Shown here: piece after piece, positions 1-45,738 of the stretch
How the letters are laid out: every line of letters begins with the position of its first letter
Position numbering within the stretch: position 1 is the first letter of the stretch
NCBI RefSeq assembly: GCF_023264895.1
Contig: NZ_JAHFUY010000033.1
Coordinates: 1-45,738 of the forward strand
Origin: Herbiconiux sp.
GTDB taxonomy: Bacteria > Actinomycetota > Actinomycetes > Actinomycetales > Microbacteriaceae
Direction of reading: 5' to 3'
Length of the DNA stretch: 45,738 nucleotides
Position numbers and translations under genes: made by a program
Notes under the pieces: model-generated
Database searches by the model: none
What the model saw: only the letters and a program-made list of their open reading frames with translations
What the model was told of the DNA's origin: nothing

Positions 1-500
1 GGGTGCTCCCGCACGAGGTAGCCGGAGCCGAGCACTCCCCCGGCCTCCTCGTCGGCGAAGAACGCCACCACGAGGTCGCGCGCCGGCTGACGGCCGCTGC
101 CCAGGATGCGGTCGAGAGCCGAGATGATCATCGCGTCCATGTTCTTCATGTCGACCGCGCCGCGGCCCCAGAGCATGCCGTCCTTCACGACGCCCTCGAA
201 CGGATCGACCGACCAGTCGGCCGCGATGGCCGGCACCACGTCGGTGTGGCCGTGCACGACGAGGGCGGGCTTCGACGGATCGCGCCCCGGGATGCGGGTG
301 ACGATGCTGGTGCGCCGCGGCTCCGAGTCGAACGACTGCACCGTGAGGCCGAGCCGTTCCAGGTGCGCCGCGAGGTACTCGGCGGCCTCGGTCTCGCCGT
401 TCGACCGGCCCTCGCCGAAGTTCGAGGTGTCGAAGCGGATGAGGTCGCGGGCGATGCGTGCGGTGAGGTCGAGCTCGTCGTTCCCAGGCGTTGGCGTCAT
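1..500 (-). CDS. M20-family zinc metallopeptidase/deacylase, C-terminus outside window
   Basis: Only the first ~166 codons are in the window; the gene runs off the left edge. The ATG lies at 498-500 (reverse). The visible protein has M20/M25/M40 hallmarks: VVHGHTDVVP (residues 81-90, metal-binding His85 and catalytic Asp87), WGRGAVDMKN (111-120, bridging Asp118) and FADEEAGG (148-155, catalytic/metal Glu151-Glu152). Members are dinuclear-zinc amidohydrolases that cleave dipeptides or N-acyl amino acids in the cytoplasm; the substrate cannot be told from this half. A TAGCGT hexamer sits 7 nt before the ATG and there is no clear Shine-Dalgarno, so the mRNA may be leaderless. It is transcribed away from the tRNA-Leu gene. 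Confidence 0.9.
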   Translation of the reverse strand, partial: MTPTPGNDELDLTARIARDLIRFDTSNFGEGRSNGETEAAEYLAAHLERLGLTVQSFDSEPRRTSIVTRIPGRDPSKPALVVHGHTDVVPAIAADWSVDPFEGVVKDGMLWGRGAVDMKNMDAMIISALDRILGSGRQPARDLVVAFFADEEAGGVLGSGYLVREH

Positions 501-507
501 GCCGACC

Positions 508-513
508 ACGCTA
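508..513 (-). promoter_or_regulatory. -10 element TAGCGT of the M20 peptidase (leaderless arrangement)
   Basis: Read on the reverse strand, TAGCGT ends 7 nt before the ATG at 500. That places the expected transcription start at or next to the A of the start codon. The intervening bases (GGTCGGC) are not a good ribosome-binding site. No convincing -35 was seen. Confidence 0.45.
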
Positions 514-539
514 CCCGGCCGCCCGGCGCCGAAGTGGAT

Positions 540-566
540 TTGCGGCCTCCGGATCCGTGCTATCGT
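540..566 (+). promoter_or_regulatory. Putative tRNA-Leu promoter
   Basis: TTGCGG at 540-545 and TATCGT at 561-566 lie upstream of the tRNA with a short 15-bp spacer. They would start transcription about 34 nt before the mature tRNA. The hexamers match the sigma-A consensus only partly. Confidence 0.35.
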
Positions 567-606
567 CTTCTCTTGGCTGGTCGAGCGATCGAACGGCAAG
601 ACACTC

Positions 607-691
607 GTCCGGGTGGCGGAAATGGCAGACGCGCTAGCTTGAGGTGCTAGTGCCCGTATAGGGCGTGGGGGTTCAAGTCCCCCCTCGGACA
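607..691 (+). tRNA. tRNA-Leu (anticodon GAG)
   Basis: An 85-nt class II tRNA with a long variable arm. The acceptor GTCCGGG (607-613) pairs with CTCGGAC (684-690) with one G-U, and the discriminator is A691. The anticodon stem CTAGC/GCTAG encloses loop TTGAGGT with anticodon GAG at 641-643, reading CUC/CUU leucine codons. CTC is heavily used in this window. The T arm carries GTTCAAG. CCA is not encoded. Confidence 0.96.
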
Positions 692-710
692 CACTGGTTG
701 AGACAGTACG

Positions 711-736
711 AAGGCCCGGTCGGAAGACCGGGTCTT
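711..736 (+). terminator. Hairpin terminator after tRNA-Leu
   Basis: CCCGGTC (715-721), loop GGAA, GACCGGG (726-732) form a perfect 7-bp stem. AAGG/TCTT extends it by four more pairs including one G-U. It lies 20 nt after the tRNA and is followed by a short mildly T-rich stretch, as expected for a tRNA terminator. Confidence 0.7.
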
Positions 737-792
737 CTGTCGTTAACAGACTTCCCCTACGCTCAAGGAAAACAGCGAAAGGATTCACTCCC

Positions 793-1293
793 ATGGCAGA
801 TCTCATCGTCATCGCCTTCGACTCCGAGAAGGATGCGGAGGGCGCCTACGAGAAGGTCCAGGAGCTCAACGGCGACCTCATCGTGCAGCTCTCCGGCCTC
901 GCCCTCGTCAAGGTCGACGAAGACGGCAAGACCCACGTCGAGAACCCCGGCGGGGTCGGCAACATCGGTCTGGGAGCGGCGGGTGGAGCCATGTTCGGCA
1001 CCCTCATCGGCATCCTCTTCTTCGTGCCCTTCGTCGGTCTCGTCTTCGGCGGCCTGATGGGCGCGCTGTTCGCCGGCATCGACAAGACCGGCCTGAACAG
1101 CGAGTTCCGGTCGCAGGTCAAGGACCAGGTGAAGGCCGGCAAGTCGGCCGTCGTCATCTACACGACCAAGATCACGGAGGACAAGTTCGCCGCGGCGCTC
1201 GCGCCCTTCAACGGCACCGTCATCAAGACCTCGCTCTCGGAAGAGGACGAGAAGGCACTCATCCACGACCTGTCCGACCAGGCCAAGGCCTGA
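793..1293 (+). CDS. DUF1269 membrane protein with central glycine-rich hairpin
   Basis: This 166-aa protein matches the DUF1269 pattern. A compact N-terminal region opens with MADLIVIAFDSE. A Gly-rich hydrophobic segment (about residues 53-96) has glycine-zipper spacing and could form one or two membrane passes. A charged C-terminal region (about 105-166) follows. Biochemical function is unknown in the family. The ATG at 793 is preceded by GAAAGGA (776-782) with good spacing. It is followed 33 nt later by a molybdopterin-enzyme gene on the same strand; whether they share a transcript is unclear. The call as DUF1269 is by pattern recognition only. Confidence 0.85.
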   Translation: MADLIVIAFDSEKDAEGAYEKVQELNGDLIVQLSGLALVKVDEDGKTHVENPGGVGNIGLGAAGGAMFGTLIGILFFVPFVGLVFGGLMGALFAGIDKTGLNSEFRSQVKDQVKAGKSAVVIYTTKITEDKFAAALAPFNGTVIKTSLSEEDEKALIHDLSDQAKA

Positions 1294-1326
1294 CCCGGAC
1301 CGACCGAGCCACCTGAGGAGAGCACC

Positions 1327-1929
1327 ATGGGAGTCATCACACCGGGATTCTTCGGCCGAGCACGCGAGGCCGACCCGAAGCTGCCGCCGGGGCAGTACGA
1401 GACGAAGGACTTCCCGGTGCTCTCCGCCGGGCCCACCCCGAACATCCACCCCGGCGAGTGGTCGTTCTCGATCACGAACGAGTCGGGCGACGTGAAGCGC
1501 TGGTCGTGGGCGGAGTTCCGCGCCCTTCCCGTGGAGACCGTCGACACCGACATCCACTGCGTCACCCGCTGGTCGAAGTTCGACACCACCTGGCGCGGCG
1601 TCTCGCTCGACACCCTCTTCGAAGACGTCGAGACGGATGCCGGCTACACCATGGCCCACTCCTACGGGGGCTACACCACCAACGTGCCGCTCGAGGACCT
1701 CCTCGACGGCAAGGCCTGGGTGGCGTTCGAGTTCGGCGGCGAGCCGCTCGACCCGGAGCACGGCGGCCCGGCACGCCTCCTCGTGCCGCACCTCTACTTC
1801 TGGAAGAGCGCGAAGTGGGTCACCGGACTCACCCTGCACGACACCGACGAGCTCGGCTTCTGGGAGGTCAACGGGTACCACGCCTACGGCGACCCGTGGA
1901 AAGAGGAGCGCTACTCGTACGATGGGTGA
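1327..1929 (+). CDS. Sulfite-oxidase-like molybdopterin oxidoreductase (cytoplasmic, YedY-like fold)
   Basis: A 200-aa protein of the oxidoreductase molybdopterin-binding family. The expected molybdenum-ligand cysteine is Cys78 in DIHCVTRWSKFD (75-86). LVPHLYFWKSAKW (about 156-168) is another typical stretch. It has no Tat or Sec signal and no heme or dimerisation domain, so it is a minimal soluble version. GAGGAG lies upstream of the ATG. The stop TGA is directly followed by the GTG of a flavin reductase (zero spacing), so the two are probably translationally coupled partners. The reductase would pass electrons to or from this enzyme (inference). The natural substrate is unknown; family members act on sulfite, sulfoxides or oxidised methionine. 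Confidence 0.88.
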   Translation: MGVITPGFFGRAREADPKLPPGQYETKDFPVLSAGPTPNIHPGEWSFSITNESGDVKRWSWAEFRALPVETVDTDIHCVTRWSKFDTTWRGVSLDTLFEDVETDAGYTMAHSYGGYTTNVPLEDLLDGKAWVAFEFGGEPLDPEHGGPARLLVPHLYFWKSAKWVTGLTLHDTDELGFWEVNGYHAYGDPWKEERYSYDG

Positions 1930-2652
1930 GTGAAGTGGAGCATCGCCGAGGTCGTCGGCATCCGTGAAGAGACCCCGACCGCGCGCACGCTGATGCTCCG
2001 CATCCCGGATTGGCCGGGTGCGCTCGCAGGCCAGCACATCGACATCCGCCTCACGGCGCCCGACGGCTACCAGGCCGCGCGCTCCTACTCGCTCTCGTCG
2101 GCTGCCGGCGATCCGGTCGTCTCCGTGAGCGTCGAGCTCATGCCCGACGGGGAGGTCTCCCCCTATCTCGTGCGCGGCGTCTCGGTCGGCGATCAGCTCG
2201 AGGTGATCGGTCCGCTCGGCGGCTGGTTCGTCTGGCGCCCCACCGCACAGCCCGAGCCGCTTCGCCTGATCGGCGGCGGCTCCGGCATCGCACCGCTCAT
2301 GTCGATCCTGCGCACCCACGCCGAGGCGGCGAGCACGGCTCCCGTGCACCTGCTCTACTCGGTGCGCTCCCCCGAGTTCGTGTATTACCGCGACGAGCTC
2401 GCCGAGCTCGCGGCGGCCACGGCTGCCCGGGTCGACATCCAGTACACCCGTCGAGCTCCGGAGGGCTGGGCGGGCGCCCTCGGCCGGATCGATGCCGCGC
2501 GCGTCACGGCGTGGGCAGAGGGCACTGAGGGCTCGGTCGGTGCCTCCAATTACATCTGCGGCCCCACGCCGTTCGTGGAGCTCGCCTCGAACGCGCTCGT
2601 GGCGGCGGGCGCCGATCCCACGACGGTCCGCACCGAGCGCTTCGGCGGCTGA
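1930..2652 (+). CDS. Ferredoxin-reductase-type FAD/NAD(P)H oxidoreductase
   Basis: This 240-aa FNR-superfamily protein has the FAD-binding RSYSLSSA (51-58), the NAD(P)-binding GGGSGIAPLMSIL (115-127) and the C-terminal CGPTPF (210-215). It lacks the 2Fe-2S domain fused in many phthalate-dioxygenase-type reductases, so electrons must leave to a separate acceptor. The start is GTG at 1930, immediately after the stop of the molybdopterin oxidoreductase; GAGGAG inside that gene may serve as ribosome-binding site. The pair looks like a two-component redox enzyme. It converges on the peptide transporter, with 6 bp between the stops. Confidence 0.88.
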   Translation: MKWSIAEVVGIREETPTARTLMLRIPDWPGALAGQHIDIRLTAPDGYQAARSYSLSSAAGDPVVSVSVELMPDGEVSPYLVRGVSVGDQLEVIGPLGGWFVWRPTAQPEPLRLIGGGSGIAPLMSILRTHAEAASTAPVHLLYSVRSPEFVYYRDELAELAAATAARVDIQYTRRAPEGWAGALGRIDAARVTAWAEGTEGSVGASNYICGPTPFVELASNALVAAGADPTTVRTERFGG

Positions 2653-2658
2653 TCCCCG

Positions 2659-4113
2659 CTACCGTACGCCGCTCATCATCTTGCGCACCCACGGGGTGAG
2701 GGCGATGAGCACGCCGCCCACCGCGATGGCCACGAAGCCCGAGATGCCGAAGTAGGGCGGCTCGTTCTTCTCGTCGTAGAAGCCGGCGAGGATGCCCGAG
2801 ATGGCCGTTCCGAGCGCGATGGAGAGGAAGAACAGGGCCACTATCTGCGTCTGGAACACGCGCGGCGCGAGCTTGGTCGAGAGCGACAGGCCCACCGGGG
2901 AGAGCAGCAGCTCGGCGATCGTGAAGACGAACAGGATGCCCACGAGGGCGATCAGGGGCGTTCCGTGCTCGCCGGTGCCGGAGAACGGGATGAACAGCAG
3001 GAATGCGAGCCCCATCACGATCGCCGCGGCGGCGAACTTGTAGGGGGTCGCCGGCTGCTTGGCGCCCCACTTCGTCCAGATCGCGGCGAAGACGCCGGAG
3101 AGGATGATGATGAAGATCGGGTTGATCGACTGCACCCACGCCACCGGCATGGTCCAGCCGAACAGGTCGAGGTTCAGCCGGTCGTTGGCGTAGATGGTCA
3201 CGACCGTGAACTGCTGCTGGTAGAGCGACCAGAACGCCACGCTCGTGATGAACATCGGGATGAACGAGATCACCCGGCGCCGCTCGACCGCGCTCAGCCG
3301 CGAGCTCGAGAGGATGACGGCGAAGAGCGCGATCGCCGCGAGCAGGGTCACGATGGCCACCGCGTCGGCCGAGTTGTCGGCGGTGAGGATGCCCGCGAGG
3401 ATCAGGACGAGCACGACCACGACGCCGGCCACCGCGATGAGCGCCATCTGCAGCCGTCGGCGGCCGGGCAGCGGATTCGGCACCGTCTTCGAGGCGGCGG
3501 GCAGCGACCGCCGGCCGAACGAGTACTGCACGAGGCCGATGGCCATGCCGAGGGCCGCGAGGCCGAAGCCCCAGTGGAAGCCCGCCGAGGTCTGCAGCAG
3601 CCCGGTCAGGAGCGGTCCGAGGAAAGCGCCGAGGTTGATGCCGAGGTAGAAGAGGGAGAACCCGGCGTCGCGCCGGATGTCCTGCTCGCTGTAGAGGGTG
3701 CCGACCACGCTGGTGGCGTTGGCCTTCACTCCCCCGGAGCCGAGGGCGATCAGCACGAGCCCCGCCCCGAGTCCCGCGAAGCCCGGCAGGAGCGACAGCG
3801 CGATGTGCCCGGCCATCACGACGATGGCGCTGAAGAACAGGGTGCGCTCGGCGCCGGCGAGGCGGTCGGCGATCCACGCGCCGAGGATGGTCGCGAGGTA
3901 GACCGCTCCGCCGTAGGCGCCGATGATGCTCACGGCCGTGGGCTTCGGGATGCCGAGGCCGCCCTCGGTGGTGTTGTAGAACATGTAGAGCAGCAGGATG
4001 CCCTGCATGCCGTAGAACGAGAACCGCTCCCACATCTCCACGCCGAACACGTGCACCAGCGAGAAGGGCTGACCGAAGAAGGTGCGTTCCTTCGGGGTCT
4101 CAGTCGTCGTCAT
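2659..4113 (-). CDS. POT/PTR2-family proton-coupled oligopeptide transporter
   Basis: A 484-aa integral membrane protein with about 14 hydrophobic segments. It begins with the POT hallmark ExxERFxYYG as EMWERFSFYG (26-35). The PTR2 signature FSLFYLGINLGAF (152-164) and conserved Lys130 in GSGGVKAN follow. It should import di- and tripeptides using the proton gradient. Length and order match bacterial DtpT/DtpA-like proteins. It is a single gene downstream of a helicase in the same direction. On the reverse strand CACTAT ends about 6 nt before the ATG, so the transcript may be leaderless, though this hexamer is weaker than others in the window. Confidence 0.92.
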   Translation of the reverse strand: MTTTETPKERTFFGQPFSLVHVFGVEMWERFSFYGMQGILLLYMFYNTTEGGLGIPKPTAVSIIGAYGGAVYLATILGAWIADRLAGAERTLFFSAIVVMAGHIALSLLPGFAGLGAGLVLIALGSGGVKANATSVVGTLYSEQDIRRDAGFSLFYLGINLGAFLGPLLTGLLQTSAGFHWGFGLAALGMAIGLVQYSFGRRSLPAASKTVPNPLPGRRRLQMALIAVAGVVVVLVLILAGILTADNSADAVAIVTLLAAIALFAVILSSSRLSAVERRRVISFIPMFITSVAFWSLYQQQFTVVTIYANDRLNLDLFGWTMPVAWVQSINPIFIIILSGVFAAIWTKWGAKQPATPYKFAAAAIVMGLAFLLFIPFSGTGEHGTPLIALVGILFVFTIAELLLSPVGLSLSTKLAPRVFQTQIVALFFLSIALGTAISGILAGFYDEKNEPPYFGISGFVAIAVGGVLIALTPWVRKMMSGVR

Positions 4114-4174
4114 TCCGACATAGTGACACGTCGCCTTCGTCCTGGCGCGCAGGGCGGCACCCCACCTTCGGGGC

Positions 4175-5992
4175 TCAGCGCCCGGCGGCGCTCATCCACT
4201 TGCGCACCGTGACGATGCGCGACTGCAGCTGCGTGACGCTCGCCTGCGCCACCGCGGGCCCGCCGCAGATGCGCCGGAGCTCGGCGTGGATGAGCCCGTG
4301 CGGCTCGTTGGAGGTCTTCGACCAGATGCCCACGAGCGAGTTGAGCAGGCTCCGCTGCTCCTTGAGCGTGCGGTAGAGCGGTGCGGGCACGCCGCCCTCG
4401 TCGGGCGTGTCGGGCTTCGGCGCGGTCTTGGCGTGCTTCTGCTGCCTGGCCTGCCGGTGCTGCAGCAGATCCTTGACCTGCTCGGGCTCGAGGAGGCCCG
4501 GCAGCCCCAGGAAGTCGAGCTCCTCCTCGCTGCCCACCACGGCCTGGAAGCCGAACTCGCCGCCGTCGTAGACCACGCGGTCGAAGGTGGCCTCGGAGCC
4601 GATCGCCTGGAAGCTGAACTCCTCCAGCAGGCTCTCCGACGCCTTCTCCTCGCGGTTGGCGGCGGCCACCATGGCGTCTTCGGGGTTGTAGAAGTCGCCC
4701 TCGGGGTTCGAGCCGTCGTCGCGCTTGTCGAGCGCGTGGTCGCGCTCGAGCTCGAGCTTCTCGGCCAATGCCATGAGCGAGGGCACGTTGGGCAGGAAGA
4801 CCGACGCCGTCTCGCCGCGGCGCCTGGCCCGCACGAAGCGGCCGATCGCCTGGGCGAAGAACAGGGGGGTCGAGGCGCTCGTGGCGTAGACGCCCACGGC
4901 GAGCCGAGGCACGTCGACGCCCTCTGACACCATGCGCACCGCCACCATCCAGCGCGTCGTGCCCTTCGAGTACTGCTCGATCCGGTCTGACGCCTCCTTC
5001 TCGTCCGAGAGCACCACGGTCACGCTCTCGCCCGTGATCGACTCCAGGATGGCGGCGTACGCGCGCGCGACGGTCTGGTCGGTCGCTATGACGAGGCCGC
5101 CCGCATCCGGAATCGCCTGCCGCACCTCGGAGAGCCGCTTGTCGGCGGCGCCGAGCACCTGCGGGATCCAGTCGCCCGCCGGGTCGAGCGCCGTGCGCCA
5201 GGCCTGCGACGTGATGTCTTTCGTGTTGCCCTCGCCGAGGCGGGCCTCCATCTCGTCGCCCACCTTGGTGCGCCAGCGCATGTGGCCGGCGTAGACCATG
5301 AAGAGCACGGGGCGCACCACGCCGTCCTTGAGCGCCCGCCCGTAGCCGTAGGCGTAGTCGCTGCGGGAGACCCGGATGCCGTGCTCGTCGGGCGCGTACT
5401 CCACGAACGGGATGGGCGAGGTGTCGGAGCGGAACGGCGTGCCGGTGAGCGAGAGCCGGCGGGTGGCCGGCTCGAAGGCCTCGCGCACCGCGTCGCCCCA
5501 GCTGAGCGCGTCGCCGCCGTGGTGCACCTCGTCGAGGATGACGAGGGTCTGGGCGCCCTCGGTGAGCTCGCGGTGCAGCGAGGGGCGCGCGGCCACCTGG
5601 GCGTAGGTGAGGGCCACGCCGTGGAAGTGCCGGCCGAAGCGCGACTCGCTGTTCTTGAAACCGGGGTTCAGGCGCACGCCCGCCCGGTCGGCGGCATCGG
5701 CCCACTGCCGCTTGAGGTGCTCGGTGGGCGCCACCACGATCACCCGGTCGACGGTGCGCCGGTGCAGGAGCTCCGAGGCGAGCCGCAGGGCGAAGGTGGT
5801 CTTGCCGGCGCCCGGGGTGGCGGCGGCCAGGAAGTCGCGGGGTTCCCGCTCGAAGTAGGCGGTGAGTGCCTCCTCCTGCCACGCCCGCAGCCGGCCCGCG
5901 GTGCCCCACGGGGCCCGGGCGGGGAACGACGGTGACAGGTGGCCCGCTGCACTCGTTCCGGGAGCCGGTTCGAAGAGGGGGAGATTGGTCAC
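4175..5992 (-). CDS. DEAD/DEAH-box superfamily II helicase
   Basis: A 605-aa ATP-dependent nucleic-acid helicase or translocase. Walker A ATPGAGKTT is at 58-66, motif Ia VAPTEHLKRQW at 88-98, motif II DEVH at 154-157, motif III-like SLTGTP at 181-186, and motif VI QAIGRFVRARR near residue 380. The C-terminal third has acidic and coiled-coil-like segments without a recognised domain. No nuclease or methylase sits beside it, so it is not obviously part of a restriction or defence system. It resembles a stand-alone helicase seen in many actinobacteria. The start is GTG at 5992. TATCCT lies 8 nt upstream and there is no ribosome-binding site. It diverges from the SGNH hydrolase. Confidence 0.87.
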   Translation of the reverse strand: MTNLPLFEPAPGTSAAGHLSPSFPARAPWGTAGRLRAWQEEALTAYFEREPRDFLAAATPGAGKTTFALRLASELLHRRTVDRVIVVAPTEHLKRQWADAADRAGVRLNPGFKNSESRFGRHFHGVALTYAQVAARPSLHRELTEGAQTLVILDEVHHGGDALSWGDAVREAFEPATRRLSLTGTPFRSDTSPIPFVEYAPDEHGIRVSRSDYAYGYGRALKDGVVRPVLFMVYAGHMRWRTKVGDEMEARLGEGNTKDITSQAWRTALDPAGDWIPQVLGAADKRLSEVRQAIPDAGGLVIATDQTVARAYAAILESITGESVTVVLSDEKEASDRIEQYSKGTTRWMVAVRMVSEGVDVPRLAVGVYATSASTPLFFAQAIGRFVRARRRGETASVFLPNVPSLMALAEKLELERDHALDKRDDGSNPEGDFYNPEDAMVAAANREEKASESLLEEFSFQAIGSEATFDRVVYDGGEFGFQAVVGSEEELDFLGLPGLLEPEQVKDLLQHRQARQQKHAKTAPKPDTPDEGGVPAPLYRTLKEQRSLLNSLVGIWSKTSNEPHGLIHAELRRICGGPAVAQASVTQLQSRIVTVRKWMSAAGR

Positions 5993-6000
5993 GATGTTCG

Positions 6001-6006
6001 AGGATA
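6001..6006 (-). promoter_or_regulatory. -10 element TATCCT of the helicase gene
   Basis: Reverse-strand TATCCT lies 8 nt before the GTG start at 5992, with no Shine-Dalgarno between, which predicts a leaderless mRNA. No strong -35 was found. Confidence 0.4.
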
Positions 6007-6063
6007 CCCCGCACGGGTGACACGGGCTTACCCTGGAAGGCGTTCGGAAAGGAGCATCCGCTG

Positions 6064-6852
6064 ATGACCCAGCCCCATCCCTGGCGTCGCTACGTCGCCC
6101 TCGGAGACTCGTTCACGGAGGGCATCGGAGACCCCGAGCCCGAGAGCCCGGGCGGCTACCGCGGCTGGGCCGACCGCGTGGCCGAGACCCTCGCCGTCAC
6201 GGCCGACGGCGAGTTCTCGTACGCCAATCTCGCCATCCGAGGGCGTCTGCTGCAGCAGATCCTCGACGAGCAGGTCGAGCCCGCGCTCGAGCTGAAGCCC
6301 GACCTGATCACCATCTCGGCCGGCGGCAACGACGTCATCCGCCCCGGCACCGATCCGGATGACATCGCCGCGCGCTTCGAGGTCGGCATCCGTCGCCTGA
6401 GGCGGGACGACGCGACCGTCGTGATCTTCACGGGGGTCGACACGAACTTCACGCCGGTGTTCCGGAGCATCCGCGGCAAGGTGGCGATCTTCAACGAGCA
6501 CCTCCGCGTGATCGCCGACCGCTACGACTGCGTGGTCGCCGATCAGTGGGGGCTCAAGGAGATCCAGGACACCCGGCTGTGGTCGGCCGACCGCCTGCAC
6601 CTGAACGCGAAGGGGCACCACGAGGTCGCACGCCTCGTGCTGCGCTCGCTCAACGTCGACAACGACCTGCAGCCGGGCGAGCCGGAACCGCTCCCCCGCA
6701 CGAGCTGGCGTCAGGCGCGGAGCGAAGACCTGATCTGGGCACGGGTGCACTTCGTGCCCTGGGTGCTCCGGCGCATCACGCACCGCTCGAGCGGTGACAA
6801 CGTGGTCGCCAAGCGGCCGCTGGCCGAGCCGATCTTCGTGCCGAAGGACTGA
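6064..6852 (+). CDS. SGNH/GDSL-family hydrolase (lipase/esterase-like)
   Basis: A 262-aa protein with all SGNH blocks. Block I ALGDSFTEG has nucleophile Ser16. Block II has a Gly in IRGR, and block III is SAGGNDV. Block V DRLHLNAKGHHEVA carries the catalytic Asp and His. There is no signal peptide, so it probably acts in the cytoplasm on an ester or acetyl group of unknown identity. The ATG at 6064 is chosen because GGAAAGGAG (6046-6054) lies 9 nt before it; the longer in-frame extension would overlap the divergent helicase. The C-terminal ~60 residues after the hydrolase core are basic and not assigned. Confidence 0.88.
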   Translation: MTQPHPWRRYVALGDSFTEGIGDPEPESPGGYRGWADRVAETLAVTADGEFSYANLAIRGRLLQQILDEQVEPALELKPDLITISAGGNDVIRPGTDPDDIAARFEVGIRRLRRDDATVVIFTGVDTNFTPVFRSIRGKVAIFNEHLRVIADRYDCVVADQWGLKEIQDTRLWSADRLHLNAKGHHEVARLVLRSLNVDNDLQPGEPEPLPRTSWRQARSEDLIWARVHFVPWVLRRITHRSSGDNVVAKRPLAEPIFVPKD

Positions 6853-6854
6853 AC

Positions 6855-6899
6855 GGGCGGCTCGGGCGGCTCGGGCCGCTCGGGCCGGTCAGGCCGCTC
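6855..6899. repeat. Five tandem 9-bp GC-rich repeats
   Basis: The units are GGGCGGCTC (twice), GGGCCGCTC, GGGCCGGTC and AGGCCGCTC, head to tail between two convergent stop codons. Adjacent G and C variants make units complementary to their neighbours, so the array folds (see the hairpin at 6864-6881). It is noncoding in context. Confidence 0.75.
6864..6881. terminator. Hairpin inside the 9-bp repeat array
   Basis: GGGCGGC (6864-6870), loop TCGG, GCCGCTC (6875-6881) gives a 7-bp stem with one G-U. It lies between convergent SGNH hydrolase and D,D-carboxypeptidase stops and could terminate both. There is no T-tract. Confidence 0.45.
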
Positions 6900-6912
6900 G
6901 GGCGCGAGACTC

Positions 6913-8163
6913 TCAGCCGAACAGCCGGCCCGGGTTCGCGAGCCGCCAGCCGAGGTCGGGCCCCTCGAGCGTCTCGGCGAGGGTGAGCGGCACGGTCAGT
7001 TCGCCGCTGCCCAGGGTGACGCCCTCCACGGTGTAGCGGGCGGTGCCCACCTCGTCGCCCGCGGCCGCGCCGTCGACGCGTTCGAGCTCGACGTCGCCCG
7101 CCACGGTCACGTCCGACCACACTGTGGCCGTCACCCCCTCGGCGGCGACCACGTCCGACGACGAGCCCCACGCCGTGGAGTAGCTGCCGAGCACGTCGCC
7201 CGCGGCGACCACCTGCACGGTCTGGAAGCCGCTCTCGGCGCTCTGCAGCAGCGCGAGCACCGACGCCTGCAGCGAGTCCGTGTCGGCGGCACCGAGCACC
7301 ACGCCCACGAGCTGCAGCGTCTGCCCCTCCACCACGTAGTCGGCCGAGAAGAGCAGACAGAAGCCGGCCTCGTCGGTCGTGCCCGTCTTCACGCCGTCGA
7401 TGCCCGCGGTGCCGATGAGGGTGTTGGAGTTCTCGACCGCACCGAGCTGGGGAAGCTCGAGGGCCGCGGTGCCGACGATCTCGCTGAGCGCGGGGTCGGC
7501 CTGCACGAGCCCGGCGAGCGTCAGCAGGTCGGCGGTGGTGCTCCGCGATCCGGGGTTCAGGCCCGACGGGTCGACGACGGCCGTGCCCGTGAGGCCGTTC
7601 TCCGCGAGCCACGCCGTGGCCGCCGCCAGATAGGAGGCGGTGTCGCCGAAGGCCCAGTTGGTGAGCGTGAAGGCGTAGTTGTTGGCCGACTCGAGCATCA
7701 TGATCTCGATCACCTCGCGCTCGGTGAGCACCTGACCGGGGTACACGGATGCCCAGGAGCCGTTCTCGGCGATCGTCGCCTGCAGAAGGGCCTCGTCGGC
7801 CGCCGTCATGGTGAGCTGCGGCCCCTCCTCGCCCTCGCCGAGCGGCATCTCGTCGAGCACCACGAGGGCGGTGATCGACTTCGTGATGCTCGCGATGGGA
7901 ACCGACTCGGTGCTGCCGCTCTGGCCGAGCATCCGGGCCCGGCCGTCGGTCACGAGACCGATCGCGCTCGAGCCCTGACCGGGCGTGGCGAGGGCGACGG
8001 GCGGCGTGACGACCGGCTCCGCGGCGGCCACGGCGGCGGATGCCGCGGGCACGGGAGCGAGGATCGCGACCGGCAGGTAGGTCAGGAGGAGGGCCAGGAT
8101 GAGCAGGCCCGAGCCCACCACGATCCGCCGGCGCCGATAGACGGCAGGGCTCGCGGGACTCAC
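6913..8163 (-). CDS. D-alanyl-D-alanine carboxypeptidase (S11 penicillin-binding protein)
   Basis: A 416-aa low-molecular-weight PBP. A basic N-terminus and one hydrophobic segment (about 14-37) anchor or export it, followed by an Ala/Pro linker and the serine peptidase domain. The catalytic motifs are all present: SITK (92-95, nucleophile Ser92), SAN (159-161) and KTG (259-261). It trims the terminal D-Ala from peptidoglycan stem peptides outside the membrane. The region after residue ~300 resembles the beta-rich C-terminal domain of S11 enzymes. The GTG start at 8163 lies 6 nt after a reverse TAGGAT hexamer, so the mRNA may be leaderless. It is the next gene after the amino-acid permease on the same strand, 22 bp apart. 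Confidence 0.92.
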   Translation of the reverse strand: MSPASPAVYRRRRIVVGSGLLILALLLTYLPVAILAPVPAASAAVAAAEPVVTPPVALATPGQGSSAIGLVTDGRARMLGQSGSTESVPIASITKSITALVVLDEMPLGEGEEGPQLTMTAADEALLQATIAENGSWASVYPGQVLTEREVIEIMMLESANNYAFTLTNWAFGDTASYLAAATAWLAENGLTGTAVVDPSGLNPGSRSTTADLLTLAGLVQADPALSEIVGTAALELPQLGAVENSNTLIGTAGIDGVKTGTTDEAGFCLLFSADYVVEGQTLQLVGVVLGAADTDSLQASVLALLQSAESGFQTVQVVAAGDVLGSYSTAWGSSSDVVAAEGVTATVWSDVTVAGDVELERVDGAAAGDEVGTARYTVEGVTLGSGELTVPLTLAETLEGPDLGWRLANPGRLFG

Positions 8164-8169
8164 CCGCCC

Positions 8170-8175
8170 ATCCTA
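8170..8175 (-). promoter_or_regulatory. -10 element TAGGAT of the D,D-carboxypeptidase gene
   Basis: Reverse TAGGAT lies 6 nt before the GTG at 8163. It is in the 22-bp gap after the permease stop, which suggests the carboxypeptidase has its own start site. Confidence 0.38.
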
Positions 8176-8185
8176 GCCAGCGCTG

Positions 8186-9745
8186 CTACATGAGGCCGCC
8201 GTCGACCGAGCGCGGCACGGGGTGGTCGTCCTCAGGAACGAGCACGGCGGTCTCGCGGTTGAGGCTCTCGCCCCGGAAGAAGGGCTTGGCCCGCGGGAAG
8301 AACGACCACACGATCATGAGCACGACGCCGAGGGCGAGCGATCCGACGCCCACCACGAACACGCCGCCGATGCCGAAGATCACGGTGTAGCCGTAGTCGG
8401 GGTCGTACATGTCGATGGCCGACTGGATGAAGGCCGCCGTGAGCATGAGCCCGCCGATGAGCGGGAACAGGCCCTTGAACAGGAAGTTGCGGGCGGTCGT
8501 GAAGATCTCGCGGCGGAAGAACCAGACGCACGCGAAGCTCGTGAGCGCGTAGTAGAACGCGATCGCGAGACCGATGGAGAGGATCGTGTCGGCCAGGATG
8601 TTCTCGCTCACGAGGGTCATGCCCACGTAGAAGGCCACGGCCACCACGCTCATGAAGATCGTGGCGAAGCGCGGGGTGCGGAACTTCGGGTTGATGCGGC
8701 CGAACGCCTCGGGCAGCGCGCGGTAGGTCGACATCGCGAGCGTGCCCCGGGCCGTGGGGAGGATGGTCGTCTGCGTCGACGAGATCGCCGAGACGCACAC
8801 GGCGATCACGAGCAGCCACGCCCACGGGCCGAAGATCGCGTCTTTCAAGGCGAAGAAGACGTCTTCGGCGTTGCCCTCGTTGCCGAGGCCGATGCCGGAG
8901 GTGCCGAGACCCGCGAACGACATGGCCGCGACCGTGACCGAGACGTAGGTGACGAGGAGGATGACCGTCGACAGCACGGCGGCACGGCCGGGTGTGCGCT
9001 TGGGGTCCTTCGTCTCCTCGTTGAGCGCGAGGCAGGTGTCCCAGCCCCAGTAGATGAAGAGGCAGAGCAGGATCGCCTCGGTGAAGCCCGAGAGCGAGGT
9101 GAAGGCGAACGGGTTGAACCAGTCGGCCTGGGGCGCCGTGGAGCCCTCGGGAGCGGTTCCCGTGAAGACGGCCCAGAGGGCGAGCACCACGAACAGGATG
9201 AGCGCCACGTACTGCACCGCGAGCAGGATGTTCTGCAGCCGCTCGCCGATCTCGAGGCCGCGCACGCTCACGAAGGTCATGAGGCCGATGAAGACCACGC
9301 CCGTGGCGGTCACGAGCGGCACGTTGTCGTAGAGGTCCGGGTTGTTCGTGAGCAGCCAGAGGTACTTGCTGCCGATCTGCGCGAGGTTCGCGAGCACGAT
9401 GATGCCGGCCACCGCCACGCCCCAGCCCGCGAGCCACCCGGTGTGCGGGCCGAACGCCTTCGTGACCCAGGTGAAGGCCGTGCCGCAGTCGGGCACCGCC
9501 CGGTTGAGCTCGCGGTAGGCGTAGGCCGTGAGGAACATCGGGATGAACGCGAGGATCATGGCGATCGGCGCCTGCGCGCCGACCGCGAGCACCACGAAGC
9601 CCACGGTGGCCGCGAGCGAGTAGACCGGAGCCGTCGAGGCCAGGCCGATCACGGTCGAGCCGAAGAGGCCCAGCTTGCCGGCCGCGAGCCCCTTGCCCTC
9701 GGTGGGCGGGGGGACGACGGCGGGTGCGGCGCTCTTCTCGGTCAT
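8186..9745 (-). CDS. APC-superfamily amino-acid permease
   Basis: A 519-aa membrane protein with about 12 hydrophobic helices. The N-terminal GLFGSTVIGLASTAPVYSL is the unwound TM1 substrate/ion region typical of APC transporters. It imports or exchanges amino acids or polyamines; specificity is not readable. The ATG at 9745 is chosen because GAGGGAGA precedes it with correct spacing. The open frame continues upstream, but that extension lies over the conserved part of the methyltransferase gene and is not used. AGCATA at 9774-9779 (reverse TATGCT) is a possible -10 for it. Confidence 0.9.
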   Translation of the reverse strand: MTEKSAAPAVVPPPTEGKGLAAGKLGLFGSTVIGLASTAPVYSLAATVGFVVLAVGAQAPIAMILAFIPMFLTAYAYRELNRAVPDCGTAFTWVTKAFGPHTGWLAGWGVAVAGIIVLANLAQIGSKYLWLLTNNPDLYDNVPLVTATGVVFIGLMTFVSVRGLEIGERLQNILLAVQYVALILFVVLALWAVFTGTAPEGSTAPQADWFNPFAFTSLSGFTEAILLCLFIYWGWDTCLALNEETKDPKRTPGRAAVLSTVILLVTYVSVTVAAMSFAGLGTSGIGLGNEGNAEDVFFALKDAIFGPWAWLLVIAVCVSAISSTQTTILPTARGTLAMSTYRALPEAFGRINPKFRTPRFATIFMSVVAVAFYVGMTLVSENILADTILSIGLAIAFYYALTSFACVWFFRREIFTTARNFLFKGLFPLIGGLMLTAAFIQSAIDMYDPDYGYTVIFGIGGVFVVGVGSLALGVVLMIVWSFFPRAKPFFRGESLNRETAVLVPEDDHPVPRSVDGGLM

Positions 9746-9813
9746 GCGGATCTCCCTCGGGTCAGGTAGACGAAGCATATTGTCTGAGCGACCCGACGGG
9801 CAGTAGGCAATCG

Positions 9814-10626
9814 CTACCTGTTCGCGACCCGCAGTGCGTAGAGGGCCACGGCGCTCGCCGCGGCCACGTTGAGCGAGTCGACGCCGTGCAGCATGGGGAT
9901 CTCGATCCGCACGTCGGCGGCGGCGAGAGCTCGGCGGCTGAGACCGTCGCCCTCGGTGCCGAGCACGATCGCCACGCGCTCGGGGAGGGCGGCCGTGAAC
10001 TCCGGCAGCGGCACGGAGTCGTCGCCGAGGGCGAGGGCCGCGATGGTGAACCCCGCCTCGTGCAGCAGCGGGCCGGCCTCCGGCCACTCCCCGATGCGGG
10101 TCCACGGCACCTGGAGCACGGTGCCCATGCTCACCCGCACGCTCCGGCGGTAGAGCGGATCGGCGCAACGCGGGGTGATGAGCAAAGCATCGGCGCCGAG
10201 ACCGGCCGCCGAGCGGAAGGCCGCGCCCACGTTGGTGTGGTCGACGATGTCCTCGAGCACCACCACGGTCCTGGCGTCGCGGAGGAGCTCCCGCGGATCG
10301 GGCAGCTCCGGCCGATGCATCGAGGCGAGCGCGCCGCGATGCATCGCGAAGCCCGTGAGCTGCTCGAGCAGCGCGTCGTCGGCCACGAAGACGGGCACCT
10401 CGGGGAAGCGCTCCACGAGCCACTCGAGGTCGGGCAGCCACTTCTGCTGCAGCAGCACCGAGCGAGGCCGGTGGCCGGCGGCCACGGCGCGCTCGATCAC
10501 CTTGCTCGACTCCGCGAGGTAGAGGCCGCCCTGCGGCTCGAGCAGGCGGCGGAGCGCGACGTCGGTCAGGTTCGCGTAGTCGGCGAGCTCCGGCCGGTCG
10601 AGGGAGTCGAGGGGGACGAGGGGCAC
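9814..10626 (-). CDS. TrmH/SpoU-family RNA 2'-O-methyltransferase
   Basis: A 270-aa SPOUT-class enzyme. An N-terminal substrate-binding region is followed by the knotted methyltransferase domain. Motif 1 is VDHTNVGAAFRSA (Asn and Arg), motif 2 LGTEGDGLS and motif 3 SLNVAAASAVALY. It would methylate ribose in rRNA or tRNA using S-adenosylmethionine; the exact nucleotide is unknown. The start is GTG at 10626, giving a protein that begins VPLVPLDSLDRPELADY. A longer frame exists to 10794, but it has no good start and crosses the divergent sirtuin promoter. Shine-Dalgarno is weak (TAAGG). Confidence 0.85.
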   Translation of the reverse strand: MPLVPLDSLDRPELADYANLTDVALRRLLEPQGGLYLAESSKVIERAVAAGHRPRSVLLQQKWLPDLEWLVERFPEVPVFVADDALLEQLTGFAMHRGALASMHRPELPDPRELLRDARTVVVLEDIVDHTNVGAAFRSAAGLGADALLITPRCADPLYRRSVRVSMGTVLQVPWTRIGEWPEAGPLLHEAGFTIAALALGDDSVPLPEFTAALPERVAIVLGTEGDGLSRRALAAADVRIEIPMLHGVDSLNVAAASAVALYALRVANR

Positions 10627-10709
10627 GGGAGCCTTACTGGTGGGTGGCCTGACGGTGGATTCACCCCCAACTCTGCCAGCCCGGAAACAATCCGGAAAAC
10701 TCCGTTGTT

Positions 10710-10715
10710 TAGACT
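10710..10715 (+). promoter_or_regulatory. -10 element TAGACT of the sirtuin gene
   Basis: TAGACT is the recurring -10 hexamer of this window. The predicted start near 10722 leaves a leader of about 33 nt that opens with the 10725-10743 hairpin. The upstream direct repeat CCGGAAA (10681 and 10692) may lie near -35. Confidence 0.45.
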
Positions 10716-10724
10716 CGGTGACAG

Positions 10725-10743
10725 GCCGGTGCGCTGCACCGGC
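10725..10743 (+). promoter_or_regulatory. Perfect 8-bp hairpin abutting the sirtuin ribosome-binding site
   Basis: GCCGGTGC (10725-10732), loop GCT, GCACCGGC (10736-10743) is followed at once by GAGGAGG. It may protect the 5' end or modulate ribosome access; the function is inferred only from position. Confidence 0.55.
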
Positions 10744-10754
10744 GAGGAGGTTCC

Positions 10755-11633
10755 ATGGTTCCGTCGGTCTCGTCCGTGCCGGAGGCGGCTGCATCCGCCG
10801 TTCCCGCTTCCGCGCCGGAGCTCGATCGGGCGGCCGAGGTGCTCGCGGGCAAGCGCGTCGTGGTGCTCACGGGGGCCGGTGTGTCGACCGACTCCGGCAT
10901 CCCCGACTACCGCGGGGAGGGGGCTCCGACCCGCAATCCGATGACCTTCGACCAGTTCCTCGCGAGCGCCTCGTTCCGCAAGCGCTACTGGGCGGGCAGC
11001 CACCTCGGCTGGCGCATGTTCGACGCCGCCGAGCCCAACCGCACCCATCGCATCCTCGCGGAGCTCGAGGACGCCGGAGTCGTCACGGGCGTCGTCACGC
11101 AGAACGTCGACGGCCTGCACGCGCGGGCGGGCTCCCGCCACCTCGTCGACCTGCACGGCTCGATGGACCGCGTGAACTGCCTGCAGTGCGGTCAGAGCTT
11201 CGCGCGCTCGAGCGTCGCCGAGCGCATCTCGGCCGCCAATCCCGGGCTCACCGAACCGGATCTCGTGCGCATGGCGCCCGACGGCGACGCCGACGTGAGC
11301 GAGTGGGAGGCCTTCGAGGTGCCGGCCTGCACCGTCTGCGGCGGAGTGCTGAAGCCCGACGTCGTGTTCTTCGGCGAGTTCATCCCCACCGAGAAGTTCG
11401 CCGAGGCCTCGGCGATCGTGGCGGCCTCCGACGCCATGCTCATCGCGGGATCCTCGCTCGTGGTCAACTCCGGCATCCGTCTGCTCGAGCAGGCCAGGCG
11501 GCGGAAGCTGCCGATCGTGATCATCAACCGCGGCGTCACCAAGGGAGACGCCAGGGCGACCGTGAAGATCGACGCGGGCACGACCGAGACGCTCACCGAG
11601 CTCGCTCTGCGACTGCTGTCCCAGCCCGTCTGA
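10755..11633 (+). CDS. Sir2-family NAD-dependent protein deacylase
   Basis: A 292-aa sirtuin. The NAD-binding GAGVS is at 40-44, SGIPDYRG at 47-54 and TQNVDGLH at 115-122. The catalytic His is His134 in DLHGS, and the zinc cysteines are 142/145 and 192/195. Length and the insert between Cys pairs match bacterial SIRT4-like (class II) enzymes. It would remove acyl groups from lysines at the cost of NAD+. The ATG at 10755 is fixed by GAGGAGG (10743-10749). About 25 Ala/Pro/Ser-rich residues precede the conserved core. The histidine phosphatase lies 41 bp downstream but appears to have its own promoter. Confidence 0.94.
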   Translation: MVPSVSSVPEAAASAVPASAPELDRAAEVLAGKRVVVLTGAGVSTDSGIPDYRGEGAPTRNPMTFDQFLASASFRKRYWAGSHLGWRMFDAAEPNRTHRILAELEDAGVVTGVVTQNVDGLHARAGSRHLVDLHGSMDRVNCLQCGQSFARSSVAERISAANPGLTEPDLVRMAPDGDADVSEWEAFEVPACTVCGGVLKPDVVFFGEFIPTEKFAEASAIVAASDAMLIAGSSLVVNSGIRLLEQARRRKLPIVIINRGVTKGDARATVKIDAGTTETLTELALRLLSQPV

Positions 11634-11661
11634 AGCAGGGGGCGATCCGGCCCCTCCGACC

Positions 11662-11667
11662 TAGACT
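11662..11667 (+). promoter_or_regulatory. -10 element TAGACT of the histidine phosphatase (leaderless arrangement)
   Basis: TAGACT ends 7 nt before the ATG at 11675. The bases between (GGTGGCG) are not a convincing Shine-Dalgarno, so transcription is expected to begin at the start codon. Confidence 0.5.
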
Positions 11668-11674
11668 GGTGGCG

Positions 11675-12316
11675 ATGACTACCTTCACCTTCGTGCGCCA
11701 CGGCCAGACCGACTGGAACTTCCAGAAGCGCATCCAGGGCACCACCGACGTGCCGCTCAACGAGACCGGCCGCGAGCAGGCCCGCGAGGCGGGCCGCGCG
11801 CTCGCCGAACGGGCACAGGCGGGTCAGCAGTGGGACGGCATCGTGGCGAGCCCGCTCAGCCGGGCCCGTGAGACCGCCGAGATCATCGCGGAGATCGTCG
11901 GACTCCCGGCGCCCGAGCTCGTTCCCGCCCTCGTGGAGCGCAGCTACGGAGAGGTCGAGGGGCTCGATGCCGCGGGGATCGCCGAGCGGTTCCCCGATCC
12001 GCTCGCCGAGGTGCCCGGCCGGGAGCGCCGCTCCGAGGTGGTGCGCCGCGTGCTGCCCGCCCTCGAGCTGCTGGCCGAGGAGCACCCGGGCGAGTCGCTC
12101 ATCGTGGTCTCGCACGGCGGCGTGATCGCGTCGCTCCTCCGCTACGTCACCGAGAAGAAGCTGCCCGAGCAGGGCCACGCCATCCCGAACGGCTCGGCGC
12201 ACGACTTCGTGATCGAGGCCGGCGAGGTCTCGATCGCCGAGTTCAACGGCGCCGCGATCGACCCGGCGATCCGGATGCGAGCGCCGCTAGCGCTCGAGCT
12301 GACGCTTCCCAGCTGA
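11675..12316 (+). CDS. Histidine phosphatase / phosphoglycerate-mutase-like enzyme
   Basis: A 213-aa protein of the histidine phosphatase superfamily. The RHG motif VRHGQTDWN (7-15) carries the phospho-acceptor His9. LSRARETAEI (61-70) and the second catalytic His147 in VSHGG follow. It hydrolyses a phosphomonoester; the substrate (sugar phosphate, cofactor precursor or other) is not evident. The ATG at 11675 follows the TAGACT -10 by 7 nt. The last 24 codons overlap the end of the convergent glycosyltransferase gene by 74 bp. Confidence 0.9.
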   Translation: MTTFTFVRHGQTDWNFQKRIQGTTDVPLNETGREQAREAGRALAERAQAGQQWDGIVASPLSRARETAEIIAEIVGLPAPELVPALVERSYGEVEGLDAAGIAERFPDPLAEVPGRERRSEVVRRVLPALELLAEEHPGESLIVVSHGGVIASLLRYVTEKKLPEQGHAIPNGSAHDFVIEAGEVSIAEFNGAAIDPAIRMRAPLALELTLPS

Positions 12317-13370
12317 ACGTCTCGGCCTGCGCGCGCGAGGCCCTCGAGCGGCGGGCCCACTCGGCCGGCTCCTCGAGCGAGCGGATGCGTGCGGCGAAGG
12401 CCGCGGCGTCGCGGGCGGGCGCGTAGAGCGCCGCCTCTCCCCCGATCTCGTGGAACACGCCGATCTCGCTCACGACCACGGGCGTGCCGTGCCCCATTGA
12501 CTCCACGAGCGGGATGCCGAAGCCCTCGTCGAGCGACGCGGTCACGAGGGCGGTGGCGTTCTGCAGCAGCTCCGAGTACTCCTCGTCGCTCGCGCCGTCG
12601 TGGAAGACGAGCAGCGCGTCGGGGTCGATCGCCCGGAGCCGCCCGCGATCGGCCTCCGACACCCGGCTCACGAGGTGCAGCGTGTAGCCCGGCAGGTCGC
12701 CGACGGCCCGCACGAGGGTCTCCACGTTCTTGTAGGGCATGAACGAGCCCATGTAGACCAGGGCCTTCGAGGCCGCCCGCTCGCCGGAGGCTTCGGCCGC
12801 CGCCTCCGCCACGGATGAGGGCGGGAGGTCGGCCGCGTTCCTCGCCACGAGCACGGGCTTCGTGGTGAGCCGGTGCCGGGCGATGAGGGCGCGGGTGGTC
12901 TCGGAGACCGTGACGATCGCATCCGCCCGGTTCAGCAGCATCCGCTGCGGCCACCAGGCCTTGTGGTAGAGCCGCCAGAGCACGCGCACGAAGCCCGGCA
13001 GGTCGCGCGGTGGCGTGGGGTTGGAGTAGTAGATGAGGTCGTGCACCGTGAGCGCGAGGCGGTAGCGGCGGCGGAAGGTGCCCATCGTCTGCATCGGGCT
13101 GATCACGAGATCCGGCGCCAGCCTGTTGACCTGGAGCGACACCACGGGCTCGAGCACGCTCGTGGGGCCCGACGCCTTCGACCACGGCAGGTCGGGCAGC
13201 ATGGCCAGCTGGCGCTCGTCGCTGATGAGCATCGTGAGCTCGACGCCTGCGACGGCGGGGTCGCCCGCGTCGATCAGGGCCTTGAGGGCGCCGACCACTC
13301 CTGCGGTGTACCGGCTGATGCCGTCGTGGCGGCCGATCCGGGTGTAGCGGCAGTCGAAGACGAGCTTCAC
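12243..13370 (-). CDS. GT4-type family glycosyltransferase
   Basis: A 375-aa GT-B glycosyltransferase. An N-terminal Rossmann region contains KLVFDCRYTRIGRHDGISRY and TVHDLIYY. A C-terminal domain has YMGSFMPYKNVETLVRA and the donor-binding DEGFGIPLVESMGHGTPVV with the E-x7-E spacing. The acceptor is unknown; candidates are cell-wall glycolipids or mannosides. The start is GTG at 13370, sharing GTGA with the stop of the upstream hydrolase, so the two are translationally coupled. The C-terminus (ETFSWEASAR, then about 16 residues) is antisense to the last 74 bp of the histidine phosphatase. Confidence 0.88.
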   Translation of the reverse strand: MKLVFDCRYTRIGRHDGISRYTAGVVGALKALIDAGDPAVAGVELTMLISDERQLAMLPDLPWSKASGPTSVLEPVVSLQVNRLAPDLVISPMQTMGTFRRRYRLALTVHDLIYYSNPTPPRDLPGFVRVLWRLYHKAWWPQRMLLNRADAIVTVSETTRALIARHRLTTKPVLVARNAADLPPSSVAEAAAEASGERAASKALVYMGSFMPYKNVETLVRAVGDLPGYTLHLVSRVSEADRGRLRAIDPDALLVFHDGASDEEYSELLQNATALVTASLDEGFGIPLVESMGHGTPVVVSEIGVFHEIGGEAALYAPARDAAAFAARIRSLEEPAEWARRSRASRAQAETFSWEASARALAALASGSPGRSRRR

Positions 13371-14308
13371 GAGCGGGCCAGGAACGAGCGGATGGCGTCG
13401 GCCGCCTCGACCGGGCGCTCGTAGTGGATGAGGTGGCCGACGCCCTCGATGACCACGAGCTCGGCCCCGGGGATCATCTTCTGCACCGAGTACTGGGCCG
13501 CGACGGGCGTGATGTCGTCGCGGTCGGCGGCGATCATGAGCACGGGGGCGTGGATGCGCTCGGCGTACTCGCTCACGTCGTGGCTCACCGAGGCCCGGAA
13601 CGCGTCGAGCACGACGCTGCGGTTGGCGAAGGCCGAGAAGTAGCGGTGGTGCTGGTCGTGGATCCAGCGGCGGAGGCCCTTGTCCTTCGTCTTGGCCATG
13701 GTCGAGCTCATGATCTGCACCACGAGGCCGCTCCGCAGGATGGCGAAGCCGAGCTTCTCCGGCACGGCGGCCGAGAACCGGTAGTGGCCGATCGCCAGAC
13801 GCGTCATGAAGCCGCGCGGGCCCGCGAGGGCAGGGGCGGCGATGGGGTTGATGAGCACGATGTCGTCGGCCTCGAGCGCGCCGCCGTCGCCCTCGCCGGC
13901 CAGAGCCGCCGAGACCACGATGGAGCCGAAGGAGTGGCCGATCACCACGATGCGGGCGGCGGGCGACTGCGCGCGCACGGAGGCCACGAGGGCCTTCGCC
14001 CAGGTGGCGTAGCCGTCGATGTCGTGCGTCACGGCGAGCGGCGTCGACTCGCCGAAGCCCGGGAGGTCGGGGGCCACGATGCGCATGCCCGGCTCGTCGA
14101 GCTGGGCGATGACGGGCTCGAGGCCGTGGTGGTCGCCGCGGAAGCCGTGCACCACGACGACGGCCGTGGTGGCGGCCGCCCTGGCCGCCTCGTCGAGCCC
14201 GGATGCGCCGTACTCCCACAGCTGGGTGCGGCTCCCGGTGAGCGTCTCGACCCTGGTCGTGACGGGCATCCGGGCGAGTTCACGGGCGTAGGGCGAGGCG
14301 ACGGTCAT
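13367..14308 (-). CDS. Alpha/beta-hydrolase
   Basis: A 313-aa hydrolase of the alpha/beta fold. The oxyanion region is VVVHGFRGDH (51-60) and the nucleophile elbow is GHSFGS with Ser126. The acid lies in ADRDDITP and the catalytic His in GVGHLIHYERP. No signal sequence is seen. Function could be esterase, lipase or C-C hydrolase. The ATG at 14308 is preferred over ATG 14320 and GTG 14335 because a reverse TATGCT hexamer lies exactly 7 nt before it, the leaderless spacing seen elsewhere here. Its stop overlaps the start of the glycosyltransferase by 4 nt, suggesting a two-gene operon acting on a common product (inference). Confidence 0.86.
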   Translation of the reverse strand: MTVASPYARELARMPVTTRVETLTGSRTQLWEYGASGLDEAARAAATTAVVVVHGFRGDHHGLEPVIAQLDEPGMRIVAPDLPGFGESTPLAVTHDIDGYATWAKALVASVRAQSPAARIVVIGHSFGSIVVSAALAGEGDGGALEADDIVLINPIAAPALAGPRGFMTRLAIGHYRFSAAVPEKLGFAILRSGLVVQIMSSTMAKTKDKGLRRWIHDQHHRYFSAFANRSVVLDAFRASVSHDVSEYAERIHAPVLMIAADRDDITPVAAQYSVQKMIPGAELVVIEGVGHLIHYERPVEAADAIRSFLARS

Positions 14309-14315
14309 CCCGACC

Positions 14316-14321
14316 AGCATA
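14316..14321 (-). promoter_or_regulatory. -10 element TATGCT of the hydrolase/glycosyltransferase operon
   Basis: Reverse TATGCT lies 7 nt (GGTCGGG) before ATG 14308. This supports a leaderless transcript and that start choice. Confidence 0.42.
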
Positions 14322-14328
14322 GGCGGCG

Positions 14329-14357
14329 CTGGCACTGTCGGAGGTTTGGACTAGCGT
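14329..14357 (+). promoter_or_regulatory. Putative treS promoter
   Basis: CTGGCA (14329-14334) and TAGCGT (14352-14357) are separated by 17 bp. The start near 14364 would give a leader of about 40 nt with GAAAGGA before the GTG at 14406. Confidence 0.4.
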
Positions 14358-14405
14358 GGGGCGTGGAATGCACTGGCCGGTCTTCCGCACTCCGAAAGGA
14401 CACCT

Positions 14406-16130
<1,725 letters not shown>

Positions 16131-16133
16131 CCC

Positions 16134-17102
16134 GTGCCGATGACCGAATCCTCCCGCACCGACGTCGTCTTCGTCGAGGTGCCCCTCTTCGACCTGGCCG
16201 ACGCGGAGCTCGTGGTGGAGGAGGCGGCGGCGGCCCCGGTCGTGGCGGCGGCTCCGGCTGCTGCTGCTCCCGCCGCGCCGACGTTGGTGGCTCCGCCTGT
16301 GGTGGCGGCTCCGCCTGCGCGTGTCGCTCAGCCGTCGGTGGTCGAAGCGGATGCGGTGCCGATGGCTTTCGAGGGCGCCCCGGTGGCCGTCGAGACCCGT
16401 CCTCGCCCCGCGTGGGCCGACCGGCTGGCGGTGTTCGACCTCGAGACCACCGGGATCGACGTCGAGACGAGCCGGGTGGTCACCGCCAACATCTCGCTGC
16501 TCGACGCGGCGGGCGAGCCCGTGCGGCGCCGCGACTGGCTCGCTGATCCGGGAGTCGCCATCCCCGAGCAGGCCACCGCCGTGCACGGCATCACCACGGC
16601 GCACGCCCAGGCCGAGGGCCGTCCGGCCGCCGAGGTCGTCGCCGAGATCGTGGCCGAGCTCCGTCGTGCGCTCGACGACGGCTACGCCCTCGTCGTCTAC
16701 AACGCGCCCTACGACCTCAGCCTGCTGCACCACGAGTCGCTTCGGCACGGGGTGCTCCCACTCGTGGCCCCCTCCCCCGTGATCGATCCGCTCGTCATCG
16801 ACAAGCAGCTCGACCGCTACCGCAAGGGCAAGCGCACGCTCGAGGCCTCCTCGGCCCACTACGGCGTATCGCTCACCGACGCGCACGACGCGGGAGCCGA
16901 CGCCATCGCGGCCGGCCGCGTGGCCCAGGCCATCGCCTCGGCGTTCCCGGCCGAGCTCGACCTCGATCCCGTGCAGCTGCACGCCGCTCAGCACGCCTGG
17001 CACGACGCCCAGTGCGACTCGTTCGAGGACTACATGCGCCGCGTCCGCGACCCGCAGTTCACCGCGCGCCGCGGCTGGCCCGAGGTCCCGCCCCGCCCCT
17101 GA
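16134..17102 (+). CDS. DEDDh 3'-5' exonuclease with Ala/Pro/Val-rich N-terminal extension
   Basis: A 322-aa protein whose C-terminal part is a DnaQ-like exonuclease. ExoI FDLETTG (101-107, Asp102 and Glu104), ExoII VYNAPYDLSLL (188-198, Asp194) and ExoIII HDAGADA (251-257, His251 and Asp256) are all intact. Residues ~30-70 are nearly all Ala, Pro and Val, a flexible linker; the first ~28 residues are acidic and unassigned. It likely removes 3' nucleotides from DNA or RNA in proofreading, repair or RNA turnover. Start GTG 16134 has GGGGCGG just upstream; ATG 16140 is possible. It follows treS by 3 nt. Confidence 0.87.
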   Translation: MPMTESSRTDVVFVEVPLFDLADAELVVEEAAAAPVVAAAPAAAAPAAPTLVAPPVVAAPPARVAQPSVVEADAVPMAFEGAPVAVETRPRPAWADRLAVFDLETTGIDVETSRVVTANISLLDAAGEPVRRRDWLADPGVAIPEQATAVHGITTAHAQAEGRPAAEVVAEIVAELRRALDDGYALVVYNAPYDLSLLHHESLRHGVLPLVAPSPVIDPLVIDKQLDRYRKGKRTLEASSAHYGVSLTDAHDAGADAIAAGRVAQAIASAFPAELDLDPVQLHAAQHAWHDAQCDSFEDYMRRVRDPQFTARRGWPEVPPRP

Positions 17103-17135
17103 GCCGCCTCTGAACCACTTTCGCGCGGACATCGC

Positions 17136-17186
17136 CAAGCGTCGCGACAACCTCCCCGATATGGGGCCCGGTTGCCGCGACGTTTG
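17136..17186. repeat. 51-bp palindromic element (element A), relative of elements B and C
   Basis: The arms CAAGCGTCGCGACAACC (17136-17152) and GGTTGCCGCGACGTTTG (17170-17186) are complementary at 15 of 17 positions. An inner CCCC/GGGG stem (17154-17157 and 17163-17166) closes on loop GATAT. The right arm carries GCCGCGACGTTTG, also found in the 73-bp palindromes at 26113-26185 and 27178-27250. It lies between the exonuclease stop and the rpmE2 terminator. Only the core is shared, so it may be a degenerate copy. Confidence 0.72.
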
Positions 17187-17220
17187 TCGTTCTCCGCAGA
17201 AACATCAGCACGAACGACGA

Positions 17221-17252
17221 AGAACCCCGCCGACCGGAGTCGACGGGGTTCT
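17221..17252. terminator. Strong hairpin terminator for rpmE2 (possibly bidirectional)
   Basis: AGAACCCCGCCGAC (17221-17234), loop CGGA, GTCGACGGGGTTCT (17239-17252) is a 14-bp stem with one mismatch. Reading leftward from rpmE2, the stem is followed by TCGTCGTTCG. It separates the convergent exonuclease and rpmE2 genes. Confidence 0.8.
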
Positions 17253-17301
17253 CGTGCGTGTGATTGCGGGGCGGTGCAGGTGCGCCGTCAGCCGGTGAGG
17301 G

Positions 17302-17559
17302 CTACTTGGCGCCGCCGAAGCCCTTGTAACGGGTGTTGAACTTCTCGACGCGGCCGGCCGAGTCGAGGATGCGCTGCTTGCCCGTGTAGAAGGGGTGCGA
17401 CTCCGACGAGATCTCGACGTCGATGACGGGGTAGGTGTTGCCGTCCTCCCACTCGATCGTCTTGGCGGAGCCGACGGTCGAACGGGTGAGGAAAGTGGCG
17501 CCCGATGCGAGGTCGCGGAAGACAACAGCTTCGTACTTGGGGTGGGTGTCAGTCTTCAT
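17302..17559 (-). CDS. rpmE2: 50S ribosomal protein L31 type B
   Basis: 85 aa, beginning [16 protein letters not shown] and containing [12 protein letters not shown], as in type B L31. The CxxC zinc ligands of type A L31 are absent, so this is the zinc-independent (C-minus) paralogue. In bacteria with both forms, the B type replaces the zinc form when zinc is scarce, usually under Zur; no Zur box was recognised here. AAGGACA precedes the ATG. TAGATT at 17591-17596 (reverse) is the likely -10. Confidence 0.95.
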
Positions 17560-17590
17560 AGTGGTGTCCTTGTGTCACAGCGAGGGATGA

Positions 17591-17596
17591 AATCTA
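17591..17596 (-). promoter_or_regulatory. -10 element TAGATT upstream of rpmE2
   Basis: Reverse TAGATT is 31 nt before the ATG at 17559. It predicts a short leader that contains the AAGGACA ribosome-binding site. Confidence 0.4.
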
Positions 17597-17635
17597 GGGC
17601 CAGACGGGCCAGCTAGACAGTTTAGCAGATAGATG

Positions 17636-18418
17636 TCAGGCGGCGCGAGCGCTGTAGCGCCCGTCGTCTTCGGAGACGGCGATCGGCAGGCCGAACGTGG
17701 CCTCGAGGTTCTGGGCGGTGAGCACGTCTCCGAGCTCGCCGGCCGCCACGATGCCGTCGGGGCCGAGCAGCAGGGCGTGGGTGAAGCCCTTCGGGATCTC
17801 CTCGACGTGGTGGGTCACCATCACGATCGCGGGAGCCTCGGGGGCCGAGGCGTAGCCGCCGAGCAGCTGCAGCAGCTCCTCGCGGGCGCCGAGGTCGAGG
17901 CTCGCGGCGGGCTCGTCGAGCAGCAGCAGCTCGGGGTCGGTCATCACCGATCGGGCGATCTGCACGCGCTTCTGCTCGCCGTCGCTCAGGGAGCCGAAGA
18001 GGCGCTCCGCGAGGTGGTCGAGCTTCCACTCCACGAGCACGCGCTGCGCCCGGCGGAGGTCGATGTCCTCGTAGGCCTCGTTCCAGCGGCCGGTGACCGA
18101 GTAGGCCGCCGTGAGCACGACGTTCAGCACGGTCTCGTTGGCGGGGAACCGACGGGCCATCGCGCTCGAGGCGAAGCCCACGCGGGGCCGCAGCTCGAAC
18201 AGGTCGACCTGGCCGAGCTGCCCCTCGAGCACGTGCACGACGCCGCCGGAGGGGTGGCTCATCGCGGCCGCGATCTGCAGCAGGGTGGTCTTGCCCGCGC
18301 CGTTCGGGCCGAGCACGACCCAGCGCTGATCGCCGTCCACCTTCCAGTTCACGCCGCTGAGGATGGTGTTCCCATCGCGGACAACCGAAACGTCTTCGAG
18401 ATCGAGCACAGTGGGCAT
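17636..18418 (-). CDS. ABC transporter-type ATP-binding protein
   Basis: A 260-aa single ABC ATPase. Walker A GPNGAGKTT is at 37-45, the signature LSDGEQK at 144-150, Walker B LLLLDEP at 164-170, and the H-loop lies in VTHHVEEIP. No permease or binding protein lies beside it, so it may be an orphan subunit or a soluble ATPase. It resembles a stand-alone ModF/YlmA-like group by overall appearance (tentative). The ATG at 18418 is preceded by reverse TAAACT at a 7-nt distance and has no Shine-Dalgarno. It follows glgA on the same strand after a 32-bp gap. Confidence 0.88.
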   Translation of the reverse strand: MPTVLDLEDVSVVRDGNTILSGVNWKVDGDQRWVVLGPNGAGKTTLLQIAAAMSHPSGGVVHVLEGQLGQVDLFELRPRVGFASSAMARRFPANETVLNVVLTAAYSVTGRWNEAYEDIDLRRAQRVLVEWKLDHLAERLFGSLSDGEQKRVQIARSVMTDPELLLLDEPAASLDLGAREELLQLLGGYASAPEAPAIVMVTHHVEEIPKGFTHALLLGPDGIVAAGELGDVLTAQNLEATFGLPIAVSEDDGRYSARAA

Positions 18419-18425
18419 GGATGAG

Positions 18426-18431
18426 AGTTTA
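18426..18431 (-). promoter_or_regulatory. -10 element TAAACT of the ABC ATPase (leaderless arrangement)
   Basis: Reverse TAAACT ends 7 nt before ATG 18418, and no ribosome-binding site is visible in the CTCATCC spacer. It gives this gene a start site independent of glgA. Confidence 0.45.
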
Positions 18432-18450
18432 GTCGCGCAGAAACCTCTGC

Positions 18451-19632
18451 TCAGATCAACGCGCGGTAGATGTCGGCGGTTTGGGAGGCGATCGCGCCCC
18501 AGGAGAACTCGGCCTCCGCACGGGCCCGCCCGGCGGCGCCCATCCGGGCCGCGCGCTCGGGGTCCGAGACGACCTCCGTGAGGGTTCGGGCGAGGTCGGC
18601 CACGAAGCGATCCGGGTCGGTGGGGGTGCCCGTGCCGTCCTGCAGCTGGTCGATGGGCACGAGGAGGCCCGTCACGCCGTCGTCGACGACCTCGGGGATG
18701 CCGCCGGTGGCGGTCCCGACCACGGGAAGGCCGCACGCCATGGCCTCGAGGTTCACGATGCCGAGGGGCTCGTACACCGAGGGGCAGACGAACACGGTCG
18801 CGGCGGTGAGCACGGCCGTGAGGTCGCTCTGCGGCAGGATCTCCTCGATCCAGATGATGCCGCCGCGCGTCTCCTGCAGCGTGCGCACGGCGCTCGACAC
18901 CTCCTCGAGGATGGCGGGCGTGTCGGGGGCCCCGGCACAGAGCACCACCTGCACGTCCTCCGGCAGCAGCGCGAGGGCGCGGAGGAGGTACGGCAGCCCC
19001 TTCTGGCGCGTGATCCGCCCCACGAACACCACGGTCGGCCGGTCGCCGTCGATGCCGAGCCGCGCGAGCACGTCGGCGTCGTGGTTCGGCTTCCAGCGCT
19101 CGAGGTCGATGCCGTTGTAGACGGTCACGACCTTCGACTCGTCGAGGGCGGGGTAGGAGCGCAGGATGTCACGGGCCATGCCGTCGCTCACCGCGATGAC
19201 CTTGTCGGCCGACTCGAACGCGGTCTTCTCGATGAGCGACGAGATCCGGTAGCCGCCCCCCAGCTGCTCGGCCTTCCAGGGCCGGAGAGGCTCGAGCGAG
19301 TGGGCGGTGACGACGTGCGGCACGTCGTGCAGCAGAGCGGCCAGCCGCCCGGCGGCGTTGGCGTACCAGGTGTGCGAGTGCACGAGCGAGGTGCCGGCCA
19401 CGGCCTCGGCGATCTGCAGGTCGACGCCCAGGGTGGTGAGGCTCGGATTCGCGCCCGCGAGCTCGGCGGGCACACCGTAGGCGAACACGCCCTCCTCGTC
19501 GCGCGGCGCCCCGAAGCAGCGCACGGCCACGTCGAGGTGCGACCTCAGCTCCTTCACCAGCTCGGCGACGTGCACGCCGGCGCCTCCATAGACCTCGGGC
19601 GGATACTCTCGGGTGATCACGTCGACTCGCAT
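18451..19632 (-). CDS. glgA: Glycogen synthase / maltose-1-phosphate synthase, actinobacterial GT4 type
   Basis: A 393-aa GT-B retaining glycosyltransferase that begins [21 protein letters not shown], diagnostic of the actinobacterial GT4 GlgA (GlgM). [17 protein letters not shown] and the donor site [18 protein letters not shown] are present. In mycobacteria the homologue uses ADP-glucose to make maltose-1-phosphate or extend alpha-glucan. It is divergent from glgC, which makes ADP-glucose, with only 48 bp between start codons, so the pair is probably co-regulated. The ATG at 19632 has a reverse TACGGT 6 nt upstream and no Shine-Dalgarno. Confidence 0.93.
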
Positions 19633-19638
19633 AATCGA

Positions 19639-19673
19639 ACCGTAGTACGAGCCGGCGGAAACCTCATTATGGT
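19639..19673. promoter_or_regulatory. Compact divergent glgA/glgC promoter region
   Basis: The 48-bp intergenic region holds a reverse TACGGT (19639-19644), 6 nt before the glgA ATG. It also holds a forward TATGGT (19668-19673), 7 nt before the glgC ATG. Both would give leaderless or nearly leaderless mRNAs. The upstream part of each promoter must lie in or overlap the other. GGGGGG before glgC could instead act as a weak ribosome-binding site. Confidence 0.42.
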
Positions 19674-19680
19674 GGGGGGT

Positions 19681-20925
19681 ATGGCAGCATCACAGAAGAT
19701 CTTCGGCATCGTCCTGGCCGGTGGCGAGGGCAAGCGTCTCATGCCCCTCACGGCAGATCGAGCGAAGCCCGGAGTGCCGTTCGGCGGTGGCTATCGTCTG
19801 ATCGACTTCGCGCTGTCGAACCTCGTCAACTCGGGTCTCCGCCAGATCGTCGTGCTCACGCAGTACAAGTCGCACTCGCTCGACCGGCACGTCTCGCAGA
19901 CCTGGCACCTCGACGGCCTGCTGAACTCCTACATCGCCTCCGTGCCCGCCCAGCAGCGGCTCGGCAAGCGCTGGTTCAGCGGCTCGGCCGACGCCATCCT
20001 GCAGTCGCTCAACCTCATCCGCGACGAGAAGCCCGACATCGTCGTCGTGGTCGGCGCCGACCACGTCTACCGCATGGACTTCGGGCAGATGATCCAGGCG
20101 CACATCGACTCCGGCAAGGGCGCGACGGTCGCGGCCATCCGCCAGCCGATCGAGCTGAGCGACCAGTTCGGGGTCATCCAGACCAGCGACGACGACCCGA
20201 CGGTCATCACCGAGTTCCTCGAGAAGCCGAAGGATGCGACGGGGCTCGTCGACTCCCCCGGCGAGGTCCTCGCCTCCATGGGCAACTACATCTTCGACGC
20301 CGACCAGCTCATCGACGCGGTCATCCGCGACGGCGAGCTGCCGGGCTCCAGCCACGACATGGGCGGCGACATCATCCCCGCATTCGTGGCGGCCGGCAAC
20401 GCGGCCGTCTACGACCTCAACCGCAACGACGTGCCCGGCTCGACCGACCGCGACCGCTACTACTGGCGCGACGTGGGAACGATCGACTCGTTCTACGACG
20501 CGCACCAGGACCTCATCTCGGCCCTCCCGGTCTTCAACCTCTACAACGAGAAGTGGCCGATCTACACCCAGCAGCTCAATTCGCCGCCCGCCAAGTTCGT
20601 GCGCGACAGCAAGGGCAACCCCGGGGTCACGGTGGAGTCGATCGTCTCGCTCGGCTGCCTGATCTCCGGCGCCCGCGTCGAGGGCAGCGTCGTGGGGCCG
20701 TGGACGACGGTCGATTCGGGTGCCCTCGTGCAGCAGTCGGTGCTCTTCGACCGGGTGCACATCGAACCGGACGCCGTGGTGCGTCGGGCTATCCTGGACA
20801 AGAACGTGATCGTGACGGCCGGCGCCCAGGTGGGTGTCGATGCGGAGCGCGACCGTGAACGAGGGTTCACGGTCACAGACTCGGGCATCACCGTCGTAGG
20901 CAAGGGAGTTCGCGTAGATCCATGA
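19681..20925 (+). CDS. glgC: Glucose-1-phosphate adenylyltransferase
   Basis: A 414-aa enzyme making ADP-glucose from glucose-1-phosphate and ATP. The nucleotidyltransferase loop [11 protein letters not shown] with [10 protein letters not shown] is near the N-terminus, GADHVYRMD in the middle, and [15 protein letters not shown] follows. A left-handed beta-helix C-terminal part is suggested by the [19 protein letters not shown]-type repeats. Length is normal for bacterial GlgC. The ATG at 19681 is used; the frame is open far upstream, but that portion is antisense to glgA. The stop overlaps the serB start by ATGA (20922-20925). Confidence 0.96.
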
Positions 20926-21557
20926 GCATCCTCATCGTCCTCGATGTCGACTCCACCCTCATCGAGAACGAGGTGATCGAGATGCTCGGCGACCTGGCCG
21001 GCTGCCACGCCGAGGTCGCGGAGATCACCGAGAGGGCCATGCGCGGCGAGCTCGACTTCGCCCAGAGCCTCGCCGCCCGCGTGCGGCTGCTCGAGGGCCT
21101 GCCGTCGTCGTGCTTCGACGAGGTGCGCGGCGCGATCCGGGTCACCGACGGCGTGCCCGACATGATCGCCGCCGTGCACGCTGCCGGTGGTGCTGTGGCG
21201 GTGGTGTCCGGCGGGTTCCACGAGGTGCTCGACCCGCTCGCCGAGTCGCTCGGTCTTGACCACTGGCGCGCCAACCGACTCGGTGTGGCCGACGGTCGCC
21301 TCACAGGCACGGTGTCGGGCCCCATCATCGACCCGCAGAGCAAAGCGGATGCGCTCACCGAGTGGGCGGACGCCCGCAGCATCCCGCTCTCCCGCACCGT
21401 CGCGGTGGGCGACGGGGCCAACGACCTCCGGATGATGGAGATCGCCGGCCTGTCCGTCGCCTTCCACGCCCGGCCGCTCGTGCGGGAGAACGCCGATCTG
21501 GTGATGGACGTGCGCGACCTCAGCCAGCTCCTGCCCCTGGTGGGCCTCCGCGGCTGA
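20922..21557 (+). CDS. serB: Phosphoserine phosphatase (HAD superfamily)
   Basis: A 211-aa HAD phosphatase with DVDST (8-12, nucleophile Asp8), SGGFHEV for the second motif, and [10 protein letters not shown] for the metal-binding motif. This is the SerB pattern, the last step of serine synthesis. Many actinobacterial SerB proteins carry an N-terminal ACT domain; this one is the short form without it. Start and stop overlap with glgC (ATGA) indicates coupled translation. Why serine synthesis is coupled to glycogen precursor synthesis is not evident; it may simply be transcriptional packing. It converges on fabG, 22 bp away. Confidence 0.9.
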
Positions 21558-21579
21558 GGGCCGCTTCAGCGGCTCGGGG

Positions 21580-22296
21580 TCAGTGCCCCATGCCGAGGCC
21601 GCCGTCGACGGGGATGACGGCGCCCGTGATGTAGGCGGCGTCGTCGCCGGCGAGCCACGCGACCGCCTTCGCGACCTCGCCCGCCGAGCCGTAGCGTCCG
21701 GCCGGGATGCTCTTCTTGTACTCGGCCTGCTGCGCCTCGGGCAGCTCGGCGGTCATGTCGGTCTCGATGAACCCGGGCGCCACGACGTTGGCCGTGATCC
21801 CGCGGGCGCCGAGCTCGCGCGAGACGGAGCGGGCGAGACCCACGAGGGCGCTCTTCGAGGCGCTGTAGTTGACCTGGCCGGCCGATCCGTAGAGCCCCAC
21901 GACGCTCGAGATGAGCACGATGCGGCCGAAGCGGGCCTTGAGCATGCCCTTCGAGGCGCGCTTCACCACGCGGAACGCACCCGTGAGGTTCGTGTCGATC
22001 ACGCTCGTGAAGTCGTCCTCCGACATCCGCATCATCAGGGTGTCACGCGTGATGCCGGCGTTGGCCACGACGACCTCGACCGGGCCGAGCTCCTTCTCCA
22101 CCTCGGTGAAGGCGGCGTCGATGGACGCGCCGTCGGTGACGTCGGCGATCACGGTGAGGGTCCCCTCCGGGCCCGTGCCCGAACGGGCGGTCACGGCGAC
22201 ACGGTGGCCCTGGGCCGCGAACTCCTCGGCGATGGCATAGCCGATGCCGCGGTTGCCGCCGGTGATCAGAACGGTACGGGGGGTGGTGGTGCTCAC
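21580..22296 (-). CDS. fabG: 3-oxoacyl-ACP reductase, SDR family
   Basis: A 238-aa classical short-chain dehydrogenase. The cofactor loop TGGNRGIG is at 12-19. NAG is at 79-81, structural Asn103 is in DTNLTGAF, and the catalytic residues are Ser131, Tyr144 and Lys148 in NYSASKSAL. Sequence features such as ITRDTLMMRMSEDDF and GFIETDM match FabG/MabA, which reduces 3-oxoacyl-ACP with NADPH in fatty-acid elongation. No other fab genes are adjacent. The GTG at 22296 is chosen for GAGGACC 10 nt upstream; longer in-frame sequence is not conserved-looking. Confidence 0.92.
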   Translation of the reverse strand: MSTTTPRTVLITGGNRGIGYAIAEEFAAQGHRVAVTARSGTGPEGTLTVIADVTDGASIDAAFTEVEKELGPVEVVVANAGITRDTLMMRMSEDDFTSVIDTNLTGAFRVVKRASKGMLKARFGRIVLISSVVGLYGSAGQVNYSASKSALVGLARSVSRELGARGITANVVAPGFIETDMTAELPEAQQAEYKKSIPAGRYGSAGEVAKAVAWLAGDDAAYITGAVIPVDGGLGMGH

Positions 22297-22363
22297 GCTG
22301 GGGTGGTCCTCACTGCTGGGCGACGGATGATCGAATACCAGCTTAGGAGCAGGAAAGCGAGCG

Positions 22364-22369
22364 TAGGCT
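22364..22369 (+). promoter_or_regulatory. -10 element TAGGCT upstream of the DUF3099/SURF1 operon
   Basis: TAGGCT lies 12 nt before the ATG at 22382, so the leader would be very short (about 5-6 nt). AAGGGG overlaps the predicted start region. Confidence 0.35.
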
Positions 22370-22381
22370 AAGGGGTACATC

Positions 22382-22669
22382 ATGAAGAGCAGCCAATCGG
22401 TCACCAGCCTCCCGCCGTCACCCGATGACGAGCGCCGGAAGCGCATGAACAAGTACCTGCTCATGATGTCGATCCGCGTGGTCTGTCTCGTGCTCATGCT
22501 CTTCGTGCAGGGCTGGTGGCTCGCGGTCGTGGCCGCCGGCGCCATCCTCCTCCCCTACTTCGCGGTGGTGCTCGGCAACGTCGGCACCTCGAGCCTCAAG
22601 CGGCACGAGCAGCCGACCGCCATCGAGGTGTACCGGCCGGCGCCGGGTTCCGAGGAGCCCCGGCCGTGA
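22382..22669 (+). CDS. DUF3099 small membrane protein
   Basis: A 95-aa protein with RMNKYLLMMSIRVVCLVLML (21-40) followed by a second hydrophobic stretch (to ~65) ending LLPYFAVVLGNVG. This is the pattern of actinobacterial DUF3099 proteins. Two transmembrane helices are predicted, with an acidic/basic N-terminus and a proline-rich C-terminus. Function is unknown. Its stop overlaps the GTG of the next small gene (GTGA, 22666-22669), making the first of two coupled junctions leading to SURF1. A role in respiratory-chain assembly is possible from this context only. Confidence 0.83.
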   Translation: MKSSQSVTSLPPSPDDERRKRMNKYLLMMSIRVVCLVLMLFVQGWWLAVVAAGAILLPYFAVVLGNVGTSSLKRHEQPTAIEVYRPAPGSEEPRP

Positions 22670-22872
22670 TCTCGCTCGGGCTCGAGCCCTCGGCCGCCGA
22701 GTGCTCGCGGGTGAGCTGCCGCGCGGAGGGCGTCTGGCGGATCGAGTGGCGGAACCCCAAGATCCACACCGAGGACCGCCGCAAGATCTGGCTCGCCTGC
22801 GACGAGCACGTCTCCTTCCTCCGTGAGTTCCTCGCCGCCCGCGACTTCCCGCTGGAGGTCGTGCCGGCATGA
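22666..22872 (+). CDS. 68-aa Cys-rich hypothetical protein in the SURF1 operon
   Basis: The product contains CSRVSC (Cys13, Cys18), two Trp residues in VWRIEWRNPKIH (23-34) and LACDEH (Cys45, His48). The C5C...C-x2-H arrangement could bind zinc or another metal (inference). It has no signal or membrane segment. The GTG at 22666 overlaps the DUF3099 stop, and the stop overlaps the SURF1 start (ATGA at 22869-22872), so it is firmly part of this three-gene operon. I know similar short actinobacterial proteins only as uncharacterised; no function is claimed. Confidence 0.75.
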   Translation: MISLGLEPSAAECSRVSCRAEGVWRIEWRNPKIHTEDRRKIWLACDEHVSFLREFLAARDFPLEVVPA

Positions 22873-23708
22873 TGGGTTGGCGTTTCCTGCTCAGCCGCCG
22901 TTGGGCCGGCTACCTCGCGCTCACGCTCGTGTTCGCGCTGGTCTGCGTGCTGCTCGCGCTCTGGCAGCTCGCGCGCCGCGACGAGGCGGTCGCCGAGATC
23001 AATCGTGTCGCCGCCAACTTCGATGCCGAGCCCACGCCGCTCGCCGATGTGCTGCCCGAGCTCGACTTCTACGACGAGTCCGACGAGTGGCTCACGGTCT
23101 CCATGACGGGCAGCTACCTCACCGACGACCAGCTGCTCGTGCGCAACCGTCCACTCGGCGGCGATGTCGGCTTCGACGTGCTCGTGCCCTTCCAGCTCGA
23201 GAACGGCAACGTGTTCGTCGTCGACCGCGGCTGGGTCCCCACAGGCCAAGAGCAGAATGCTCCGGATGCCGTGCCGGCCGCTCCCGAGGGTACGGTCACC
23301 GTGGTCGCTCGGCTCAAGGCGGGCGAGCCCGAGCTCGCGTCGATGGGCGGACTCGGCGACGGACAGATCGGCACGATAGAGCTGCCGGTGATCGCCGATC
23401 TGCTCGATCGTCCCACCTACACGGCCGCCTACGGTCTGCTCGCGAGCGAGGATCCGGCCCCGGCGGAGCGGCCGATGGCGATGCCGAAGCCGCAGCCCGA
23501 CGAGGGTGCGCACCTGTCGTACACGTTCCAGTGGTTCTGCTTCGGCGTGCTCGGCTTCGTGGGACTCGGCTACATCGTGCGCCAGGAGTTCCGCCGGCTG
23601 AACGCCGACGATCCCGAGGAGCAGGAGCGCGCGGCGGAGCGCGAGCGCAAGCGCCTCGCCCGGAAGACCGACGCGGAGGTCGAGGACGAGATCCTCGACA
23701 ACCGCTGA
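22869..23708 (+). CDS. SURF1-family cytochrome oxidase biogenesis protein
   Basis: A 279-aa protein. An N-terminal transmembrane helix (about 13-33, LTLVFALVCVLLALWQLARR, with the SURF1-typical WQ) is followed by a large periplasmic loop with DQLLVRNRPLGG and VFVVDRGWVP. A second helix near the C-terminus (about 217-238) and a charged tail complete it. SURF1 proteins help insert heme a into cytochrome c oxidase. ATG 22869 overlaps the previous stop. Heme A synthesis genes ctaA/ctaB lie 8-10 kb away in the window, a related but separate locus. Confidence 0.88.
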   Translation: MMGWRFLLSRRWAGYLALTLVFALVCVLLALWQLARRDEAVAEINRVAANFDAEPTPLADVLPELDFYDESDEWLTVSMTGSYLTDDQLLVRNRPLGGDVGFDVLVPFQLENGNVFVVDRGWVPTGQEQNAPDAVPAAPEGTVTVVARLKAGEPELASMGGLGDGQIGTIELPVIADLLDRPTYTAAYGLLASEDPAPAERPMAMPKPQPDEGAHLSYTFQWFCFGVLGFVGLGYIVRQEFRRLNADDPEEQERAAERERKRLARKTDAEVEDEILDNR

Positions 23709-23759
23709 GGCCGCGTTCGACCTCTGGTCGCGTGAAGCCGGCTCCGGCTCCGCGAGCGG

Positions 23760-25358
23760 CTACGCGAGCGAGATCAGGTCGGCGTAGTCCTTGTTCCAGT
23801 GGTCCTCGACGCCGTCCGGAAGGATCAGCACGCGCTCGGGGTTGAGCGCCTCCACGGCTCCCTCGTCGTGGCTCACCAGCACGACCGCACCCTCGTAGTG
23901 CGCGAGCGCATCCAGGATCTCCTCGCGGCTCGCCGGGTCGAGGTTGTTCGTCGGCTCGTCGAGCAGCAGCACGTTCGCGCCCGACACCACGATCATGGCC
24001 AGCGCGAGTCTCGTCTTCTCGCCACCCGAGAGCACTCCCGCGGGCTTGTGCCCGTCGTCGCCCGTGAACAGGAACGAGCCCAGCACGCGCCGCGCCTCGG
24101 TCTCGGTGAGGTTCGGGGAGGCCGACACCATGTTCTCGAGCACCGTGCGCTTGACGTCGATGGTCTCGTGCTCCTGGGCGTAGTAGCCGATCCGCAGCCC
24201 GTGACCGGGTTCGATGCGCCCGGTGTCGGGCTCGTCGGCCCCGCCGAGGATGCGGAGAAGAGTCGTCTTGCCGGCACCGTTCAGGCCCAGGATGACGACC
24301 TTCGATCCGCGGTCGATCGCGAGGTCGACGGCGGTGAAGATCTCGAGGGACCCGTAGCTCTTCGAGAGGTTCGACGCCATGAGCGGCGTGCGGCCGCAGG
24401 CGGCGGGCGTCGGGAACCGCAGCTTCGCCACGCGGTCGACCTCGCGCACCTCCTCGAGCCCGGAGAGCATCTTCTCGGCGCGGGCCACCATCTGGTGCGC
24501 GGCGGCGGCCTTCGAGGCCTTGGCGCCGAAGCGGGCGGCCTGCATCTGCAGCTGGGTGGCCTTCTTCTCGACGTTGACGCGCTCCTTCTTGCGGCGCTCC
24601 TCGTCGGCCTCGCGCTGGCGGAGGTAGTTGCGCCAGTTCATGTTGTAGACGTCGATGACCTGGCGGTTGGCATCCAGGTAGAACACTCGGTTCACGGTCT
24701 CGCCCACGAGCTCGATGTCGTGGCTGATCACGATGAAGCCACCGTTGTAGCTCTTCAAGAACTCGCGCAGCCACACCACGGAGTCGGCGTCGAGGTGGTT
24801 CGTCGGCTCGTCGAGGATGAGCGTCTCGGCATCCGAGAACAGGATGCGGGCGAGCTCGATGCGCCGGCGCTGACCGCCCGAGAGCGTCTTCAGCGGTTGG
24901 TCGAGGATGCGGTCGGGAAGGCTCAGGTTCGAGGCGATCGAGGCGGCCTCCGCCTCGGCCGCATAGCCGCCGAGGGCGTCGAAGCGCTCCGTGAGGTTGC
25001 CGTACTTCTTCATGGCGGCCGCACTGACCTTCGGGTCGTCGCTCGCCATCGCCATCGACGACTCGCTCATGCCCTCGAGCAGCGAGCCGAGCCCACGGGC
25101 GTTCAGGATGCGCGTGCGCGCCAGCTCCTCCGGGTCTCCAGAGCGGGGATCCTGGGGCAGGTAGCCGAGTTCGCCACTGCGGTTCACGGAGCCCGCGGCA
25201 GGCTGGAGGTCGCCCGCGAGGACCTTGGTGAGCGTGGTCTTCCCCGCGCCGTTCCGGCCCACGAGGCCGACCTTGTCGCCCGGACCGACTCGGAAGGACA
25301 CGTCCTCCATGAGGGTTCGTGCGCCGACCCGGATCGCCAGGTCTGTAACGCTGAGCAC
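23760..25358 (-). CDS. ABC-F family ATPase (ribosome-associated type)
   Basis: A 532-aa protein with two ABC domains in one chain and no membrane segments. Walker A VGRNGAGKTT and GLNGAGKTT, signatures LSGGQ and LSGGE, and Walker B LILDEPTNHLD and LLLDEPTNNLD are present. The linker between domains is basic and helical (RQREADEERRKKERVNVEKK). ABC-F proteins bind the ribosomal E site as translation factors or antibiotic-protection proteins; which applies here is unknown. The GTG at 25358 (VLSVTDLAIRVGARTL) is preferred over TTG 25370, because related actinobacterial proteins start at this point. Reverse TATACT at 25418-25423 is the likely -10. Confidence 0.92.
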   Translation of the reverse strand: MLSVTDLAIRVGARTLMEDVSFRVGPGDKVGLVGRNGAGKTTLTKVLAGDLQPAAGSVNRSGELGYLPQDPRSGDPEELARTRILNARGLGSLLEGMSESSMAMASDDPKVSAAAMKKYGNLTERFDALGGYAAEAEAASIASNLSLPDRILDQPLKTLSGGQRRRIELARILFSDAETLILDEPTNHLDADSVVWLREFLKSYNGGFIVISHDIELVGETVNRVFYLDANRQVIDVYNMNWRNYLRQREADEERRKKERVNVEKKATQLQMQAARFGAKASKAAAAHQMVARAEKMLSGLEEVREVDRVAKLRFPTPAACGRTPLMASNLSKSYGSLEIFTAVDLAIDRGSKVVILGLNGAGKTTLLRILGGADEPDTGRIEPGHGLRIGYYAQEHETIDVKRTVLENMVSASPNLTETEARRVLGSFLFTGDDGHKPAGVLSGGEKTRLALAMIVVSGANVLLLDEPTNNLDPASREEILDALAHYEGAVVLVSHDEGAVEALNPERVLILPDGVEDHWNKDYADLISLA

Positions 25359-25416
25359 AGAGAAATCCAATTCTTTCGTTGCGTTGCCACAACGCGGAGG
25401 GGTGGGGGACGTCTTC

Positions 25417-25425
25417 TAGTATATT
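25417..25425. promoter_or_regulatory. AT-rich island with overlapping divergent -10 elements (ABC-F and bioY)
   Basis: TAGTATATT contains a reverse TATACT (25418-25423) facing the ABC-F gene and a forward TATATT (25420-25425) facing bioY. It is the most AT-rich spot in the intergenic region, so the two promoters may compete. Confidence 0.45.
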
Positions 25426-25460
25426 TCCAGAGAAGCCGGTGGCCGACCGCTGCCCGCATC

Positions 25461-25485
25461 CGTGCAATCGTCGTGCATTCGTGCA
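25461..25485 (+). promoter_or_regulatory. Triple CGTGCA motif in the bioY leader
   Basis: CGTGCA occurs at 25461, 25472 and 25480, downstream of the predicted bioY -10. It could be a regulator site; no known biotin operator (BirA, BioR, BioQ) was recognised. Confidence 0.25.
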
Positions 25486-25512
25486 GCGATCCGGCACCGA
25501 GAAGGAGACTGC

Positions 25513-26103
25513 ATGTCCACCCTGTCCCTGGCCGCTGGCCGTCCCACCCTGGCTGACCGGCTGATCAGCCGCAGCATCCTCACCGACGTCATGCTCGTCG
25601 CCGGCGGCGCGGCCTTCGTGGGTCTCCTGGCCCAGGTCGCCATCCCGCTGTGGCCGGTGCCGATCACGGGCCAGACCCTCGCCGTGCTGCTCGTGGGCTC
25701 CACGCTCGGGGCTCTCCGCGGGGTCATCGCCATGGCGGTCTACGCAGTCGTCGGCATCGCGGGCGTCCCGTGGTTCAGCGACGCGAGCGCCGGCTGGCAG
25801 GTCGTCGCCGGCCCCACGGGCGGCTACATCATCGGCTTCATCGTGGCCGCGGGCCTCACCGGCTGGCTCGCCCAGCGCAACTGGGACCGCAAGGTGCTCG
25901 GCGCCTTCGCCTCCTTCACCGCAGGCACCGTCATCACGTTCGCGGTGGGCCTCCCCTGGCTCGCCGCCTCCCTCGGCCTCACCCTCGAGCAGACTCTCCA
26001 GGCCGGCCTCTACCCCTTCATCCTCGGCGGCATCATCAAGGCCCTCCTCGCGGCCGGCATCATCCCCCTCGCCTGGAAGCTCACCTCCCGCCCCAAGAAC
26101 TAG
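25513..26103 (+). CDS. bioY: Biotin transporter substrate-binding subunit BioY
   Basis: A 196-aa S-component with about six transmembrane helices. It contains the BioY-typical WPVPITGQTLAVLLVGSTLG (52-71) and GPTGGYIIGF. BioY binds biotin in the membrane and works alone or with an ECF module (BioM/BioN); neither is in the window, so it likely uses a shared module or acts alone. GAAGGAGA (25501-25508) fixes the ATG at 25513. It diverges from the ABC-F gene and is followed 10 bp after its stop by palindromic element B. Confidence 0.94.
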   Translation: MSTLSLAAGRPTLADRLISRSILTDVMLVAGGAAFVGLLAQVAIPLWPVPITGQTLAVLLVGSTLGALRGVIAMAVYAVVGIAGVPWFSDASAGWQVVAGPTGGYIIGFIVAAGLTGWLAQRNWDRKVLGAFASFTAGTVITFAVGLPWLAASLGLTLEQTLQAGLYPFILGGIIKALLAAGIIPLAWKLTSRPKN

Positions 26104-26112
26104 CCTCCGCCA

Positions 26113-26185
26113 GTTCAGACTCGCACACGTCGCGGCCACTGACTCCTCCGGGAGCTCAGCAGCCGCGACGTTTGCGTTTTCGAAC
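26113..26185. repeat. 73-bp palindromic element B
   Basis: The two arms match at 27 of 34 aligned positions with one bulge around a TCCG loop (26147-26150). The right arm contains CCGCGACGTTTGCG and ends CGAAC. The inner stem is CTGACTCC / GGAGCTCAG. It begins 10 bp after the bioY stop and ends 4 bp before the DUF559 stop, between convergent genes, so it could also terminate transcription. Confidence 0.88.
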
Positions 26186-26189
26186 AGCA

Positions 26190-27077
26190 TCACGGGCGCA
26201 CGACCAATCCGGCTCGATGGTGTCGCCCTGCCCACCGATGCTCTCCACGTGCCACGAGCCCCCGTACGACGTCGAGCACCAGCTCCGGCTCGAACATCAC
26301 TTGCGCGTAGCTGAGCCGCAGCACGAGGTAGCCGCGTTCCACGAGCGCGAGATCCCGCCGCTTGTCGTCGGCGAACGACCGCGCGTCGGAGTGCCACTCA
26401 CGCCCGTCCGTCTCGATGACGAGCCGCTCACCCACCACGAGGTCGACCCGCCCCACGCCGCTGATCCTCACCTGAAGCTGTACGCCGATCCCGACCGAGC
26501 GCAGCAGCAACCGCACGTGGGTCTCCAGCCCGGATTCGGCTCGAGGGTCCGCGCGGTCGAGGAGTGAGGCGTAGCGCACAGGAAGGCCTCGCAACACTTC
26601 TTCGAGCCGGCGCCGGGAGGAGAGCCCCAGATGGAGCACGGAGTCGAGAGTCGCCACCGCGTCTCGCGACGACTGGCAGACCGTCGCATGCGCCACAGCC
26701 CATTCGGTGGAGTCGACGCCCCCGACAGCGGGTGCGAGCTCGGAGAGCGGATGCGAGCGATGCAGCACGAGGCTCGGCGACGGGCCCGGCAGGTGCGCGT
26801 AGCGCCGAACCCGGACATGCCTCCGCGCATCCGGACTCGCCCAGACACCTCGGGCTTCAAGCGCAGACACGCAGCTGAGCGTGCCACCGGCACGAACCGC
26901 CTCCAGAGCACCCGGCGGCGCTCCGCTTGGCAGCGCGACCCACCCGTGGCGCACACGGATGAGCGAGCCCACCCGCACGCTGCGGGACACCTCAGCTGCG
27001 GGTACGCCCTGAAGTGCGAGCTCCCGGCACGACGCCACGCCGCCGAGGCCGGCGACGAGAGCGGCTGCGGATGACAT
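26190..27077 (-). CDS. DUF559 (Vsr-like) endonuclease-domain protein with AbiEi-like N-terminus
   Basis: A 295-aa protein. Residues ~1-50 (LGGVASCRELALQGV...RVRHGWVALP) look like the winged-helix start of type IV AbiEi-like antitoxin-domain proteins. The C-terminal ~115 residues match DUF559, a PD-(D/E)XK/Vsr-like nuclease fold: ESGLETHVR (181-189), VDLVVGERLVIETDGREWH (211-229, Asp212, Glu222, Asp224, His229) and DDKRRDLAL (237-245). All presumed catalytic residues are present. ATG 27077 is chosen over an upstream start that would run up to element C; GTGGGGGG precedes it. No AbiEii-like toxin is adjacent. The role is unknown; a nuclease acting on the flanking palindromes is one hypothesis. 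Confidence 0.82.
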   Translation of the reverse strand: MSSAAALVAGLGGVASCRELALQGVPAAEVSRSVRVGSLIRVRHGWVALPSGAPPGALEAVRAGGTLSCVSALEARGVWASPDARRHVRVRRYAHLPGPSPSLVLHRSHPLSELAPAVGGVDSTEWAVAHATVCQSSRDAVATLDSVLHLGLSSRRRLEEVLRGLPVRYASLLDRADPRAESGLETHVRLLLRSVGIGVQLQVRISGVGRVDLVVGERLVIETDGREWHSDARSFADDKRRDLALVERGYLVLRLSYAQVMFEPELVLDVVRGLVARGEHRWAGRHHRAGLVVRP

Positions 27078-27177
27078 GCCCCCCACGTTGCCCCACGGCT
27101 CGGCGACTCGGTCACCGTGCAGCAGATCAGTGGAACGCCCGCCTCCGATCGCTCGATGTGCAGGAGTGGATGGCACC

Positions 27178-27250
27178 GTTCAGAAACGCAAACGTCGCGG
27201 CATCCGTGCCCTCAAGGAGGGCGGATACCGCGACGTTTGCGCTTCTGAAC
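27178..27250. repeat. 73-bp palindromic element C
   Basis: The arms match at 31 of 33 positions plus a 2-nt bulge around loop CAAGG (27213-27217). The outer part GTTCAGAA...CGCAAACGTCGCGG is shared with B; the inner stem ATCC..GCCCT / AGGGCGGAT is different from B but self-complementary. It lies 100 bp upstream of the DUF559 start and 9 bp after the sufT stop, so it may also end the suf transcript. Confidence 0.9.
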
Positions 27251-27259
27251 GAGCGAGCG

Positions 27260-27589
27260 TCAGATGGAGAAGCCGAGGGCGCGCATCATGTCGCGGCCGT
27301 CGTCGGTGATCTTCTCGGGCCCCCACGGCGGCATCCACACCCAGTTGATGCGGAACTGGTCGACGACGCCGTCGAGCGCCTCCGCCGTCTGCTCCTCGAG
27401 CACGTCGGTGAGCGGGCAGCCGGCCGACGTCAGCGTCATGCTGATGACGAGCGCGTCCTGCTCCGCATCCCAGCCGAGGTCGTAGATGAGGCCCAGGTCG
27501 ACGATGTTCACGCCGAGCTCCGGGTCCATGACGTCTTTGAGCGCTTCCTCGATCTGGTCGTAGCGCGTCGGTTCGAGTGTCGTGACCAT
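27260..27589 (-). CDS. sufT: SufT-like DUF59/MIP18 Fe-S assembly factor
   Basis: A 109-aa protein of the metal-sulfur cluster assembly (DUF59) family: MDPELGVNIVDLGLIYD (21-37) and SAGCPLTD with conserved Cys58. It helps mature Fe-S proteins, working with the SUF scaffold. It is the last gene of the suf operon; its ATG (27589) is 4 nt after the sufC stop. sufS and sufU, which often sit between sufC and sufT in actinobacteria, are not present here. Element C follows 9 bp after the stop. Confidence 0.92.
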   Translation of the reverse strand: MVTTLEPTRYDQIEEALKDVMDPELGVNIVDLGLIYDLGWDAEQDALVISMTLTSAGCPLTDVLEEQTAEALDGVVDQFRINWVWMPPWGPEKITDDGRDMMRALGFSI

Positions 27590-27593
27590 TTCG

Positions 27594-28358
27594 TTATTCT
27601 ACGTTCGCGCCGGTGAGAAAGCGATCGTAGCCTTCGTTCTCGAGCCGCACGGCGAGCTCGGGCCCGCCCTGCTCGGCCACGCGGCCGGCCACGAACACGT
27701 GCACGAAGTCGGGCTTCACGTAGCGCAGGATGCGGTTGTAGTGCGTGATGAGCAGCACACCGAGCCCGGTGGTCTCCTTGGCACGGTTGACGCCCTCGGA
27801 CACGATCTTCAGCGCATCCACGTCGAGCCCGGAGTCGGTCTCGTCGAGCACCGCGAACTTGGGCTTCAGCAGCTCGAGCTGCAGGATCTCGTGGCGCTTC
27901 TTCTCGCCGCCCGAGAAGCCCTCGTTGACGTTGCGCTCCCGGAAGGTCCTGTCCATGCGGAGGGCCGTCATGGAGGAGTCGAGGTCCTTGATCCAGCTGC
28001 GGATGGGAGGGGCCTCGCCGTCGAGCGCGGTCTTCGCGGTGCGGAGGAAGTTCGACACCGAGACGCCGGGGATCTCGACCGGGTACTGCATCGCGAGGAA
28101 GAGGCCGGCGCGAGCGCGCTCGTCGACCGACTTGTCGAGCATCTCCTCGCCGTCGAGCTGCACGGAGCCGCCCGTGACCTGGTACTTGGGGTGCCCGGCG
28201 ATCGCGTAGGCGAGCGTCGACTTGCCGGAGCCGTTCGGGCCCATGATGGCGTGGGTCTCGCCCTCGCCGATCGTGAGGTCGACGCCGCGCAGGATCTGCT
28301 TGGTCCCCTGCTCGGTCTCGACGCTCACGTGGAGGTCTTCGATCTTCAGAACAGACAT
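27594..28358 (-). CDS. sufC: Fe-S cluster assembly ATPase SufC
   Basis: A 254-aa ABC ATPase with Walker A GPNGSGKST (40-48), signature FSGGEKKR and Walker B FAVLDETDSGLD, the DETDSGLD form being diagnostic of SufC. It forms SufBC2D and powers Fe-S cluster assembly in the cytoplasm. ATG 28358 is preferred to TTG 28367. It follows the ferredoxin stop by one base (TAG C ATG), so translation is coupled. Confidence 0.97.
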   Translation of the reverse strand: MSVLKIEDLHVSVETEQGTKQILRGVDLTIGEGETHAIMGPNGSGKSTLAYAIAGHPKYQVTGGSVQLDGEEMLDKSVDERARAGLFLAMQYPVEIPGVSVSNFLRTAKTALDGEAPPIRSWIKDLDSSMTALRMDRTFRERNVNEGFSGGEKKRHEILQLELLKPKFAVLDETDSGLDVDALKIVSEGVNRAKETTGLGVLLITHYNRILRYVKPDFVHVFVAGRVAEQGGPELAVRLENEGYDRFLTGANVE

Positions 28359-28359
28359 G

Positions 28360-28686
28360 CTAGTCAATCACTTTCGTCACGGTCGGGTCGATGTAGATGT
28401 CCCCGTCGATGATCTCGATCGAGAACACGGGGACGGGCTCGTAGGCCGGCAGCGTGAGCGGCTTGCCGGTCTCGAGCGAGAACTTGGAGCCGTGGGCCCA
28501 GCACTCGAGGGTGTCATCCTCCACGAAGCCCTCGGCGAGCGAGATGTCGCCGTGTGTGCAGGTGTCGCCGATGGCGTGGCACTCCCCCGCGCTGTCCTTC
28601 ACCAGGGCGATCGCGACGCCGCCCACCACGACGCGGAGCGCCTGGTTGACCGGCACGTCCTCGAACGCGCACACCTTCTCGGCCAC
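28360..28686 (-). CDS. Rieske-type 2Fe-2S ferredoxin in the suf operon
   Basis: A 108-aa Rieske protein with CTHG (43-46) and CWAHG (62-66), giving ligands Cys43, His45, Cys62 and His65. It resembles the non-heme iron oxygenase ferredoxin subunit. Its placement between sufD and sufC is seen in many actinobacteria and suggests an electron supply to Fe-S assembly, although the role is unproven. The start is GTG 28686, with 2 bp between it and the sufD stop; its stop is one base before sufC. Confidence 0.94.
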   Translation of the reverse strand: MAEKVCAFEDVPVNQALRVVVGGVAIALVKDSAGECHAIGDTCTHGDISLAEGFVEDDTLECWAHGSKFSLETGKPLTLPAYEPVPVFSIEIIDGDIYIDPTVTKVID

Positions 28687-28688
28687 GG

Positions 28689-29846
28689 CTACTGCACCAG
28701 CGCCGAGGCGCGCACGGCCTCGGCCTGCACGAGCTCGGCCTCGACGGCCGCGGAGAGCCGCTCCTCGAGGGCGGGCGAGCCGATCTCATTGATGATCTCG
28801 GCCAGGAAGCCGCGCACGACGAGACGACGCGCCTCCTCCTCGGAGATGCCGCGCGACTGCAGGTAGAAGAGCTGCTCGTCGTCGAACCGGCCGGTCGAGG
28901 AGGCGTGTCCGGCACCCTGGATGTTGCCGGTCTCGATCTCGAGGTTCGGGATGCTGTCGGCGCGCGTGCCCTCGGAGAGCACGAGGTTGCGGTTCTGCTC
29001 GTAGCTGTCGGTGCCGTCGGCGTGCGGGCCGATCAGCACGTCGCCCACCCAGACGGTGTGCGCGCCCTTGCCCTGCAGAGCGCCCTTGTAGTTCACCCGG
29101 CTGCGCGTGTTGGCGGCCTGGTGGTCGATGTACGGGCGCTGCTCGAAGTACTGACCCGCGTCGGCGAAGTACAGGCCGAACGAGTCGATCGAGGCGCCCT
29201 GCGACACGAGGTGCACCGAGGGGTTCACCCGCACGACCGAGCCGCCGAGCGACACGATCACGTGGCGGAGGTTCGCATCGCGGCCCACTCGCGCGAAGTG
29301 GGAGGAGAGGTGGAGTGCCTCGTCGTCCCATTCCTGCACGGTCACGACCGTGAGCTGGGCGTTGTCGCCCACCACGATCTCGACGTTCTCGGTGAGGTTC
29401 GCCGATCCGTGGTGCTCGAGGATGACGACGCCCTTGCTGTTCGGCGCCGCCTCGATCACCACGTGGGCTGCACGGGGCGTCGATCCGAAGCGGTCACGTC
29501 GCACCACGAGCTCGGCAGCGTCTTCACCGGTCACGGAGATGTGCAGCACCTTCTCCACGGCGGCCCAGGCGTTCGCCGCCGCCCTGTCCTCCGGCACGCC
29601 GGCGGTGCCGACGACCGGGGCGGAGGGTTCGATCCAGTCCACCGCGGTGCCTGCCGACTCCGAGTAGGTGAACGCCGTCGGCGATCCGTCGAGCGCACCC
29701 TCGGTGAGGTGTTTGACGCGAGCCAGCGGAATGAACTTCCACTCGAACTCGAGGCCGGTGACGGCCGGGAAGTCCGTGACGGAGGTGGAGGCGAGGCGCT
29801 CCGACCGGGTCTGGACGGGAACGAAAGCGGGTGAGGCGAGGGCCAT
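28689..29846 (-). CDS. sufD: Fe-S cluster assembly protein SufD
   Basis: A 385-aa SufB/SufD-family protein with an N-terminal helical part and a beta-helix core. The C-terminal signature runs RNLVLSEGTRADSIPNLEIE, GHASSTGRFDDEQLFYLQSRG and EEARRLVVRGF, with SufD-type His in GHASSTG. SufD pairs with SufB and SufC for cluster assembly and iron acquisition. ATG 29846 starts 2 bp after the sufB stop. The open frame continues upstream into sufB but not as a gene. Confidence 0.96.
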   Translation of the reverse strand: MALASPAFVPVQTRSERLASTSVTDFPAVTGLEFEWKFIPLARVKHLTEGALDGSPTAFTYSESAGTAVDWIEPSAPVVGTAGVPEDRAAANAWAAVEKVLHISVTGEDAAELVVRRDRFGSTPRAAHVVIEAAPNSKGVVILEHHGSANLTENVEIVVGDNAQLTVVTVQEWDDEALHLSSHFARVGRDANLRHVIVSLGGSVVRVNPSVHLVSQGASIDSFGLYFADAGQYFEQRPYIDHQAANTRSRVNYKGALQGKGAHTVWVGDVLIGPHADGTDSYEQNRNLVLSEGTRADSIPNLEIETGNIQGAGHASSTGRFDDEQLFYLQSRGISEEEARRLVVRGFLAEIINEIGSPALEERLSAAVEAELVQAEAVRASALVQ

Positions 29847-29848
29847 GT

Positions 29849-31267
29849 TCAGCCTACGGATCCTTCCATGCCCATCTCGATGAGCTTGTTGAGTTCGAGT
29901 GCGTACTCCATCGGCAGCTCCCGGGCGATCGGCTCGATGAAGCCGCGCACGATCATGGCCATCGCCTCGTCTTCGGGAAGACCGCGCGACATCAGGTAGA
30001 ACAGCTGCTCCTCGGAGACCTTCGAGACCGTGGCCTCGTGACCGAGCTGCACGTCGTCGACCCGGATGTCGATGGCCGGGTAGGTGTCCGAGCGCGAGAT
30101 GGTGTCGACCAGCAGGGCGTCGCAGCGCACGGTGTTGGCCGAGTGGTGCGCGTTCTCGGCGACCCGGATCTCGCCGCGGTAGCCCGCGCGCCCACCGCCT
30201 CGGGCGATCGACTTGGAGACGATCGAGGACTGCGTGTACGGAGCCATGTGGATCATCTTCGCGCCGGCATCCTGGTGCTGGCCGGGGCCCGCGAAGGCCA
30301 CCGAGAGCGTCTCGCCCTTGGCCCGCTCGCCCACGAGGTAGATCGAGGGGTACTTCATGGTGACCTTGGAGCCGATGTTGCCGTCGATCCACTCCATCGT
30401 CGCGCCCTCGTGGGCGATGGCCCGCTTGGTGACGAGGTTGTAGACGTTGTTCGACCAGTTCTGGATGGTCGTGTAGCGCACACGGGCGTTCTTCTTGACG
30501 ATGATCTCGACCACGGCGGAGTGCAGCGAGTCGCTCTTGTAGATCGGTGCCGTGCAGCCCTCGATGTAGTGCACGTACGAGCCCTCGTCGGCGATGATCA
30601 GCGTGCGCTCGAACTGACCCATGTTCTCCGTGTTGATGCGGAAGTAGGCCTGCAGCGGGATCTCGACGTGCACGCCGGGCGGCACGTAGACGAACGATCC
30701 GCCCGACCAGACGGCCGTGTTGAGCGCGGCGAACTTGTTGTCGCCCGAGGGGATGACAGTGCCGAAGTACTCGGTGAAGAACTCGGGGTGCTCGCGGAGC
30801 GCGGTGTCCGTGTCCATGAAGATGACGCCCTGGGCCTCGAGGTCTTCGCGGATCTGGTGGTAGACCACCTCGGACTCGTACTGCGCGGCCACGCCGGAGA
30901 CGAGGCGCTGGCGCTCCGCCTCGGGGATGCCGAGCTTCTCGTACGTGTTCTTGATGTCGTCGGGCAGGTCGTCCCAGGTCTGGGCCTGCTTCTCCGTGGA
31001 GCGCACGAAGTACTTGATGTTGTCGAAGTCGATGCCCGAGAGGTCGGCGCCCCAGGTGGGCATGGGCTTGCGGCCGAAGATCTGAAGGGCCTTGAGGCGC
31101 GTCTTCAGCATCCACTCCGGCTCGTTCTTGAGCTCCGAGATGTTCGACACCACGGCCTCGTTGATGCCGCGTTTGGCCGTGGCACCGGCGGTGTCGGAAT
31201 CGGACCAGCCGAATTCGTAGACTCCGAGGTTCTCGAGTTCCGGACGGTCGATGAGTACGTCAGACAT
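29849..31267 (-). CDS. sufB: Fe-S cluster assembly scaffold SufB
   Basis: A 472-aa scaffold protein. FIDTD-like [37 protein letters not shown] with the conserved Cys, and [21 protein letters not shown] are all SufB motifs. It opens the suf operon; AAGGGAGA lies before ATG 31267. A 130-bp gap separates it from ctaA upstream, likely holding the suf promoter. No SufR regulator gene is present in the window. Confidence 0.97.
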
Positions 31268-31364
31268 GACTGTCTCCCTTCCTTACTGTGCAACCTGGAG
31301 GAGGTCTCCGACATTCCATAGTCGCATCGAACTATCTGCCGATGCCGGGACTCTGTGCAGATGT

Positions 31365-31411
31365 CCGGACTAGGTGCGGATCGGGTGTCGGGCGGAACTA
31401 GGCGTGATGGG
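31365..31411. repeat. Imperfect direct repeat upstream of sufB
   Basis: CGGACTAGGTG (around 31368) and CGGAACTAGGCG (around 31393, overlapping the ctaA stop) are spaced 25 bp apart in the suf 5' region. They may be regulator sites. No match to a known SufR or IscR motif is claimed. Confidence 0.3.
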
Positions 31412-32363
31412 CGGGTTCCTGAGTCTTCATTGTATACGGCCCGGGAGCGCTGGGGGCCCAGAGATGCGGATGCACATCCAGCAGCACCCGGAGGACGCCC
31501 ACCCAGACCAGCGCCGAGCCGAGCAGGTGCAGCACGACCATCCACTCCGGGAGCTCTGTCAGCGCCTGCACCACGCCCAGCACGGCCTGCAGCACGACGA
31601 CCACCACGAAGGTGAGGGCGCGGCGGCGGGCGAGGGCTGCGCCGGGGATGCGGGCGACCGCTACGAGGAGCACGACCCCGAGCACGAGCACGAGCGTGCC
31701 GAGCACGCCGTGCGCGATGGCCACATGCTCCCAGACGAACGCCATCCGGGGCACGTCGGCGGAGTCGCCCGCGTGAGGGCCGGTGCCGGTCACGAGGGTG
31801 CCGACGACGATGAGCACGGCGGTGGCGGCCACGAGCACCCAGGCCAGGATGCCGACGGGGCGCGGGAAGACCGCCTCGGCGCCCTGCGCGCGGTGCGCCC
31901 GGTGCCAGGTGAGCGTGGTGGTCGTGAGCAGGGCGATCGCCATCAGGAAGTGCATGGCGACGACCCAGGGGTTGAGCTCGGTCAGCACGGTCACTCCCCC
32001 GGCGACAGCGTTCGCGACCACGAGCCAGAACTGCGACCAGGCGAGCCGCGTCATGCTCCGCACGCGGGGCTTCTGCAGGCGGGCCGCCACGATCGCCCAG
32101 CCGACGGCGGCGATCAGCACGCCGGTGAGGGCGCGGTTGGCGAACTCGATGAAGCCGTGGATGCCGAGCTCGGGGGTCGTGGTGAGCGATCCGTCGTCGC
32201 AGGCCGGCCAGGTGGGGCAGCCGAGGCCGGAACCGGTGACGCGCACGACGCCGCCGGTGATGATGATGAGGATGCTCACGACGAGCGCAGCCGTCGTGCC
32301 CCAGCGGAGGGCACGGGGCGAGAGGGTGACGCGGTCGGCGAGCCAGCTGAAGGGGGTCTGCAT
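31398..32363 (-). CDS. ctaA: Heme A synthase, COX15/CtaA family
   Basis: A 321-aa membrane protein with about eight helices. The conserved Cys pair of LGCPTWPAC (Cys49, Cys55) lies in the first external loop. Heme ligands are in GIHGFIEFANR (His69), VAMHFLMA, EHVAIAHGVLG and VLHLLGSALV. It oxidises heme O to heme A for cytochrome c oxidase. It lies 10 bp downstream of ctaB on the same strand, forming a heme A operon. Confidence 0.94.
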   Translation of the reverse strand: MQTPFSWLADRVTLSPRALRWGTTAALVVSILIIITGGVVRVTGSGLGCPTWPACDDGSLTTTPELGIHGFIEFANRALTGVLIAAVGWAIVAARLQKPRVRSMTRLAWSQFWLVVANAVAGGVTVLTELNPWVVAMHFLMAIALLTTTTLTWHRAHRAQGAEAVFPRPVGILAWVLVAATAVLIVVGTLVTGTGPHAGDSADVPRMAFVWEHVAIAHGVLGTLVLVLGVVLLVAVARIPGAALARRRALTFVVVVVLQAVLGVVQALTELPEWMVVLHLLGSALVWVGVLRVLLDVHPHLWAPSAPGPYTMKTQEPAHHA

Positions 32364-32373
32364 TCGGGACCCC

Positions 32374-33303
32374 TTACAGCGGGAGGATCGTGACCAGCGG
32401 GTCGATCGCGACCGCGAGGAAGATGAGCGTGAGGTAGGTGATCGAGCCGTGGAAGACGCGCATCGGCTTGATCGAGAGGTCGCGGATCGACCGGCTGTAC
32501 AGGCGGTGCGACTCGTAGAGGAACCACGCTCCCGCGATCACGGCGGTGGCCGAGTAGATGAGGCCCATGTGGCCGACCGGGATCAGCAGCAGCGAGCACG
32601 CCACCATGGCCCAGGCGTAGAGCACGATCTGGAGGCCCACGACGACCCGGCCGCGCACCACGGCGAGCATCGGCACCCCGGCGGTCTTGTAGTCGGCGCG
32701 GTACTTCATCGACAGCGGCCAGTAGTGCGGCGGGGTCCAGAGGAAGATGATGCCGAAGAGGATCAGCGCCTCCCACGACAGCGAGTTCGTGACGGCCGCC
32801 CAGCCGATCAGCACGGGCATGCAGCCAGCCGTGCCGCCCCAGACGATGTTCTGCGGGGTGCGGCGCTTTAGCACGAGCGTGTAGAGGAGCACGTAGATGA
32901 GGATCGCGACGAGCGAGAGCGAGGCGGCCAGCAGGTTGGTGAAGACGGCGAGCCAGGCGATCGAGATGACGCCGAGGGCCCAGGCGAAGACGAGCGCCTC
33001 GCGATCCGTGAGCACACCGGTGACGAGTGGACGCTTCGAGGTGCGGTCCATCACGCGGTCGATGTCGCGGTCGAAGTAGCAGTTGAACGCGCCGGCGCTG
33101 CCCGCGGAGAGCGCGCCGCCGATGAGCGTAGCGAAGACCAGCCAGAGGTTCGGGATGCCCTGCTGGGCCAGGATCATCACCGGGACGGTGGTCACCAGGA
33201 GGAGCTCGATCACCCGCGGTTTGGTCAGCGCGACATACGCCTTGACCTTCTCCATCGGGCTGATCCGCCGATGCTCGACCCGGCCGTCAACCGCTACGTC
33301 CAT
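32374..33303 (-). CDS. ctaB: Protoheme IX farnesyltransferase (heme O synthase)
   Basis: A 309-aa UbiA-superfamily membrane prenyltransferase with about nine helices. The Asp-rich site [19 protein letters not shown] (74-92) binds farnesyl diphosphate-Mg2+; KTAG and MLAVVRG follow in the second loop. It converts heme B to heme O, the substrate of ctaA directly downstream. GAGGAG precedes ATG 33303; reverse TAGACT at 33341-33346 is its -10. It diverges from tkt, the arrangement known from other actinobacteria. Confidence 0.96.
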
Positions 33304-33340
33304 TACTCCTCATTACCTGCACAGAAAGATCCCGTGCACA

Positions 33341-33346
33341 AGTCTA
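33341..33346 (-). promoter_or_regulatory. -10 element TAGACT of ctaB-ctaA
   Basis: Reverse TAGACT predicts a start near 33334 and a leader of about 31 nt with AATGAGGAG before the ATG. Confidence 0.5.
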
Positions 33347-33379
33347 TTCGATCGAAGCGGCGGCCCCTGTCGGCGTCGA

Positions 33380-33385
33380 TATGAT
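33380..33385 (+). promoter_or_regulatory. -10 element TATGAT of the tkt operon
   Basis: TATGAT is a near-consensus -10; the expected start near 33392 gives a ~50-nt leader. A hairpin GCGGA/TCCGC (33390-33404) sits at its 5' end, and GAGAAGGG (33423-33430) precedes the GTG at 33442. Confidence 0.55.
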
Positions 33386-33441
33386 TGTCGCGGATCGGTT
33401 CCGCTTCTGAGGAGCCGCAATCGAGAAGGGTCCAACACCTC

Positions 33442-35535
33442 GTGGCTTCACTCCAATGGGAACCCATTGACGACCAGGCGGTCACCACCGCCAAGATCCT
33501 CGCGGCCGACGCCGTCGAGAAGGTGGGCAACGGCCACCCCGGCACCGCGATCAGCCTCGCGCCGGCGGCCTACCTCCTGTTCCAGAAGGTCATGCGCAAA
33601 GACCCCCGTGACCAGCACTGGCTCGGGCGCGACCGCTTCATCCTCTCGGTCGGTCACTCCTCGCTCACGCAGTACATCCAGCTCTACCTCGGCGGCTACG
33701 GCCTCGAGCTCGACGACCTCAAGGCGCTCCGTACCTGGGGATCGCTGACGCCCGGCCACCCCGAGTACGGCCACACCGACGGTGTCGAGATCACGACCGG
33801 CCCGCTCGGCCAGGGCCTCGCGTCCTCCGTGGGCTTCGCCTACGCGCAGCGCTTCGAGCGCGGTCTGTTCGATCCGGATGCCGCACCCGGCACGAGCCCG
33901 TTCGACCACCACACCTACGTGATCGCCGGGGACGGCGACATGCAGGAGGGCGTCACCAGCGAGGCCTCCTCGCTCGCCGGCCACCAGCAGCTCGGCAACC
34001 TGATCGCGATCTACGACTCCAACCAGATCTCGATCGAGGACGACACCAACATCGCCTTCACCGAAGACGTGAAGGCCCGCTACGAGGCCTACCACTGGCA
34101 CGTGCAGATCGTCGACTGGAAGAAGACGGGCCAGTACGTCGAAGACGTGCACGCGCTCTACGAGGCGATCGAGGCCGCCAAGGCCGAGACGTCGAAGCCG
34201 TCGCTGATCATCCTCAAGACGATCATCGGCTGGCCGAGCCCGAAGAAGCAGAACACCGGCAAGATCCACGGCTCAGCGCTCGGCGCCGACGAGCTCAAGG
34301 GCCTCAAGGAGGTGCTCGGCGCAGATCCCGAGCAGTCCTTCGTGGTGGCCGAGGAGATCATCGAGCACACCCGCGGCGCGATCGCCAAGGGCGCCGAGGA
34401 GCGTGCCGAGTGGCAGAAGGGCTTCGACGCCTGGGCCGCCGCCAACCCCGAGAAGAAGGAGCTGCTCGACCGCCTCGAGGCCGGCGAGCTCCCCGCCGGC
34501 CTCGCCGACGCGCTCCCCGTGTTCGAGCCCGGCAAGGACGTCTCGACCCGTGCCTCTTCCGGCAAGGTCATCAACTCCCTCGCGCCGCTGCTCCCCGAGT
34601 TCTGGGGCGGCTCGGCCGACCTGGCGGAGTCGAACAACACCACGATCGAGTCGGCCGCGTCGTTCGTGCCCTCCGAGCACTCCACCCACGAGTGGACCGG
34701 CAACCCCTACGGCCGCGTGCTGCACTTCGGCATCCGCGAGCACGCCATGGGCTCGATCCTGAACGGCATCGTGCTGCACGGCAAGACCCGCCCGTTCGGC
34801 GGCACCTTCCTCATCTTCAGCGACTACATGCGCCCCGCGGTGCGTCTGGCCGCCCTCATGAAGGTGCCCTCGGTGTTCGTCTGGACCCACGACTCCGTCG
34901 CCCTCGGCGAAGACGGCCCCACGCACCAGCCGATCGAGCAGCTGTGGTCGCTCCGCGCGATCCCGGGGCTCGACGTCGTGCGTCCCGCCGACGCGAGCGA
35001 GGTGGGCCACGCGTGGCTCACCATCCTCGGCCGCCGTCACAACCCGGCCGGCATCGCGCTGACCCGCCAGAACATCCCGGTGTACGAGCGCGGCGACGGC
35101 GAGGCCTCCGGTGAGGTCTTCGCGTCGGCGAGCAACGTCTCGAAGGGCGCCTACGTGCTCGCCGAGGCGCCGAACGGCACGCCCGACGTGATCTTCATCG
35201 CGACCGGCTCCGAGGTGCACCTGGCCGTCGAGGCGCGGGAGATCCTGAAGGGCGAGGGCATCAACGCCCGCGTCGTCTCGGCTCCCTCGCTCGAGTGGTT
35301 CGAGGAGCAGTCCGACGAGTACAAGGAGCACGTGCTCCCCGCGGCCGTCAAGGCGCGCGTCTCGATCGAGGCCGGCATCGGCCTCGGCTGGCGCCACTAC
35401 GTCGGCGACGCCGGACGCATCGTCTCGATCGAGCACTTCGGTGCCTCGGCCGACTACAAGACCCTGTTCCGCGAGTTCGGCATCACGACAGAGGCGGCCG
35501 TCGAAGCCGCAAAGACCTCGCTGGCCGCGCTCTAG
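33442..35535 (+). CDS. tkt: Transketolase
   Basis: A 697-aa thiamine diphosphate enzyme of the non-oxidative pentose phosphate pathway. It has GNGHPG (29-34), the thiamine-binding GDGDMQEG (163-170) and, in the second half, [11 protein letters not shown] and [12 protein letters not shown]. The length is normal. The start is GTG 33442 ([12 protein letters not shown]) with GAGAAGGG 11 nt upstream; the frame is open back to 33385, but that part is the leader. It opens a six-gene operon ending at pgl. Confidence 0.97.
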
Positions 35536-35571
35536 CGCCGGCCGACAGACACACTTTCTAGGAGAAGAACA

Positions 35572-36678
35572 ATGACCGAATCCACTCAGAAGCTCTCCGA
35601 CGTCGGCGTCAGCATCTGGCTCGACGACCTGTCGCGCGAGCGCATCTCCTCGGGCGGGCTGCAGAAGCTCATCGCCGAGAAGAACGTCGTGGGCGTCACC
35701 ACGAACCCCACGATCTTCGCCGCGGCTCTCGCCAAGGGCGAGTCGTACAGCGAGCAGGTCTCCACGCTGGCCAAGGCCGGCACGGATGTCACGAGCGCCG
35801 TCTTCGAGATCACGACCGACGACGTGGCCGCCGCGAGCGACATCTTCAAGCCGATCTACGACGAGACCAAGGGCTTCGACGGCCGTGTCTCGATCGAGGT
35901 CGAGCCCGGTCTCGCGCACGACGCCGCGGGAACGTTCGAGCAGGCCAAGGCGCTCCACGCCAAGGTCGACCGCGAGAACGTGCTCATCAAGATCCCCGCC
36001 ACGGTGGAGGGCCTCGAGGCCATCACGAACACCATCGGCGAGGGCATCTCGGTGAACGTGACGCTCATCTTCTCGCTCGAGCGCTACCGCGACGTCATCA
36101 ACGCCTACCTCGCCGGCCTCGAGAAGGCCAAGGAGGCGGGCCACGACCTGTCGAAGATCCACTCCGTCGCCTCCTTCTTCGTGTCGCGCGTCGACACCGA
36201 GATCGACAAGCGCCTCAACGAGATCGGCACCGACGAGGCGCTCGCGCTCAAGAGCAAGGCGGGCGTGGCCAACGCCCAGCTCGCCTACGAGGTGTGGACC
36301 CAGGCGTTCGCCACCGAGCGCGCCCTCGTGCTGCTCGAGGCCGGCGCCAACACCCAGCGTCCGCTCTGGGCCTCGACCGGTGTGAAGGACCCGAGCGTTC
36401 CCGACACCACCTACGTCGTCGAGCTCGCCGCCCCCAGCGTCGTCAACACGATGCCGGAGAAGACCCTCGACGCCCTCGCCGACCACGGCGTGGTCACCGG
36501 CGACACCATCGCCCACAGCTACGCCGAGGCCAACAAGGTGCTCGACGCCATCGGTGCCCTCGGAATCTCGTACGCCGAGGTCACCGAGCTGCTCGAGAAG
36601 GAGGGCGTGGAGAAGTTCATCGTCTCCTGGAACGAGCTGCTCGACACCGTGACGGCCGCCCTGAAGGCTGCCGAGTGA
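35572..36678 (+). CDS. tal: Transaldolase
   Basis: A 368-aa actinobacterial-type transaldolase. TTNPTIF (43-49) and the Schiff-base Lys140 in [11 protein letters not shown] are present. [13 protein letters not shown] follows near the C-terminus. It exchanges three-carbon ketol units in the pentose phosphate pathway. AGGAGAAGAAC precedes ATG 35572, 36 nt after tkt. The stop overlaps pgi (GTGA, 36675-36678). Confidence 0.96.
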
Positions 36679-38279
36679 CCGTATCGATCCACGTCTCCGG
36701 AGACGCCAGGACGGCCGTCCAGACGCACGTACCGCGTCTGGTGGCCGACCTGGTCGCCTCCGGGATCACGGCCGAGAACCCCTCCCTCTGGGGTCCGGCC
36801 GCCGAGGCCGAGGCGTCCAAGCGCCTCGGCTGGGTCGAGGCGGTGGCCGTCTCACGGCCGCTCGTCGCCGAGGTCGCCGCGCTCCGCGAGGAGTTCCTGG
36901 CGGCCGGCATCGACCACGTCGTGCTCGCGGGCATGGGCGGATCGTCGCTGGCCCCCGAGGTCATCACCAGGACCGCCGGTGTCGAGCTCACCATCCTCGA
37001 CTCGACCGCCCCGGGGCAGCTCCGCGCCGCCCTCGCCGACCGCCTCGAGACCACCGTGCTCGTCGCGTCGTCGAAGTCCGGCGGCACCCTCGAGACCGAC
37101 AGCCAGCGCCGGGCCTACGAGAGCGCCTTCCGCGCGGCGGACATCGACCCCGCGTCGCGGATCGTGATCGTGACCGATCCCGGTTCGCCGCTCGAGGAGC
37201 TCGCCACCGCGGCGGGCTACCGCACGTTCCTGGCCGACCCCGACGTGGGCGGCCGCTACTCGGCGCTCACCGCGTTCGGCCTCGTGCCGTCCGGCCTCGC
37301 CGGTGCCGACATCGGCGAGCTGCTCGACGAGGCGGAGGCCAGTTCCCTCAATCTCGCCGAGGACGGCTCCGACAACGTCGGTCTGATCCTCGGTGCCGCC
37401 CTGGCGGGCACGTCGCCCCTTCGCGACAAGGTCGCCATCGTGGCTGACGGAACCCACATCGTGGGCTTCGCCGACTGGGCCGAGCAGCTGATCGCCGAGT
37501 CGACCGGCAAAGACGGGAAGGGTCTCCTCCCCGTCGTGCTCGACACCGACTCCCCCGAGCTCACCGAGGGTCTCGCCGACGTGCAGATCGTCCGTCTCGT
37601 GGCGAACGCGGGTGAGCACCACCTGCGCGAGCGCCACCCCGGTGAGGTGCTCGTGAGCGGCACGCTCGGTGCGCTCCTCCTCACCTGGGAGTACGCGATC
37701 GCGGTGGCCGGGCGTCTGCTCGGCATCGACCCGTTCGACCAGCCCGACGTCGAGTCGGCGAAGGAGGCCGCCCGCGGACTCCTCGACGACCGGCCCGAGC
37801 CCGTCTCCCCCGCGTTCGTCGAGGGCGGCATCGAGGTGCGCGGCACCCCGAGTGGGCTCACCGCGGCAGGCACGCTGGCCGGAGCCGTCGAGGCGCTCCT
37901 CGCCTCGCTGCCGGCCACGGGCTACGTCGCCGTCATGGCGTACGTCGACCGCCTCGAGCTGCCGCAGCTCGCCGAGCTCCGCGACCTGCTCGCGAAGCGG
38001 TCCGGCCGGCCCGTCACGTTCGGCTGGGGCCCTCGCTTCCTGCACTCGACCGGTCAGTACCACAAGGGCGGACCGGCCGACGGGGTGTTCCTGCAGATCA
38101 CGGCCGATGCGGCCGACGACCTCGAGATCCCCGACCGTCCGTTCACCTTCGGCCAGCTCATCCAGGCCCAGGCCGCCGGCGACGCCGGTGTCCTCGCCGA
38201 GCACGGCCGGCCCGTGCTGCGACTGAACCTGACCGAGGCCACCGCCCAGGTCCCCACGCTCCTCGACGCGCTGCGCTGA
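36675..38279 (+). CDS. pgi: Glucose-6-phosphate isomerase
   Basis: A 534-aa protein with SIS-type sugar-phosphate motifs: [12 protein letters not shown] and [12 protein letters not shown], and a C-terminal [13 protein letters not shown] with the conserved His and Lys. It interconverts glucose-6-phosphate and fructose-6-phosphate. GTG 36675 overlaps the tal stop. It is placed between tal and zwf, so the isomerase is made together with the oxidative pentose-phosphate enzymes that compete for its substrate. Confidence 0.93.
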
Positions 38280-38328
38280 TCGAGACGCGCCGTGCACGAC
38301 TACGACACGAACGACAACTAGGAGTTCC

Positions 38329-39870
38329 ATGCCTCCCGTTGAGATAACGCCGGAGTACAACCCGCTGAGGCTCCCGACGGACCGCCGACTGAACCGGATC
38401 GCGGGGCCCTCCGGCCTCGTCATCTTCGGTGTCACCGGCGACCTGTCGCGCAAGAAGCTCATGCCCGCCGTCTACGACCTCGCCAGCCGGGGTCTCCTGC
38501 CGCCCGGATTCTCGCTGATCGGGTTCGCCCGGCGCGACTGGGAGGACCAGGATTTCGAGCGTGTCGTGCACGACTCGGTCAAGGAGCACTCCCGCACCCC
38601 GTTCGACGAGGACGTGTGGCGCCAGCTCTCCGAGGGCATCCGCTTCGTCTCGGGCGAGTTCGACGACGACAACGCCTTCGAGCAGCTGAAGACGACGATC
38701 GCTGAGCTCGACCGCGATCGAGGGACGATGGGCAACTACGCCTTCTACCTCTCGATCCCGCCGAAGGCGTTCCCGCTCGTCACCGAGCAGCTCCGTCGCT
38801 CGGGTCTCGCCGACCAGCAGGAGGACCGCTGGCGCCGGGTCGTGATCGAGAAGCCGTTCGGCAGCGACCTGAAGACGGCGATCGAGCTGAACGACGTGGT
38901 CGAGTCGGTCTTCCCGCCGGACTCGGTGTTCCGGATCGACCACTACCTCGGCAAGGAGACGGTCCAGAACATCCTGGCGCTGCGCTTCGCCAACCAGCTC
39001 TACGAACCCATCTGGAACGCCAACTACGTCGACCACGTGCAGATCACGATGGCCGAGGACATCGGGGTGGGCGGCCGGGCCGGCTACTACGACGGCATCG
39101 GTGCGGCGCGAGACGTCATCCAGAACCACCTCCTGCAGCTCCTGGCGCTCACCGCCATGGAGGAGCCGATCTCGTTCGACGCCGCCGATCTGCGTGCCGA
39201 GAAGGAGAAGGTGCTCGCCGCCGTCACGCTGCCCGAGGATCTCGGCACGGTGACGGCCCGCGGGCAGTACTCCGGGGGATGGCAGGGCGGCGAGAAGGTG
39301 CTCGGCTTCCTCGAGGAGGACGGCATGAACCCCGAGTCGACCACCGAGACCTACGCGGCCGTGCGACTCGACATCGCGACCCGCCGCTGGTCGGGCGTGC
39401 CGTTCTACCTGCGGGCGGGCAAGCGCCTCGGGCGCCGCGTCACCGAGATCGCGGTCGTCTTCAAGCGCGCCCCCCAGTACCTCTTCGCCGAGAGCCAGAC
39501 GTCGGAGCTCGGGCAGAACGCCCTGGTCATCCGCGTGCAGCCGGACGAGGGTGTGACGATCCGCTTCGGCTCCAAGGTGCCGGGTGCGGGAGTCCAGGTG
39601 CGCGATGTCACGATGGACTTCGGCTACGGTCACGCCTTCACCGAGGCGAGCCCGGAGGCCTACGAGCGACTCATCCTCGACGTGCTGCTCGGCGACCCGC
39701 CGCTGTTCCCCCGCCAGAAGGAGGTCGAGCTCTCCTGGAAGATCCTCGACCCGATCGAAGAGTACTGGGTGACGCAGGGTCAGCCCGAGCAGTACCGCCC
39801 CGGAACCTGGGGGCCCAGCTCGGCCGATGAACTGCTCGCCCGCGACGGAAGAACCTGGAGACGCCCGTGA
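38329..39870 (+). CDS. zwf: Glucose-6-phosphate 1-dehydrogenase
   Basis: A 513-aa enzyme with the NADP-binding GVTGDLSR (34-41), EKPFG (174-178) and the active-site RIDHYLGKE (202-210). It oxidises glucose-6-phosphate to 6-phosphogluconolactone. AGGAG precedes ATG 38329, 49 nt after pgi. The GTG of opcA overlaps its stop (GTGA, 39867-39870), which fits the need of this enzyme for OpcA in actinobacteria. Confidence 0.98.
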   Translation: MPPVEITPEYNPLRLPTDRRLNRIAGPSGLVIFGVTGDLSRKKLMPAVYDLASRGLLPPGFSLIGFARRDWEDQDFERVVHDSVKEHSRTPFDEDVWRQLSEGIRFVSGEFDDDNAFEQLKTTIAELDRDRGTMGNYAFYLSIPPKAFPLVTEQLRRSGLADQQEDRWRRVVIEKPFGSDLKTAIELNDVVESVFPPDSVFRIDHYLGKETVQNILALRFANQLYEPIWNANYVDHVQITMAEDIGVGGRAGYYDGIGAARDVIQNHLLQLLALTAMEEPISFDAADLRAEKEKVLAAVTLPEDLGTVTARGQYSGGWQGGEKVLGFLEEDGMNPESTTETYAAVRLDIATRRWSGVPFYLRAGKRLGRRVTEIAVVFKRAPQYLFAESQTSELGQNALVIRVQPDEGVTIRFGSKVPGAGVQVRDVTMDFGYGHAFTEASPEAYERLILDVLLGDPPLFPRQKEVELSWKILDPIEEYWVTQGQPEQYRPGTWGPSSADELLARDGRTWRRP

Positions 39871-40823
39871 TCGTCGATCTGCCTGACACCACGACGAGCA
39901 AGATCTCGAAATCGCTCGTCAAGATCCGCGAGGAGGGCGGCGCCGTGGCTCTCGGCCGCGTGCTGACCCTCGTGATCGTGACCTCGCTCGGCGAGGAGGA
40001 GGACGCCATCGAGGCGGCCAACGACGCCTCCCGTGAGCACCCCATGCGCGTGATCGTGGTCTCCACCGACCAGGAGAACGACGGCCTGAGCACCGGCCGC
40101 GGCGCGCGGCTCGACGCCCAGATCCGGGTCGGCGGAGACGCCGGCGCGAGCGAGGTCATCGTGCTCCGCGCCTACGGTGCGGCCGCGAGCGACCAGGAGG
40201 GGCTCGTCACCGGGCTCCTGCTCTCCGACGCCCCCGTCGTGGTCTGGTGGCCCGGTGCCGCTCCGGAGGACGTGTCGACCTCCGACCTCGGGCGCATCGC
40301 CACCCGCCGCATCACCGACTCGTCGAACCAGCGCAACCCCTACGAGGCGCTCCTGAGTCGAGCACGCACGTACGCGCCGGGCGACACCGACTTCGCCTGG
40401 ACGAGGCTGACCCTGTGGCGCGCCCAGCTCGCCGCGGTGCTCGACCAGCCGCCCTACGAGCCGGTCACGGCGATCGAGGTCTCCGGCGCATCCGACTCGC
40501 CCTCGACGTTGCTGCTCGCGGCGTGGCTGCGGCACCAGCTGCAGGTGCCCGTGAAGTACGGGCTGCTCGCGCGCGCCAACGGCTCGAGCGGCATCCACGG
40601 CGTCACGCTCACCCGAGAGCACGGCCCGATCGAGCTCGTGCGCGAGGTGCTCAACGTGGCCAAGCTCAGCCAGCCCAACCAGCCCACGCACGACCTCTCG
40701 CTCCCCCGCCGCAACCTCCGGGACTGCCTGGCAGAGGAGCTGCGACGGCTCGATCCGGACGACCTGTATGGTGAAGTCATCGTCCAAGGTCTCGCCGAAC
40801 TCCTGGAATCGGATCCCGCATGA
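39867..40823 (+). CDS. opcA: Glucose-6-phosphate dehydrogenase assembly protein OpcA
   Basis: A 318-aa actinobacterial OpcA, recognised by WWPGAAPEDVSTSDLGRIATRRITDS and TDFAWTRLTLWRAQLAAVLDQPP in the middle and NLRDCLAEELRRLDPDDLYGE near the end. OpcA activates or assembles Zwf. GTG 39867 overlaps the zwf stop, and its own stop overlaps the pgl ATG (40820-40823). These couplings keep the three products in step. Confidence 0.95.
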   Translation: MIVDLPDTTTSKISKSLVKIREEGGAVALGRVLTLVIVTSLGEEEDAIEAANDASREHPMRVIVVSTDQENDGLSTGRGARLDAQIRVGGDAGASEVIVLRAYGAAASDQEGLVTGLLLSDAPVVVWWPGAAPEDVSTSDLGRIATRRITDSSNQRNPYEALLSRARTYAPGDTDFAWTRLTLWRAQLAAVLDQPPYEPVTAIEVSGASDSPSTLLLAAWLRHQLQVPVKYGLLARANGSSGIHGVTLTREHGPIELVREVLNVAKLSQPNQPTHDLSLPRRNLRDCLAEELRRLDPDDLYGEVIVQGLAELLESDPA

Positions 40824-41590
40824 CAACTGATCGCCGTGTGCTCGTCCATCCCGACAAGGAGTCCCTGGCCGGCTCCGTGGCGGCCCGTTTCATCACGAAG
40901 GTGATCGACATCCTCGACGAGTTCGACGAGGCGAACATCGTGCTGACGGGGGGCACGATGGGGAGCGCGGTGCTCGCGGCGATCCGCTCGTCGCCGGCCG
41001 CGCAGACCATCGACTGGTCGCGCATCAGCTTCTGGTGGGGCGACGAGCGGTTCGTGCCGAAGGGCGACGCCGACCGCAACGACCTGCAGGCCCGCGAGGC
41101 CCTGCTCGACCACGTGCCGGTCGACCCCGCCAAGGTGCACGCGTTCCCGGCCTCCGACGAGATCGCCGATCTCGACGAGGCGGCCCGGGTCTACGCACGT
41201 GAGCTCGCGGACGCCGCCCCGGAAGGGGCGGACTACCCACGCTTCGACATCATGTTCCTCGGTGTCGGACCGGACGGCCACATCGCGTCGCTGTTCCCCG
41301 GCCACGGTGAGATCCGGATCACGGATGCCACGGTGGTGCCGATGCGCGACTCCCCCAAGCCGCCGCCGCTCCGCCTCAGCCTGACGCTTCCCGTCATCCA
41401 GTCGGCCGACCGCATCTGGATGGTGCTGGCCGGTGCCGACAAGGCCTCCGCCATCGGTCTCGCCCTCGCGGGTGCGAGCACCGACGAGGTGCCGGTCGCC
41501 GGAGCTCAGGGCCGCAAGCGCACGGTCTTCTTCGTCGACCAGGAGGCTGCGGCCGAGGTTCCCGAGTCGCTCATCGCGCCCTCGTACTGA
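40820..41590 (+). CDS. pgl: 6-phosphogluconolactonase
   Basis: A 256-aa NagB/Pgl-family hydrolase with SFWWGDERFVP and the active-site region LGVGPDGHIASLFPGH, including the catalytic His. It hydrolyses the zwf product to 6-phosphogluconate. It is the last gene of the operon and is followed by a 19-bp hairpin. A gnd gene for the next step is not in the window. Confidence 0.96.
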   Translation: MTTDRRVLVHPDKESLAGSVAARFITKVIDILDEFDEANIVLTGGTMGSAVLAAIRSSPAAQTIDWSRISFWWGDERFVPKGDADRNDLQAREALLDHVPVDPAKVHAFPASDEIADLDEAARVYARELADAAPEGADYPRFDIMFLGVGPDGHIASLFPGHGEIRITDATVVPMRDSPKPPPLRLSLTLPVIQSADRIWMVLAGADKASAIGLALAGASTDEVPVAGAQGRKRTVFFVDQEAAAEVPESLIAPSY

Positions 41591-41608
41591 TCGCGACGAC
41601 CACCAACG

Positions 41609-41652
41609 CCGAAGGGGCCGTTCTCACATCACAGTGAGAACGGCCCCTTCGG
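41609..41652. terminator. 19-bp perfect hairpin, bidirectional terminator of pgl and rbpA
   Basis: CCGAAGGGGCCGTTCTCAC (41609-41627), loop ATCACA, and its exact complement (41634-41652). It sits midway between the convergent pgl and rbpA stops. No long T-run is present, as is common in GC-rich actinobacteria. Confidence 0.9.
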
Positions 41653-41671
41653 GTTGTGCGGGAGGCTCGGC

Positions 41672-42034
41672 CTAGGAGGCGGTGGTGCCGCGACGCTCGC
41701 GGAGCTGCTGCAGAGCGTCTTCGAGAAGCTGCTCCGCCTCCTTCTCCGTGCGGCGCTCCTTCACGTAGGCGAGGTGCGTCTTGTAGGGCTCGAGCTTGGT
41801 GACCGACGGCGGGTTCGCCTTGTCACGACCGGCCGGCAGCCCCGAGGCGGGGCAGTCGATGGTCTCGGGGATCTCGTCGTCGGGCAGGTTCGCCGCGAAG
41901 TACCGCACGGTCTCGTTGCCGAGGGCATCCCAGTACGAGACCTGGATGCGATCGGCGTGGAAGCCGCGATCCTGCTCGCCCATGGGGCCGGCGCCTACGC
42001 GCGATCCGCGGATCGCACTTCCTCCTGATGCCAT
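41672..42034 (-). CDS. rbpA: RNA polymerase-binding protein RbpA
   Basis: A 120-aa actinobacterial transcription factor that stabilises RNA polymerase with the principal sigma factor. SAIRGSRVGAGPMGE (6-20) is the basic linker/sigma-interacting start, and VSYWDALGNETVRYFA and KTHLAYVKERRTEKEAE follow. Presence of RbpA confirms an actinomycete. GGAAGGGA precedes ATG 42034; the gene follows secG by 20 bp. Confidence 0.97.
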   Translation of the reverse strand: MASGGSAIRGSRVGAGPMGEQDRGFHADRIQVSYWDALGNETVRYFAANLPDDEIPETIDCPASGLPAGRDKANPPSVTKLEPYKTHLAYVKERRTEKEAEQLLEDALQQLRERRGTTAS

Positions 42035-42054
42035 GACTGCTGTCCCTTCCGGGC

Positions 42055-42306
42055 CTAGAGGCCGGAGTCGAATTTCGTGATGAGACCGAGGATGACGATG
42101 CTCGACACCCAGATCAGTCCCAGGATGACGGTGATGCGGTTCAGGTTGCGCTCCGCGACGCCCGAGGCGCCGAGGTTCGACGTGACACCGCCACCGAACA
42201 TGTCGGAGAGCCCACCGCCGCGACCCTTGTGCAGAAGGATGAGAAGGGTCAGGAGCAGGCTCGTGATGCCGAGAATCACCTGGAGGACGACCTGAAGGAT
42301 TTGCAC
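42055..42306 (-). CDS. secG: Preprotein translocase subunit SecG
   Basis: An 83-aa protein with two transmembrane helices (about 3-24 and 53-74) joined by the SecG-typical HKGRGGGLSDMFGGG loop. It assists SecYEA translocation. The start is GTG 42306 (VQILQVVLQVILG) with GAAAGG upstream. It is downstream of tpiA but appears to have its own -10 element overlapping the tpiA stop. Confidence 0.95.
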   Translation of the reverse strand: MQILQVVLQVILGITSLLLTLLILLHKGRGGGLSDMFGGGVTSNLGASGVAERNLNRITVILGLIWVSSIVILGLITKFDSGL

Positions 42307-42330
42307 TGCTTGCCTTTCACATGCCGGAGA

Positions 42331-42343
42331 GAGCGGGTCGCTC
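42331..42343 (-). promoter_or_regulatory. Small hairpin in the secG leader
   Basis: GAGCG, loop GGT, CGCTC lies between tpiA and secG. It may be a partial terminator for tpiA or a leader structure; it is too short to decide. Confidence 0.35.
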
Positions 42344-42361
42344 CCCCGAAGACCAGAGGTA

Positions 42362-42367
42362 AGTCTA
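42362..42367 (-). promoter_or_regulatory. -10 element TAGACT of secG-rbpA, overlapping the tpiA stop
   Basis: Reverse TAGACT includes the TAG stop codon of tpiA (42365-42367). It would start a ~49-nt leader for secG, allowing expression apart from the glycolytic genes. Confidence 0.42.
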
Positions 42368-43153
42368 CACTCCGACGTGCTTCTGGTAGCGCACGATCGC
42401 GGCGAACTCCGCGATGTCGAGGCTCGCACCGCCCACGAGCGCTCCGTCGACGTTGGGCTCGCGCATGAAGCCGGCGATGTTGCCCGACTTCACCGAGCCG
42501 CCGTAGAGGATGCGGGTGGCGGCCGCCGCGTCGGCGCTGAGGCTCTCGGCGACGACGGCGCGGAGGGCCGCACCGACCGTCTCGGCCTGCTCGGGGGTGG
42601 CGGCCTGGCCGGAGCCGATGGCCCAGACGGGCTCGTACGCCACGACGACGTCGGCATCCGCCTTGAGGCCCTCGAGGGCGACCTTGAGCTGGGCGACGGG
42701 CACGGCGCTCTGGCCGTGCTTCTCGAGGTCTTCGGCGGTCTCGCCCACGCAGATGACGGGGACGAGGCCGTGCGTGATGGCGGCCTTGACCTTCGCGGCG
42801 ACGATCTCGTCGGTCTCGCCGTGCATCGTGCGCCGCTCGGAGTGTCCGATGATGACGTACTTCGCGTCGAGCTGGGCCAGGAACTGGCCCGAGATCTCAC
42901 CCGTGTAGGCGCCGGAGTCGTGTGCCGAGACATCCTGCCCGCCGTAGGCGAGCGAGAGCTTGTCGGCGGCCACGAGGGTCTGCACAGAGCGGAGGTCGGT
43001 GAACGGCGGGAAGATGGCGACCTCGACCGAGTCGAAATCGTGCTTCGCGTCTTCGAGCGACCAGGCGAGCTTCTGCACGAAGGCGATCGACTGCAGGTGG
43101 TCGAGGTTCATCTTCCAGTTGCCGGCGATGAGGGGTGTGCGCTTCAGGACCAT
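42365..43153 (-). CDS. tpiA: Triosephosphate isomerase
   Basis: A 262-aa TIM-barrel enzyme with AGNWKMN near the N-terminus (Asn and catalytic Lys), IIGHSERR (catalytic His) and the loop-6 region AYEPVWAIG (catalytic Glu). It interconverts dihydroxyacetone phosphate and glyceraldehyde-3-phosphate. ATG 43153 lies inside the end of pgk (10-nt overlap), so the two are coupled. Confidence 0.97.
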
Positions 43154-44373
43154 CCGAGGACCTCCAGGCCAGGGAGGCGCTTGCCCTCGAGGAACTCGAG
43201 ACTGGCACCGCCTCCGGTTGAGATGTGACCGAACTGGTCGTCGGTGAAGCCGAGGGCACGGACCGCTGCGGCCGAGTCTCCCCCGCCCACCACGCCGAGA
43301 CCCCCGTGCTCGGGAGAAGAGGCCTCGGTGAGTGCTTGTGCGACCGCCTTGGTGCCCGCGGCGAAGGGCTCGAGCTCGAAGACGCCCATGGGGCCGTTCC
43401 AGAACACGGTCTTCGAGGAGGCGATGATCTCGGCGAAGGCCTTCGCGGTCTCCGGTCCGATGTCGAGGCCGAGACCGGAGGCGCCGAACGCGGTCTTCTC
43501 GATCGAGTCGGCCGCGGTCACCTCGATCTCGGCGTCGGCGCCGAACTTCGAGGCCACGACGACATCGGTGGGCAGCACGATCGTGACGCCGAGCTCGTCG
43601 GCCTTCGCGAGATAGCCGCGCACGGTGTCGAGCTGGTCCTCCTCGAGGAGGCTCGATCCGACCTCGTGGCCCTGGGCCTTGAGGAACGTGAAGAGCATGC
43701 CGCCGCCGATCAGCAGCGTGTTGACGCGCGGCAGCAGGTGGCCGATGACTCCGAGCTTGTCGGAGACCTTCGATCCGCCGAGCACCACCGTGTAGGGGCG
43801 CTCGGGGTTCTCGGTGAGCCGGTCGAGCACGTCGAGCTCCGTCTGGATGAGGAGGCCGGCCGCGCTCGGCAGCAGTTCGGCGAGGTCGTAGACGCTCGCC
43901 TGCTTGCGGTGCACCACGCCGAATCCGTCGGAGACGAAGGCGTCTCCGAACGCGGCGAGCTGCTCGGCGAATCCGCGACGCTCCGACTCGTCCTTGCTGG
44001 TCTCCCCCGGGTTGAAGCGGAGGTTCTCGAGCAGGGCGATCTCCCCGTCGCCGAGGCCGGCGACCACGTCCTTCGCCTCCTGGCCCACCGTGTCGTGCGC
44101 GAACGCGACAGGTGCGCCGAGGAGCTCGGAGAGGCGCTCGGCGACCGGGGCCAAGGAGTACTTGGCCTCGGGCGCGCCGTCGGGCCGGCCGAGGTGGCTG
44201 ACCACGACGACCTTGGCGCCCTGCTCGAGCAGGGCGGAGAGGGTGGGAAGGCTCGCGCGCACGCGCCCATCGTCGGTGATGACCCCGTCCTTGACAGGAA
44301 CGTTGAGGTCACACCGGACGATGACGCGCTTGCCTGCGAGCGATCCGAGGGTGTCGAGAGTGCGGAGCGTCAC
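43144..44373 (-). CDS. pgk: Phosphoglycerate kinase
   Basis: A 409-aa glycolytic kinase with [11 protein letters not shown] (19-29), [11 protein letters not shown] and the nucleotide-binding [10 protein letters not shown] near the end. It transfers phosphate from 1,3-bisphosphoglycerate to ADP. The start is GTG 44373, 24 nt after gap. Shine-Dalgarno is weak, so it may rely on coupling with gap. Confidence 0.98.
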
Positions 44374-44397
44374 GGATTCGCTTTCGAGAGGTTCGGG

Positions 44398-45495
<1,098 letters not shown>

Positions 45496-45508
45496 TCATC
45501 CAGCGTCG

Positions 45509-45738
45509 CTATGACAGTACCAGCAGGCCTTCGGTCTTGGTGCGGGCGGCCGTGAGGCGCTCGGCGACGTTCTGCCAGTTAGCGATGTTCCAGACGGCCT
45601 TGATGTAGTCGGCGCGGACGTTGAGGTAGTCGAGGTAGTAGGCGTGCTCCCAGACGTCGAGCATGAAGAGGGGGATGACGCCGAAGGGCACGTTGGACTG
45701 CTGGTCGAAGAGCTGGAAGACGGTGAGGTTGCCGCCGA
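45509..45738 (-). CDS. sodA: Superoxide dismutase (Fe/Mn), C-terminal part only
   Basis: About 76 codons of the C-terminus are visible; the 5' end lies beyond the right edge. [19 protein letters not shown] carries the metal-ligand Asp and His and the SOD signature DxWEHAYY. The enzyme dismutates superoxide in the cytoplasm. Whether Mn or Fe is used cannot be settled from this part. The ending [15 protein letters not shown] is typical. It is transcribed toward gap, 103 bp apart. Confidence 0.93.

Follow-up and report, generated by a model that had tools for sequence, protein, structure and literature searches.

Many bacterial genomes contain dispersed palindromes. In the window analysed here, a stretch of 45,738 nucleotides from Herbiconiux sp. 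(contig NZ_JAHFUY010000033.1), two such palindromes stand on either side of a gene for a nuclease-domain protein of the DUF559 type, raising the question of whether gene and palindromes belong together and, if so, what kind of system they form. A reading made from the letters of the window alone, hereafter the sequence-only reading, had likened the layout to REP palindromes flanking a RAYT transposase. The matching palindromes around these nuclease genes and the scattered copies elsewhere, found in Herbiconiux and several related genera, suggest that an enzyme and a repeat family of its own form a partnership not described before.

The first palindrome (element 1, 26113-26185) separates bioY from the DUF559 gene, two genes that converge on it with their 3′ ends; it begins 10 nt past the bioY stop codon and ends 4 nt from the DUF559 stop codon. 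The second (element 2, 27178-27250) stands on the 5′ side of the DUF559 gene, 10 nt past the stop of an FeS_assembly_P (sufT-like) gene, behind which stands a SufC-like gene. Both are unstranded and, as the sequence-only reading had it, 73 nt long. Its description of them as near-perfect is too strong for element 1, with 23 of 30 arm positions paired (73.3 bits with our family A model, R1), against 27 of 30 in element 2 (85.8 bits). It was right about the shared stretch CGCAAACGTCGCGG, which is exact in both arms of element 2 and in one arm of element 1 (1 mismatch in the other), and about the outer ends GTTCAGA/TCTGAAC present in both elements. Its spacing of about 100 bp to the start agrees with the start kept in relatives (MSSAAA.., bases 27077-27080); the longest open reading frame would begin at 27176, adjoining element 2. 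No gene other than the DUF559 gene lies between the elements, again as read. What it missed is a third, unstranded family A palindrome at 17125-17197 (73 nt, 23 of 30 arm pairs, 54.9 bits with R1), which has the end type GCGGACA and no DUF559 gene beside it. The window contains three 73-mers with at least 23 of 30 arm pairs, compared with none in 20 first-order Markov simulations, where the highest value was 22. An Rfam scan of 25900-27500 gave four matches, with E values of up to 5 and scores well under the gathering thresholds. Elsewhere in the window, a hairpin of 44 nt whose arms form 19 perfect pairs (41609-41652) has the look of an ordinary terminator.

The gene between the elements (26190-27080, minus strand) was characterized from its translation with Pfam, an AlphaFold model and Foldseek. 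The window protein scores above the curated cut-off for DUF559 and below those for MTES_1575 and AbiEi_4; among 62 relatives at E ≤0.01, MTES_1575 is found in 62, DUF559 in 60, AbiEi_4 in 29 and Vsr in 2. Its model (pLDDT 90, pTM 0.85) matches the AbiEi antitoxin 6y8q (E 1.1e-7, TM 0.52 of target) and the catalytic domain of I-Bth0305I, 3r3p (E 8.8e-4, TM 0.76 of target). A profile search likewise found 3r3p (E 4e-5), together with 3hrl. As modelled, the protein is an AbiEi fold joined to a nuclease domain like that of the homing endonuclease I-Bth0305I, which we take to be of the EDxHD/Vsr type. The D, E and D residues of the nuclease domain are identical in all 70 DUF559 proteins. Foldseek also gives weak-scoring matches to Toxoplasma mitoribosome proteins and human FASTKD4, in line with the Vsr-like RAP domains of those proteins. 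FASTKD4 is called Vsr-like in the title of PMC11879112.

DUF559 genes occur in all 16 Herbiconiux genomes, 70 in total. Our genus sample comprised stretches of ~8 kb around 69 of them (shorter at some contig ends) and the window for its own gene; a second sample, left after removal of 24 genus members from a set of 80 loci, comprised 56 relatives in other genera. Palindromes scoring ≥13 occur at densities of 1.05/kb at the 5′ gene edge and 1.21/kb at the 3′ edge versus 0.041/kb elsewhere in the stretches. The rest of the stretches is largely coding, and the fairer control is therefore the remaining called genes of these stretches. With these as reference, a strong edge palindrome accompanies 43/70 DUF559 genes versus 20/247 control genes in the genus and 21/56 versus 35/182 in other genera. 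Left and right palindromes matching each other at ≥40 are found at 19/70 DUF559 genes versus 0/247 control genes in the genus and at 14/56 versus 0/182 in other genera, or 33/126 versus 0/429 overall. When edge palindromes were ranked against opposite edges from other genomes or genera, their own opposite edge came first for 22 of 51 in the genus and 23 of 30 in other genera. The relative orientation of the two flanking copies varies.

According to our finder, 27 of the 70 Herbiconiux DUF559 genes lack a strong edge palindrome, a count to be read in the light of its centre-symmetric design, which misses gapped elements and makes its counts of palindromes lower bounds. At L079 (G006) it scores nothing, and a GACTTCGCCAC palindrome pair is visible by eye. 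Because of this blind spot we added a palindrome-free comparison of left and right flanks, in which 31/69 loci of the genus and 29/56 of other genera lie above the 99th percentile of cross-locus similarity. Protein and palindrome similarity are correlated over all pairs (rho 0.334, 0/500 permutations as high) and weakly so between different synteny groups (rho 0.165, 1/500 as high); each of the 14 strong palindrome matches between loci involves carriers of a family termed D.

At the window locus, between bioY and the suf genes, the DUF559 gene is flanked by family A in seven species, by family B in G001 and G009, by family C in G003 and G013, and in G006 by a fourth palindrome type seen by eye. 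Left and right flanks are alike beyond the 99th percentile of controls at 9 of the 12 occupied loci. Nine family A copies of the window's genome give a gap-free alignment of 73 columns, and their arms covary, with 88.1% of cells paired, 13 pairs changed on both sides and 0/500 shuffles as high in covariation score. A larger set (64 distinct elements in 117 distinct rows) gives 88.5% of cells and 25/30 pairs; this set was fitted to the model and hence leans towards it. With model R1, for which the candidates scored were capped at 150 per genome, the genome of the window yields 55 strand-matches, equivalent to ~28 elements because a palindrome is usually matched on both strands. Where the bioY-suf gene is A-flanked, the strand-matches number 55 (G000), 55 (G005), 52 (G012), 37 (G007), 35 (G015), 22 (G010) and 10 (G002); where it is B- or C-flanked, 27 (G001), 8 (G003), 6 (G013) and 3 (G009); with the fourth type, 20 (G006); and without a gene at the locus, 0 (G004), 2 (G008), 2 (G011) and 1 (G014). 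Among matches fetched as examples, those of G003, G009 and G013 are B- or C-like, and one in G001 is a true A element.

Simple gene calls were used to place 29 sampled family A copies: 21 lie between convergent genes, 5 between tandem and 2 between divergent genes, and 1 is intragenic; the distance to a gene 3′ end is <30 nt in 30 of 47 cases. Positions of this kind, in most cases no more than 30 nt from a stop codon, would suit ordinary bidirectional terminators or mRNA 3′-end hairpins inherited vertically, as would stems that have a T-run behind them on both strands (one is at the G004 sufT junction), and the D-family palindrome found 3′ of rimM in all 15 genomes examined. We nevertheless regard this explanation as improbable. 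It leaves unexplained why matching copies flank DUF559 genes only and why fixed-length families differ between lineages at one locus. Moreover, the GT:AC counts of stem arm mismatches (27:28 and 14:11, and 89:51 in a strand-biased A alignment) show no clear G.U preference, arguing against RNA-level selection on the stems.

A different explanation, unlikely in our view and yet the strongest of the alternatives, is that the palindromes are operators of an autoregulatory AbiEi-like protein, perhaps with a defence function, the dispersed copies being further binding sites. According to PMC7319586, AbiEi recognises a pair of 23-bp inverted repeats spaced by 3 bp, the AbiEi-related Rv2827c binds inverted-repeat pairs spaced by 13 bp, and both autoregulate through such repeats in their promoters; a palindrome with 30-nt arms 13 nt apart resembles such a pair. 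Many DUF559 genes do carry a palindrome directly upstream of their start. However, the matching copy is often at the 3′ end of the same gene, the dispersed copies are mostly at 3′ ends and not in promoters, and repression does not need a conserved nuclease active site.

Tandem family A elements with the end types GTTCAGA and GCGGACA were seen at L027 (1485-1557 and 1567-1639), an arrangement like that of REP clusters. Long palindromes with ends like TCGCGAC..GTCGCGA, located away from the DUF559 gene of their stretch (L060 7905-7975, L082 6126-6199 and L117 5597-5659), are perhaps a further family.

The other families differ in their distribution. Family B, searched by exact pattern, occurs 7 times in G001, 3 times in G009 and once in G014, with 0 in the other 13 genomes and in controls. 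Family D, found beside a DUF559 gene at rimM-trmD, is present in 15/16 genomes (controls 0) and therefore does not track its gene. Outside the genus, the palindrome flanking a DUF559 gene matches 15 places in the genome of Enemella dayhoffiae and 14 in that of Salinibacterium soli, both flanking copies counted. These copies are nearly constant in length (67 and 71 nt, with 3 Enemella copies matching over 57 nt only), and their outer arms and loop are conserved while the inner arms are variable and mostly paired. Among 12 dispersed Salinibacterium copies, 9 are convergent, 2 tandem and 1 divergent, with a 3′ end within <30 nt in 13 of 20 cases; the 13 of Enemella comprise 4 convergent, 6 tandem, 2 divergent and 1 intragenic (8 of 14 cases <30 nt). 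By eye, edge palindromes of Salinibacterium, Agrococcus and Acidipropionibacterium (L247, L260, L258 and L264) have different arms and a common loop like GGATAnTCC/TATCCA.

The linkage of AbiEi/DUF559 nucleases to matching, dispersed palindromes is well supported. The sequence-only reading had supposed a nuclease-linked palindrome family, and this idea has gained ground and widened, now taking in several palindrome families, several genera and dispersed copies; a genome-wide scatter of palindromes unassociated with DUF559 genes, which it had named as evidence to the contrary, is not what we found. In the open-licence papers searched, we found no link of DUF559 or Vsr-like nucleases to REP-like palindromes.

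The history of individual loci bears on how gene and palindromes are connected. The idea of a recent mobile insertion at bioY-suf has to be abandoned because 12 of the 16 species already have the gene in the orthologous position. The other finding that the sequence-only reading had named as speaking against it, vertical descent of order and elements in all relatives, agrees with the order in these 12 genomes but not with the joint exchange of palindrome and gene in one lineage or more. G001 joins G009 in the tree of window-locus proteins versus G005, whose gene is A-flanked, in the tree of neighbouring DNA, and AU tests on groups named after the trees had been seen reject the alternative grouping each way (p 5.4e-7 and 5.1e-5). 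The palindromes of G001 follow the gene tree, not the neighbour tree. Gene and palindromes at this locus were therefore replaced together, or sorted from an old duplication. The true A element in G001 fits the replacement of an A cassette there.

Where the gene is missing, single palindromes are found. At the sufT junction, each of the four genomes without the gene has one: a decayed B copy in G014 (by eye), one in G004 that by eye resembles the family beside a DUF559 gene elsewhere in that genome (L112), and other or unsure kinds in G008 and G011. At rimM-trmD, one D palindrome follows rimM in 6/6 genomes without the gene, and in the 9 readable cases with the gene there is again one palindrome, on the rimM side, mostly with no match on the trmD side. 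This shows that the rimM-trmD palindrome outlives or precedes the gene, with no evidence there of two palindromes collapsing to one. That the gene-less palindromes have shrunk was considered and set aside as weak, the size ranges given by the same finder overlapping (33-55 nt without the gene; 34-78 nt beside it, 2/9 under 40).

Comparing G012 with G015, 10 of 12 family A elements of G012 could be placed (L170 and L171 are unplaced). Seven correspond one-to-one, 1 is absent and 2 correspond to a single G015 element; most family A elements are therefore old, with occasional gain or loss, and no exact insertion junction was found. The pair corresponding to one element brackets a CW_binding_2 gene at L169 (2601-4211), its members alike in 71 of 73 letters by eye, and G015 has a single element and no gene (L179 10013-10085). 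At another element, a luciferase-like monooxygenase gene has been gained or lost (L177 3140-4590 in G012 versus L186 in G015). Genes other than DUF559 can therefore sit between two copies, and the palindromes may be general exchange points. Both cases would be expected if REP-like palindromes were spread by other machinery and the DUF559 genes were passengers settling at or between them by recombination. We hold this to be doubtful, slightly more so than the operator explanation, given the matching flanks at a quarter of DUF559 genes against none of the controls, a palindrome family that accompanies its gene in exchanges, and the absence of Y1 transposases, the one type searched for, from 15 of 16 genus genomes.

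We favor, with a probability of roughly one half, the explanation that gene and palindromes together make up a single genetic module, REP/RAYT-like and of homing type, run by an unrelated nuclease. The AbiEi-like half would recognise the inverted arm pair of its cognate palindrome, which the homing-endonuclease-type half would nick or cut in or close to the middle, be it a duplex, a cruciform or a hairpin. If the break is repaired from a copy in which palindromes flank the gene, gene and palindromes would end up at a site with a single palindrome or, alternatively, replace an older version of the cassette. The small palindromes would spread slowly as non-autonomous copies, chiefly into gene 3′ ends, and recombination between flanking palindromes would remove the gene and leave one palindrome. 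What the data show is the linkage, the matching of left and right palindromes, their dispersal, gene and palindromes changing together at one locus, lone palindromes where the gene is absent, the folds and the conservation of acidic residues; binding, cutting, copying and mobility are inferred.

Counting for such a module are the matching flanks, the edge ranks and the palindrome-free flank comparison; the dispersed families that match the gene's flanks; the conflicting trees of G001, whose palindromes go with the gene; the single palindromes at the four gene-less sufT junctions; the AbiEi fold and I-Bth0305I-like domain with their invariant D, E and D; the inverted-repeat binding of AbiEi proteins (PMC7319586); and the absence of Y1 transposases from 15 of 16 genus genomes. 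The element-gene-element arrangement of G012 facing one element in G015 also counts for it, the gene there being CW_binding_2. Several observations count against it: the lack of an exact insertion junction; the 7 of 10 placed elements common to both genomes; the family A strand-matches of G006 and G001 despite the other palindromes of their own genes; the rimM-trmD palindrome present with or without the gene and, beside it, on one side only; the Herbiconiux genes without a strong edge palindrome and the near-ubiquity of family D; and the weak cross-locus correlation and varying flank orientation. On balance, there is about an even chance that this is a previously undescribed class of selfish system, in which an AbiEi-domain/homing-type nuclease recognises, maintains and spreads its cognate ~70-bp palindromes and is exchanged as a palindrome-gene-palindrome cassette, a RAYT-free system convergent with REP/RAYT and comprising many independent pairings of enzyme and palindrome in Actinobacteria. 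An enzyme class other than RAYTs is tied to palindromes in several genera by left-right identity, dispersal and joint exchange, and DUF559/MTES_1575 nucleases of this kind, which have no function in Pfam, gain a concrete candidate target. The origin of 'orphan' palindromes becomes directly testable, with many natural enzyme-site pairs at hand.

Among known systems, the AbiEi antitoxins of the AbiE type IV toxin-antitoxin systems share a similar fold over 183 columns (6y8q) and belong to a family that binds inverted repeats (PMC7319586); unlike them, the protein here is fused to a nuclease domain. An operon with the AbiEii nucleotidyltransferase toxin (DUF1814) is absent among the four neighbours scanned at the window locus (ABC-F, BioY, FeS_assembly_P and the SufC-like ABC protein).

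The REP/REPIN elements with their RAYTs (TnpA-REP; REPtrons and TIRtrons) are described in PMC3733652, whose text makes no mention of actinobacteria. There, REP elements are mostly just past stop codons and between convergent genes, and the enzymes tied to dispersed palindromes are RAYTs. As in those systems, an enzyme gene is flanked here by copies of a dispersed palindrome, and enzyme-specific palindrome families have copies at 3′ ends and between convergent genes. The palindromes themselves differ, measuring 20-40 nt in REPtrons (PMC3733652) and mostly 50-78 nt here, and an unsystematic look noticed none of the GTAG/CGTC tags. So does the enzyme, Y1/HUH in REPtrons and an AbiEi fold with an I-Bth0305I-like nuclease domain here. 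Our transposase search, confined to the Y1 type (PF01797) and to the 16 genus genomes, gave a match in one of the 16 (G004, which has no family A match). A RAYT as driver is accordingly rejected for the other 15, in keeping with the RAYT-less layout that the sequence-only reading had proposed. The CGTC-tagged REPs are likewise dispersed palindromes at gene 3′ ends without an adjoining Y1 transposase, but they are shorter, tagged and reported to lack a dedicated enzyme (PMC3733652).

Homing genes of the I-Bth0305I type share with the DUF559 genes a related catalytic domain (3r3p) with conserved acidic residues, and a gene content that varies among relatives at a fixed site. Classical homing genes split their recognition site; here, whole palindromes stand at both edges, an AbiEi-like domain is added and there is no intron or intein. 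Failing REPtron membership on the transposase, the module would nevertheless work like both systems, resembling a REPtron in its layout and a homing endonuclease in its catalytic domain.
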